A stretch of DNA of 55,163 bases from Candidatus Gastranaerophilales bacterium (lineage in GTDB: Bacteria > Cyanobacteriota > Vampirovibrionia > Gastranaerophilales > Gastranaerophilaceae): positions 1 to 55,163 of the forward strand of contig JAEEXX010000003.1 of NCBI GenBank assembly GCA_016287985.1, read 5' to 3'. The translations under genes and the position numbers were made by a program. Below, piece after piece: positions 1 through 55,163 of this stretch (position 1 is its first letter; each line of letters opens with the position of its first letter). The notes under the pieces are model-generated. The model saw only the letters and a program-made list of their open reading frames with translations. It had not been told where the DNA came from and did no database searches.

Positions 1-252
1 ACCGCATTTCGTAAAATCGATTCCCCCCTCCTCGAGGGGCGGGGGAAATTACCGCCTTTGGTAAAATCGATTTACCCCTCCTCAAGGGGCGGGGGAAATT
101 ACCTCCGTTTGTAAAATCGATTTACCCCTCCCTCAAGTGGCGGGGGAAATTACCTTCGTTGGTAAAATCAATTTACCTCCCTCAAGGGGCGGGGGAAATT
201 ACCTCCGTTTGTAAAATAGATTTACCCCTCCCTCAAGGGGCGGGGGGACTTT
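1..252. repeat. Tandem array, about 5 copies of a ~50-bp GC-biased unit (..TTACCnnnnnnGGTAAAATCGATTTACCCCTCCCTCAAGGGGCGGGGGAAA..)
   Basis: Direct reading: units begin near 1, 51, 101, 152 and 201. Each contains a CCCCT(C)..(G)AGGGG inverted repeat and a TTAC(C)..(G)GTAA inverted repeat. Confidence 0.9.
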
Positions 253-264
253 TAATTCATCATA

Positions 265-900
265 TCATCTCAGTATCCTTTCAAAATGCTTCTTCAAGAA
301 AGATGGTCTGTGGTATGGCGAGATTCCATATTTGTCTATTGCCGATAAGTGCTCGGCTGTAAGATATCCTGCATTTTTTCTCCAATTGTACATTGGAAAT
401 TCTTCATCGAGTTTTTCCATGTATCTGTCACGGGTAACCTTTGCTAATATACTTGCCGCAGCAATTGATGCAGATTTTGAATCCCCTTTAATTATACATT
501 GTTGAGGATAGGGGTAACTTTTAATCAATTTGTTCCCGTCTACAAGAGTAAGGGTGTTATTTAATCCCTCATTTACACACGAGCATGCAAGGTTCATAGC
601 TTTTAATGAAGCATTCAGAATATTCAGTTTTTCAATATCTTCAACTTCTACACAAACAATTTTATTAACTGTATTGTTTTTTATGACATCATAAATTGAA
701 TCTCGCTTTTTAGGAGTAAGTTTTTTGGAATCATTCAGAATTGACAAATCATTTATCAATCCGTCAGTAATTTCGTTAAAATGTACAGCAGCGGCAAATA
801 CTCCGCCCGCACCTGGACCACGTCCTGCTTCATCAGTCCCGATAATTATTTTACCGAAGCTTTTGTCAAACTCAAAAAGATGTATTGAATTTTCCTGCAT
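265..900 (-). CDS. rnhB: Ribonuclease HII
   Basis: 211 aa; GTDEAGRGPGAG active-site motif; SKKLTPKKRD; ASILAKVTRDRYM motif. Confidence 0.95.
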   Translation of the reverse strand: MQENSIHLFEFDKSFGKIIIGTDEAGRGPGAGGVFAAAVHFNEITDGLINDLSILNDSKKLTPKKRDSIYDVIKNNTVNKIVCVEVEDIEKLNILNASLKAMNLACSCVNEGLNNTLTLVDGNKLIKSYPYPQQCIIKGDSKSASIAAASILAKVTRDRYMEKLDEEFPMYNWRKNAGYLTAEHLSAIDKYGISPYHRPSFLKKHFERILR

Positions 901-942
901 GATATAATCAGCTTATACTGTAATTAGGGAGTTGTCAAAGAT

Positions 943-1836
943 ATGAATAATTATTTCGAACTTGTTATTACAATTAATCCTACAATGGAGGATATTATTT
1001 CGGATATATTTTTTACCAACTTTGACTGTGAAGGAGTTGTTTTGGAAGAAGAAACATACAAAGATTTGGAGATGACTTCCACAACAAGGGGAAAATTGAG
1101 GGTGTTTCTAACTTCATATCCTGCGAATTTGAAAGAGATTCTTTCCACAGAACGAGAACTTATGAAATCAAGAGGATTAACGGATGAAGAATTGGGAAGC
1201 TGGGAAATTACTCTTGATGAAAAAGAGAATCAAGACTGGTCAAAAAAGTGGAAGGAAAAATGGACGGTTACCCATGTTACCGACAAGATTGCTGTAATTC
1301 CATCTTGGTTGGATTATGAACCAAAACAGAACGAAATCACTATAACTCTTGACCCCGGATGCGCTTTCGGAACCGGAACTCATCAAACGACGCAGCTTTG
1401 CATGAAAGCGCTGGAAAAATATCTTAAAAAAGGCGATTCTGTTGCAGATATAGGAACCGGATCAGGAATTCTTGCAATACTTGCCAAAAAACTTGGAGCA
1501 AGTAGAGTATATGGCTGTGATATTGATGAAACGGTTATAAATGTTTGCAGAGAAAATGCAGTGATAAATGGGGTTGAAGTCGCTTTTGAACTCAATACAG
1601 CTGATAAAATAACCGAACAGTATGATTTTGTCTGTGCAAATATTTTACATTTTGTGCTTGCAGAAATTATGGGCGACTTAAAAAATATTACAAAACCAAA
1701 CGGATTAATTTCGTTAAGTGGAATTTTAGATGAAAAAAAAGATATGGTGCTTGATGCAATAAGGAGAGAAAATTTGAAAATTATTGATACAATATCTCAA
1801 GACCAATGGATTTCTTATGTTGTACAAAAAGGCTAA
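943..1836 (+). CDS. prmA: Ribosomal protein L11 methyltransferase
   Basis: 297 aa; LDPGCAFGTGTHQTT and DIGTGSGILAI SAM-binding motifs characteristic of PrmA. Confidence 0.95.
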   Translation: MNNYFELVITINPTMEDIISDIFFTNFDCEGVVLEEETYKDLEMTSTTRGKLRVFLTSYPANLKEILSTERELMKSRGLTDEELGSWEITLDEKENQDWSKKWKEKWTVTHVTDKIAVIPSWLDYEPKQNEITITLDPGCAFGTGTHQTTQLCMKALEKYLKKGDSVADIGTGSGILAILAKKLGASRVYGCDIDETVINVCRENAVINGVEVAFELNTADKITEQYDFVCANILHFVLAEIMGDLKNITKPNGLISLSGILDEKKDMVLDAIRRENLKIIDTISQDQWISYVVQKG

Positions 1837-1883
1837 ATATTTGGAAGAATGAAATAAATTGTATAATCATTTAGAATTCTAAT

Positions 1884-2273
1884 ATGATAGATTTGAACTG
1901 GTATTCTACTCTTAATTTACCGCCCTTAAATCCGCCGTCGTGGATTTTTGCTCCGGCATGGACAGCTTTATATACAACAATTTTTATATCGTTAATTTTG
2001 TTCATAATAAAAAGAACGGAGACACCTAAAGTTCTCGGTTATGTTCTGTTTTTTGCACAAATTCTTTTAAACCTCGGCTGGACCCCAGTATTTTTTACTT
2101 TTCATAAAATCGGATTGGCATTGGCAATATTAATCCTTATGGATATTTTGGTATATTTTAATATAAAAGAATTTTATAAAATATCCAAAAAATCCGCATA
2201 CTTTTTGATACCATATTTTTTATGGATAATATTTGCAACATACCTAAATGCAGGTATATTGGTTTTAAATTAG
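1884..2273 (+). CDS. TspO/MBR family membrane protein
   Basis: 129 aa; WYSTLNLPPLNPPSWIFAPAW N-terminus and LNLGWTPVFF motif; multiple TM segments. Confidence 0.85.
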   Translation: MIDLNWYSTLNLPPLNPPSWIFAPAWTALYTTIFISLILFIIKRTETPKVLGYVLFFAQILLNLGWTPVFFTFHKIGLALAILILMDILVYFNIKEFYKISKKSAYFLIPYFLWIIFATYLNAGILVLN

Positions 2274-2385
2274 CCTAAGTATTTAATTGCATAGTTTGTC
2301 CCTGAATTCTGTTAAGAAATTTTACAATTTGAAACTTTTAAATATATAATATATTATTTAAATTGGATAGTTATGCGGGGAGACA

Positions 2386-3933
2386 ATGGAAAATAATTAC
2401 TTTGCACTGCTGGCGAATGATGTAAAAAAACTATGGAATGGTTTGGATGACGGGCAAAAGCTCGGTATGCTTGCCTTGATTGTTGTAACCATCGTAGCTG
2501 CGACTTTTTTCTTATCTAAAGCGATGGAACCTGATTGGGTTGTTTTATATTCAGATTTAAATGAAGTAAATGCATTAACCATCGTCGAGAATATGAAGAA
2601 AAACGGATATCAATATAAAATTTCAGAAGATAAAAAGTCAATTCTTGTGCCGTCAAATATTCGTGATGACATGAGGGTTTTTGTAGCTGAAAATGATTTG
2701 ATAAAAAACGGTGACACCGGTTTTGAATTATTGGATGATATGCAGCTCGGTTCTACAGATTTTAAAAACAAGCTCACAAAACAGAGAATCTTTCAGGGTG
2801 AGATTACCCGTGCAATAGAAAGAATTCAGGGAATCAGATACGCAAAAGTACAATTGGCTGAACCGGAACGCTCGATTTTCGAAGATACTGATGAAAAGCC
2901 AACAGCATCGGTCATGCTCGTTTTGGAGCCGGGGTATAAGTTAAAAAGCTCTCAGGTAAAAGCCGTTAAAAATTTGGTGGCATATTCCGTTCCGAGGATG
3001 ACCCCTGAACAAGTATTTATTACTGACCAAAACGGTAATGTACTTTCCGATGAAACATCCAAAAATTCAACCGATATGGAGAGTTTTAAATCTAATCTTG
3101 AAAAACAAACTGCCAAAAAAGTCGCTGACGTACTTGAAAAAATAGTCGGTAAAGGTAATGTTTCCGTTCAGGTTAACGCTGATATCGATTTTAATTCCGC
3201 TAAGTCTACAATTGAAAGCTATATACCGGTTGAAGAAGGTAAAAATCAAGGAGTTCTTGTAAGTTCTCAGACTGAAGTTGAAACTTATGAAAATCCGAAT
3301 TTGGTGCCGAATTCGACAATTGTAAATCAAAGGAACTTAAATTATTCAAAGCAAAAAACTGCGATGAATTATAATGTAACTAAGGAAGTTAAACAAGTTA
3401 TATACGCACCCGGAACTGTGAAAAGACTTTCTATCGCAGTCGCTGTTAATAAGATACTCACAGATTCCGAGAAGGATGAACTTAAGAACTTGGTACTCTC
3501 GGCTTCCGGAGTGGATTATTCGAGAGGCGATGTGATATCTGTTTCAGGCTTACAGTTTGAGGGAGCAACAAATGATAGAAAGACTACTATCGAATTAACA
3601 AAACAGTACCAGCAAGAACAGATAATTGACTTGATTGTTTCTTCAGTTATGCCACTTCTAGTTGTATTCTTACTTGGATTGTTCGCTCTTATGATAATTA
3701 AGGGATTTATTTCAAGGATACCTGTAAGAAAAGTCGAAAAACATGTTCCTGAAAAATTACCTATAAAACAGTCTGAAGAAGAAGAAGAAATTGCAGAAGT
3801 AGCACCAAAGATTGAATTTAACAAAAAAGAAATTGCTTCGCAAAAGGAACAGAATATAATAGAAATTAATGAGGCAGTAATGGCGTCGCCTGAAGATGCA
3901 GCGAAACTATTGACATCATTTATAAGAGAATAG
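2386..3933 (+). CDS. fliF: Flagellar M-ring protein FliF
   Basis: 515 aa; two terminal TM segments; YSDLNEVNALTIVENMKKNGYQYKI; FKNKLTKQRIFQGEITRAIERIQGIRYAKVQLAEPERSIF. Confidence 0.95.
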   Translation: MENNYFALLANDVKKLWNGLDDGQKLGMLALIVVTIVAATFFLSKAMEPDWVVLYSDLNEVNALTIVENMKKNGYQYKISEDKKSILVPSNIRDDMRVFVAENDLIKNGDTGFELLDDMQLGSTDFKNKLTKQRIFQGEITRAIERIQGIRYAKVQLAEPERSIFEDTDEKPTASVMLVLEPGYKLKSSQVKAVKNLVAYSVPRMTPEQVFITDQNGNVLSDETSKNSTDMESFKSNLEKQTAKKVADVLEKIVGKGNVSVQVNADIDFNSAKSTIESYIPVEEGKNQGVLVSSQTEVETYENPNLVPNSTIVNQRNLNYSKQKTAMNYNVTKEVKQVIYAPGTVKRLSIAVAVNKILTDSEKDELKNLVLSASGVDYSRGDVISVSGLQFEGATNDRKTTIELTKQYQQEQIIDLIVSSVMPLLVVFLLGLFALMIIKGFISRIPVRKVEKHVPEKLPIKQSEEEEEIAEVAPKIEFNKKEIASQKEQNIIEINEAVMASPEDAAKLLTSFIRE

Positions 3934-3941
3934 GAGGAAAC

Positions 3942-4027
3942 GGTTAATAAGCACTAAGTTAATAAGTTAATAAGAAAATTTTAGAAACACTTATTTACTT
4001 ATCCACTTATTTACTTATTCACTTAAA
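3942..4027. repeat. Short TTAATAAG/CTTATTTACTTA repeats in inverted arrangement between fliF and fliG
   Basis: GTTAATAAGcactAAGTTAATAAGTTAATAAG followed by CTTATTTACTTATCCACTTATTTACTTATTCACTTA. Confidence 0.75.
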
Positions 4028-4032
4028 GACAA

Positions 4033-5082
4033 ATGGGTATAGAAGAAATCAAAAAGGCTAAAGAAGAAGAGAAAAAGACCTTTAAGCGGCCGAGCCAAAA
4101 AGTTGCGGCATTATTGATTGCATTGGGGCCGGCTACTGCTTCCGAAATACTTAAAAACATAAAAGATGAAGATTTACTCGAACAAATAACATTAGACATT
4201 GCGAATCTGGGTAAAGTTTCTGATGACGAAATGAGCGATGTTTTAAATGAATTTAAAACCGTATTTCAAGCAAAAAATTATATCACCCAAGGCGGTACTG
4301 CTTATGCGAAACAACTTTTGGCGCAAGCTTATGGTGAAACTGAAGCTGCTCAAATGCTCGAAAAAGTAAATTCCATGGTTAATACAAATCCTTTTTACTT
4401 TTTAAATGAAGCAGATCCTTCCCAACTTGCAAACACTTTCGCATCAGAGAATCCTCAACTTCTAGCTTTAATTTTAGCGTATTTGAGGCCAGAACTTGCC
4501 GCTCAGGTCATGTCATTCTTACCTCCTGATGTTCAAGCAGTTGTATCTATGCGTATAGCTGACATGACACCTACGAATCCGGAAATTCTTACTACAATTG
4601 AAGATATTGTTCAAAGGAAATTCTCATCATTACTTGTTCAAGACTTTTCTGCTGCCGGAGGTGTAGAGGCCCTTGCTAATATACTTAACTGCTGTGACAG
4701 AGGTACAGAAAAAAATATCATGGAATGGCTTGATATTGAAAATCAACAAATGGCACAAGAAGTTCGTGATTTAATGTTTGTATTTGAAGATATTATTATC
4801 CTTGACGATAGAAGCATCCAAAGACTTCTTAGAGAAATCGAAACAAAGGTTCTTGCACTTGCACTTAAAGGAACAAAAGAAGAAATCAAAGACAAAATCT
4901 TCAAAAATATGTCTGAAAGAGCACAACAAATGCTTAAAGATGATATGGAATACTTGGGGCCGGTTCGTGCTAAGGAAGTTCAAGAAGCCCAAACGAGTAT
5001 TGTTAATGCAATCAGAACACTGGAAGCTACCGGTGAAATCACTATTACCCGTGCAAGTATTGAGGACGAATTAATTGAGTAA
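4033..5082 (+). CDS. fliG: Flagellar motor switch protein FliG
   Basis: 349 aa; KVAALLIALGPATASEILKN; FENPQLLALIL-like motif; FVFEDIIILDDRSIQRLLREIETKVLALALKG. Confidence 0.95.
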   Translation: MGIEEIKKAKEEEKKTFKRPSQKVAALLIALGPATASEILKNIKDEDLLEQITLDIANLGKVSDDEMSDVLNEFKTVFQAKNYITQGGTAYAKQLLAQAYGETEAAQMLEKVNSMVNTNPFYFLNEADPSQLANTFASENPQLLALILAYLRPELAAQVMSFLPPDVQAVVSMRIADMTPTNPEILTTIEDIVQRKFSSLLVQDFSAAGGVEALANILNCCDRGTEKNIMEWLDIENQQMAQEVRDLMFVFEDIIILDDRSIQRLLREIETKVLALALKGTKEEIKDKIFKNMSERAQQMLKDDMEYLGPVRAKEVQEAQTSIVNAIRTLEATGEITITRASIEDELIE

Positions 5083-5824
5083 CAGAATTAAAAGCGGTGA
5101 AATTCAGATAGGAAACAACTACGTTCTGCCTATTGAGCAGTCTAATGTGACGCGTCAAGAAGCAAAAGTAAAAAAAATTATCGAAGAAACTGATGCAATG
5201 GCTCAGAAAATTATTGACGGTGCAGAGAATAAATCACAAATTATCGTTAGCACAGCTAATACCGAAGCTGAAAGAATTATTGAAGAATCCAGAAAAAAAG
5301 CTCAAGCTGACTATGATGAAGTAAAACAACAAGGCTATACTGAGGGTTTTGAAAAAGGTGTTCAGGATGGATTGGAAAAATTTAAACAAGATGCCAATGA
5401 AGCATTGAAATCTCTGGAAACATTATCATCTGCCACATTTGATATAAAAAAAAATATAATAGATTCTGCAACGCTCGATATTGTTGAATTGGTCTCTGCA
5501 ATTGCAAGTAAAGTTTGTCATATAAAATTTGACGATGAAATTTTACATAAAATTACCATAGATGCCATAAAAGAGCTTAATGAAAAAGAAAATATTACAA
5601 TAATTGTTAATCCGCAGCTTGTAGAAAATATAAGTTCTATGGTTGAAAATTTCAAAGAAGAGATACCCAAATTGGAATCCGTTAAAATAGTTGAAGATAA
5701 TTCTGTATCTCCAGACGGTGTAATAGTAGAAACATTGAGTACACGTCTTGATTCCAGAATATCAACAAGAATAGCTGAAATTTCACGTAACATGCTTATG
5801 GGTGCCGATGATGAGTTGGAATAA
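5075..5824 (+). CDS. fliH: Flagellar assembly protein FliH (export ATPase regulator)
   Basis: 249 aa; coiled-coil N-half; GYTEGFEKGVQDGLEKF GxxxG pattern; lies between fliG and fliI; TTG start overlapping the fliG end. Confidence 0.85.
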   Translation: MSNRIKSGEIQIGNNYVLPIEQSNVTRQEAKVKKIIEETDAMAQKIIDGAENKSQIIVSTANTEAERIIEESRKKAQADYDEVKQQGYTEGFEKGVQDGLEKFKQDANEALKSLETLSSATFDIKKNIIDSATLDIVELVSAIASKVCHIKFDDEILHKITIDAIKELNEKENITIIVNPQLVENISSMVENFKEEIPKLESVKIVEDNSVSPDGVIVETLSTRLDSRISTRIAEISRNMLMGADDELE

Positions 5825-7133
5825 AGATAAGTATTTAGAAATAATTGAAAAAACTGAAACCATTAAGCAAATCGGCAAAATTACCGAAATTATAGGCCTT
5901 ACTATTGAGGCTGACGGCCCTAAATCATCTATTGGAGATTTGTGTTATATATATAATACTTATGGAGAAAAGCCGACAATGGCAGAAGTTGTAGGTTTTA
6001 AAAAGGACAGAATTCTTCTTATGCCTCTGGCGTCTCCTGATGGAATATGTCCAGGTGCTATGGTGATTAATACAGGCGACGCAATGAAAATAGGCGTTGG
6101 AAATCAACTTATAGGGCGTGTTTTGAACGGATTGGGCGAGCCTATAGATACTCTCGGTGAAATAAGGTTTTCGGAATATCGTTCGACCTCAGCTGAAGCA
6201 ATTAACCCATTAAGAAGAAAACGGATATCCGAGCCTCTTGCTCTTGGTATTCGAGCTGTAGACGGATTCGCTACGGTAGGTAAAGGGCAAAGAATGGGTA
6301 TTTTTGCAGGTTCAGGTGTAGGAAAAAGCACTACTCTCGGTATGATGGCAAAAAACACTTCAGCAGATTTAAATGTTATAGCTCTAATAGGCGAACGAGG
6401 CCGTGAGGTAAAGGAATTCATCGAAGAAATTCTTGGAGCAGAAGGCATGAAACGATCTATAGTTGTTGCTGCCACGTCAGAACAACCATCATTAGTTAAA
6501 ATAAAAGCAGCTTTTGTTGCAACAACAATAGCCGAATACTTCAGAGATAAAGGTATGGATGTCCTTTTTATGTTGGACTCCGTTACCCGTATTGCAATGG
6601 CGCAAAGAGAAGTCGGATTGGCTATAGGAGAACCTCCCGCTACGAGGGGGTATACACCATCCGTATTTGCCATGATGCCAAAACTTATGGAAAGGGCCGG
6701 AACTACAGAAAACGGCACAATCACAGCATTATATACTGTACTTGTGGAAGGGGATGATTTCAATGAGCCGATTTCAGATACCGCAAGGAGCATCCTTGAT
6801 GGCCATATTGTGTTATCGAGAGCATTAGCTCATAAAAATCATTATCCGGCAGTAGATGTTTTACAGTCACTTAGCCGTGTTATGGGGGATGTGACAACTC
6901 AAGAGCATCGTGACGCAGCGGGGACATTGAGGAACCTCCTTGCCGTATTTTCTAAAAATGAGGATTTAATAAATATAGGAGCTTATGTTTCAGGCTCTGA
7001 CCCTGCATGTGATAAAGCAATATCTATGATGAATGATATAAATGCGTTCCTTAGACAATCAACCAAAGACAAAATAAGTTATAACGACACAATAGATACA
7101 ATATTGCAACTTGGACATATGGCAAAAACCTAA
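5808..7133 (+). CDS. fliI: Flagellum-specific ATP synthase FliI
   Basis: GIFAGSGVGKST Walker A; ALIGERGREVKEF; DSVTRIAMAQREVGLAIGEPPATRGYTPSVF. Confidence 0.96.
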   Translation: MMSWNKDKYLEIIEKTETIKQIGKITEIIGLTIEADGPKSSIGDLCYIYNTYGEKPTMAEVVGFKKDRILLMPLASPDGICPGAMVINTGDAMKIGVGNQLIGRVLNGLGEPIDTLGEIRFSEYRSTSAEAINPLRRKRISEPLALGIRAVDGFATVGKGQRMGIFAGSGVGKSTTLGMMAKNTSADLNVIALIGERGREVKEFIEEILGAEGMKRSIVVAATSEQPSLVKIKAAFVATTIAEYFRDKGMDVLFMLDSVTRIAMAQREVGLAIGEPPATRGYTPSVFAMMPKLMERAGTTENGTITALYTVLVEGDDFNEPISDTARSILDGHIVLSRALAHKNHYPAVDVLQSLSRVMGDVTTQEHRDAAGTLRNLLAVFSKNEDLINIGAYVSGSDPACDKAISMMNDINAFLRQSTKDKISYNDTIDTILQLGHMAKT

Positions 7134-7154
7134 ATTATACACGTTTACCAAACA

Positions 7155-7730
7155 CTAGTTAGCATAATTTGCAGTATACAGATTTTCCTCTTCAGAACGT
7201 TTCCTCTCAAGCTGAATTTGGTTATCTTTTACTATTTCATGCAATTGGTTTATATTTTGCTCTAAACCCACCAAAATTTGTTCCGCATAAACAGAAGCGC
7301 TATCCTTCATTCTTGATGCTTCGTCCATAGCTTGGCTTCTTACTGCATTAGCTTCATCATAAGCCTTACGCTTAATTTCTTCGCAATCACTTATAACTTG
7401 TTCTTTAATTTTCTCAGCTTCTCTTTGTACCGCTTTAAGCAAATCCGATTCACTAAGTATCCTGCCTGCTTCGGCCTGAGCTTCAGAAATAGTTTTTTCT
7501 GCCTTTTGCTGAGCTTCATATTGAAGTTCATCTCTTCTTCTCAAAAGAGCACGAGCCTCTTTTACCTCATCCGGAAGTGCCGCATATAGTTTATCTAAGA
7601 TGTTAACCACGGTATCTTTTTTTACTATTGCCAAATTACTCAAAAGCGGAAAGCCCTTGTCCAATGCTTCTTCCAATTCATTCATTAAACCGTATATAAC
7701 GTCTTGTTGTGAACCCATTTCATACTCCAT
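7155..7730 (-). CDS. Coiled-coil protein resembling ATP synthase b-subunit/DivIVA-like cytoplasmic proteins
   Basis: 191 aa; long E/K/A/R heptad-rich helix (EAQQKAEKTISEAQAEAGRILSES...). Confidence 0.5.
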   Translation of the reverse strand: MEYEMGSQQDVIYGLMNELEEALDKGFPLLSNLAIVKKDTVVNILDKLYAALPDEVKEARALLRRRDELQYEAQQKAEKTISEAQAEAGRILSESDLLKAVQREAEKIKEQVISDCEEIKRKAYDEANAVRSQAMDEASRMKDSASVYAEQILVGLEQNINQLHEIVKDNQIQLERKRSEEENLYTANYAN

Positions 7731-7794
7731 TTATTCTATGATAGTTAATAGAATTGTACAATAAATAATCCCAAAAAGTCAATTCAAAATAATA

Positions 7795-8169
7795 TCAGTT
7801 AAGCAATTCCGGATAACTTTTTGCAATATATGTTTCTTCTTGATCAACGGACTGAACAATATCTTTAGACAAACGAGAAACCTCATCAAAATTTACTGCA
7901 TACAATGATTTAATGAAGAATGGATTAATTTTTATATTCCTTATCAAGCTGTCGTACAACTTATATACAACAACATTTCTGTCTTTGCCGCCATGTTGTT
8001 TAAACTTTTTTAGCAAAGCTGGGAACGCTATATCTATACAACACAATATGTCATCTATTCGTTGCTTATCAACAATCATAATATTACCAAAAGTAAATAA
8101 AGACTGCGTTTCTACCGTTTTAACCAGTTTGCTAAAATAAGTTTTAAATTCTTCATTTTGTGATTCCAT
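7795..8169 (-). CDS. Hypothetical protein
   Basis: 124-aa ORF collinear with neighbours (3 bp from rpe end); no recognised motif. Confidence 0.6.
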   Translation of the reverse strand: MESQNEEFKTYFSKLVKTVETQSLFTFGNIMIVDKQRIDDILCCIDIAFPALLKKFKQHGGKDRNVVVYKLYDSLIRNIKINPFFIKSLYAVNFDEVSRLSKDIVQSVDQEETYIAKSYPELLN

Positions 8170-8171
8170 TA

Positions 8172-8828
8172 CTACCTCTTATTTTTTAAATCATTTATGA
8201 CTTTTGCCACATTTTCACTGTTGTATATAAAACTCCCGGCAACTAAAGAATTAGCTCCCAATGATAAACAAATCTTAGCCGTTAAGTTATTTATACCACC
8301 ATCAACTTGTATTATCAAGCGTTCGTTTGCATTTTCTTTAAGGCGCGGTATTTTTAGAGCACAATCGTGCATAAACTCCTGACCTCCAAATCCTGGTTCA
8401 ACCGTCATAACGAGCACCAAGTCAACCTTGTCTAAATACGGAAAAACAGCTTCAGGTTTTGTATTCGGTTTTATGGAAATACCCGTTTTCTTTCCACAAC
8501 TTTTAATTAAATCAATAACTCTATTTGCTTGTGTTTCGTTTTCGCATGCTTCTACGTGGAATGTTATCAAATCAGATCCGGCTTTTGCAAATGCTTCAAT
8601 ATATTTTTCGGGATTTTCAATCATCAGATGTGTATCTAAAAACATATCTGTTTTTTTTCTTATCGATTTGACAACCGGAACACCAATAGAAATATTCGGT
8701 ACAAAATGCCCATCCATAACATCAATATGAATCCAATCCGCTCCGGCATTTTGAACCTTTACTATTTCTTTTTCCAAATTCATAAAATCAGCCGAAAGTA
8801 TTGAAGGTGAAATAATTATCTCATTCAT
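8172..8828 (-). CDS. rpe: Ribulose-phosphate 3-epimerase
   Basis: 218 aa; ISPSILSADFMNLEKEI, WIHIDVMDGHFVPNI, VMTVEPGFGGQEF, IQVDGGIN. Confidence 0.96.
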   Translation of the reverse strand: MNEIIISPSILSADFMNLEKEIVKVQNAGADWIHIDVMDGHFVPNISIGVPVVKSIRKKTDMFLDTHLMIENPEKYIEAFAKAGSDLITFHVEACENETQANRVIDLIKSCGKKTGISIKPNTKPEAVFPYLDKVDLVLVMTVEPGFGGQEFMHDCALKIPRLKENANERLIIQVDGGINNLTAKICLSLGANSLVAGSFIYNSENVAKVINDLKNKR

Positions 8829-8851
8829 AAAACTAATTCTATCATATTTAA

Positions 8852-9811
8852 TTAAACTTTAAAACATGCACATAAATGAGACAGAGTTTTCTCTTCTAAA
8901 ACTGGAATTTTATCATCACACAAGCCAATTTCTGCGAGGTTGCATCGTGGATGAAATTTACAACCGTTAATTATTTCTCGAATACTTGGCGGAGTGCCTG
9001 TTATTGTATTCAGTTTATTTCCCGAAGAATTTCCTGGAAGAGAATTTAACAACGCATTTGAATAAGGGTGGTTTGGATTTGCAAAAAATTCTTTTGAGTT
9101 TGCTGTTTCAACCACATATCCTGAATACATTACAGTAACAGTATCTGCGTAATTACTAATAAGTGCTAGGTCATGTGATATCAAAATTACGGTAGTTTCA
9201 GTTTCCTTTTGTATTTCAGAAATCAAATCCATAATTTGTTTTTGTATAGTGACATCAAGAGCAGTAGTAGGTTCATCAGCAATTATAAGTTCCGCATTAC
9301 AAGCAAGTGCCATTCCAATAATAATTCTTTGTTTCATTCCGCCTGAGAATTCATGCGGATACATTTTTAATTTATTTTCGGCATCTGGTATTTTGACTAA
9401 ATCCATAACTTCTCTTGCTTTCCTGAGTGCTTGATGGTTTGAAACTTTTCTGTGTGCTTGTATTGCTTCAATTAATTGATTCCCGACAGTATAAAGCGGA
9501 TTTAAAGAGGTCATTGGATCTTGCGGAATGAGTGCAATTTTATTTCCTCTGATATCACGCATTTGTGCTTCTTTGTAATTCAGTATATTTTCACCGTTAA
9601 ACAAAATTTCTCCGTTTTTAATAAATGCTGTTTTTGGAAGCAAACGAAGAACTGACATCATTGTCATTGTTTTTCCGCAGCCGGATTCTCCAACAATTGA
9701 ATGTAATTTTCCCCTTCCAAAACTCAAATTTACATCATAAAGTGCCTGATATTCTCTATCATCAGAACGAAAAAACAAATCAAGATTTTTTATTTCAAGA
9801 ATATTATCCAT
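8852..9811 (-). CDS. Oligo/dipeptide ABC transporter ATP-binding protein (OppD/DppD-like)
   Basis: GESGCGKTMT Walker A; FSGGMKQRIIIGMAL signature; ADEPTTALDVTIQ; C-terminal Cys cluster HPRCNLAEIGLC. Start chosen at MDNILEIKN. Confidence 0.9.
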   Translation of the reverse strand: MDNILEIKNLDLFFRSDDREYQALYDVNLSFGRGKLHSIVGESGCGKTMTMMSVLRLLPKTAFIKNGEILFNGENILNYKEAQMRDIRGNKIALIPQDPMTSLNPLYTVGNQLIEAIQAHRKVSNHQALRKAREVMDLVKIPDAENKLKMYPHEFSGGMKQRIIIGMALACNAELIIADEPTTALDVTIQKQIMDLISEIQKETETTVILISHDLALISNYADTVTVMYSGYVVETANSKEFFANPNHPYSNALLNSLPGNSSGNKLNTITGTPPSIREIINGCKFHPRCNLAEIGLCDDKIPVLEEKTLSHLCACFKV

Positions 9812-9901
9812 AAGAACATTGTACCAGTTGAATAATAATATGTGAATAGGCAACCTTACAGACTTTTTGTGTTATAATTATTTAGGATAAAGGAGATTGT
9901 T

Positions 9902-12163
9902 ATGCCAAAAAGAGAGCCCGGTTGTGAACTTGAAAAAGAACTTTTTAAGAATGTTTATGAAAAAACACCTGATTATATAAAAAATTTGGATTTGTTGAAC
10001 TTTGATAATGACGGAGAATTTACGTTTACACTGAAACGTGAGCATCTTTACCCGCATAGCGAGCAAAACCCCGAAGGGTTAGGACTTTTGGAATGGTTTG
10101 CTAATTATTCCAAAGAAGCGAAAGTTTCTACAGCAGGTATAAGGGGACCACAAAATATTCTTTATCCGCAGGACACACGTTTCCCGATTAATCTTGTAGG
10201 AATTGTCCTTGCTACGCTTGCAAAAGCACTAGTTGCTAAAAATAAATACAGAGGGAGCGAAATTCGTAAGCTTGCAGGCTCAGAAGTACGCTACAATTCA
10301 GATTTATATTTGGATGCAATTACAAGAATACAAGCTGCTCAAGGTATTAAAACTCTCATTCCGCAAGGAAGAAAGACTATTCCAATTTGGCTTGCTTCAT
10401 TTCTTTGCTTTAAGTTAGATCTCGTTGGCGGTGAATACATTACGTCAAGCCATGGGATTTCCGTAAAAACTGCGACTAAAGATTTAAATTCCCAAGGAAG
10501 TCAATATTTGCCGGAAGAATCTTTAGAATTTGTAAATAAAATTCAAGAAATATTTAATATCGCCGAAAATGAAGGTTCATATGAAATAAAAATTTCAGCG
10601 AAAGATAACCCTTTAATAGATGAAACCGTTATGGAAGGTTTAAACGACGGCATAGATTTGTATGTTGAATATTTGAAATCCGGTGTTGCTCAAAATCTGG
10701 ATTCAATTAAAAATATGAAAAGACAATTATTTGTCGAATCAGTCGGAGGATGTGCATACAGAACATTGTCCCGCGTACTTGAAAAGCTTGAAATTTCAAA
10801 CAAATATCTTTGGAATAACATAGAAGAAGACCCTTTTTTCCATTCGATAGGGAAATATAATACAGACCCCAAGGGCAACAATGTCTTTTACGACTATTCA
10901 GTTGACGCAACAGTTATTGCTAAACGACCAAACGGTGAAAAATTCTTTCCGGTTATTGAATCAATGCATTATGATGAAAAACTCAAATTTTTACCTATTG
11001 GAACTGTAGTTTTGATTACCGACCCTGACCACGACAGACTCACTGTTTGTCAAATTGAGGCAGTTGGCAATATCCCTAATCTCGATGAACTCGGGATTTC
11101 GTATATCCATCTGGGTGAAGAAAGAATTCTGACCGTTTATACAGCAAACCAAGCGTTTTTAATGCTTATGGATTACAGAGTTAAACAACTCAAACATCAG
11201 GGTAAATTTAAAAACCATCCAAGATTTATGATTAAAACAACTGCTTCCGCCTTAAGCTGGGATGAATGGGCAAAGGCAAATGATATCAAAGTTGTAAATG
11301 TTCCTGTCGGATTTAAAGAAATCGCAAATATAATGAAAAAAGTCGAACTTCAGTTGAGAGAAAATCCTGATAAAGACGTAGTAGTTGAAGACGTTTTCGG
11401 AAATGAAATAAATCTTGGGGTTCAACCGAGATTGATTTTTGGCGGTGAAGAATCCGGCGGTATGATTATGGGCTCTGAAGATTTGATAGAATCTCTCTCC
11501 GGCAGAAAAGCTGTTGCAATGAGAGAAAAGAGTGCAACTGAAGCTATCATAGTTGCATCTTGTTTGGCTGCAAGACTTGAACATGAAAATAAAACTCTTT
11601 CGGAATATTTGGAAGAAATTTTTGAAGAAAATGATATTATTGCAAAATTTGATGTAAGAGAAGACATTTCTTATTACAACGAATCCGAACCTGATATAGA
11701 AAAATTGAAACTTGCTAAATCTGAAGGTGAAAAATTGAGGACAAAAAATGATTTGTTCTATCTTTCTCTTGCAATCGCTTTTCGTGAAGGAAAGATAAAC
11801 CTTGAAAATGTTAAAAATGTACTTAAAGATACGTTTAAAGAATTAAATTTTGATAATTTAACTGATATTAAATTTGTAGGAGACGGAACTTATCTTAAAT
11901 TTTCCGATAAGTATGTTGAAATAAGGCCGTCAGGAACAGACGCAAAAACAAAAGCGTACTCCGGCGGTGAAAATTTAGAATCAATAAGCGAATTTTCCAG
12001 AAGACTCGGAAATTATTCCGGCGAAAGAACTCTGCTCCACAAAGAACTGATTAACGATGAATTTTATGATAATTCTAAAGAAATTGCGATGAAATATTAT
12101 CTTAAATTCGTAGAGAAAGGTGCTGACAGCACAATTTTTAAAATACCGCAATATAACTATTAA
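9902..12163 (+). CDS. Phosphohexomutase-family protein (phosphoglucomutase/phosphomannomutase superfamily)
   Basis: 753 aa; TSSHGI in place of the phosphoserine loop; DPDHDR metal loop; FGGEESGG sugar loop; RPSGTDAKTK phosphate loop. Confidence 0.85.
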   Translation: MPKREPGCELEKELFKNVYEKTPDYIKNLDLLNFDNDGEFTFTLKREHLYPHSEQNPEGLGLLEWFANYSKEAKVSTAGIRGPQNILYPQDTRFPINLVGIVLATLAKALVAKNKYRGSEIRKLAGSEVRYNSDLYLDAITRIQAAQGIKTLIPQGRKTIPIWLASFLCFKLDLVGGEYITSSHGISVKTATKDLNSQGSQYLPEESLEFVNKIQEIFNIAENEGSYEIKISAKDNPLIDETVMEGLNDGIDLYVEYLKSGVAQNLDSIKNMKRQLFVESVGGCAYRTLSRVLEKLEISNKYLWNNIEEDPFFHSIGKYNTDPKGNNVFYDYSVDATVIAKRPNGEKFFPVIESMHYDEKLKFLPIGTVVLITDPDHDRLTVCQIEAVGNIPNLDELGISYIHLGEERILTVYTANQAFLMLMDYRVKQLKHQGKFKNHPRFMIKTTASALSWDEWAKANDIKVVNVPVGFKEIANIMKKVELQLRENPDKDVVVEDVFGNEINLGVQPRLIFGGEESGGMIMGSEDLIESLSGRKAVAMREKSATEAIIVASCLAARLEHENKTLSEYLEEIFEENDIIAKFDVREDISYYNESEPDIEKLKLAKSEGEKLRTKNDLFYLSLAIAFREGKINLENVKNVLKDTFKELNFDNLTDIKFVGDGTYLKFSDKYVEIRPSGTDAKTKAYSGGENLESISEFSRRLGNYSGERTLLHKELINDEFYDNSKEIAMKYYLKFVEKGADSTIFKIPQYNY

Positions 12164-12171
12164 GAATAAGT

Positions 12172-12576
12172 ATGAAAAATAATTTGAGTAAATTTTGGTT
12201 TAATATTTCCGACAAAATCCGATTTTTAATTGTCGGAATATTTAACTTTCTCGTTTCGTATTGCATTTATTCTGCACTGGTTTTTGTTTTTGGAGAAAAT
12301 TTTTATCAATTCTCGCTTGCACTGTCATGGACAATATCTTCTATAGTTTCTTTTACCACTCAGAGAACATTTGTTTTTCCTGTTAGAGGTAATATTATAA
12401 AGCAATACTTAAAATGCTGTACTACGTGGTTTTTTAGCTATTTAATAAACGCTTTTTTATTGTGGTTTATAGTAGAACAATTAAAAATCAACGTATATTT
12501 GGGACAATTACTCGCAGTGTCAGCCAGCGCAGTGTTTAACTACATAATGTTCAAAATTTTTGCGTTCAGAAAATAA
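12172..12576 (+). CDS. GtrA family membrane protein
   Basis: 134 aa; FLIVGIFNFLVSYCIYSALVF; four TM; VSASAVFNYIMFKIFAFRK C-terminus. Confidence 0.85.
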   Translation: MKNNLSKFWFNISDKIRFLIVGIFNFLVSYCIYSALVFVFGENFYQFSLALSWTISSIVSFTTQRTFVFPVRGNIIKQYLKCCTTWFFSYLINAFLLWFIVEQLKINVYLGQLLAVSASAVFNYIMFKIFAFRK

Positions 12577-14370
12577 TTAGATACTATGAAACTTAACCAA
12601 ATCCTGTTTGCGCATTCTGATATTTTCGGGAGTAATTTCAACAAGTTCATCATCACCAATATATTCAAGGCATTCCTCAAGCGAAAGCTCTTTATGTGCC
12701 TGCAATGTGACCATAACATCGGCTGTTGCACTTCGCATATTTGTAAGTTTTTTGGTTTTACAAATATTTACAACAATATCCTGAGCTTTATTACCTTCCC
12801 CGATTATCATACCTCTGTAAACCTTTGTATGCGGAGTCACAAAGAATACACCTCTGTCTTCAAATTGTGCTAACGCATAAGGAACAGCCTCGCCTTGTTC
12901 ATGAGCAAGAATTGAACCGCTTCTCTGTTTCGGGATATCACCTGCATAAGGCTTATACTCGTCAAATGTATGATACATAATACCATCGCCTCTGGTCATT
13001 CTTATAAATTCAGAACGAAAACCAATTAAACCCCGCGCAGGAATTGAGAACTTCATCTTTGTTCTGCTATTCGAGTTACTCATTTCAAGCATTGTGGCTT
13101 TTCTTCCCGAGAGTCGATCAATAACACTTCCTGCATATTCTTCAGGAACATCGATAAGCAGATTTTCAAAAGGTTCGCAATGCTCACCGTTAATTTCTTT
13201 ATATATAACTTCCGGCTTTGAAACTTGAAATTCGAATCCTTCACGACGCATTGTTTCTATTAATATACCCAGATGAAGCTCCCCTCTTCCTGACACTTTG
13301 AAACAATCCGTAGAATCTGTATCTTCAACCCTTAAACTCACATTTTTCTCAAGTTCATCATAGAGCCTTTTTCTAATCTGTCTTGATGTTACAAATTTGC
13401 CTTCTTGACCGGCATAAGGACTGTCATTTACAGAAAAATTCATCTGCAATGTCGGTTCATCAACCTTTATTAATGGCAATGGATTAATATTGTTTGGGTC
13501 GCACAATGTTTCACCAATATGAATATCTGAGAACCCTGCAATACCTACAATATCACCCGCTTCTGCAGATTCAATTTCAACCCGGCCTAAATCTTTAAAT
13601 CCAAATAGCTTTGTTATTTTCCCCTTAGCAACAGAACCGTCTGCTTTCACCCACGCTACAATGTCTTGCGAATGAACAACTCCGTTAGCTATTCTCCCTA
13701 CTACGATTCGGCCTACATAATCATTATAGTCAAGAGTTGTAGCTCTAAATTGGAATGGCTTTGAGGAATCACCTTCAGGCTCTTTAATATTTTCAATAAT
13801 ACAATCGAGCAACGGCACCATATCTTTTCGAGGGTCATCAAGTTCTTTAATTGCAAACCCATTTAAACTGCTTGAAAATATAAAAGGAAAATCTATTAAA
13901 TCTTCTCTGTCAGTGAGTTCTGTAAATAAGTCAAACACCTTATCCAATGAAGTTAAAGGCTCAGCCGCAGGTTTATCAATTTTATTTATTACAACTATAA
14001 TCTTAATTCCTAATTCTAAAGCCTTGGAAAGTACGAATCTGGTTTGGGGCATAGGCCCTTCCGCAGCATCAACAATGAGTAGAGCACCGTCTACCATTCC
14101 CAATACACGTTCAACTTCCCCTCCAAAGTCTGCATGCCCCGGAGTATCAACAACATTTATCTTAACACCTTTGTATTCTATAGAAATATTTTTAGAAAGT
14201 ATGGTAATTCCCCTTTCACGTTCGAGGTCGTTACTATCAAGCACTCTTTCCTGCACCTGTTGATTTGCTCTAAACACCCCGCTTTGTTTTAAAAGACAGT
14301 CTACAAGAGTCGTCTTGCCGTGGTCAACGTGCGCAATAATTGCAATATTTCTTATATTTTCAGATGACAT
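12577..14370 (-). CDS. typA: Ribosome-associated GTPase TypA/BipA
   Basis: 597 aa; IAIIAHVDHGKTTLVDCLLKQSG; DTPGHADFGGEVERVL; NKIDKP; TRGDGIMYHTFDEY. Confidence 0.96.
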   Translation of the reverse strand: MSSENIRNIAIIAHVDHGKTTLVDCLLKQSGVFRANQQVQERVLDSNDLERERGITILSKNISIEYKGVKINVVDTPGHADFGGEVERVLGMVDGALLIVDAAEGPMPQTRFVLSKALELGIKIIVVINKIDKPAAEPLTSLDKVFDLFTELTDREDLIDFPFIFSSSLNGFAIKELDDPRKDMVPLLDCIIENIKEPEGDSSKPFQFRATTLDYNDYVGRIVVGRIANGVVHSQDIVAWVKADGSVAKGKITKLFGFKDLGRVEIESAEAGDIVGIAGFSDIHIGETLCDPNNINPLPLIKVDEPTLQMNFSVNDSPYAGQEGKFVTSRQIRKRLYDELEKNVSLRVEDTDSTDCFKVSGRGELHLGILIETMRREGFEFQVSKPEVIYKEINGEHCEPFENLLIDVPEEYAGSVIDRLSGRKATMLEMSNSNSRTKMKFSIPARGLIGFRSEFIRMTRGDGIMYHTFDEYKPYAGDIPKQRSGSILAHEQGEAVPYALAQFEDRGVFFVTPHTKVYRGMIIGEGNKAQDIVVNICKTKKLTNMRSATADVMVTLQAHKELSLEECLEYIGDDELVEITPENIRMRKQDLVKFHSI

Positions 14371-14533
14371 AATTCTTTACCCGTTATCTCTGGTGTACTA
14401 TTTACACTTTTATTGTATGGGCTAAAGCTCTAAATGCAATATCGCAATCAACAAGCCGGAAATATACCTACAATCACTTATTCACTCAAAAGTTGTTGAT
14501 ATTTATTTTATTTTTGCAGTTAAAAATCATATT

Positions 14534-14555
14534 TCAAAATATACTTTTTGATGTA
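14534..14555 (+). promoter_or_regulatory. Palindrome-like motif TCAAAATATACTTTTTGATGTA upstream of the MCE gene (possible operator)
   Basis: 19/22 identity by eye to CCAAAATATACATTTTGGTGTA near 40296-40318; ~42 bp upstream of the ATG at 14597. Confidence 0.4.
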
Positions 14556-14596
14556 TATTTATGGTAATATAAGGGAAATCACAAGATGGTAATTAC

Positions 14597-15271
14597 ATGT
14601 TTAAAATAAAAAGAGAAAAAGATGCTTTGTATATTTCTCACAGTGCCGAACTCTTAATTTGGCTTATTGTAATCTTGATTATTGTTGCCATTTCCTCATT
14701 TAGCTTTATCTATAAATCAAAAAACGATGAAAATGATTATCAGGTATTCTTACCCGATGTTGACGGATTGACTGTCGGAGCTGCCGTTAGGATGATGGGA
14801 GTGGAAGTCGGGCATGTCGTCAAAGTTAAGCCTGTAAAGGATGAGGTCTATGTTAAGTTTATATTAACTAATCCCGATGTACACATTCCTCAAGGAACAT
14901 CTGTTACAGTAGAATTCAGCGGAATGGCGGGTTCAAAGTCTTTAGAATTATATTTACCTGATGAAAATACATATATTGATAAATCGACCCCTATAATGAC
15001 TGTAAATCCGCCGAAAAGACTTCATGATGCATTAAAACTACTGGATGACATGTACAAAAAATTGGGTTCAATAATATACACATGCTCTTCTTTCGGTAAA
15101 AAGCTTAATGAAGCAGACTTGAAGATTGAGCAAAACAGCAACCATTCAGAAAAAGATTTTGACGGTCTTATAAGATATTCAAATGAATTTTTGGAAAATT
15201 CAACGCAAAAAGCAGATGAAGTAAGGAAAAATATTGAAGGATTTAAGAAAAATGGAAAAGAATTACAGTAA
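14597..15271 (+). CDS. MCE/MlaD family protein
   Basis: 224 aa; N-terminal TM; YQVFLPDVDGLTVGAAVRMMGVEVGHVVKV MCE-domain signature. Confidence 0.88.
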   Translation: MFKIKREKDALYISHSAELLIWLIVILIIVAISSFSFIYKSKNDENDYQVFLPDVDGLTVGAAVRMMGVEVGHVVKVKPVKDEVYVKFILTNPDVHIPQGTSVTVEFSGMAGSKSLELYLPDENTYIDKSTPIMTVNPPKRLHDALKLLDDMYKKLGSIIYTCSSFGKKLNEADLKIEQNSNHSEKDFDGLIRYSNEFLENSTQKADEVRKNIEGFKKNGKELQ

Positions 15272-15911
15272 CCTGAAAGTGGTGGAAAATCCTATAGTTA
15301 ATCAAAGTTTGTGTACCATAAGAGCAAAAAATACAGATACACAAGGGGTCAGATTAGCTGCAAGGAAACTTACGAGGATTTTGCTTTATGAGGCGACAAA
15401 AAATTTGCCGCAAACAGAAGTGGAGGTTGAAACTCCTCTTACAAAATTTATGGCAAAGACTATAAATCAAGATATTACTATAATAATTTCTCCGATTTTA
15501 AGAGCAGGTTTAATTTTTACCGATGAAGCGGTTGATATTCTTCCTCAGGCGACAATAAGACATATAGGAATGTATCGTGATGAAAAAACACTAAAACCGG
15601 TTTGGTATTACAATAAAGTTCCAATGCCTGTCGATAATCCGGATAATTACTATGTTTATATTACAGACCCAATGCTTGCAACAGGAAATTCTCTTATCGA
15701 AGCTATAAGACTTTATACCGAGAAAGGTATACCGCAAAAAAACATTTGCTGTGTTTGTATGATTTCAGCTCCACAGGGGATTGATGCAGTATTTACGGAA
15801 TTTCCTAACATAACTCTAATAGTGGCCGCAGTTGATTCACATCTTAATGAAAAAGGTTATATCGTTCCGGGCATGGGCGATGCAGGAGACAGAATCTTTA
15901 ATACTTTATAA
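15252..15911 (+). CDS. upp: Uracil phosphoribosyltransferase
   Basis: SPILRAGLIFTDEAVDILPQATIRHIGMYRDEKTLKPVWYYNKVP; ITDPMLATGNSLIEAI; GMGDAGDRIFNTL C-terminus. Confidence 0.95.
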   Translation: MEKNYSNLKVVENPIVNQSLCTIRAKNTDTQGVRLAARKLTRILLYEATKNLPQTEVEVETPLTKFMAKTINQDITIIISPILRAGLIFTDEAVDILPQATIRHIGMYRDEKTLKPVWYYNKVPMPVDNPDNYYVYITDPMLATGNSLIEAIRLYTEKGIPQKNICCVCMISAPQGIDAVFTEFPNITLIVAAVDSHLNEKGYIVPGMGDAGDRIFNTL

Positions 15912-15928
15912 AAGAAAGGAAAAATACT

Positions 15929-16438
15929 ATGATTAATGAAAAATTGCAACAAGCATTTAACGAACAAATCAACAAGGAATTTTATTCAGAATATCTTTAT
16001 TTATCGATGAAGGTAAAATTTATGGAATGGAATCTTCAAGGCTTTGTAAATTGGTTTGGAGTCCAGGTGCAAGAAGAACATGCTCATGGAATGGGAATGT
16101 TTGATTACCTTGATGAAAGAGGGGGGCAAATAAGATTGGAAGCTATTGGAAAACCTGAATTCCACGGAACAACACCTCTTGAAATTTTTGAAGAAGTTTT
16201 AAAACATGAACAATTTGTTACAGCAAGTATTAATCATGTAGCAGATGTAGCTGAAGAAGTAAAAGATAGAGCTGCTTTGCATCTTCTTGACTGGTACATA
16301 AAAGAACAAGTCGAAGAGGAAGCAAATGTAGGTAGTCTTTTAGCAACATTAAGACTTATTGGTGATGACAAAAAAGCGTTGCTAATGCTTGATAAAGACC
16401 TTGCAGCAAGAACATTCGTTCAGCCGGTTATTGGTTAG
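15929..16438 (+). CDS. ftnA: Non-heme ferritin
   Basis: 169 aa; EQINKEFYSEYLYLSM; QEEHAHGMGMFDYLDERGG; WYIKEQVEEEANVGSL. Confidence 0.95.
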   Translation: MINEKLQQAFNEQINKEFYSEYLYLSMKVKFMEWNLQGFVNWFGVQVQEEHAHGMGMFDYLDERGGQIRLEAIGKPEFHGTTPLEIFEEVLKHEQFVTASINHVADVAEEVKDRAALHLLDWYIKEQVEEEANVGSLLATLRLIGDDKKALLMLDKDLAARTFVQPVIG

Positions 16439-16584
16439 TTAAGTTAATAAGAGAAAAGTTAATAAGTTAATAAGTTAATAAGCGGGTTAAAAATATAAAA
16501 TTACAATTCTCCCTCTCTTCATAAGCATAGGGAGAAGTTTTAATAACTTGCTTATTAACTTAACTCTTATTAACTTATTAACTC
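16437..16584. repeat. Palindromic intergenic element: AAGTTAATAAG repeats in inverted orientation around a central hairpin (TTCTCCCT...AGGGAGAA)
   Basis: Left arm 16438-16492, right arm 16541-16584, perfect 8-bp central stem 16507-16514/16529-16536. Confidence 0.8.
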
Positions 16585-16586
16585 AA

Positions 16587-17708
16587 TCACAACGAACCAG
16601 TTATCTTCCCTAGCACAACTCTTTTATCAGCGCCTGTGCAGGAGGGAAGATTGTTTGGTATACCATAGTATGTACAATAACCCAATAGCGCAAATGCCAT
16701 AACTTCTTTATAATTGTTTGAAATTCCGTAATCTTCATGTGTTTTGAGTTCGATTCTTTTTGGTAAATATTGACGTAAAAATTTCATCATAGTTTTATTA
16801 TAAGCTCCACCACCGCCAATAACCGCAGTATCTACATGAACTTGGGGGTAAATAAACCTTTCATAAGCTTGTGCAATTGTTTTAGCTGTTAAAGCTGTAA
16901 GCGTTGCTATAATATCTTTTGCCTCTGGTGGTGCTGACTTTAAGATATTTTCTATATATTTTGTCGAAAAATATTCTCTACCTGTAGTTTTAGGGGGTTC
17001 AAGGAAGTAGTATTCATCCTGCAAAAGGCAATCCAGCCAGCTTTCACAGATATTCCCTTCCGCAGCAATTGCACCATCTTTGTCATATTTTTGATTAAAG
17101 AATTTTTGAACACAGTAATCAATCATAATATTTCCGCAGCCCGTATCAAAGCCAAATGTATCACATTCATCAGACACGACTGTTACATTTGATATTCCGC
17201 CGATATTTTGCACTAAAGAATTTTTAAACCAAACATTATCGGCAAAACAAACCAAAGGTGCACCCTGTCCGCCTTGTGCAATATCAGCTTCTCTATAATT
17301 GGATATTACAGTGCAGCCTGTTTCTTTCGCAATAACTGAACTCTCACCTATTTGCAATGTACTTTTTAATGAAATATTATCAAGTTTTTCATCAAATGGA
17401 TAATGATAAACAGTCTGACCGTGAGATGATATAAAATCAGGTTTCCCAAATTCTCCAATTAAAATATTTGCAGCATCTGCAAAACATTTTCCAACAGCAA
17501 AATTAAGCTGACAAAGCTCTTTAATATTTATATCGCCTCTGAATGCCGAAAAAATCTTTGCACGAATATGCTCCGGGTATGGATGATTGATTCCCTGCAG
17601 CAATTTTACCGACATATCAGGAAAGACTTCGCAAAGTCCTGCATCAATTGAATCACAGGAAGTGCCTGACATAAGAGCTATAACTTTTTTGGGTTCTTTT
17701 TCTTCCAT
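16587..17708 (-). CDS. anmK: Anhydro-N-acetylmuramic acid kinase
   Basis: 373 aa; ALMSGTSCDSIDAGLCE; SSHGQTVYH; GFDTGCGNIMIDYC; GGGGAYN. Confidence 0.95.
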   Translation of the reverse strand: MEEKEPKKVIALMSGTSCDSIDAGLCEVFPDMSVKLLQGINHPYPEHIRAKIFSAFRGDINIKELCQLNFAVGKCFADAANILIGEFGKPDFISSHGQTVYHYPFDEKLDNISLKSTLQIGESSVIAKETGCTVISNYREADIAQGGQGAPLVCFADNVWFKNSLVQNIGGISNVTVVSDECDTFGFDTGCGNIMIDYCVQKFFNQKYDKDGAIAAEGNICESWLDCLLQDEYYFLEPPKTTGREYFSTKYIENILKSAPPEAKDIIATLTALTAKTIAQAYERFIYPQVHVDTAVIGGGGAYNKTMMKFLRQYLPKRIELKTHEDYGISNNYKEVMAFALLGYCTYYGIPNNLPSCTGADKRVVLGKITGSL

Positions 17709-17717
17709 AAGAATCTA

Positions 17718-18443
17718 TTATGTCCAATATTTGTCGAGCCAAGTTGTCGGTTTAACGTATCTCAACCCGCCTTTACCTTTAAACCCTGCCCTTGCCTGTT
17801 CAGGAGTCGGTCGCCCATGGAACACGATAATCTTGGCTTCTTCCGGGTCTTTTGGAAGCAAAAAGAAATTGAGCGGGAACGGCTGCAAACAATTACGCTT
17901 AAAACTTACACACCAAGCAGATGGCCAGTATCTCAAAATTCCTTTTTCATGCATTTGATATGATAAAAATGCCTGTTCATTTTTATAATCATGCCTTATT
18001 TCATTACCCAATTTATAGAAATTTTCCAAAACTTCAGGATATTTTCCGACTTCGAATCTGAAAACAGAAGAATTTCCAATAATATCTTTCGGGAAATCCC
18101 AGTCTTTTACAATAAAGAAATCCCCTTCTATTTCAAAAAACGGGTCAAGACACTGCCTGATTACAATATCTAAATCCAAAAATAGGGCTGTTCCTTTTAA
18201 ATCAGCAAGTTCTTTATTGAACAAGGATAATTTTCTCCAGCCTTTGTCACCGATATTAGGATTGTCACTGTACGGCGGAAGTTCCCTTGTTTCTATTCCT
18301 TCAACCAAACCTTCAGTATTATCCGTAAAACATACAAATCTGTGCGGAATCGTTAAATTTTTTTCAACCATCCTATAAAGGCGATTAACATATTCCGGCC
18401 CAAACTTTGTTCCCCATTTTATACAAATAACATTCTTTTCCAT
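17718..18443 (-). CDS. Putative glycosyltransferase
   Basis: CIKWGTKFGPEYVNRLYRMV; LFLDLDIVI DxD-like motif; VFHGRPTP. Confidence 0.65.
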   Translation of the reverse strand: MEKNVICIKWGTKFGPEYVNRLYRMVEKNLTIPHRFVCFTDNTEGLVEGIETRELPPYSDNPNIGDKGWRKLSLFNKELADLKGTALFLDLDIVIRQCLDPFFEIEGDFFIVKDWDFPKDIIGNSSVFRFEVGKYPEVLENFYKLGNEIRHDYKNEQAFLSYQMHEKGILRYWPSAWCVSFKRNCLQPFPLNFFLLPKDPEEAKIIVFHGRPTPEQARAGFKGKGGLRYVKPTTWLDKYWT

Positions 18444-18559
18444 ATACTCTCCTAAAATCAAGCTCTTGTTTTAATTTAAAAACAAATATAAAGGGTTGTC
18501 AATTTAAATAGTGAATACTAAAGAATAAAAAAACAAAACTTTTGCAGTATAATTACCAT

Positions 18560-19891
18560 ATGAACATCATTGACGAATTTGATACTATAGCTGCGGTTGC
18601 TACTCCGTTCGGGAACGGAGGTGTTGGAATTATACGTATTTCAGGCGAAAAAGCCTTTGAAATAATCAAGAAGATTTTTTCAAACCCAAAATTTGAACCT
18701 AAGAAATTTAATTTTGGTAAAATTGCGGATGGAGGAACTATTATAGATGAGGTTATAGTTCTTCCGTTTTTTGCACCAAACAGCTATACAGGAGAAGATG
18801 TCATTGAAATTCAATGCCATGGCGGGGTAAATGTAATAAAAAATATCCTCGATTTAGTTTTAAAAAATGGTGCGAGAATGGCAGAAAAAGGCGAATTTAC
18901 AAAACGTGCATTCTTGAACAAGCGAATGGATTTGTCTCAAGCGGAAGCTGTTGCCGATATTATTCATTCAAAGACTTCTGAATTTGCAAAAGTTTCTGTG
19001 AAAAATCTTTCCGGTTCTTTAAAGGAAAAAACAAATGAAATTCGCAACGATATTTTTGAAATTTTATCTAAAATCACTGCAGGAATTGATTTTCCTGAAG
19101 ATGTTAAAGAACCGGAATATGATTATTTGGTTGAAACTTTTGAAAATATAATCTCAAAAATTAATGAAGTACTTGCAGGAGCAAATTCATCAAATATTTT
19201 GAGGCAGGGTATTTCTGTTGCAATTGTCGGAAAACCTAATGTCGGAAAATCCTCTTTGTTTAATGCTCTCTTAAGTTTGGATAGAGCAATTGTTACTGAT
19301 ATTGCAGGTACGACAAGAGATATACTTAAAGAAACTCTGGATTTGGGAATTCCCGTTACTCTTATAGATACAGCCGGCATTCATAATGAAAGTGAAAACA
19401 AAGTTGAATCAATCGGGATTGAGTATTCCAAACAAACTTTGAATGACGCTGATTTGGTATTGTTTGTTTATGATGCAAGTCAAGGAATAAACGAAGATGA
19501 CAAAAAAATTCTTGAACTCATAAAAGACAAAAATCATATAATCATTGCAAATAAATCCGATTTAGCAGAGAAACATAACAAAGACGAAATTTTTCTCTCA
19601 GCCCTTACTGGTGATGGTATAAATGAACTTCGGAAAACTCTGACTTCAAAAGTGTGTGAATTTGAACCGGAGAATTTGGAGTTTGTTACAAATACAAGAC
19701 AACAAAATTGCTTGAGAAAAGCAAAATCTGCACTTGAGCAGGCATTATTGGCCGCACAGCTTAAAGAACTTCAGGATTTAATATCAATAGATGTAAAATC
19801 AGCGATTTTGGCTCTTGATGAATTAACGGGAGAGTTAATTACTGACGATGTTTTGGATAATATCTTTGAGCATTTTTGTATTGGGAAGTAA
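18560..19891 (+). CDS. mnmE: tRNA uridine-5-carboxymethylaminomethyl(34) GTPase MnmE
   Basis: DTIAAVATPFGNGGVGIIRISG; GKPNVGKSSLFNALL; IAGTTRD; C-terminal FCIGK. Confidence 0.96.
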   Translation: MNIIDEFDTIAAVATPFGNGGVGIIRISGEKAFEIIKKIFSNPKFEPKKFNFGKIADGGTIIDEVIVLPFFAPNSYTGEDVIEIQCHGGVNVIKNILDLVLKNGARMAEKGEFTKRAFLNKRMDLSQAEAVADIIHSKTSEFAKVSVKNLSGSLKEKTNEIRNDIFEILSKITAGIDFPEDVKEPEYDYLVETFENIISKINEVLAGANSSNILRQGISVAIVGKPNVGKSSLFNALLSLDRAIVTDIAGTTRDILKETLDLGIPVTLIDTAGIHNESENKVESIGIEYSKQTLNDADLVLFVYDASQGINEDDKKILELIKDKNHIIIANKSDLAEKHNKDEIFLSALTGDGINELRKTLTSKVCEFEPENLEFVTNTRQQNCLRKAKSALEQALLAAQLKELQDLISIDVKSAILALDELTGELITDDVLDNIFEHFCIGK

Positions 19892-19986
19892 TTAAGCGGC
19901 TGTGTGATTCTTTCCCACTTATCATTTATTACGAATTTTCCTTGAAACTTCTGAAATATTCTCCCTTATTTACCCCCAAAAAAAAA

Positions 19987-20019
19987 CCTTTCTTTTTGGA
20001 AAGGCTTGGAATTTTTTTA
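19987..20019 (+). terminator. Candidate rho-independent terminator
   Basis: CCTTTC-loop-GGAAAGG stem followed shortly by a T7 run. Confidence 0.5.
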
Positions 20020-20213
20020 ATAATTCCTCATGTTAGAAGGTTAGTGTGTAGGTTGTATGAAAGGTAGTGTTATGTGTTTTCTTATTTATTGCTTACATAT
20101 ATATAAAGTATTTCTTTTTTGCATAATTGCATAGTTTTAGAAAATTGTTACAAAACTTAATATTTTGAATCATGAAACATTGTGATAGAATGGTTGAAAT
20201 GGAGGTGTGTGTT

Positions 20214-20630
20214 ATGAATTTTAGAATTAATGGTTTGCGTGCCGGGATTCTTACTGCTATGCTTGCGATTGGTGGCGTAAGCTGTAAAAGGGCATATTAT
20301 AAACCTGTACCAAAAGAACAAGTTCCACAAAGAACTGCAGACGTTGTAGATTCTTTGTATCGAGAAGGCTTGAAAATCAAGAATGATGGAAAATATGAAT
20401 TAGTTAGAAGAGATACCATAAGATTTTTTGATGCATATACAAATAATCCGAAAAAACTTGAAAATACATTCAAAACGCGAATAGCTTTTGAAAAAACTCC
20501 AATCAATGAGTATGACATGGAGTGGTATACTCTTAATGCACCTGTGTATATAGTATCTGAAAATCAAATCCTGGAGAAAAACAACAGAGCTTATATAGCG
20601 ATTGAAGAATATGACAAATTAAAAAAATAG
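20214..20630 (+). CDS. Small putative lipoprotein, unknown function
   Basis: AMLAIGGVSC lipobox-like N-terminus; good GGAGG RBS before ATG 20214. Confidence 0.65.
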   Translation: MNFRINGLRAGILTAMLAIGGVSCKRAYYKPVPKEQVPQRTADVVDSLYREGLKIKNDGKYELVRRDTIRFFDAYTNNPKKLENTFKTRIAFEKTPINEYDMEWYTLNAPVYIVSENQILEKNNRAYIAIEEYDKLKK

Positions 20631-20721
20631 TTCGGCTTATATAGTTTATAGTTAATTCTCCGTCTTTAAGTTTTATGTTTGTGATACAATTTATTAAGCA
20701 AACATAGAAGAGGTTTTAGAT

Positions 20722-22167
20722 ATGGATAACTTAAGAGAAAAATATGAAGTTGTTATAGGGCTTGAAGTTCATGCGCAATTGAAAACAAAATCAAAAATTT
20801 TTGCGCCTGATTCAACAGAGTTCGGTAATGAACAAAATACTCAGATAAGCCCAATTACATTAGGCATGCCCGGAGTTCTGCCGGTTTTGAATAAAGAATG
20901 CGTAAATATGGGGATTCTGCTTGGGTTGGCATTGAATTGTGAAATCCCGAACAGATGCAAGTTTGACAGAAAACAATATTTTTATCCCGACCTTCCGAAA
21001 GGCTATCAAATTTCGCAGTACGATGAGCCTATTTGTATAAATGGCTGGATAGATGTAAAGGGGAAAAGGATTGGTATTACAAGAGCACATCTTGAAGAAG
21101 ATGCAGGAAAACTTGTTCACGTAGGCTCTGCCGGCATAAACGGTTCTTTATATTCTCTTGTTGACTTAAACAGAGCGGGAACTCCGCTTTTGGAAATCGT
21201 TTCTGAACCTGATATGCGCTCATCCGAAGAAGCGAGGGCTTATATGGAAGAACTCAGAAATATCGTAAGATATCTTGGAGTCTGTGACGGAAACCTTGAA
21301 GAAGGCTCAATGAGATGTGATGCCAATATTTCAATTATGCCAAAAGGTTCTACAAAGTTTGGTACTAGAGCGGAAATCAAGAATATTAACAGTTTTTCAG
21401 CTCTTCAAAGAGCTGTCGAATACGAAATTGACAGACAAATAGAAATTGTCGAAGAAGGTGGAGAAGTTGTTCAAGAGACAAGACTCTGGGATGATAATTT
21501 GAAAGAAACCCGTTCTATGAGGGGGAAAGAGGATGCGCACGATTACAGATATTTCCCCGAACCTGATTTAATGCCTCTTGAAATTTCAAGAGAATGGGTT
21601 GAAGATATCAGAAAAAATATGCCTGAACTTCCGGAAGCTAAAAGACAGAGATACATGAGCCTAGGTTTAAGCGAATATGATGCAAGAATTATTGTTGATC
21701 AAATGCCATTGGCTTTATTCTTTGACGAAGTTTTAAGACTGGGAGCTAACCCAAAAGCCGCTGTAAACTTTATAATGGGCGAAATTTCGGCATACTTAAA
21801 AGAAAACAAAGTTGAAATAAATGAAACGAAATTGACTCCGGAAAATCTTGCAGAATTAATTGCAATGATTGAAAAAGGAACAATTTCGAATAATATAGGT
21901 AAACAAATTCTTGTAGAAGATATGATAACGAACGGTGAAAAAGCTTCTGCAATCGTTGAAAGAAAGGGCTTGAGCCAGATTTCTGATGAAGGTGCTATTA
22001 AAGCAATTGTTGAGAAAGTTGTAAATTCTCATCCTGCTGAGATTGAAGCATACAGAAACGGCAAAACCAATTTGCTCGGATTCTTTGTCGGTCAGGTTAT
22101 GAAAGAAACTAAGGGCAGAGCTAACCCGAAAACAGTTAACGAACTCGTCAAAGAAATTCTCGGTTAA
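20722..22167 (+). CDS. gatB: Aspartyl/glutamyl-tRNA(Asn/Gln) amidotransferase subunit B
   Basis: 481 aa; YEVVIGLEVHAQLKTKSKIF; FDRKQYFYPDLPKGYQISQYD; GFFVGQVMKETKGRANPK. Confidence 0.97.
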   Translation: MDNLREKYEVVIGLEVHAQLKTKSKIFAPDSTEFGNEQNTQISPITLGMPGVLPVLNKECVNMGILLGLALNCEIPNRCKFDRKQYFYPDLPKGYQISQYDEPICINGWIDVKGKRIGITRAHLEEDAGKLVHVGSAGINGSLYSLVDLNRAGTPLLEIVSEPDMRSSEEARAYMEELRNIVRYLGVCDGNLEEGSMRCDANISIMPKGSTKFGTRAEIKNINSFSALQRAVEYEIDRQIEIVEEGGEVVQETRLWDDNLKETRSMRGKEDAHDYRYFPEPDLMPLEISREWVEDIRKNMPELPEAKRQRYMSLGLSEYDARIIVDQMPLALFFDEVLRLGANPKAAVNFIMGEISAYLKENKVEINETKLTPENLAELIAMIEKGTISNNIGKQILVEDMITNGEKASAIVERKGLSQISDEGAIKAIVEKVVNSHPAEIEAYRNGKTNLLGFFVGQVMKETKGRANPKTVNELVKEILG

Positions 22168-22248
22168 TCATATAACCGACGCATAGCAAACTTTCATTTT
22201 ACCATAATGAAGGTTTTGGTATGTGTGGACTGGTATATAAAACTACCA

Positions 22249-23220
22249 TTACGAAACAAATTCTATAAAGAGTCCTGATAGTATACTTATCAAAAATAAT
22301 ATAACAATAACTTTTGCGGAATCTTTAATATTGTTATTTTTAAGTAATACCAAAATACCCAAGCCGGCATTTGCTAACAAACCGCTCATTGCAGCCCCAA
22401 AGGTTATTGTTCCTTTTATTAACATCATAGTTATTGCAATAGATATAGCACAATTAGGAATTAAACCAATTATCGACGCTATAATACACTGTATAAAGCC
22501 ATTGCCGCTGCTTGCCATAAATTCTGCAATTTGAAAATGTTCAAATGCATAGTTTAGCACCAAAGTAATAATCATAATAAATGACAGAATATTCACTGTA
22601 TGTTGAATCGGGTGCAATAGGAGTTCTATCTTGTTTACTCCCTCTGGTTTATGATTGCAGCACCCTTCATCATGAACATGTTCATGTGCTTCTTCTATAA
22701 CTTCTTCTACAGAATCCTCCGTATTAATAACATCAGGATTATTAAAATGTCCTGCCAGTATATCAATAAAATATCCGCCGGTAATTGCTATCAAAAGTTT
22801 TAAACCAACTATCGGAATAATAAGATGAGCTTTGTCAGGATGTGCAAGTAGTATAGGAATAGACTCGTCAGAAGTTCCCAAATATACTGCAATCAGACAC
22901 CCTCTTGTAATCATTCTTCTGGAATACAGACTGCTGGCTATAACCGAAAACCCGCACTGCGGGAAAATAGAGGCTAAAGCTCCAACTGCAACGCTTCGTT
23001 TTCTGGCTTTTTTTATACAAGAATCCATTTTATCGGAAAAATAGAATTCAATAACTTCAATCAAAATAAATATAAAGAACAAAAAAGGCAAAAGATGCAA
23101 GCTATCTACAATTGCGTCTGTTATCCATTCTTCGAGGGGTAAATGTTCTATCAAATTATCGATAGGCGCAAAAATCATTTCGTTTAAGTCGTTTAGTTTT
23201 TTCAAAATTGATATAAGCAT
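22249..23220 (-). CDS. Putative polytopic heavy-metal/manganese exporter (ArsP_2-like 10TM family)
   Basis: 323 aa; ~10 hydrophobic segments; paired FPQCGFSVIASSLY / IPNCAISIAITMML repeats; His/Cys-rich loop EEAHEHVHDEGCCNH. Confidence 0.7.
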   Translation of the reverse strand: MLISILKKLNDLNEMIFAPIDNLIEHLPLEEWITDAIVDSLHLLPFLFFIFILIEVIEFYFSDKMDSCIKKARKRSVAVGALASIFPQCGFSVIASSLYSRRMITRGCLIAVYLGTSDESIPILLAHPDKAHLIIPIVGLKLLIAITGGYFIDILAGHFNNPDVINTEDSVEEVIEEAHEHVHDEGCCNHKPEGVNKIELLLHPIQHTVNILSFIMIITLVLNYAFEHFQIAEFMASSGNGFIQCIIASIIGLIPNCAISIAITMMLIKGTITFGAAMSGLLANAGLGILVLLKNNNIKDSAKVIVILFLISILSGLFIEFVS

Positions 23221-23256
23221 TATTCTCTCTCCTAAATTATTAAAACCTGATTGCTA

Positions 23257-24345
23257 CTATAAATCAAGCTCTTTATTCAATCTATCCGTGAGCTTATTAT
23301 AATTCTTGCTTACAGGAGTACTGACAGATTTGTCGATCACCTCCAAAAATACTTTTGAATTATGTTTGTTATTATTTACAATATTTGCAATATCTTTTCT
23401 GGCAGGAACAATCAAATCCGTATTAGCAAAATATTCGGATGTCTTTTTTGACGATAAAAATTGAACAAATTTTATCGCATTTTCTTTTTGTTTTGATTTT
23501 TTTGAAACAGACCAGCCGGAAACATCGCAATACTGTGGTTTTTCACCATTCGGGAAATTTATTACAGCCCAATTAAAATTGGCTTTTTCGGAAATTTTTG
23601 GATACATCCATCGACCTGACAGATAGAATACTATTTTGCCCTCCAAAAACATTTGAGTGAGTGTAGAACTGCCTACCTGGCTTTTTTCCGGAGCATAATT
23701 ATTCGTTTTCAAGCTTTTGTAAAAATTAATTGCTTCAATGCTTTTTTCAGAATTAACTATGTTATTTAGATTTTCATCCAGAATCCCGCCTCCAAAGTAT
23801 GCTAAATACGGCATAATCCAGTATACTGAATCCTCATAATTCAGACAAAACTCCGATTTATTTGCAGTTCTTTCACAAATTTTTATTAAATCATTGATAG
23901 TCCAATTGTCATTAGGAATAGACGTTTTATCTAAATTTACATAAAATACAAGGTTTGAAATATCTCTTGGTATACCAAGCAATTTGCCGTGATAACTCAT
24001 CCCTTCTAGAGTTTGAGGATAAAAGGCATTTTTATCAGTATATTTGGTCAAATCCTCCAGATAATCTGCATAAATCGGTAAATACAGATTATTTAGAAAA
24101 ATAACATCAGGTGGAGTATTCGATGCAAACATCAAATGAATCTTTTGAAAATAATTTTGAGGAATATGAATAAAATTTATTTTTATATCAGGATTCTGTT
24201 TCTCAAACTCATTTATTGCGTGCCTGAGGACCCCAACTTCTGTCACAGAGCCCCATGTAGCAAATGATATAGTACCAACCATATCCTTGGAACAAGAACA
24301 CAAAAAAAACGGAAGCATCAGCAACATTAAGATTCGTTTAATCAT
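23257..24345 (-). CDS. Extracellular solute-binding lipoprotein (sugar ABC family 1-like)
   Basis: 362 aa; lipobox PFFLCSC; EFEKQNPDIKINFIHIPQNYFQKIHLMFASNTPPDVIFLN; ATG overlaps upstream stop (ATGA). Confidence 0.85.
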   Translation of the reverse strand: MIKRILMLLMLPFFLCSCSKDMVGTISFATWGSVTEVGVLRHAINEFEKQNPDIKINFIHIPQNYFQKIHLMFASNTPPDVIFLNNLYLPIYADYLEDLTKYTDKNAFYPQTLEGMSYHGKLLGIPRDISNLVFYVNLDKTSIPNDNWTINDLIKICERTANKSEFCLNYEDSVYWIMPYLAYFGGGILDENLNNIVNSEKSIEAINFYKSLKTNNYAPEKSQVGSSTLTQMFLEGKIVFYLSGRWMYPKISEKANFNWAVINFPNGEKPQYCDVSGWSVSKKSKQKENAIKFVQFLSSKKTSEYFANTDLIVPARKDIANIVNNNKHNSKVFLEVIDKSVSTPVSKNYNKLTDRLNKELDL

Positions 24346-27149
24346 AAATCTACTACGTACCTAATTTGTCCATCCAGAACATCAACGATAAATTTATTTG
24401 AACCAATTTTTATTAAATATCTCGGGGTGCCATCCGCTAACGTTTCGCTCAATCGCGCAAATATTTTTTCACTGTTCAAAGAATCATATGTTTTGACAAC
24501 ACTTATATTGTTTCCGTTATTTGCAAGTATAGCATAACCATTGGTATATTTTGCCAGATGACACTCTATCATTGAATCTATTTTCGCCGAACTTATAACA
24601 TCATATTTAGTTCCTTCTATAACACACCTTACTATAGATGTATTATTATCTTGTTTTTGTTCAACTTTTGTCTCAACCTTAGGCTTGTTTATAATAGATT
24701 CATCTAAATGCTGTTTTATATTTTGAACAACTTTAGCACTTTCTAGCTTTTTAATTAATTCATCAGACTTATTATGACGTTCTTTTTGCGGTTTAACCTG
24801 TTGATTCCTTGCAAGATTTTGCGGCACAAACTTTTCAGTATTTTCTTCTCTTTTTCGCTTTTCATGTTTTATAAGATTCAATTTATTGCTAATCTTAAAT
24901 TTCCTTGTCTCCTGGTTTGACTGCTTTGTTTGTTCTTGTTCCTGCTGCACTATTTCAGTATTATTATTTTTAATTTTATCTTTCTCTGCATCTAAATCAA
25001 CATAATCTGGTCTGTACAAAGCCTCAAAATCATCATAATCCGACTGCTCATATACTGATTGCTCTTCTTCATCAGCGACTTCAAAATTACTGAACTGGCT
25101 AAATTCTTTTTGTATATCAACAACAGGAACTTCTTCAGTCATTTCTTCATCGTCAAAGTTATTTATTATTTCAAACTTTCTTGTACCATCATCAAATGGC
25201 TTAAATTGAACATTTGAAATACTTGCAAGTAATGATTTCTCATCAGGTACATACTCTTTTGGCTTTGGTTCCCTATATTTTTTCGGATTTGTAAGAACAT
25301 CATTTAAATCAGGTAAACCTGAAATTTTTAACTTTGATACTAAACCAGAATAGGATTGATCCACAACTTGAGTAGCTTCAGTCGGAAGCATACCATCAGT
25401 TTTAATGGAGGATTTATTTTTTGATGGTTCTGTTAAATCAATATCAACAGAAAGTTTGCTAACTTCATATCCTTCACTAAAATATACCGTTTGCGGCTTA
25501 GCATTGGATACTATTGGTTTTTTACCATGTTTTTTCAATTCTTCAGATAGATTTGGAAGCATGTCCCTTACATTTAAAGTTAATATTTCTGTTGGTTTTG
25601 GTTTTTTTGGCTGACTTTCACTTATTTGTTTAGCCATTTCGTCTGTACGTTTTGAATCTGTCCTCAAATCATTTATAAAGTCCTGATCAATTTCAATTGA
25701 TATAAGTTTTTTAAGAATTGCAATATCCTCTGCAGAAAAATATATGTTTTGAAGTACAGCATAATCTGTAACCAAATTTTCTAAAATTTCTTTATTTGAT
25801 GGCTTTTTAGGCGCGATTGGGCTTGAAACTGCATATTGTTCAATATTTTGAATAACACTATCGCTAATCTCAGACTGCAGAAGCTCACGAAAACACATAA
25901 CATCATCTTTTGTAAACTTTATTCCCTTTTCTTGCAAGACTTTTTCATAAACTTCTTCATCGTAGCCGGCAGAGGCTTGCTCTATTTCAGTTTCTTTTAT
26001 CTTTGACTGTAAATCTTCATCATCAAAAGAAAATTCACTTAAAAAATCGTCGAGAGCATCTCCTCCTTCCTCTCGATTTGCTTCTTCTGATTTTTTAGCA
26101 ACCTGTTCTTTAAAAAGTTCATCTAAATCAACAACTTGAACCTCTTCTTCATCAGGTTTTGTATATTCATTGTTACCCGCAGCTTGTATAGTATATGTAT
26201 TGGCAGGCATTTTATCCTGAACTGAGTAAATATCCTGTTTATTAGTTGTACGCACCACATTACGTTTTCTTGTTGGTTTAGTTTGTTTCTCTTCAGGTTC
26301 ATCATCAATATCAATCGTCAGTTTTTCACCCATTACATTTGTAAGTTTATCTTTAGCCTTAACATAGAAGTATATGCTGGTTAAAATTATGAAAACAACC
26401 AATAAACCTATAAGCGATTTTTGATGAGATTCTTCATTTGCCCGTGCCAGAGCGATACTATTGGCAGCGACTGGTTTTTGCTGAACATCAGTCGATTCAG
26501 CATGTACAGGTTTTTCCTGCTCTTGAACAGATGTTTCACTAATTTTTCTTTGGGCCTCTTGAGCCTTCAAAGCTTCTTGCTGTTGTCTGCGTCTTTCCGC
26601 CTCTCTTTTCTGAGCTTCTCTTTCCCGCGCTTCTCTGCGTTGGCGTAACTCAGCCTCACGTCTTGCGTTTTCTTCCGTTTGGCGCAAAGCATCTTCTCTT
26701 TCTCTCATTCTATCTTCATTCGATATACGAGTTTCAATTTCATACGGATTATCTGAAGGAATATACAAGGTTGTATCCATATTAAGATTTATATTTCCAT
26801 TTGTTCTGATAAGAATTTTTGTATACCCCTTATTTCCGTTTGAATAAGGCATTTTTTTTATTTCAACAGATTGAATGCTATCGGAAACCTTTGACAAATT
26901 CGGAGTCGGAGCTGAATTATCAAACTCAGGCAACATAATCACATAAGTTGAAGCATCGCTCTTTCTCGTCACCGGCTGCCCTTCATATTGCATTTTAGTA
27001 CCTAATATGACACTAATTTCGTGGCTATTTATCGGTTTAAATTCAAGATTCATTAAACAATTTTTATAATTATCAGATGCAAATGAACCTGTTACCGTAA
27101 CAACAGAGGCTAGCATCAGAATTAATGTTCTCTTCTTAAAATCCTTCAT
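24342..27149 (-). CDS. Large single-TM protein: periplasmic N-domain, R/E-rich coiled coil, TM, long acidic cytoplasmic region (FimV-like topology)
   Basis: 935 aa; signal peptide MKDFKKRTLILMLASVVTVTGSFAS; coiled coil REREDALRQTEENARREAELRQRR; TM SLIGLLVVFIILTSIYFYV. Confidence 0.7.
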   Translation of the reverse strand: MKDFKKRTLILMLASVVTVTGSFASDNYKNCLMNLEFKPINSHEISVILGTKMQYEGQPVTRKSDASTYVIMLPEFDNSAPTPNLSKVSDSIQSVEIKKMPYSNGNKGYTKILIRTNGNINLNMDTTLYIPSDNPYEIETRISNEDRMREREDALRQTEENARREAELRQRREAREREAQKREAERRRQQQEALKAQEAQRKISETSVQEQEKPVHAESTDVQQKPVAANSIALARANEESHQKSLIGLLVVFIILTSIYFYVKAKDKLTNVMGEKLTIDIDDEPEEKQTKPTRKRNVVRTTNKQDIYSVQDKMPANTYTIQAAGNNEYTKPDEEEVQVVDLDELFKEQVAKKSEEANREEGGDALDDFLSEFSFDDEDLQSKIKETEIEQASAGYDEEVYEKVLQEKGIKFTKDDVMCFRELLQSEISDSVIQNIEQYAVSSPIAPKKPSNKEILENLVTDYAVLQNIYFSAEDIAILKKLISIEIDQDFINDLRTDSKRTDEMAKQISESQPKKPKPTEILTLNVRDMLPNLSEELKKHGKKPIVSNAKPQTVYFSEGYEVSKLSVDIDLTEPSKNKSSIKTDGMLPTEATQVVDQSYSGLVSKLKISGLPDLNDVLTNPKKYREPKPKEYVPDEKSLLASISNVQFKPFDDGTRKFEIINNFDDEEMTEEVPVVDIQKEFSQFSNFEVADEEEQSVYEQSDYDDFEALYRPDYVDLDAEKDKIKNNNTEIVQQEQEQTKQSNQETRKFKISNKLNLIKHEKRKREENTEKFVPQNLARNQQVKPQKERHNKSDELIKKLESAKVVQNIKQHLDESIINKPKVETKVEQKQDNNTSIVRCVIEGTKYDVISSAKIDSMIECHLAKYTNGYAILANNGNNISVVKTYDSLNSEKIFARLSETLADGTPRYLIKIGSNKFIVDVLDGQIRYVVDL

Positions 27150-27208
27150 ACCAAGTATTTTAGCATAATATTACAAAATAATACACAAGTTTACAAAATT
27201 ACTTGAAA

Positions 27209-28207
27209 TTACATATCCGTAACTACCAATCTCTTATCAGAAACAATTTTTTCAATATTCAAAGAAGTATACAAACAAGAGCCATATATAAATTCGCATT
27301 CATAATAACTATCTGAAGAAGCATCTTCTGCAGGCTCCTGATATTCGAAAAGTTCGTTAATTTTATCTATAAGTAAGGCTAACTGAAGCTCATTACTTTT
27401 TATAATTATAACCGGCTTCTTTTCATTTGTCTCCTCACAAACCAGCCCCAAAAACTTTTTCAGATTGACAACAGTGATATAATCTCCTCGAAGATTCATA
27501 ATTCCTTCAATAAAATCAGGAGTGCCCGGAACCTTTGTAATACTCGTATCTTTTAGTATTTCTTTAACGTAATCCAAAGAAATACAATAAAAATCGCTAT
27601 TTAGATTCAAGGAAATGTACTTATCTTTAACCTGGCCACCACCTGCAGCCAATCTAAGTGCAGATTTTTCAGTCATATCATTTGTTCTCTTTGTCATGAT
27701 ACTCCTGGATTCGTCATCTGAAGGGAAAAGAGCTGGCACATCTACTACAGAAACATTATTATTATGGCTTTTTAGTAAATTCTCCAATGAATAAACATTA
27801 ACCACAAAAATTGTTTCCTCATTATATTTGTATAGCGCCTCAATAATCATTTTGCTATCTACAAAAGGTATTTGGTCTACCATCGCACTATCAAAAGGTA
27901 TAATACCCAGTATTTTATTAGTTATTATCCCGAATATAACCTCGTCAGTTTTAACAATCAATAAATCGTCGTTTGCACTGTACCCGGGAACATCAATATT
28001 CAAATAGAATCTTAAATCTACAACATTAATTACAAAATTATTATATTTTAACAAACCCACTATATTATTTGGTAATTTTTGCGGATAATCTAAACTTGGA
28101 AGTTTCATGATTTCCAAAACATTATCTGTATTAACCGCATATTCATTGTCACCTACTTGAAAATACAGGTGCGTATTTTTCTTCTGCTCAATATAACTAT
28201 TGTTCAT
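27209..28207 (-). CDS. Tandem CheW-like domain protein
   Basis: 332 aa with two CheW domains: YFQVGDNEYAVNTDNVLEIMK...NNIVGLLKYNNFVINVVDLRFYL and SLNLNSDFYCISLDYVKEILK...DFIEGIMNLRGDYITVVNLKKFLGL. Confidence 0.88.
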   Translation of the reverse strand: MNNSYIEQKKNTHLYFQVGDNEYAVNTDNVLEIMKLPSLDYPQKLPNNIVGLLKYNNFVINVVDLRFYLNIDVPGYSANDDLLIVKTDEVIFGIITNKILGIIPFDSAMVDQIPFVDSKMIIEALYKYNEETIFVVNVYSLENLLKSHNNNVSVVDVPALFPSDDESRSIMTKRTNDMTEKSALRLAAGGGQVKDKYISLNLNSDFYCISLDYVKEILKDTSITKVPGTPDFIEGIMNLRGDYITVVNLKKFLGLVCEETNEKKPVIIIKSNELQLALLIDKINELFEYQEPAEDASSDSYYECEFIYGSCLYTSLNIEKIVSDKRLVVTDM

Positions 28208-29651
28208 GCAACACTACCCTGTTCCTTCCTCCTTGCTTAGCACGATATAGTGCCTCATCAGCAGATTTTAATATATCTGCCGATGTCAATAAATCTTGAT
28301 AGTTCATTGTAAGCCCAATACTAACAGTAACTTTTGCCTTAACTCCGTTATATTCGAAATCATATTCTTCAACCATATTGCGCAACCTTTGTACAGGAAT
28401 AATGGCTCCTTCAATCCCGGTTTCCGGCATAATCATAACAAATTCTTCTCCGCCATACCTATACAACAAATCAGTTTTTCGAAACGCCTGTTTCATTAAA
28501 TCTGCAACCGTTTTTAAAACATAGTCACCGTATTGATGCCCATATGTATCATTAACCTTTTTAAAGAAATCTATATCTAATATTGCAAGAGAAAAATCTG
28601 CAGGATGTCTTTTTGTACGGTTGTGCTCCTGCTCTAATCCTATCTCCAACTGTCTTCTGTTATATAATCCTGTCAATCCGTCAAGCACTGACATAAATTC
28701 TTTCTCGGTATACTGATATTTCATCTTGAATATTGCGAGAAGTTCGCTAATCATTATATCAAAATACCTGAATGATGAATAATTTACATCGTGTCTTGTA
28801 TAAAAACAAATACCGCCAATTAATTTTTTATCGAATACTAATGGAATAACAATCTTGGAAGTAAAATCAGAAATTTGAAAATCCATTTCTTTACCAAGAA
28901 GCATTTTTACAACTTCAAATTTTGTATCTTTGATAGTTTTATGTTCTTCTAATGTCCTAAAAAAGTCATATGACACGTCGTTTAAAAGATTTTTTGAAAG
29001 ATTTCGTCCAAGAGTATCAATATACAATATATTCTCAGCCAAATCATCAGGCGAAGCAAAGTAAATTCCCGCGACATGGTATTCAACAAATGAACTTAAC
29101 AAAGAAAACAACTTCTCAACGAGGATTCTTTCATAGTTCAAAAAGTCACTTAAATTTCTAAATTCACTTGAAAATATACTTTTCATTAGCAAATCATTAA
29201 GAATGCTGTTCAATTTAAACTGTGCAGGGCTGGCAGAGTCAGCTTTCGCCGCTAATGCAAGTTTATACTCCTCCTTAACCGGATATCTTCTCACAGTAGC
29301 AACTACTTGAGATATAAGTTCCTTCATATCAATAGACTTTGATAAAAATAACTGTGCTCCCGCTTTTTTACCCCAAAAAGTATCTATCTTCTTATCCATT
29401 ACCGTTAACAAAATAACCGGAATTTTTTTTGTTTCTTCATCATTCTTTAGCATTCGGCAAAGTTGGTAGCCGTCAATACCGGGCATCACAATATCAGATA
29501 AAACAACATCAGGCGCAAAACTATATACCTTCTTATAAGCTTCAGAGCCGTTAGATGCCGCTTCCACTACAAAACCGCCTGACTCCAAGCCTTCCTTCAG
29601 AAATTGTAATTCGGTTGCAGTATCCTCCACTAATAGAATTTTAATTGCCAT
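28197..29651 (-). CDS. Response regulator with C-terminal GGDEF diguanylate cyclase domain
   Basis: REC: ILLVEDTATELQFLKEGLES...PDVVLSDIVMPGIDG; middle GAF-like region; DGLTGLYNRRQL...RYGGEEF, I-site-like RKTD five residues upstream. Confidence 0.93.
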   Translation of the reverse strand: MAIKILLVEDTATELQFLKEGLESGGFVVEAASNGSEAYKKVYSFAPDVVLSDIVMPGIDGYQLCRMLKNDEETKKIPVILLTVMDKKIDTFWGKKAGAQLFLSKSIDMKELISQVVATVRRYPVKEEYKLALAAKADSASPAQFKLNSILNDLLMKSIFSSEFRNLSDFLNYERILVEKLFSLLSSFVEYHVAGIYFASPDDLAENILYIDTLGRNLSKNLLNDVSYDFFRTLEEHKTIKDTKFEVVKMLLGKEMDFQISDFTSKIVIPLVFDKKLIGGICFYTRHDVNYSSFRYFDIMISELLAIFKMKYQYTEKEFMSVLDGLTGLYNRRQLEIGLEQEHNRTKRHPADFSLAILDIDFFKKVNDTYGHQYGDYVLKTVADLMKQAFRKTDLLYRYGGEEFVMIMPETGIEGAIIPVQRLRNMVEEYDFEYNGVKAKVTVSIGLTMNYQDLLTSADILKSADEALYRAKQGGRNRVVLHEQ

Positions 29652-29735
29652 ATTATAAGATATTCCAATTTAATCAATTTTAGTATAAAATGATTATATA
29701 CTAAATGTTCAAAAAAAACTATAGGAGAGAATATT

Positions 29736-30782
29736 GTGTTAGAAGATTTTAATTTTGGTTTGAGTAAAAAGTTTGATATAAAATGTGGAGCAGATTTGAC
29801 CGTATTTATAATCATTTTAGGTATACTATTTTCTGCATTTTTTAGGTATGAAATAAACCCAAATGAAGGACTTATATACTTTGCAGTAATTCTTGCAATA
29901 TTTTTACCCATACATTTTATAACAAAAGATTGGATATCAAATTCAATAAAAAAGTCTCTTTCCCAGCAATCAGACACTGTTTCCGATGCTACTGCTGAAA
30001 TGATTGAAATATTCGGAGAACAAAAGAAAATCTTTGAGAATCTTTCAGCTAATACAAAAAATATTGCTAATCTCGTAGAAAAATTAAAGAATTTAACGCT
30101 TGAAACTGTAACAACTTCTAAAAATACTGAAAAACAAATTAATCAATCAATCACGTTTTCTCAAAAAGAACATGATTCTATCTCTGCTAATGCGGAAAAA
30201 ATTCTTGTTCTGAGACAGAAAGTACAAATGATTGCGGAACTTATTCTTGAGCTTTCCGAGCATACACAGCAAATCGGAAATTCTATCGGAGTTGTAGATG
30301 ATATTGCTGAACAAACAAATATGTTAGCTCTAAATGCTGCAGTAGAAGCTGCAAGAGCCGGAGAGCATGGTAAAGGCTTCGCAGTTGTTGCAGGAGAAAT
30401 AAGAAAACTTGCAGATGAATCAAAACAAGCTATTACCAAAATAACATCGCTTACGAGCAATATACAATACACAACGAATTCTACCGTTATGGCGACAGAA
30501 GAAGGATCTAAAGAAATCGAAAGTGTTGTTAAAGATATTGACACTGTATCCTCAAATTCTGAAATGCTTGTAAACCAAATCACAAACATACTTTCTTCAT
30601 TGGAAACATTAAGTCAGAATGCGGAAAAACAAAGTGGCATTATAGAAAAATTGAATTTAATGGAAGAAGAAAATAAGCAAATATCAACAGATTTGACTAA
30701 TTTGATAATGTCCAGTTCAGAAAAATTGAACCAATTATCTAATTTATCCGAAGAAATAAGAAATTCAGCAAAAGAAGGTTAA
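29736..30782 (+). CDS. Methyl-accepting chemotaxis protein (short, two TM, no obvious periplasmic sensor domain)
   Basis: [45 protein letters not shown] signalling tip; N-terminal TM hairpin. Confidence 0.92.
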
Positions 30783-30787
30783 ATTAA

Positions 30788-33700
30788 TTGGATTATCAAG
30801 ATAACGATAGAAATAATCAAGAATTAATGAATATCTTCCAAACCGAGTCGGAAGAAATAATTGAACGCATTTTTGACAGTCTTTTAAAACTCGAAAACAG
30901 TCTTACTGATAAAAGCCTCTATGCCAGCCTATACAGGGATATGCACAGCCTTAAGGGGGCAATAAGAATGATTGGGTATAGCAATATTCAAACCATTATC
31001 CATAAAATTGAAGACATTTTCGATACGGTTAATTCAAGTGGAAAATTTCTCAATCCGGAAAACATACGCATTATTACCAAGGCTGTTGAGCTAGTTGCAA
31101 AATATCTTCAGGAATCTATTAAAAATAACCGTGAAATTATTGATGCGGATTTCAATCCTACAGTTTCAGCATTAGAATATATGAATAATACCGAACTGGC
31201 AGATTATAACGCGGAAGGAATTCCGGTACTTGATATGTCTGATAATGCAACCAATAGTTTAAAAGATATTCATGCACCTGTCCAACTGGTCAAAGATGAT
31301 ATTTCTCAACAGAAAAAAATGCAATTTCTTCAGGAACATCAAGAAGAAATCAACCTGTTGTTTAATAATTGTTTTGAAATGATTGACGGCATAACACCTG
31401 AAGAAGAGTCCCAGGATATAATTTTAATAAAAGAAGAATTAGAAAAAATTTATGAATTTATAAAAGAGACTGATTTATATGAAGTAAAAACGGCAATCGA
31501 AGAAGTTATGGAAAAACTTGACTTCGTGATGAATGCAACTAATGTCTTTACAATTACCGAAATTTTAGAAATGCGAAATACGCTAAGTTCCGCCGCAGCA
31601 AAATTTAATACTTCATGTATTGACGATAAAACATCTGGGATATCTTTCTTTGATGTTGCAGAAAAAATTTCCATGCTGCAAAGTAGTAGCGTATATGCCA
31701 AAGAAATAAAAGATGACGTTGTAAAAATTAAAGAAACCGTAAGTGATACAGGAATACTTGAAATAATCACAATGGTTATTGAAATTCTTGATTTTATTGT
31801 CGATAATGCTGTTCAACTTGAAGAACAGATGTCACAGACTCTTAAGAGCGCTCTAGAATATTGTGCAACTCCTAATGAAGGGATTGACGGCGATTTAATA
31901 ATTCAACAGCTTGAAATTATGAAACAGCTACTTGAATTGAATTTCAAAAAAGATTCCGGAATAATGGAAATTAAAAACCTATCTACCCAATCATCTATAA
32001 CAAGTAAATCTTCAACTGAAATAAAGACATTGCATGTCAATGCTCAAAAACTCGATTTACTTGTTAATCTTCTAGGCGAACTTATAATTACGAAAATTAA
32101 AGCAGAAAAAAGTCTTGAAAAAATAGATATAATAAAAAATGTTAATGAAAATTGCCAAAAAGATTTGCTAAAGACTTCAAATTACTTGAGATACTATAAC
32201 CGAAAATATCTTCAAGGCAATAATAGTGAACAGTATACTACAACTTTTGTAAAACAAGTATTTGGACTGCTTTCAGATATAACGCAGAATATTTCGAGAA
32301 CGATTTATGATTTAAACTCGCTTTACCGTTCATCCAAAGAAGATGATATAAAAATGCGCCTTATTATTGATGAAATGGAGTCGATGGTTAAAAATATCAG
32401 GGTCTTGCCAATTTCTACGGTATTTAATTCTTTTACAAGGATGGTTAGAGATATAGCCTCCGAAAAGGGGAAAGATATTGATTTTGAAATACAAGGGAAT
32501 GATACCTGTGCTGATAAAAAAATTATAGAAGAAATTAAAACCCCTATAATGCATATACTTAGAAATGCTATCGACCATGGCATTGAAACAAAAGAAGATC
32601 GAATTTTAGCCGGCAAAAACCCAGTAGGTAAAATTTTGTTGGCAGCTAAACAGGATGACAACAAGGTTGTTATTGATGTTATAGATGATGGACAGGGATT
32701 TAATCTTGAAAAAATTAAAGACAGAGCTGTTTCAAGAGGATTCTTAACAAAAGAAGATATAGAAAGTATGTCTGATGATGCTATTATGAACATCATTTTC
32801 TGGCCAGGATTTACAACCGGAGATTCAATAACCAGTATTTCAGGCAGAGGAATCGGATTAGATGTTGTAAAAACAAAAATTTCTCAACTTAACGGTAAGG
32901 TCAAAGTGATATCTGAATTTGGGAAAGGAAGCTGTGTACATATAGAAATACCTGTTACATTAGCTACTCTCAGAGTATTTTTAGTAAAAATTTCGGAACA
33001 AATTTTTGCAATTCCGATACAAATGATTACAACATTTGTCCTTAAAAAGCAAGAAGAAATTAAAACTAATAACGGCAAACGATCAATCATGTTTAATGAT
33101 AAAATTTTACCGTTGTATTATTTATCTGACATATTAGGGTTACCAACTCCTACAAGAGGTGAAAAAGAGACTGTTCTCATTATAGAAGCAGATGATAAAT
33201 CCATCGGCCTCGTTGTAGATAAACTGTTGGGGGATCAAGATATCTTACAGAAAAAACTAGCACCCCCTTTATACAAAGTCAAAAATATTTCAGGGATAAC
33301 TAATCTCGCATCCGGGGAATTATGCTTAATCCTAAATATGCAAGATATTTTACACTACGATTTTCATAAAGCATTAAACGCCTCGACGCCGATTGCAATG
33401 CTCCCTAATGATGCACATTCCTACAAAAGGATTCTGGTGGTAGATGATTCTATGACTACTCGTACTATGGTTAAAAATATCCTGTTGAATATAGGATACA
33501 TGGTTGAAGCTGTCCCGGAAGCGGCTGAAGCATTGGTTAAACTTAAAATGAATCATTACGATTTAATCATTACTGATATTGAAATGCCAAAAATAACAGG
33601 GTTTGAATTTATAGAGATTTTACAATGTGATGAAATGTATATGGATATCCCTGTTATTGTGATAAGTTCTAAGACAAAAAATCAAGTTGCAAACAATTTA

Positions 33701-33799
33701 AGACAATTCAAAATTGATGGTTACATACAAAAAGACCTATTTAATCAGGAAGAATTTCTCCAAATGGTCAAATTGATATTGAGTAAAAATCAAAGCTAG
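30788..33799 (+). CDS. cheA: Hybrid chemotaxis histidine kinase CheA with C-terminal receiver
   Basis: 1003 aa; Hpt MHSLKGAIRMIG; kinase HILRNAIDHGIE...DDGQGF...GRGIGLDVVK; CheW-like region; REC RILVVDDSMTTRT. Confidence 0.93.
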   Translation: MDYQDNDRNNQELMNIFQTESEEIIERIFDSLLKLENSLTDKSLYASLYRDMHSLKGAIRMIGYSNIQTIIHKIEDIFDTVNSSGKFLNPENIRIITKAVELVAKYLQESIKNNREIIDADFNPTVSALEYMNNTELADYNAEGIPVLDMSDNATNSLKDIHAPVQLVKDDISQQKKMQFLQEHQEEINLLFNNCFEMIDGITPEEESQDIILIKEELEKIYEFIKETDLYEVKTAIEEVMEKLDFVMNATNVFTITEILEMRNTLSSAAAKFNTSCIDDKTSGISFFDVAEKISMLQSSSVYAKEIKDDVVKIKETVSDTGILEIITMVIEILDFIVDNAVQLEEQMSQTLKSALEYCATPNEGIDGDLIIQQLEIMKQLLELNFKKDSGIMEIKNLSTQSSITSKSSTEIKTLHVNAQKLDLLVNLLGELIITKIKAEKSLEKIDIIKNVNENCQKDLLKTSNYLRYYNRKYLQGNNSEQYTTTFVKQVFGLLSDITQNISRTIYDLNSLYRSSKEDDIKMRLIIDEMESMVKNIRVLPISTVFNSFTRMVRDIASEKGKDIDFEIQGNDTCADKKIIEEIKTPIMHILRNAIDHGIETKEDRILAGKNPVGKILLAAKQDDNKVVIDVIDDGQGFNLEKIKDRAVSRGFLTKEDIESMSDDAIMNIIFWPGFTTGDSITSISGRGIGLDVVKTKISQLNGKVKVISEFGKGSCVHIEIPVTLATLRVFLVKISEQIFAIPIQMITTFVLKKQEEIKTNNGKRSIMFNDKILPLYYLSDILGLPTPTRGEKETVLIIEADDKSIGLVVDKLLGDQDILQKKLAPPLYKVKNISGITNLASGELCLILNMQDILHYDFHKALNASTPIAMLPNDAHSYKRILVVDDSMTTRTMVKNILLNIGYMVEAVPEAAEALVKLKMNHYDLIITDIEMPKITGFEFIEILQCDEMYMDIPVIVISSKTKNQVANNLRQFKIDGYIQKDLFNQEEFLQMVKLILSKNQS

Positions 33800-34479
33800 T
33801 CCATTTTTAGGTAACTTGAAATTTCTGAATGTATAGAATTAGCTTTTATGATATATTTTGACAATTGTTTATATTTGTCAACATTTTCACCATATGGAAT
33901 TGTCATGGTTACAAGTTCATCAACACTCTTGTTAATATTTTCCAGCAAATTAAGAGATTTTTTAACTTTTAGTATTGAAGAAATTTTTTTAGGAAGTTTG
34001 GAGATTATAATATCAGTCAAATTCTTAGGGTTGTCCTCCAAATTTTTATTTTTTTTACCAAAAATTTTATTTATTATATTTGACGAAAAATCTGCAATCT
34101 TTGCAGATAGCGTCTTTTCATTATATATGGCTAAAAGGTTTTTATATTCATCATTTAAATACAATAATTTATTGTTTAGTTCTTCAACTTTGTATAAATC
34201 ATTTATTTCGTAAGCAGCACTAATTTGAGATTTGAGAGCGTTAATCTCCTCTTCAGTTTTAGAAATTTTATATTCAAGCTTAAATACATCGTCATTTATA
34301 TCTTTATATGCCCCATCTTTTAAAATATTAAAATCATAGTCATTCAAACGTCTTACACCGTCTGAATAAACAGTATGACTCGAAAAGGGATTTTCTTCTT
34401 CATTATTGAGAACCCTTCCTGCCGCCATATCCGAGACATTTTTTGTTAATTCAAATCTGTCAATATCATTATTAGCCAT
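33796..34479 (-). CDS. Hypothetical protein with predicted coiled coil
   Basis: ORF downstream of the csrA cluster; KLEYKISKTEEEINALKSQI; start chosen at MANNDIDRF. Confidence 0.55.
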   Translation of the reverse strand: MANNDIDRFELTKNVSDMAAGRVLNNEEENPFSSHTVYSDGVRRLNDYDFNILKDGAYKDINDDVFKLEYKISKTEEEINALKSQISAAYEINDLYKVEELNNKLLYLNDEYKNLLAIYNEKTLSAKIADFSSNIINKIFGKKNKNLEDNPKNLTDIIISKLPKKISSILKVKKSLNLLENINKSVDELVTMTIPYGENVDKYKQLSKYIIKANSIHSEISSYLKMD

Positions 34480-34509
34480 AAGAACATTATACAAAAGAAT
34501 ATTTTTTTA

Positions 34510-35058
34510 TTAAAGTTTAGAAAAGATTTCTTCTCGTATTTTTAATGCGGGGAAATAAGAAGGCACCATGCGCAAACACTCATCAATATACGTTACTGCT
34601 ATATCAAGGTTATTCTGGGAAATATAAAACTTCGCCAACATAAAATGAAGTTCCGGATCATTATAAAAAAGTTCTTTTGATTTTTCCATGTATTCTAATG
34701 CGGAATTATATAATTTATTTTCAAGCATCACCCTCGCAGTATATTTATATACCTCTTGATTAATTTGCGTCAGATATTTTAAAGAACTTAAAAGTTGTTC
34801 CACATAATGTGTTTTATTATTTTTTATTAAAAAATCCAAATCGATCTCATAAAAATTTCTTATTTCAAAATAAGTAGGAAATTTTTCAATATAACCAGAC
34901 AAAATATCTACCAATGCTTTCCCCCATAAAGCTCTTGGAGAATCTATTGATTCAAATACCAATTTGGATGTATTCAAATCATCATTTATAAGAGCCGAAT
35001 AAGCATATTCAACACTCCTTAATTTAAAAGTAGAATTAACCTGATCAAAAAAAAACAT
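34510..35058 (-). CDS. TPR-like protein
   Basis: 182 aa; helical repeats LYNSALEYMEKSKELFYNDPELHFMLAKFYISQNNLDIAVTYIDECLRMVP. Confidence 0.65.
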   Translation of the reverse strand: MFFFDQVNSTFKLRSVEYAYSALINDDLNTSKLVFESIDSPRALWGKALVDILSGYIEKFPTYFEIRNFYEIDLDFLIKNNKTHYVEQLLSSLKYLTQINQEVYKYTARVMLENKLYNSALEYMEKSKELFYNDPELHFMLAKFYISQNNLDIAVTYIDECLRMVPSYFPALKIREEIFSKL

Positions 35059-35071
35059 TTAATATCCAAAA

Positions 35072-35410
35072 TTACCTATGATGGTTTTGATTTTTAATAA
35101 TAAATCTGGTGCGTTTTGGCTGATCATGAGTAACTTCACCGGCTTCCGCAGTAGGCTCAACTTTTTTATTTATTGACACTTTATCATTTTTCATCAATGA
35201 TGACACAGAATCAACTGCATTCACGTTTGAATTCTTACCAACCAAATTGGCAAGCTTAACTTCGTAATAAATCTCTTCTCGATAAATTTTTACATCTTTG
35301 TCAGCTTCAATTGCAATCTTGCATTGACCGTTTCTTGACTCGACAACCGTTACAACAATGTTGTCATTTATCATTATTTTTTGACCGTTTTTTCTTGAAA
35401 TTACTAACAT
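35072..35410 (-). CDS. csrA: Carbon storage regulator CsrA with C-terminal extension
   Basis: 112 aa; MLVISRKNGQKIMINDNIVVTVVE...KIAIEADKDVKIYREEIY, then ~55 aa of extra tail. Confidence 0.93.
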   Translation of the reverse strand: MLVISRKNGQKIMINDNIVVTVVESRNGQCKIAIEADKDVKIYREEIYYEVKLANLVGKNSNVNAVDSVSSLMKNDKVSINKKVEPTAEAGEVTHDQPKRTRFIIKNQNHHR

Positions 35411-35422
35411 GTATTTCCTTAA

Positions 35423-35854
35423 CTAATTACTTTTAAACAGTGGAAAACTTATATCATAACCTGAACCTGAAAGAATAACCTGACCTGCAACATGAGTATT
35501 TAAGTTAAATACTAGCGGAGCAAGCAGATTAATAGTTGTCCCCTGCGGATTATCCTGAGGTATAGATGCTATATTCATAACAAGCAACTGTTCAACATCA
35601 GATATCCCGAGCTTCTCAACAACTTCATCAGGTAAATCTATTGAGTAATCAACATTCATACCAAATACAGATATTATAGGAAAAGCAAGCGATGGATCCT
35701 CTGTTGACTGAAGCCACTTAAAAAAACTATCTTGATTTACATCGACAATGACAAATTTCCTCAACTCTCCAAATCCTATAATAGGAAGTTTGAAGTCAAA
35801 AATTCTCTCTTCTTCTATCTCTATTTCACCAAATCTTGCTGTATTTATTTTCAT
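35423..35854 (-). CDS. fliW: Flagellar assembly factor FliW
   Basis: 143 aa; F(D)FKLPIIGFGELRKFVIVD; FKWLQSTEDPSLAFPII; adjacent to csrA. Confidence 0.93.
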   Translation of the reverse strand: MKINTARFGEIEIEEERIFDFKLPIIGFGELRKFVIVDVNQDSFFKWLQSTEDPSLAFPIISVFGMNVDYSIDLPDEVVEKLGISDVEQLLVMNIASIPQDNPQGTTINLLAPLVFNLNTHVAGQVILSGSGYDISFPLFKSN

Positions 35855-35865
35855 AAAATTACTTT

Positions 35866-36612
35866 CTAAAATCCAAGTGACATATTATTTGCAAACATAG
35901 CTTGAATTAACTGAGGATTCAAGTTACCATTATTCATCATATTAAGTAATGAAACATCATTTTGTGAGCCTGTCAATAATGATAAATCAGAATACATATC
36001 TTTACGAAAATCCATCATGCCTGCTTTTTGAAGAGTTCTTATAGCCGCAACAATTTCTGCATCATTGGGCATTTCAGATGGTGTATTCATGGAAGAAAAA
36101 TCCTTATATTCTCTAAATTTCTGCGGATTTATGTCATCATTACGGTTCATATCACGCATCATCTGCTCTATCTTAAGTCTTTCAAACATACTTCTTGCTT
36201 CTTCTGAAAAACCTGAAGAACTGCTTCCTCTTATAAATTTCTCATCCGGATCTTCATCAACAGCTTCCTGGCATTTTTCAGGATCCTCTAAACATCTTTT
36301 ACCCTTTGATGCATATCTAGCCAGCTTACTGTTCTCAGATGCGAGAGCAAGTGTTTTTTCATAATTGCTTATGGCTTCATCCTTTTTGCCTATTTGAGCT
36401 GCAGTCATTGCTTTATAATAATAACATAGCGGGTTTGCCGGACTGTTTTTTATGGCTGTATCAAGTTTTAGGTAACATTGCGAATAATTACCTGCTTTAT
36501 ACAATCTTATAGCCTCTGCTAAATCCGAACTTGTTGTTGTCTTGGCAGCAAAAGACATACTGCCTGCGGTTATCGCAATTGAAAACAATATCGCTACTAA
36601 TTTCTTTTTCAT
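35866..36612 (-). CDS. TPR-containing exported protein
   Basis: Signal peptide MKKKLVAILFSIAITAGSMSFA; TPR AEAIRLYKAGNYSQCYLKLDTAIKNSPANPLCYYYKAMTAAQIGKKDEAISNYEKTL. Confidence 0.7.
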   Translation of the reverse strand: MKKKLVAILFSIAITAGSMSFAAKTTTSSDLAEAIRLYKAGNYSQCYLKLDTAIKNSPANPLCYYYKAMTAAQIGKKDEAISNYEKTLALASENSKLARYASKGKRCLEDPEKCQEAVDEDPDEKFIRGSSSSGFSEEARSMFERLKIEQMMRDMNRNDDINPQKFREYKDFSSMNTPSEMPNDAEIVAAIRTLQKAGMMDFRKDMYSDLSLLTGSQNDVSLLNMMNNGNLNPQLIQAMFANNMSLGF

Positions 36613-36702
36613 AAGCACCCTTCTTTTAAATTTTACCTCATATAATGATACCGCAGTATTTAAAAAAACTGAATACATTATATGATTTATTATACTACAT
36701 AT

Positions 36703-37653
36703 TTATAATGTTAACAATGCCGGAGTCAATAAATAATCTGCCAGCAATTTTTCAACGAATATACCGTAACAATTGTTCACTTCTTTTATAAAATAGCATG
36801 GACTTGTTACATTAACCTCTATAACTTTATTGTCAATAACATCCAATCCTGCCATTTCTATTCCCATAGAATAGAGCTTTCGGGCAATAGGCATGAAATA
36901 ATCCAAATCGTGTTTCGCAAGTTCGGATTTAACGACAAAGCTATCTGAATGATTATTAAACTTAAAATCGTCATTTCCGGGAAGTTTTTTAATACTGTAT
37001 GGGAAAATCTTATCTCCAAGAGTCAACACCCTTATATCCCCATTTTTAACCTCAGGAATATATTCCTGAACCATAACAAGCGCAGTCTCATTCTCAGTAA
37101 CGGTGTTTATAATTGTGTGAGTATTGGGATCACCGTCATAGAGATACATTACACCAGATCCAAAACAACGATTAAGCGGTTTTAGAACAATTTGATTATG
37201 AACCTTTAAAAACCTTTCTATATCCGCCATCGAGGACGTTACTATATTGGGAGCCATGTATTCACTAAAATACAGACTGTGAAGTTTTTCATTAAAATTT
37301 CTGATTGCTTTTGGTGAATTTACAACCCTTGTATGAACAAAATCAAATATATACGTAGCATTGATGTAATTTATGTCAACCGGCGGATCCGGTCTGAACA
37401 TGACCAAATCAAAAGAATCAATTTCTTCATCCTTTAAAACATTTTTATAGAAAATATCATTTTCGGAAAGAAAACAATCATAACACTTTGCAAAAGCTTT
37501 TGTTCCTGAAAGATAAAGTTGTGGTATAGTCGTTATAGCAACTTCACAATTCCTTTCCAAAAATTCTTTTATCAGCCAAAAATTGGTTACAAGATTATTA
37601 AATTCAAAATACTTAAGCTCAACTTTGTCAATAATAAAAAGAATTTTTTGCAT
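36703..37653 (-). CDS. gshB: Glutathione synthase-like ATP-grasp protein
   Basis: 316 aa; DLVMFRPDPPVD; KPLNRCFGSGVMYL; VMVQEYIPEVKNGDIRVL; AGLDVIDNKVIEVNVTSP. Confidence 0.88.
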   Translation of the reverse strand: MQKILFIIDKVELKYFEFNNLVTNFWLIKEFLERNCEVAITTIPQLYLSGTKAFAKCYDCFLSENDIFYKNVLKDEEIDSFDLVMFRPDPPVDINYINATYIFDFVHTRVVNSPKAIRNFNEKLHSLYFSEYMAPNIVTSSMADIERFLKVHNQIVLKPLNRCFGSGVMYLYDGDPNTHTIINTVTENETALVMVQEYIPEVKNGDIRVLTLGDKIFPYSIKKLPGNDDFKFNNHSDSFVVKSELAKHDLDYFMPIARKLYSMGIEMAGLDVIDNKVIEVNVTSPCYFIKEVNNCYGIFVEKLLADYLLTPALLTL

Positions 37654-37713
37654 ACAAATCCCCTATTAAATCTGTATAAAAATAATAACATAAACCGAAA
37701 AAGTTTGTATAAT

Positions 37714-38700
37714 TTATTTTAGAACTGTTTGCACAATTTTTTCAGTCGGAATTTTTAAGCAGTCTAAACTCGAACAAGTCGTTTGCCTCTTTTCCCATAG
37801 ACAAGGACGCAGAGGACAATCACAATCGGCTTTTATCGGAACAACCATATCGTTATGCGGAATTAATTTTTTATCATCGGTTGAGCCGAAAATCACGTAA
37901 GTCTTTATTCCCAAAGCTACTGCTATATGTAAAGGTGCCGAATCCGAACACAAAAACTTTTCGGCCGATGACATTAATTCTGCAAGCTCTTTAAGATTTT
38001 TTGTTGAGCCGTATAAATTCTCAAATTTTTCGGGTGAAACCTCTTTAACAATTGCTTCTATGCAGTCCCTATCGTCAGGTCCGCCTATAAGCAAAATTTT
38101 ATATTTACCGCTTTCATAAAGACATTCTATAACTTTTGCCCATTCATGCGGTGAAATAGTTTTTATCATCCCTTTTTCAGTACTTATTTTGCTCACTCCG
38201 GGGTGAATTAAAATAGTATTTTTTTTAATAGGTTGTTTTTCAATATTTAATTCAGGCAACTCGGTTTTTATTTTAGTAACAGGTAAAACAAGATCATGGT
38301 ACATATTAACCGCATATTGATTTTTATTAAGTGCTACAGCCTTTGTAAGAAGAATCCTGCTTAGTAATCCTGTGTCATATCCGTAGCGCTTTTTGATAAA
38401 CGTCAAAAACAAAAATACAGAAATAAATTTGTTAGAGCCTGATGATATTACCATGTCATAATGGCCAAACCAAATTTTAACCAAAAGCTTTAAAAGTTCA
38501 ATAAACTTATGCTTTTTGATATTTGCATACAAAGTTTCGTCGATAACATCCGTCAAACTTGCTATACCCTTGCTTCTTTCTTCGAGCGTAAGAGTGATTA
38601 TAGATTCAGGGAACTCTTTTTTTACAGACAAAATCGAAGGCAGGAACAAAATTTCGTCTCCGATACCACCAAAATTAATAAAAAGAATTTTTTTTATCAT
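37714..38700 (-). CDS. Glycosyltransferase family 9 (heptosyltransferase-like)
   Basis: 328 aa; INFGGIGDEILFLPSI; ILIHPGVSK; LLIGGPDDRD; FLCSDSAPLHIAVALGIKTYVIFGSTD. Confidence 0.88.
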   Translation of the reverse strand: MIKKILFINFGGIGDEILFLPSILSVKKEFPESIITLTLEERSKGIASLTDVIDETLYANIKKHKFIELLKLLVKIWFGHYDMVISSGSNKFISVFLFLTFIKKRYGYDTGLLSRILLTKAVALNKNQYAVNMYHDLVLPVTKIKTELPELNIEKQPIKKNTILIHPGVSKISTEKGMIKTISPHEWAKVIECLYESGKYKILLIGGPDDRDCIEAIVKEVSPEKFENLYGSTKNLKELAELMSSAEKFLCSDSAPLHIAVALGIKTYVIFGSTDDKKLIPHNDMVVPIKADCDCPLRPCLWEKRQTTCSSLDCLKIPTEKIVQTVLK

Positions 38701-38969
38701 AACCCAAGCCTAAACATTTGCCCCACTATAATTCCTTGCAGTATCTGAAGCACTATAAATGCAAGTATTGGTGAAATATCAAGCACTCCTCCTATTGGCG
38801 GAATAATATTTCTAAAAATATTTAAAAATGGATCTGTCAATTTACTAATTCCTTTATATGGCTGATTATACCAGTTAATATTCGGAATCCATGTCAAAAA
38901 TATTCTCAAAATCAATAAAATATAATAAAAATAAAATAATTGATTAACTAATCTTGTCAACATCAACAT
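38697..38969 (-). CDS. YggT family membrane protein
   Basis: 90 aa; YYILLILRIFLTWIPNINWYNQPYKGISKLTDPFLNIFRNIIPPIGGVLDISPILAFIVLQ. Confidence 0.92.
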   Translation of the reverse strand: MLMLTRLVNQLFYFYYILLILRIFLTWIPNINWYNQPYKGISKLTDPFLNIFRNIIPPIGGVLDISPILAFIVLQILQGIIVGQMFRLGL

Positions 38970-38975
38970 TTTCTC

Positions 38976-39773
38976 CTATAGTTGTGAATTTTTTCTTGTA
39001 TTAGCACAATCACAATTATTATTTTCTACAGGAAGTTTTTCAATCATCGTAAATAGCAATTTTTTCAGATTTTCTACGTTGCTGTTAAATACTTGTATAA
39101 CTTCGTGATGCGAAACCGGCGGAACATCTCCAACAAGTCCTGCATCATAATCAGTAATCAAAGAAATATTTAGAGGACACATATCCATTTCTTTTACAAG
39201 ATATGCTTCAGGAAATGCTGTCATATTAATAACTTCCCAGCCTTGATTAGTAAAGAACTTTGATTCAGCCTTAGTTGAAAACCGTGGGCCGTTTATTACA
39301 ACGACAGTACCGGTTTCGTGAACAGTTATACCCAACTCTTTGGCTGTTTCTATTGCTATCTTTCTCATCTCGGGGCAGTATGTTTCTGCAGCTGATGGGT
39401 GAGTCACAATAGGCCCCTCAAAAAATGTGGATTTTCTACCGTCAGTCCAATCTACAAATTGATCACAAATAACAAAATGTCCCGGCTTTACATGCTTCTG
39501 CAAGCTTCCAGCCGCACAAGGCGAAATAACCCTTTTACAACCCGCATTTTTCATAGCCCAAACATTTGCACGATAATTTATTAAATGAGGTAAAATATTA
39601 TGATTTCTGTTATGGCGGGGCATAAAAGCTACCTTATGCTGACCGATTTTGCCTATAAATAAACTGTCAGAAGGCATTCCGTATGGTGTATCCATAGAAA
39701 CTTCTTTTATATCGTCCAAAAATTTATAAAATCCGGAACCGCCGAATACACCAATATCTGCCAAATTTTCCAT
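38976..39773 (-). CDS. mtnP: S-methyl-5'-thioadenosine phosphorylase
   Basis: IGVFGGSGFYKFLDD; MPRHNRNHNILPHLINYRANVWAMKNAGCKRVI; NMTAFPEAYLVKEM. Confidence 0.94.
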   Translation of the reverse strand: MENLADIGVFGGSGFYKFLDDIKEVSMDTPYGMPSDSLFIGKIGQHKVAFMPRHNRNHNILPHLINYRANVWAMKNAGCKRVISPCAAGSLQKHVKPGHFVICDQFVDWTDGRKSTFFEGPIVTHPSAAETYCPEMRKIAIETAKELGITVHETGTVVVINGPRFSTKAESKFFTNQGWEVINMTAFPEAYLVKEMDMCPLNISLITDYDAGLVGDVPPVSHHEVIQVFNSNVENLKKLLFTMIEKLPVENNNCDCANTRKNSQL

Positions 39774-39846
39774 ATTATACTCCTTTTTTACATACAAAAC
39801 TCAATTTTGATTTTATCATAAAATTCGTACGCAGCAAAATAAACAT

Positions 39847-40318
39847 CAAAATGTATATTTTGGTGTAAAATTCTTTTTATTCTTTTAATAATCAGATTTT
39901 TTAATTAATTTATATTTTGTACATTTCTTTCTCTTTAGTTGCGACGTAAAGAGAAAGAAATGTACCCAAAGAAAGAGAAAACACGCAATAGTTTTCTACA
40001 TCCTAACTTTCGTTCGGCTGTGTAATTTTTCGGCTTTGCCGAATCTTTCCGGCTCGCTATCGTTACTACGTAACACGCTCGCAAAAAACACATTCCCGAC
40101 CATAACGGAGTGAACAATCAATGTGAATGAGGCAGTGACAAGCGGGCATTGTTTGAGTGGGCTTTGCCCACGAGTTTGCCCGCTCTTTGCCGAATTCTAC
40201 CATTGATTAGTGAACGGAGTTTCGGTCGGTGGTTTCTTTACGGAACTTTCTTTGACATCAAAGAAAGTTCCAAACAAGTAAATTATATATATACACCAAA
40301 ATATACATTTTGGTGTAT
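39847..40318. repeat. ~470-bp non-coding nested palindromic element bounded by a 21-bp inverted repeat (CAAAATGTATATTTTGGTGTA / TACACCAAAATATACATTTTG)
   Basis: Multiple nested stems read directly: 19-bp perfect stem 39919-39937/39947-39965; GTGGGC-TTT-GCCCAC inside GCGGGCA...TGCCCGC inside AATCAATG...CATTGATT inside CCGACC...GGTCGG; ~14-bp hairpin near 40242-40272. Confidence 0.8.
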
Positions 40319-40324
40319 TAGCTC

Positions 40325-40353
40325 TTGACTTTATTGATAAAAATATATAGAAT
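40325..40353 (+). promoter_or_regulatory. Sigma70-type promoter candidate for the zinc-ribbon gene
   Basis: TTGACT - 17 nt - TAGAAT, ~57 bp upstream of the ATG at 40410. Confidence 0.55.
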
Positions 40354-40409
40354 AAGTGCATGGCTTAAGCATTTGAGCTAATGTTATTCAATTATTAGGA
40401 GAATCGGTA

Positions 40410-40691
40410 ATGTACGAAGATGAAACGCTTATTTGTGAAGACTGCGGTAAAGAATTTGTTTTTACTGTCGGTGAACAGGAATTTTATGCAGAAAAAGGGT
40501 TAGCAAATAAGCCAAAAAGATGCCCGGAATGCAGAAAGATTAAAAAACAACAACACAGAGGAAAGAGAAAAATGTTCAATGCTGTATGTGCAAAGTGCGG
40601 ATGCGAAACACAAGTACCTTTCAATCCTACTCAAGGACGTGATGTTCTTTGTAAAGAATGTTTTGAAGCAGCAAAAACAGCTTCTGTGTAA
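40410..40691 (+). CDS. Zinc-ribbon protein (two CxxC pairs per half)
   Basis: 93 aa; CEDCGKEFVFTVGEQEFYAEKGLANKPKRCPECR and CAKCGCETQVPF...CKEC. Confidence 0.85.
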   Translation: MYEDETLICEDCGKEFVFTVGEQEFYAEKGLANKPKRCPECRKIKKQQHRGKRKMFNAVCAKCGCETQVPFNPTQGRDVLCKECFEAAKTASV

Positions 40692-40710
40692 TAGTTTTTA
40701 ATAATTTTTT

Positions 40711-40749
40711 GTGAGGGAATGTATTTTTAATACGTTCCCTCATTTTTTG
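40711..40749 (+). terminator. Rho-independent terminator after the zinc-ribbon gene
   Basis: GTGAGGGAATGTATtttttAATACGTTCCCTCA stem followed by TTTTTTG. Confidence 0.8.
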
Positions 40750-40846
40750 TTTTTGTATTAAGTTTTGTAACAAAATACATGCTCCTTGGAATTTTTATTA
40801 TTTTATATACTTTATATATATAAGATGATAATTAAGAGGTAAGAAC

Positions 40847-43057
40847 ATGACACCACCTATTTGGGGCAATTATGATAATTCAAAATTTCAATTTGATTTT
40901 CAGTCATCAGTGAGTGACACGAGCTACATGCCAATTAGTAATAATTTTTTAGGTTCCCTATTTTTAGTACAACCAAATAGCGGAAGCTTTTTGGGTAATT
41001 GGAATATAAATATACCGAGTTCGCTCAATTTTATGAATTTCTTTAATTTGTACCAAAAATTTGGGTCAAATAGCGGCTTTGGCAATATCGGAGGTTTTCT
41101 GAACGGCATGTTGAGCGGAAGCGGCGGTGTAAACTATTCATTTGGCACAGGTTTAAATCCGTCATTTACCCTTAATAGCGGGTCAAAAGCTGCGTCTGCT
41201 GAAAGCAAAGACAATGCTACACCACAGGAAAATAAACTTCATAACAACTTAAAGTCAATACTTGACAGCTATGCTGAATGGTATGAGAATAAATATGGCG
41301 ATAATGACATTAAAGATGAAATCGCAGAGATTGAAAAATCCGATACAACCGCTGAAAAAACTCAAAAATTAAGAGAACTCTATAATACTTATAAATCAGA
41401 CATTACAGATTTCCTTACAAAGAACTTAGAAGATGAAAAAGTCCCATTAAACAACGAAATGACTATTAAACTGGCTCTGCAAGACCTCGGTATCGAAGAA
41501 ACAGATGACTGTAAAACTTTTGCTGAAAATTTAATAGACGATATTGAAAATGTGAGTGCAGAAAGTGAGATAAACCTTACGAAGGCATTAAACGGAAATA
41601 CGTTGATAAACGTAATCAGCTGTTATAATACTACCCAAAAGAACTTTATAGGCGAACTGTGCGAAAAAGATCTCAGCAAACCCGTTGTAAAAACTCTTCT
41701 AGAAGAACTGATTAAGCAATTGGTATCAGAAGCAAAAGCACAATGTAAAAATCTGAAAACGGATAATAAATTCTATGAAACTCTTGAAGGAATGCAAATA
41801 AATGCGAATACTAATACAGAGACGTTGCAAAATGAGTTTAATAAAGTTTATGCATATACCAGAATGCTTGCCTCAAGAGCTGCAGATTCAATGTTTACAA
41901 GGTATTACGGTATAGAAACTACTATGTTCTCCGATAAAGCGAAAGCTGATTTGAAGAAAGAGAACAGCAGAAATGAAGATAATGTTGAAGCTGCCGAAGA
42001 ATTGGAGCTTAAGCCGAATGCGTACATAGGTAAGCCGCCGGCAGTTACAGCTGCGAAGAAAGTTAAAGAAAAAGAAGCCGAAGGCAAGGCAAAAGAAACT
42101 CTGGAAGAAATGGCACAAGGTAACCTTCTGATAAAAGGAACAGAAAAAATAAAAATCGGCGAATCTGATTATGATACATACACAGAAGCATTCGGAAGTG
42201 AAAAGAAAACATATATAGCCGTTGGAGGTGAAATCCACACCGTTACAAAAGAAAACAACACCTGGACTGATACCGGCAAAGTGGAAAATTGGCAGGAAAA
42301 TATTAATAAAAAACTTATAAATGCACAAATTGAAACAGACAAAAAAGCTGAAGAAAACAAAACAAAAGAAGAAAATGCTGGTATACAACAGAGCGAATTC
42401 AACTTGGTAAAAACTAAAACAGGCAAAGACACAGAAAAATACGGTAAAATAACTATTAATGACAAAGAATACAATGTATTTAAGTCAGGCAATGATTTTT
42501 ATATTGTCAAGAAAAAAGTGATTAACGAAGTATACAAATTACCATCTAATAAAATAGAAGAAATTGAAGGTAAAAAAGAAATTCGGTTAAAATCAAATAG
42601 CGAAATTACAGAAACTGAACTCATAAAATATAAGAGCATAGACAAAGACCTCGCAACAAAAGCAAATAAAATGCTTACGCAACCTTGGGGGTGGAAACAA
42701 GAGCAAAATTATAACGATTTTAAAGATATAGTTGAAACTCAAATAAATTCGGAAAATGTTTTAGATTTTATTAATGCATACAATGAATATAAAGGCAAAA
42801 ATAACTATGTATTATTTTCACAATTGTTTATACGGTGTCCCCTAGACAAAAACAATTCTTATCTTGTATTCAGCAAATTATTAAGCTATCTTATGGAATT
42901 TATTTCAAATCTCGATCAAGATATAGAGAATTGCGGTAAAAAAGCAAAGGTACGTAATTGCTATAATAAATTAGTAGAAAATACAAAGGAATATACTCTG
43001 GATACGCCGAACAATATTCAAGCTATTATAGATGAATTGAATGAAATTCTAAAATAA
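40847..43057 (+). CDS. Large hypothetical protein: N/G/S-rich N-terminus, helical middle, two short similar beta-rich segments
   Basis: 736-aa uninterrupted ORF with RBS (aagaggtaag) and own upstream region; no recognised family. Confidence 0.7.
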   Translation: MTPPIWGNYDNSKFQFDFQSSVSDTSYMPISNNFLGSLFLVQPNSGSFLGNWNINIPSSLNFMNFFNLYQKFGSNSGFGNIGGFLNGMLSGSGGVNYSFGTGLNPSFTLNSGSKAASAESKDNATPQENKLHNNLKSILDSYAEWYENKYGDNDIKDEIAEIEKSDTTAEKTQKLRELYNTYKSDITDFLTKNLEDEKVPLNNEMTIKLALQDLGIEETDDCKTFAENLIDDIENVSAESEINLTKALNGNTLINVISCYNTTQKNFIGELCEKDLSKPVVKTLLEELIKQLVSEAKAQCKNLKTDNKFYETLEGMQINANTNTETLQNEFNKVYAYTRMLASRAADSMFTRYYGIETTMFSDKAKADLKKENSRNEDNVEAAEELELKPNAYIGKPPAVTAAKKVKEKEAEGKAKETLEEMAQGNLLIKGTEKIKIGESDYDTYTEAFGSEKKTYIAVGGEIHTVTKENNTWTDTGKVENWQENINKKLINAQIETDKKAEENKTKEENAGIQQSEFNLVKTKTGKDTEKYGKITINDKEYNVFKSGNDFYIVKKKVINEVYKLPSNKIEEIEGKKEIRLKSNSEITETELIKYKSIDKDLATKANKMLTQPWGWKQEQNYNDFKDIVETQINSENVLDFINAYNEYKGKNNYVLFSQLFIRCPLDKNNSYLVFSKLLSYLMEFISNLDQDIENCGKKAKVRNCYNKLVENTKEYTLDTPNNIQAIIDELNEILK

Positions 43058-43065
43058 GAAAAGAA

Positions 43066-43851
43066 TTAGTAATCCATCTTATAGTTATTTTCAATCAGCC
43101 TTGCCGTACAGCCAAGACCGTTGTAGTTCCCATTGTTACAGCTGTAAATAGTGCTTGAAGTAGTTTGCCAAACATTAGTATCATTTTGTGAAAAAATTCG
43201 GCTGGCTTCAAGAGAACCATATGGATATAAGTGTCCATCCGTGCTCATATGAAATGCAAATATATCTCTGCCAAACCTGTTAGGACTTCCGCCGCCATTC
43301 ACATCGATATAGATTGTTGCATACGGAGGAGGTGATTGTAACCTTACAACCGGAGAAAATATAATAGTTGCGCCGCCGGGTGTCAGGAGCGCGAATTTAA
43401 CATCAACAGATGAAGTAGCGTCATTTCCGTTAATATCATATATATGCACTGCCTGCACAATCGGATCCGGATCAGGATCTGGACCTGCTGCTATTGCAGC
43501 TGGCATTAAAGGATTATTAAGGTACGAGAGTGTATAACCCACATTTAACAAGGACTCTCCTATTCGACTTATTTTTGTGTACTGTTCGAGAGCACTTTGG
43601 ATAGCGGAGATATCCGTACTTGTGTCTCTGTATGCTACACCAAATTCTGTTTCAAATATGTTTTCCTCATCTTCTCTCAGAAGCATATGTCCGAAGATAT
43701 TTTCATAATCCGAAACTATGGAAGAAAGCTTGGACGCATTAGCCTGATCATACGTATTCCCTACAAATTGCGGTATAACAAGTGCAGAAATAACTCCTAT
43801 AATGCCCAATGTTATAAGAACTTCCGCCAAAGTGAATCCTCGTTTTTTCAT
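43066..43851 (-). CDS. Type IV pilin/type II pseudopilin-like protein
   Basis: Class III signal MKKRGFTLAEVLITLGIIGVISALVIP; Asp/Pro tract GPDPDPDP; C-terminal Cys pair. Confidence 0.85.
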   Translation of the reverse strand: MKKRGFTLAEVLITLGIIGVISALVIPQFVGNTYDQANASKLSSIVSDYENIFGHMLLREDEENIFETEFGVAYRDTSTDISAIQSALEQYTKISRIGESLLNVGYTLSYLNNPLMPAAIAAGPDPDPDPIVQAVHIYDINGNDATSSVDVKFALLTPGGATIIFSPVVRLQSPPPYATIYIDVNGGGSPNRFGRDIFAFHMSTDGHLYPYGSLEASRIFSQNDTNVWQTTSSTIYSCNNGNYNGLGCTARLIENNYKMDY

Positions 43852-43925
43852 ACTTTTTTCCCCTCTTCTCTATAATGCGATTATATCATATTAAAATATC
43901 ATCAGCAAGTAGATAGAATTATTTG

Positions 43926-44027
43926 TGAATTGTGAGTCGTGATACACATCAACCCTCCCTCACAAGGGAGGGCTTTGAGAAATCAGGCTCTTTCCACTGT
44001 TATTGTTCAATCACGACTTACGATTCA
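43926..44027. repeat. ~102-bp element with 18-bp imperfect terminal inverted repeats and central CCCTCCCT-caca-AGGGAGGG hairpin
   Basis: TGAATTGTGAGTCGTGAT (43926-43943) vs reverse complement of 44010-44027 TGAATCGTAAGTCGTGAT, 16/18 match. Confidence 0.8.
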
Positions 44028-44590
44028 TTTTTAAGAACATGTTTTTTCGCACAATCAAACATGGAATTAATCAAAGATGAGTTTGAATATATATTCATGC
44101 CTGCGGATTCCAAAACCTGCTTTAAACGAGATTCCCATAATTTATAAATTTCTTCGTTAGGCATATTAAGAGTTCTTCCTATTAAAGTTAACTCCTTATA
44201 ATCTATTGGTAAAGGAAGTGCCCCTCTTAGAATATCAACCACATCTAATCGTTTTTTACGGGGAAATGATTTTAAGAAATTAACCACAGAAAGCTTATTT
44301 TCCTTAAGGTAATCCTTTATAGTTTCGACAGATTCATCTATCAAAATAGGTTCTTGCGGTATCCTGTATTCGCCGAATTCATCAGGCTTAAGCTCCATAA
44401 CGGTAGCAATACGCTCTATTGTTGTTCCTCGGGTAGAAAACGGTACAGTTTCGTCAATAAGATTATATACATAGGAAAGCGTCACGCCTATCATTTCAGC
44501 GAAATCACGTTTATGCAGAGAGGTCTTTTGTAAAAATTTTGCAACCTTTTCAGAGCTTTTTTCGGGTATTATTTGTTTCATAATTTTCAC
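44018..44590 (-). CDS. XRE-type helix-turn-helix regulator
   Basis: 190 aa; LHKRDFAEMIGVTLSYVYNLIDETVPFSTRGTTIERIATVMEL. Confidence 0.75.
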   Translation of the reverse strand: MKIMKQIIPEKSSEKVAKFLQKTSLHKRDFAEMIGVTLSYVYNLIDETVPFSTRGTTIERIATVMELKPDEFGEYRIPQEPILIDESVETIKDYLKENKLSVVNFLKSFPRKKRLDVVDILRGALPLPIDYKELTLIGRTLNMPNEEIYKLWESRLKQVLESAGMNIYSNSSLINSMFDCAKKHVLKNES

Positions 44591-44782
44591 CTCATTATAA
44601 AATTTAGATATGTATAAGATAAATTATGTAAAGATTTTTTGTAACCCTAACTAAGATGTACAGTTGACCTGTTTTGATTTTCGATAAAATTATAAAAAAT
44701 ATATTAAGAGTAAATTTGTTGTTAATAGACAGTTTATAATCTTTCATGTTACAATCTACGAGTAAGCATAGGATGTTTTATA

Positions 44783-45733
44783 GTGGGATTGTCAAACATA
44801 CAAAAAGAGCAAATAAAAGACGCTGTAAAAGGGTTCTGCATCAGGGACAATGTAAATAATCCCAAGGTTAGCATTGTTGTTCCTGCATATAATACAGAAA
44901 AATATATAACTAAGTGTTTAAAATCACTCATAAGCCAAACCCTAAAAGAAATTGAAATTGTTGTTGTCAATGATGGTTCTACTGATGGTACACAAGAAAT
45001 AGTGTCTTTTATTGCAAGCCTTGATTCCAGAATTAAACTCATTTACCAGACTCATGCAATGCAAGGTGCAGCAAGAAACAGAGGAATGCAAGCCTCTGCT
45101 GGTGAGTATGTCGGCTTTGTTGATTCTGACGACTGGGTTGATGAAGATTATTATGAAAAGCTCTATAATGCGGCTATAAAATATGATTCGGATATAGCAT
45201 TAGCAGCAAATATAAGAATAGGAAACGGTAAAACAAAAAAAAGGCTTAATATTCAAGAAGAGAAGTTTGTTCAGTCCTTACAGGATAAGTGTGATATATC
45301 TAATCAGGCAAAAAATCCATGCCCAACTAACAAAATTTATAGAAAAACTTTGCTTACGAACAATAATATAGTCTGGCCGGAAGGCGTGTATTGTGAAGAC
45401 AAGCTTTTTACCATTCAAGCCGTATACTATGCAAACGGTATAGTAGCTGTTCCGGATATATATTACTATTACTATAGAAATCCTTCATCAACGGTTAAAA
45501 AAAGAATTAAAACAGAAGTCAAAAAACGCGAAATTGACAAAAATAATGCTAAAAAAGCTGTTTTAGATTTCTTAAAACAAAAAAATGTTTCACTTAAAAA
45601 TCAAGATTTTTCAGCAATAAAAAAAGAAATTAAACTTGGGAAAATATCTGTATTTAAAATAAAAGAATCTTTAGACAATATGAAATATTACTTATTTGGA
45701 ATACGTGTTTTTGTTAAAGCCGGAGGGAAATAA
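44783..45733 (+). CDS. Family 2 glycosyltransferase
   Basis: VSIVVPAYNTEKYITKCLKSLISQTLKEIEIVVVNDGSTDGT; GFVDSDDWVDEDYYEKL. Confidence 0.94.
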   Translation: MGLSNIQKEQIKDAVKGFCIRDNVNNPKVSIVVPAYNTEKYITKCLKSLISQTLKEIEIVVVNDGSTDGTQEIVSFIASLDSRIKLIYQTHAMQGAARNRGMQASAGEYVGFVDSDDWVDEDYYEKLYNAAIKYDSDIALAANIRIGNGKTKKRLNIQEEKFVQSLQDKCDISNQAKNPCPTNKIYRKTLLTNNNIVWPEGVYCEDKLFTIQAVYYANGIVAVPDIYYYYYRNPSSTVKKRIKTEVKKREIDKNNAKKAVLDFLKQKNVSLKNQDFSAIKKEIKLGKISVFKIKESLDNMKYYLFGIRVFVKAGGK

Positions 45734-46683
45734 TGAAAATTCTCGTTACTGGTGGTGCAGGTTTTATTGGCTCGTGTTTTATTAAACACCTATTACAAAC
45801 AAAGCCGGAGTACTGTATTACAAATATTGATGCGCTTTCATATTGCGGGAATAGGCTAAATTTAACTGAAGTTGAAAACAACCCGAATTATAAATTTGTT
45901 CATGGCAATATCTGCGACTCAAATCTTGTCAAAGACCTCGTAAATGAAACTGATTATATAGTTAATTTTGCTGCCGAATCCCATGTAGACAATTCCATAT
46001 ACCACCCTGAACGCTTTGTTGAAACGAATATTCAAGGTACTTTGAACCTTTTACAGGCAGCTAAAAACAGTAATATTAAAAAATTCATTCAGATATCAGC
46101 AGATGAAGTATATGGTTCAATAGAAAAAGGGTTTGCCGATGAAAACTCTCCTCTTCTACCGAACAGCCCTTATTCTGCATCAAAAGCGAGTGCCGACATG
46201 CTTGTAAGAGCATATTCAAAAACATACGGACTTCCTGCCTGTATAACCAGATGTTCTAATAATTTTGGGCCTAACCAATACCCAGAAAAATTAATACCGT
46301 TTTTTATATACAAACTTCTCAAAAAAGAAAAAGTAACTTTGTACGGAACCGGCTTAAATATAAGAGATTGGCTTTATGTAAGAGATCACTGTCTCGCTAT
46401 AGATTTAGTTTTAGAAAAGGGAAAGATTGGTGAGATTTATAATATTTCAGGACATAATCAGAGAACCAATCTTGAAATAACTCGCTATATCCTGAAAAAA
46501 ATGAATTTGGATGAATCTTATATTGAATATGTTGAAGACAGACCCGGACATGATTTCAGATATTCTGTTTCCGACAGCAAAATCAGAAATGAACTTGGTT
46601 GGAAACCGTTATATGAATTTGAAAGCGCAATTGACTCTACCATAGAATGGTATTTAAATCACCCTGATTGGTTAAAGATTTAA
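45733..46683 (+). CDS. rfbB: dTDP-glucose 4,6-dehydratase-type NAD-dependent epimerase/dehydratase
   Basis: 316 aa; ILVTGGAGFIGSCF; AAESHVDNSI; SADEVYGS; YSASKASADMLVRAY; RCSNNFGPNQYPEKLIP. Confidence 0.92.
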   Translation: MKILVTGGAGFIGSCFIKHLLQTKPEYCITNIDALSYCGNRLNLTEVENNPNYKFVHGNICDSNLVKDLVNETDYIVNFAAESHVDNSIYHPERFVETNIQGTLNLLQAAKNSNIKKFIQISADEVYGSIEKGFADENSPLLPNSPYSASKASADMLVRAYSKTYGLPACITRCSNNFGPNQYPEKLIPFFIYKLLKKEKVTLYGTGLNIRDWLYVRDHCLAIDLVLEKGKIGEIYNISGHNQRTNLEITRYILKKMNLDESYIEYVEDRPGHDFRYSVSDSKIRNELGWKPLYEFESAIDSTIEWYLNHPDWLKI

Positions 46684-47201
46684 TTATTTTCTGTATGTAC
46701 CCAATCGTACAAATTTTTTATGTCAGAATATATGCCTTCTAAAATGTGATATGTATCCAAATTTAACTTTATCGGTGTACCATAAAATTCACCATTTTTG
46801 TATATTTTTGCAAAATTTTTGCCGGTATTTGCACAGTGAGGGATTTTAACCTTTTCGTTCTTGTAATAATATGCCAAACCGTGGACCCTGCATATTATCG
46901 GTCTATGTTTGTATACCGAGCATTCTTTATTAATTAAAAACGGACATGCTCCCCCTCTTTGCATTACGGAAATATTTTTTTGAACAGTTCTTTTAGTGTC
47001 CAAATCAAGTTCTGCATATCCATGCATTAGGTATTGAAGTTCAATGTCAGACAAAGGATAGTCCCCTTTCTCACAACACTCCGAACAGCCTTTTCTACAG
47101 CAAATATTATCGCCGAATTGTTCAAAATAACTATTTAATCTCAAATCAAATTCTTTTAAAAACTCTTCGTAGTTTACTTTTGTCCCCATATACGTTTCCA
47201 A
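46680..47201 (-). CDS. YkgJ-family cysteine cluster protein
   Basis: 173 aa; CCRKGCSECCEKGDYPLSDIEL...CPFLINKECSVYKHRPIICRVHGLAYYY. Confidence 0.88.
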   Translation of the reverse strand: METYMGTKVNYEEFLKEFDLRLNSYFEQFGDNICCRKGCSECCEKGDYPLSDIELQYLMHGYAELDLDTKRTVQKNISVMQRGGACPFLINKECSVYKHRPIICRVHGLAYYYKNEKVKIPHCANTGKNFAKIYKNGEFYGTPIKLNLDTYHILEGIYSDIKNLYDWVHTENN

Positions 47202-47797
47202 AAGCTTCTTGAAGGGTGGCTTTCCAATTGTTCTATTCTCTGAGAAAGCTCGTTATTATGTTTTAAAAGCTCTTCTATTTGTTTAGCCATTATCTCATTA
47301 TCACGTTTATATCCGCCGGCTTCTATTAAACTCTTCGCCATATCAGAATTTGTAATATCATCACTAATTTTTTTGGCAACTGCTTCGGCAAGCATTTGCA
47401 ACGTTTTTGAAGTAACATCAAGAGTAAATGTTTTGTCTTGCTGTGGGGTCAAATCTGTTACAACATTTTCCTCTGCTGTCTCCTCAGATTCTTTTATTCC
47501 TACTTCCTCGAGATAATCTTTTACCATAATAGGCTGCACAGAGTCGGCTGATTTTTCAACTTTTGCTTCCATTTTGTTTAATTTTGCGATAATCTGATCA
47601 TCACTATAACCTTGAGATTTAAGTGCAATGCCTTTTTTTATCTTATCTAAAGATAAGTCGTCATAAAATTCTAAACCGGCTTCATCCTCATAAATCGAAT
47701 CTATTTTCCAATCGTTTAAAAATAAGTCAAGAGAATGTTTATCCACATAATAGTTTTCAGCATTTAAGTTATGTAAAATAGATTCTCTGTTATACAT
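47174..47797 (-). CDS. MerR-like HTH/coiled-coil protein, unknown function
   Basis: 207 aa; LEFYDDLSLDKIKKGIALKSQGYSDDQIIAKL; C-terminal coiled coil. Confidence 0.55.
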   Translation of the reverse strand: MYNRESILHNLNAENYYVDKHSLDLFLNDWKIDSIYEDEAGLEFYDDLSLDKIKKGIALKSQGYSDDQIIAKLNKMEAKVEKSADSVQPIMVKDYLEEVGIKESEETAEENVVTDLTPQQDKTFTLDVTSKTLQMLAEAVAKKISDDITNSDMAKSLIEAGGYKRDNEIMAKQIEELLKHNNELSQRIEQLESHPSRSFWKRIWGQK

Positions 47798-47818
47798 CTT
47801 TAACTCCTTCGCACTGTT

Positions 47819-48265
47819 TTATCTTCTTGAATTCCTTGCAATATCCCGTTCTTGAGTTTTCTTTGCGATAGCTTCTCGTTTGTCGTAAAGTTTTTTACCT
47901 TTAGCCAAACCTATCTCTATTTTAGCAAAACCATGAGATAAATACAATTCTAAAGGAACAATTGTGTAGTTTTCTTTCTTAATTTTGCCAAGCATCTTAA
48001 CTATTTCTTGTTTTTTTAGCAAAAGTTTCCTTACTCTTTCCGGTTCATGATTGAAACGATTACCGTGTTCATAAGGTGATATATGCATATTATAGAGAAA
48101 AACTTCTCCGTCCTCAATTTTTGCAAAACTGTCTTTTAAATTAAAAGTACCTTTACGAATTGATTTAATTTCAGTTCCTGTTAGAACTATTCCTGCATCG
48201 TACTTTTCAAATATCAGATAGTCATGAAACGCTTTACGATTTGTTGAAATTACCTTTTTATCCAT
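47819..48265 (-). CDS. smpB: SsrA-binding protein SmpB
   Basis: 148 aa; [71 protein letters not shown]. Confidence 0.96.
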
Positions 48266-48305
48266 AAATGTATTATAAGCGAAATATTGCGTTTTTCAAT
48301 CAAAA

Positions 48306-48332
48306 AAGGCGAACTTTTTCAAAATTCGCCTT
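48306..48332 (-). terminator. Rho-independent terminator downstream of rpsT
   Basis: AAGGCGAA...TTCGCCTT stem; on the minus strand followed by TTTTTT. Confidence 0.75.
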
Positions 48333-48353
48333 CTTTCAAATTAAAATCAAAAG

Positions 48354-48620
48354 TTATTTTTCTAACTTTTTAACAGCCAAAACAAGTCTTGATTTCTTTC
48401 TTGCAGCTGTATTTTTATGCAAAATACCTTTTGAAACTGCTTTGTCACACAATTTATAAACATTTGAAATTGCTGCATTCAGAGCATCTTTATCAGACTC
48501 AGTTGCCAAAGCTAATGCTTTCTTAATAGCTGTCTTAATAGATGTTTTAAATGCTACATTTCTTTGTCTGTTTGCTTCTGCAATAAGAACTCTTTTTTTT
48601 GCTGACTTAATATTTGCCAT
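48354..48620 (-). CDS. rpsT: 30S ribosomal protein S20
   Basis: MANIKSAKKRVLIAEANRQRNVAFKTSIKTAIKKAL; KGILHKNTAARKKSRL. Confidence 0.95.
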   Translation of the reverse strand: MANIKSAKKRVLIAEANRQRNVAFKTSIKTAIKKALALATESDKDALNAAISNVYKLCDKAVSKGILHKNTAARKKSRLVLAVKKLEK

Positions 48621-48857
48621 TTTATATTTCCTTTCATTGAGGCTTTTCAAAAGATTAATGACGTCTTTTAATCTGCCAATCACATGAGGATAGTGAGTGA
48701 CTACATTCTATAATCAAAACAAAACAAAGTAAAGGGGTAAACAAAAATATTCATCGAAAAACAGCTACTTTATGTCTCATGTTTACATTTCTTTACATAA
48801 TAAGCAATTTTCGTCTGTAAAATGTTTTTAATATATAGAAGGTAATATTGTGGACAG

Positions 48858-50252
48858 GTGAATTATATGCAACAAGTGTCAGGTGTCAATAATTTACAAA
48901 AACAAACGCTTTGTTTTCAAGCGGATAATAAAAAACGACCATATAATCCTCAAGCCGGCATTCCGGGAGGTCAGGACAGTTACGTAAATTCTAAGCTGGA
49001 CAGACAAGAAAAACTAATCGCAACCGGAGTTTATTCGATGGTGGGATTAGCAGCAATGGTAACAGTTGCAACTGTTATACAGCTTTTAACTCATAGGGGA
49101 GGGAGACGTGTTAATGATGCGATGGAAGATGCATTCAGAGCCCAAGCCGAACATTTCAGGTCAGCTATAAAAGAACAAACTAGCCGAAGAACTCCTGAAG
49201 AAATCAAACAAGCAGCAGAAGCTCTTGATGCCAAGTTTGAAGACCTTTCCCAATCAAGTGTTATCGGATTGGATGACCCAAGTTTACCGGAAGGTTTTAG
49301 AAAATGGGCGAAGGAATTAATAGCACTTCATTCCAATTCCCGACCAAAAGCTTTTATTAAAAAATTCGGAAATAAAAAATCAGGACAAAACTTTATATAT
49401 ATGTATGGAGGTTCCGGTACAGGTAAAACTTATGATGCGGAAGTTCTATTTAAAGCGCTTGGTGCCAAACGATATAAAATGGAGTTCTCCAATGTTTCAT
49501 CAATATATGTCGGAGAAACAGCCGTACAAATAACAAGATTCTTTGAAGAGTTAGAATATCTTTTAAAACACAATCCGGAAAAGAAATACGGTGTTTCACT
49601 TGATGAATTTGAAACATTGGCTAAAAATATAGAAAATATGACTAATTCAGAATCACACCTTGAACAAAACAGAACTGCCATGATTAATGGCTTGGATAAA
49701 GTTAGAAAGTACAAAAACTTGTATATAGTAGCAAGCAGCAATGTGGGACCGAAAACAGGTAAAATAGATGGCGCTATAATGAGAAGATTTGGGAAGAATA
49801 TAGAAATCGAATACCCGAATGAAATAGCATTGAAAAATTCAATAAAAACACAGCTAAAATCTCGTACTGAAGAAATTCTTGTCGGAAAAGATGCATCCAA
49901 TAAAGTTTTTGATTTATTTACAAATGATGGCGCGGCTATTGATGAATTAGTAAAAGAACTTAGACGTAGAAAAGCCGGATTTGGTGATGTAGAAAATATT
50001 GTAGAATCTGCTGTAGGTAAAGCAGAGATTGATGCATATGAGGCATGTGTCAGAGCTGGTGCTATGAAAAGACTAGATTCCGGTATATATGAAACTATTA
50101 ATGAAGAACTTGTTGAAAAAATAGCATCAGAATTCAAATTCGAAACAAAATATCTTGAAGAAGCATTATCAGAACAAGGTAAGTTGGCAGGTGAAGTTGG
50201 TAACCAATTTACCGAAGCAGCTGAAAGACGCCATCACAGGAGACGTGCTTAA
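48858..50252 (+). CDS. Membrane-anchored AAA+ ATPase
   Basis: 464 aa; TM VYSMVGLAAMVTVATVIQLL; Walker A YGGSGTGKT; Walker B-like YGVSLDEFE; sensor ASSN; RRFGKNIEI Arg finger region. Confidence 0.8.
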   Translation: MNYMQQVSGVNNLQKQTLCFQADNKKRPYNPQAGIPGGQDSYVNSKLDRQEKLIATGVYSMVGLAAMVTVATVIQLLTHRGGRRVNDAMEDAFRAQAEHFRSAIKEQTSRRTPEEIKQAAEALDAKFEDLSQSSVIGLDDPSLPEGFRKWAKELIALHSNSRPKAFIKKFGNKKSGQNFIYMYGGSGTGKTYDAEVLFKALGAKRYKMEFSNVSSIYVGETAVQITRFFEELEYLLKHNPEKKYGVSLDEFETLAKNIENMTNSESHLEQNRTAMINGLDKVRKYKNLYIVASSNVGPKTGKIDGAIMRRFGKNIEIEYPNEIALKNSIKTQLKSRTEEILVGKDASNKVFDLFTNDGAAIDELVKELRRRKAGFGDVENIVESAVGKAEIDAYEACVRAGAMKRLDSGIYETINEELVEKIASEFKFETKYLEEALSEQGKLAGEVGNQFTEAAERRHHRRRA

Positions 50253-50315
50253 CAAATAATTACATCAAACGTCAAAATATGATATAATTCTCATGTAATT
50301 ATCCGGAGTTAAAGA

Positions 50316-51188
50316 GTGGTAAAAAGATTTATTCTGAATGCTGATGATTTTGGGATGTCCAAAGCCGTTAATCGTGCTGTTTCGGAATCATATCAGGAAG
50401 GTTTTTTAAAAAGCGTAAGCTTGACTCCGAACGGAGAAGCTTTTGATGAAGCAGTTAATGTAATCATTCCGCAATGTCCGGATTTAGGGGTAGGAATTCA
50501 CTTGAATATTACAAGCGGTTCATCTATATGCTCAGATGTAGATTTACTTACAGATAAAAACAGTAAATTTCACAATTCATATTTCAAACTGCTTTTACAA
50601 TCGTATAATCCGAAAAACAAAACCTTTATGGAGCAATTGGAAAGAGAATTCAGGCGTCAAATTGAAAAAGTTATGGCAAAAACTAAAGTCTCACACATAG
50701 ATTCACATTCCCACATACATTCAATTCCACCAATTTTTAATTTGGTCTGCAAACTGGCTAAAGAATACAAAATTCCTCAAGTCAGAACACATTTTGAAAA
50801 ATTATATTTCATCCCTGAACCATACCGGCATCTGAATATAACTTTTTTTAGGAATTTTTGCAAAAAACTGCTAATGAATTTTTTCACTATATTTAATGAA
50901 AATACTGTTAATTTGTACAAACTTAAAACAAATGATTATCTTATCGGAACAAGTTATGCCTCATCGATGGATGGAATGGCAGTTTTCTACGGGCTAAAAG
51001 CACTCCCATACGAAAATATTACCGTTGAAACATTTATTCACCCAAGCAGATATGAAGAAGGTACAATAGATAACTATTTTGATGAATATATGATTACAAG
51101 GAACAAGAAATTAGCTGATAAAATATTAGGTTCAGGTTATGATATAACTAACTATGTAGAAAAGACAGAAGAAAATCCTGAACAATAA
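50316..51188 (+). CDS. YdjC/ChbG-type carbohydrate deacetylase
   Basis: 290 aa; RFILNADDFGMSKAVNRAV; GVGIHLNIT; HIDSHSHIHSIPPI; GTG start. Confidence 0.9.
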   Translation: MVKRFILNADDFGMSKAVNRAVSESYQEGFLKSVSLTPNGEAFDEAVNVIIPQCPDLGVGIHLNITSGSSICSDVDLLTDKNSKFHNSYFKLLLQSYNPKNKTFMEQLEREFRRQIEKVMAKTKVSHIDSHSHIHSIPPIFNLVCKLAKEYKIPQVRTHFEKLYFIPEPYRHLNITFFRNFCKKLLMNFFTIFNENTVNLYKLKTNDYLIGTSYASSMDGMAVFYGLKALPYENITVETFIHPSRYEEGTIDNYFDEYMITRNKKLADKILGSGYDITNYVEKTEENPEQ

Positions 51189-51191
51189 GTT

Positions 51192-52877
51192 ATGAAAAGA
51201 AAAATTTTCGCTCTTATAATCGGTTTAATATTTTTGATATTTTCACTCTTGTTTATCAAAAGTGATAACGTTTACAGAGTTCAAGAAATTATATCTCCGG
51301 TATCAATCGTAATAAATAACACTAAGTTTGAAATTTCTGATTTGGACTGCTTTGACTCGAGTTTTTCCGAAAAAAATAAATATTTGGCTGAAAAATTAAA
51401 TATTACGGAAACAGAAGCTTTTCTTATAGGCAACCTCGGCAAATATTGGGCATCCGGTTTATTAAAAGGCAGGCCGGTGTATATTACGGATGATAATGAT
51501 TTGGTTTACCTGAAATACAGTTATAAACATAAGTTTATGTATTCCGGATATTGCCTCAAAAATTCTGCACCTTTCTACAAAGAAGGCTTTGAAAAGATAC
51601 TAAATAACCTAAGAAAGACTAAATACGCTGTTTTAGATTTGGATACGGATTCTGTGTATGAACCAAGTAATTCGGATATAAAAAATTTAAAGAATTATTT
51701 AGTTATTAAAAAAATACATTTACCTCGCCAAGCAAAAAATATTCCACCAAAGTATACAAAATCTGCCCCCATACACAAGGACTTTGGTAAAATCAGAGTA
51801 TTTTATACTGATTCAACTACTAAATTAAAACCCGATAGAACCTGCCAGTCTTCGATTTGCAAAGAAATTTTGAACAACATTAATCAGGCAAAGGAGAGCA
51901 TAGACATTGCTATATATGGCTATTCAAGAACTCCGGAGATAGAACGAGCTCTGAAATCAGCTATGAAAAGAGGAGTAAAAGTCAGATTGGTTTATGATAC
52001 TGATACCAACGGCGGGAATATATACCCGGATACAGAAATTATAACGAATTTGATCCCTAATAACAGAAGCGATAAAGATTCGAGTGAATTTAAAAATATT
52101 ATGCATAACAAATTTTATATTTTTGACAACAAAATTTTAATAACGGGCTCAGCGAATCTTTCACATACAGATATGTCCGGTTTTAATTCAAACAGCATGG
52201 TGGTCATTGATTCTCCTGAAATAGCAAATATATACAAAACAGAATTTGAGAACATGTTTAATGGCAAATTCCATAATGATAAACCATCTATAAAAAATAA
52301 AGTAGTAAATGTATCAGGAGTAAATGTAACTGTTTACTTTTCTCCACAGGACAAAGGCACAAAAAATGCAATTATACCTTTAATTAACAACGCAAAAAGT
52401 TACATATATATTCCGACTTTTGTTCTAACCGATAAAGGAGTGACAGCTTCTCTAATTGAAGCAAAAAAACGAGGTGTCGATGTCAAAATTATAATCGATG
52501 CCTTAAACGCATCGGTTCAGCATTCCAAACATAAAGAATTAAGGGGCGGGGGAATTCCGGTAAAAACCGAAAACTATGCAGGAAAAATGCATTCTAAATC
52601 AATAATTATCGATGATGAATACACCATAATCGGTTCAATGAATTTTTCAAACAGCGGAGAAAATCGAAATGATGAAAACCTTATCGTAATCGAGAACCCC
52701 GAAATTGCAAAATCTTACAAAGATTTCTTTTTATATCAATGGAACAGAATAGACGATAAATGGCTAAAATTTAATGCCAGAGCCGAAGGTAAAGATTCAA
52801 TAGGTTCATGTTCGGACGGCTTGGATAACAATTACGACGGTTTAACCGATATGGAAGATCCGGCATGCAGAGGGTAA
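51192..52877 (+). CDS. Exported phospholipase D-superfamily protein with two HKD motifs and C-terminal Asp-rich motif
   Basis: 561 aa; N-terminal TM; MHNKFYIFDNKILITGSANLS and MHSKSIIIDDEYTIIGSMNFS; tail CSDGLDNNYDGLTDMEDPAC. Confidence 0.9.
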   Translation: MKRKIFALIIGLIFLIFSLLFIKSDNVYRVQEIISPVSIVINNTKFEISDLDCFDSSFSEKNKYLAEKLNITETEAFLIGNLGKYWASGLLKGRPVYITDDNDLVYLKYSYKHKFMYSGYCLKNSAPFYKEGFEKILNNLRKTKYAVLDLDTDSVYEPSNSDIKNLKNYLVIKKIHLPRQAKNIPPKYTKSAPIHKDFGKIRVFYTDSTTKLKPDRTCQSSICKEILNNINQAKESIDIAIYGYSRTPEIERALKSAMKRGVKVRLVYDTDTNGGNIYPDTEIITNLIPNNRSDKDSSEFKNIMHNKFYIFDNKILITGSANLSHTDMSGFNSNSMVVIDSPEIANIYKTEFENMFNGKFHNDKPSIKNKVVNVSGVNVTVYFSPQDKGTKNAIIPLINNAKSYIYIPTFVLTDKGVTASLIEAKKRGVDVKIIIDALNASVQHSKHKELRGGGIPVKTENYAGKMHSKSIIIDDEYTIIGSMNFSNSGENRNDENLIVIENPEIAKSYKDFFLYQWNRIDDKWLKFNARAEGKDSIGSCSDGLDNNYDGLTDMEDPACRG

Positions 52878-53012
52878 ATTTAAAAATAAAATTGCACAGA
52901 TAAAATGTTAACGGCTTATATATAATTTGATAATTTTTTCCAAAATTCTTTTGTCTTTGTCTGATACAGCACCGGCTTCTGTAATTTTAATATCACGACC
53001 AAAGATTTACCC

Positions 53013-55109
53013 CTAATATCCTGCCGTTTCACCAACAGTGTCAACAACTTCAACCCTTATATCAGTTATAAGCTCGGAATACGATATTACAACAATCGTT
53101 GGAATATGTCTTTCAAGCAGTTGATACAAAGGAAGCCTGATTCTTGGCGAACACAAGATTACAGGCTGCATACCTATATTTTGATGTGCTCTCATAAGGG
53201 TCATTGCTGTAGATTCTATCAAATCCTGCACCTGCATCGGATTCAAAAGGAACATCGTGCCTAATTCAGTCCTTTGGCAACTGTCGTCAAGGGTCTTTTC
53301 CCATTCCGGAGAAAGCGTCAAGGCATACAAAACTTTATCTTTATCAACATTGCTTAAACATATCTGACGGCCTAATGCCGCACGTAAACGCTCTGACAAT
53401 ATATCAGGTTCTTTTGAGAATCTCGCATAATCACACAGTCTTTCAAATACAAAGATAATATCCTTTATCGAAACTTTTTCTCTGATTAAGTTTACAAAAA
53501 TCTTTCTCAAATCTGATGTTGAAATAATAGCAGGGACAAGGTCATTAACAAGTGTCGGGTCTTGAGAACGAACAAGTTCCATAAGTTTGAGCACATCTGT
53601 TTTTGTCATAACTTCATCTACGTGTTTACGTACACATTCCTGCAAGTGAGTAACAAGAACATCTGTAGCATCAACTGCTGTAACACCCTTTGCAGACTTA
53701 GCATCGTCTTCTGAAATCCAGTATGCCTGCGTTTGGTATGTAGGATCAATACCGACAACCGCATCTTCAGGAATAGTTTTCTTAACAGAATCCCATTGAT
53801 CGGCAATAACCATATATTTACCCGGATAAACAAAACCCGAAGCAACAACATTATTACGTATTGATATTACATATTCGTTTGCCTCCAATGCAGACGAATC
53901 CATAATACGAATATTCGGAAGAATATACCCGAGTTCATCCGTAACCCTTTGACGTAAAGCAGCGATTTTGGCAAGTAGCTGCCCTTCTTGTTCAGGGTCA
54001 GCTATAACAAGCAAACCTGCACCAACTTGCAAGCTCAATACGTCAACACCAAGTCGTTCATACATCTTATTCGGATTAACCAAATCCTGCATATTCTGTC
54101 TGACACTTTCCAATTGACCCAACTGTGCTTGAACATCTTTATTAACTAATACAGAAAATCCTGCAACTGCAAGAATTATAGTAAATACTAAGAATGGCAA
54201 AAACGGTAAGCCTGTGATAGGAGCAGTTACTGCTATTAATCCCAAAAACAATGCTGCGAAAAATAGCGAATATGGTTTTGCCATAATCTGTGCTGTTAAA
54301 TCACCACCTAACGAAGCATTGCCGGCAGAAGCACGTGTCATGACAATACCTGCAGCAATAGACATTAAAAGTGACGGTAATTGTGCCGCTAAACCATCAC
54401 CTATAGTCAAAATCGTATATTTATTGACAGCATCCGCAACCGGCATCTGATTCATTAAGCAGCCTACACATAAACCGCCTATTATATTTATTAGTGTAAT
54501 AATAATACCGGCAATCGTATCACCTTTAACAAACTTCATAGAACCGTCCATAGAACCGAAAAGACTTGATTCTCTCTGTAAATCTTCACGTCTTTTAACC
54601 GCTTCTTCAGGAGAAATTAAACCCGCATTGAAATCGGCATCAATAGTCATTTGTTTACCGGGCATAGCATCTAATGCGAAACGTGCCGCAACTTCTGCAA
54701 TACGTTCAGCACCTTTTGTAATAACCATAAATTGTACAACAGTGATAATTAAGAATATTACACCACCGACTATCATATTTCCGCCGGTTACGAAATGCCC
54801 GAAAGCATCAACAACCTGTCCCGCATCACCTCTTGCCAAAATAAGTCTTGTAGATGCTATTGAAAGACAAAGACGGAACATTGTACCGATAAGAATTATG
54901 GAAGGAAATGCTGCTAATTCTAACGGTTTCTGAACGTATAAAGAAATCATCAAAAGAACAATTCCAAGAGTTATATTGAGGGATATAGAAAAATTGATAA
55001 CCCAAGTAGGCATCTCCATAATAAGAATCAATATCAAAGTCATTACGAAGAGTGCTAAAAATATTTCTGATATAGGTTTACTTCCGCTTCCCTGTTGTTC
55101 TGCCGCCAT
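53013..55109 (-). CDS. flhA: Flagellar biosynthesis protein FlhA
   Basis: 698 aa; LGIVLLMISLYVQKPLELAAFPSIILIGTMFRLCLSIASTRLIL; KGAERIAEVAARFALDAMPGKQMTIDADFNAGLI. Confidence 0.96.
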   Translation of the reverse strand: MAAEQQGSGSKPISEIFLALFVMTLILILIMEMPTWVINFSISLNITLGIVLLMISLYVQKPLELAAFPSIILIGTMFRLCLSIASTRLILARGDAGQVVDAFGHFVTGGNMIVGGVIFLIITVVQFMVITKGAERIAEVAARFALDAMPGKQMTIDADFNAGLISPEEAVKRREDLQRESSLFGSMDGSMKFVKGDTIAGIIITLINIIGGLCVGCLMNQMPVADAVNKYTILTIGDGLAAQLPSLLMSIAAGIVMTRASAGNASLGGDLTAQIMAKPYSLFFAALFLGLIAVTAPITGLPFLPFLVFTIILAVAGFSVLVNKDVQAQLGQLESVRQNMQDLVNPNKMYERLGVDVLSLQVGAGLLVIADPEQEGQLLAKIAALRQRVTDELGYILPNIRIMDSSALEANEYVISIRNNVVASGFVYPGKYMVIADQWDSVKKTIPEDAVVGIDPTYQTQAYWISEDDAKSAKGVTAVDATDVLVTHLQECVRKHVDEVMTKTDVLKLMELVRSQDPTLVNDLVPAIISTSDLRKIFVNLIREKVSIKDIIFVFERLCDYARFSKEPDILSERLRAALGRQICLSNVDKDKVLYALTLSPEWEKTLDDSCQRTELGTMFLLNPMQVQDLIESTAMTLMRAHQNIGMQPVILCSPRIRLPLYQLLERHIPTIVVISYSELITDIRVEVVDTVGETAGY

Positions 55110-55163
55110 TATGTCCTTCCGATTATTTTATTTTTGATTTTTATTGAATATTTCTCAAATACT

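Follow-up and report, generated by a model that had tools for sequence, protein, structure and literature searches.

MITEs such as Correia/NEMIS are small, gene-less, multi-copy elements with inverted ends. The intrastrand triplex repeats known as PIT, BoxC and TM_ECO are abundant in bacteria, intergenic and linked to genome instability (Holder et al. 2015, PMC4666352). PIT repeats are the subject of Hoyne/Maher 2000, as cited in Holder et al. (PMC4666352), where no link between TM_ECO and transposons, phages or plasmids is reported and a purine-motif triplex is said to be unable to form in RNA. Two other systems invite comparison, namely Xer-exploiting elements, including the pdif modules of Acinetobacter plasmids (PMC5357621, PMC5790767), and REP/BIME sequences with their RAYT (PMC3733652). 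Triplex repeats and MITEs are each known, and no report of their combination was found in the open-access literature, in which a search for mirror repeats or triplexes combined with MITEs or insertion sequences gave only PMC4666352 as relevant. The role of DNA triplexes in bacteria has been a standing question since the BoxC/PIT repeats, and the repeat family described here gives a direct way to test it.

The window, i.e., the whole stretch of 55,163 nucleotides that was analysed, comes from a Candidatus Gastranaerophilales bacterium (contig JAEEXX010000003.1 of assembly GCA_016287985.1). Its spacer of about 480 bases between mtnP and a zinc-ribbon gene is one copy of a gene-less repeat family that is dispersed among Gastranaerophilales of the gut. 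On balance we favor the reading that the family is a MITE-like mobile repeat, probably moved by a trans-acting enzyme, with near-palindromic inverted ends and inward-facing, triplex-capable motifs. The element shares small size, lack of genes, inverted ends and multiple copies with Correia/NEMIS, but differs in that no target duplication was found and no parent is known, and in its near-palindromic ends and triplex motifs. It resembles PIT/BoxC/TM_ECO in the order of pyrimidine arm, loop, purine arm, second loop and mirror purine strand and in being dispersed and intergenic; here, however, the motif is A-rich, stands in inward-facing pairs at the ends of a longer mobile element, and has loop–tail pairing and longer stems. 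Inverted, possibly dif-like sites, and a site shared by adjacent units, recall the Xer-exploiting elements and pdif modules, whereas this element is gene-less, chromosomal and dispersed, and its similarity to dif is only moderate. Like REP/BIME it is palindromic, intergenic and mosaic, but it lacks association with a Y1 transposase. The favored reading would add a distinct repeat family, whose ends are possibly of the dif type, to a gut lineage that has been little studied.

The window element and its relatives

A sequence-only reading had described the spacer as a mostly non-coding segment, bounded by a 21-bp perfect inverted repeat and holding a 19-bp hairpin near the left end, a TTCGGC-TTT-GCCGAA hairpin, a multi-tier nested stem and a hairpin of about 14 bp near the right end, and all of these were recovered (Table 1). 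The 21-bp match sits inside a 25-bp inverted repeat of 96% identity (39843-39867 / 40292-40316), both arms of which belong to near-palindromes of about 28-30 bp, so that the pair reads as inverted and nearly also as direct repeats. No internal ORF exceeds 60 aa. Folded as single-stranded DNA, positions 39841-40318 reach -97.2 kcal/mol; dinucleotide shuffles give -45.2 ± 4.4, and no shuffle out of 100 was equally stable (z = -11.8), in support of the original observation.

Table 1. Features of the window element (positions in the window)
Feature	Positions	Strand	Basis or remark
Left terminal near-palindrome, inverted end site	39840-39869		TAAACATCAAAATGTATATTTTGGTGTAAA; best match to right site inverted, 24/26
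Triplex motif: pyrimidine-rich 5' hairpin arm	39919-39937	+	Sequence
Hairpin loop GTTGCGACG	39938-39946	+	TTGCG at 39939-39943 complementary to downstream CGCAA
Purine-rich 3' hairpin arm	39947-39965	+	Sequence
Candidate third strand, mirror of 39948-39960	39968-39980	+	Sequence; family-wide copy-specific mirror covariation
CGCAA, candidate pseudoknot stem with the loop	39984-39988	+	Complementarity to loop TTGCG
Internal hairpin TTCGGC-TTT-GCCGAA	40029-40043		Same position in other copies, different stem sequences
Central nested stem CCGACC..AATCAATG..GCGGGCA..GTGGGC-TTT-GCCCAC..TGCCCGC..CATTGATT..GGTCGG	40096-40229		
Short candidate third strand of right-end hairpin	40233-40239	-	AAAGAAA on minus strand; weaker than left motif
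Right-end purine/pyrimidine hairpin, inward-facing	40242-40271	-	Arms 40242-40255/40258-40271
Right terminal near-palindrome, inverted end site	40290-40319		Right site ATACACCAAAATATACATTTTGGTGTAT, 40291-40318

A genome-wide copy search, which had been proposed together with the sequence-only reading, contradicted the refuting case named there, a lone copy without relatives. Some dozen related sequences, complete or fragmentary and 64-78% identical, lie on 11 other contigs of its own genome (draft, 2.01 Mb, 211 contigs, 92.9% complete, 5.0% contamination), where the terminal-palindrome pattern occurs at 13 sites, compared with 0 for the reversed control. Among the draft MAGs compared, the window element matches 14 of 21 sampled genomes of the same genus and, elsewhere in the order, 7 of 15; with a better-preserved copy from genome G052 as query, the genus yields matches in 56 of its 65 genomes. 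The copies sit in unrelated contexts with unrelated flanks, and several contigs start or stop inside them, as is typical for repeats in draft assemblies. Full copies mostly span 390-560 bp between the terminal sites. Several internal hairpins occupy constant positions even though their stem sequences vary between copies, with further palindromes nested within, and five copies (C180, C36, C183, C122 and C137) have a core similar to the central nested stem of the window. G052 has a tandem pair of copies with the middle palindrome common to both. Among the marks of a MITE, short length, no coding capacity, multiple dispersed copies and terminal inverted repeats are found in this family.

A viral contig also carries a copy, and the gene downstream of it looks like the phage gene that is found at copy C122; in IMG/VR, a scan for the terminal palindrome gave no match and a scan for one exact triplex variant hit 2 contigs. 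At L260:1-5343, a family element stands between two divergent, nearly identical gene copies, an inverted duplication that includes the upstream regions. A further palindromic unit (GGATTGTCGGC.. / ..GCCGACAACC) interrupts the loop or arm of triplex-motif hairpins as an insertion at L116:2090-2790, L161 and L169. Locus L269, with 1.2 kb between its motifs, was considered as an autonomous element and rejected, since it reads as non-coding nested repeats. Searches of 65 draft genomes by end pattern and by locus found no transposase or autonomous relative with the same ends, in assemblies that break at repeats.

Terminal sites, insertion history and the moving enzyme

The two ends of one copy match better inverted than direct (16 pairs vs 3). 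Between copies, the end arms differ (GGTG, GATG, GTTG, TGTTAC), and so do the centers (e.g., TGCA, TTAA, GAAT), whereas the two ends of the same copy agree in both when inverted. The inverted identity within a copy is 24.4/26 in pairs that were picked partly for similar ends; with palindromes picked only as palindromes, regardless of end similarity, it is 15.3 vs 12.4 ± 0.7, above all 20,000 permutations. A palindrome of at least 10 of 13 pairs lies at the outer flank of 60 of the 112 end motifs (54%), compared with 8% of control windows. The dif-type terminal palindromes are missing at some motif-bounded elements, for example the L066 member in genome G019.

Five relatives share the zinc-ribbon promoter TTGACT...TATAGAAT (40325-40353), and all of them lack the element upstream of it. 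The neighbors on the mtnP side differ in relatives, and the order of mtnP and the zinc-ribbon gene is not conserved, so there is no exact empty site for the window copy and only the zinc-ribbon side is informative. The L066 member offers a closer comparison, as between flanks that align G019 has about 500 bp where G002 has 73 bp; G002 thus holds a near-empty orthologous site, with flank divergence that precludes base-exact borders. Across 17 end pairs, no length or offset gives consistent target-site duplicates, and the frequent TA at the ends belongs to the palindrome; we therefore use the term "MITE-like" rather than "a MITE". The sequence-only reading had offered a non-autonomous mobile element or a structured RNA, and had suggested looking for empty sites and target duplications. 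Its mobile half is supported by the dispersed copies with unrelated flanks, the co-varying inverted ends, the tandem copies with a common end, the element-free promoter in all five relatives and the near-empty site of another member; the target duplication was not found.

The moving enzyme would act on the terminal palindromes. It is possible, if only tentatively so, that the repeat is a Xer/dif-type cassette, whose ends are tyrosine-recombinase core sites at which XerC/XerD of the host (or a relative) would act to excise, invert or insert the unit; this mainly concerns the enzyme and is compatible with a triplex at the ends. The terminal sites are indeed palindromes built as two inverted arms round a short center, the centers are copy-specific and identical between inverted ends (in pairs picked partly for end similarity), adjacent copies have a common site, and no target duplication is seen. 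Moreover, the sites match the host dif at 13.8/26, compared with 9.8 ± 0.65 for symmetric shuffles, and the dif of E. coli at 15.3, compared with 8.9 ± 0.7, and the host encodes 4 tyrosine recombinases. But the copies are spread over at least 12 contigs, none is listed at the host dif (G000:C93:2160), the arm sequences drift, and the absolute identity to host dif is only about 14/26. With this identity and with copies away from dif, a Xer-type mechanism is live but unproven. The host dif candidate, ATAATATATATTATGTAAG, occurs once per genome in six genomes and lies at the GC-skew switch of G075. Candidate chromosomal dif sites of the genus, CTATAATATATATTATGTAAG-like, are found at L324 (G000:C93:2160), at L318-L322 and at the GC-skew switch of G075:C5.

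An unseen DDE transposon as the mover is likewise live but unproven. Slightly less probable than the Xer account is that the family is an ordinary DDE-transposon MITE with long inverted ends, in which the hairpins and triplex motifs are passengers. The inverted ends, size, intergenic dispersal and lack of genes are as expected from such a MITE, whereas the missing target duplication, the palindromic ends with covarying arms, and a triplex motif that co-varies and keeps a fixed inward-facing place are not.

Candidate triplex motifs inside the ends

In the favored reading of a MITE-like repeat moved in trans, the motifs inside the ends are part of the element's design. Near each end, a pyrimidine arm, a loop and a purine arm are followed by an inner purine tract that is the mirror, and not the complement, of the arm. 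In the left motif of the window, the arm segment AAAGAGAAAGAAA recurs as its exact mirror AAAGAAAGAGAAA (13/13) just 3' of the 19-bp hairpin and is followed by CGCAA, so that a single strand carries both hairpin arms, pyrimidine and purine, as well as the mirror purine tract, as in a PIT repeat; the 9-nt outer loop exceeds the 1-6 nt of the ITxF search rule, and the third strand at the right end has only 7 nt. In other copies the mirror follows the changed arm, e.g., AAAGAGAAGAAGAAAA / AAAAGAAGAAGAGAAA and AAAGAGAGGAGAAAAA / AAAAAGAGGAGAGAAA. Over 132 hairpins, the match to the own mirror is 10.5, compared with 8.0 ± 0.13 for permuted partners. In a set of 33 non-redundant hairpins, chosen by the loop alone and thinned to different arms, the mirror–stem covariation is 12.3 vs 8.4 ± 0.29, and none of 20,000 permutations reaches 9.8; the copies share ancestry, for which permutations control only partly. 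A direct-repeat control is weaker than the mirror (9.1 vs 8.05), and a 200 kb contig of a relative nearly without the family, together with its three shuffles, contains no motif.

DNA copying gives direct or inverted repeats and not mirror repeats, and the mirror covariation is therefore best explained by selection on structure. The best reading of the selected structure, in which identical purines would face each other, is an intrastrand R.R.Y triplex of the antiparallel purine-motif type. Such copy-specific covariation of a third strand is comparative evidence that goes beyond composition or templated copying, and it points to molecules and mutants for study.

The loop is also complementary, copy by copy, to the tail just past the mirror (10.4 vs 9.2 ± 0.16), through loop/tail pairs that include unrelated ones (TTGCG/CGCAA, TTCGG/CCGAA, TTGCA/TGCAA, and GGGG/CCCC in Bacteroidales arrays). 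Taken together, loop–tail pairing and mirror predict an H-type pseudoknot with the third strand as the connecting strand. Consecutive motifs are oriented plus-minus in 54 cases (7 of them a single hairpin counted from both strands), minus-plus in 20 (1 of them likewise), minus-minus in 5 and plus-plus in 0, which amounts to inward-facing pairs. Watson–Crick pairing between the left and right mirror strands was considered and rejected, as it shows no covariation (10.82 vs 10.88).

In short, some enzyme supplied in trans would move the repeat via its two near-palindromic inverted ends. Inside each end stands an inward-facing module: a hairpin with a pyrimidine arm, a loop and a purine arm, then the mirror purine tract and the loop-complementary tail. 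Whenever replication or transposition leaves its strand single, this module would fold into a triple helix of the antiparallel purine-motif type, with the loop–tail pseudoknot as a lock. The triplex may form in the cell, and may be used in mobility as an end signal or protector. More speculatively, the single-stranded triple-helix pseudoknot could itself be an end signal under selection, read by or protecting the transposition intermediate, in modules that recur across several phyla. This suggests a possible route by which triplex repeats spread, namely as the ends of small mobile elements.

Similar designs were seen at other loci. In Bacteroidales MAGs (L195:770-1500 and L234:3800-4600), tandem units, of about 193 bp in L234, have the same triplex-plus-loop-pairing design, with GGGG/CCCC in place of TTGCG/CGCAA. 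A similar mirror motif at L235:290-350 lies in a contig labelled as a Diapherotrites archaeon, for which mis-binning is possible. Besides two A-rich end motifs, the elements of G052 (L110:2500-3300, L158-L162) carry a central TM_ECO/BoxC-like G-rich motif, CCCTCTCC-GGCG-GGAGAGGG-TTA-GGGTGAGGG.

Structured RNA and other readings

The structured-RNA half of the original proposal is not supported: no Rfam family passes the gathering score except the flanking tRNA, with only sub-threshold miRNA-like hairpin scores otherwise, and the co-varying signal is that of a purine-motif triplex, which according to PMC4666352 is unable to form in RNA. A transcript of the pyrimidine strand might instead fold into a U.A-U triple-helix pseudoknot that has some function in the cell, as a structured RNA or regulatory element. 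The topology on that strand would indeed match an H-type pseudoknot in which the stem accommodates a pyrimidine strand in its major groove. We regard this as unlikely, given that the copies sit in unrelated contexts, that relatives have the same promoter without an element upstream, and that the G.T wobbles of the loop–tail pairing fit the purine strand (11.66 vs 10.31) better than the pyrimidine strand (10.81 vs 9.98). The strand opposite the purine-motif strand may still have a role as RNA.

Template switching during replication can perfect palindromes and equalise inverted ends. The family could accordingly be a passive product of such palindrome correction together with homologous recombination, with no selection at all; we consider this improbable, because template switching, which could perfect the palindromes and equalise the ends, cannot create or maintain mirror repeats, and the two motifs within an element resemble each other no more closely than motifs taken from different elements (10.4 vs 10.6 of 14).

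Least probable is single-strand transposition of the REP/RAYT or another HUH type: within the genus, 36 of 63 genomes have Y1 transposases, but none is found in the element's own genome or in the element-bearing G015, G016 and G060, the motif stands at 0 of 20 Y1 loci, and the Y1 genes that were fully read are flanked by a different repeat, GGTTGGGCATACCTGCCCAAC; RAYT as the mover was rejected on these grounds. Loci L336, L337 and L338 hold RAYT-like Y1 genes with GGTTGGGCATACCTGCCCAAC-type or related palindromes both within the gene and beside it, which make up a REP family of their own in the same genus.
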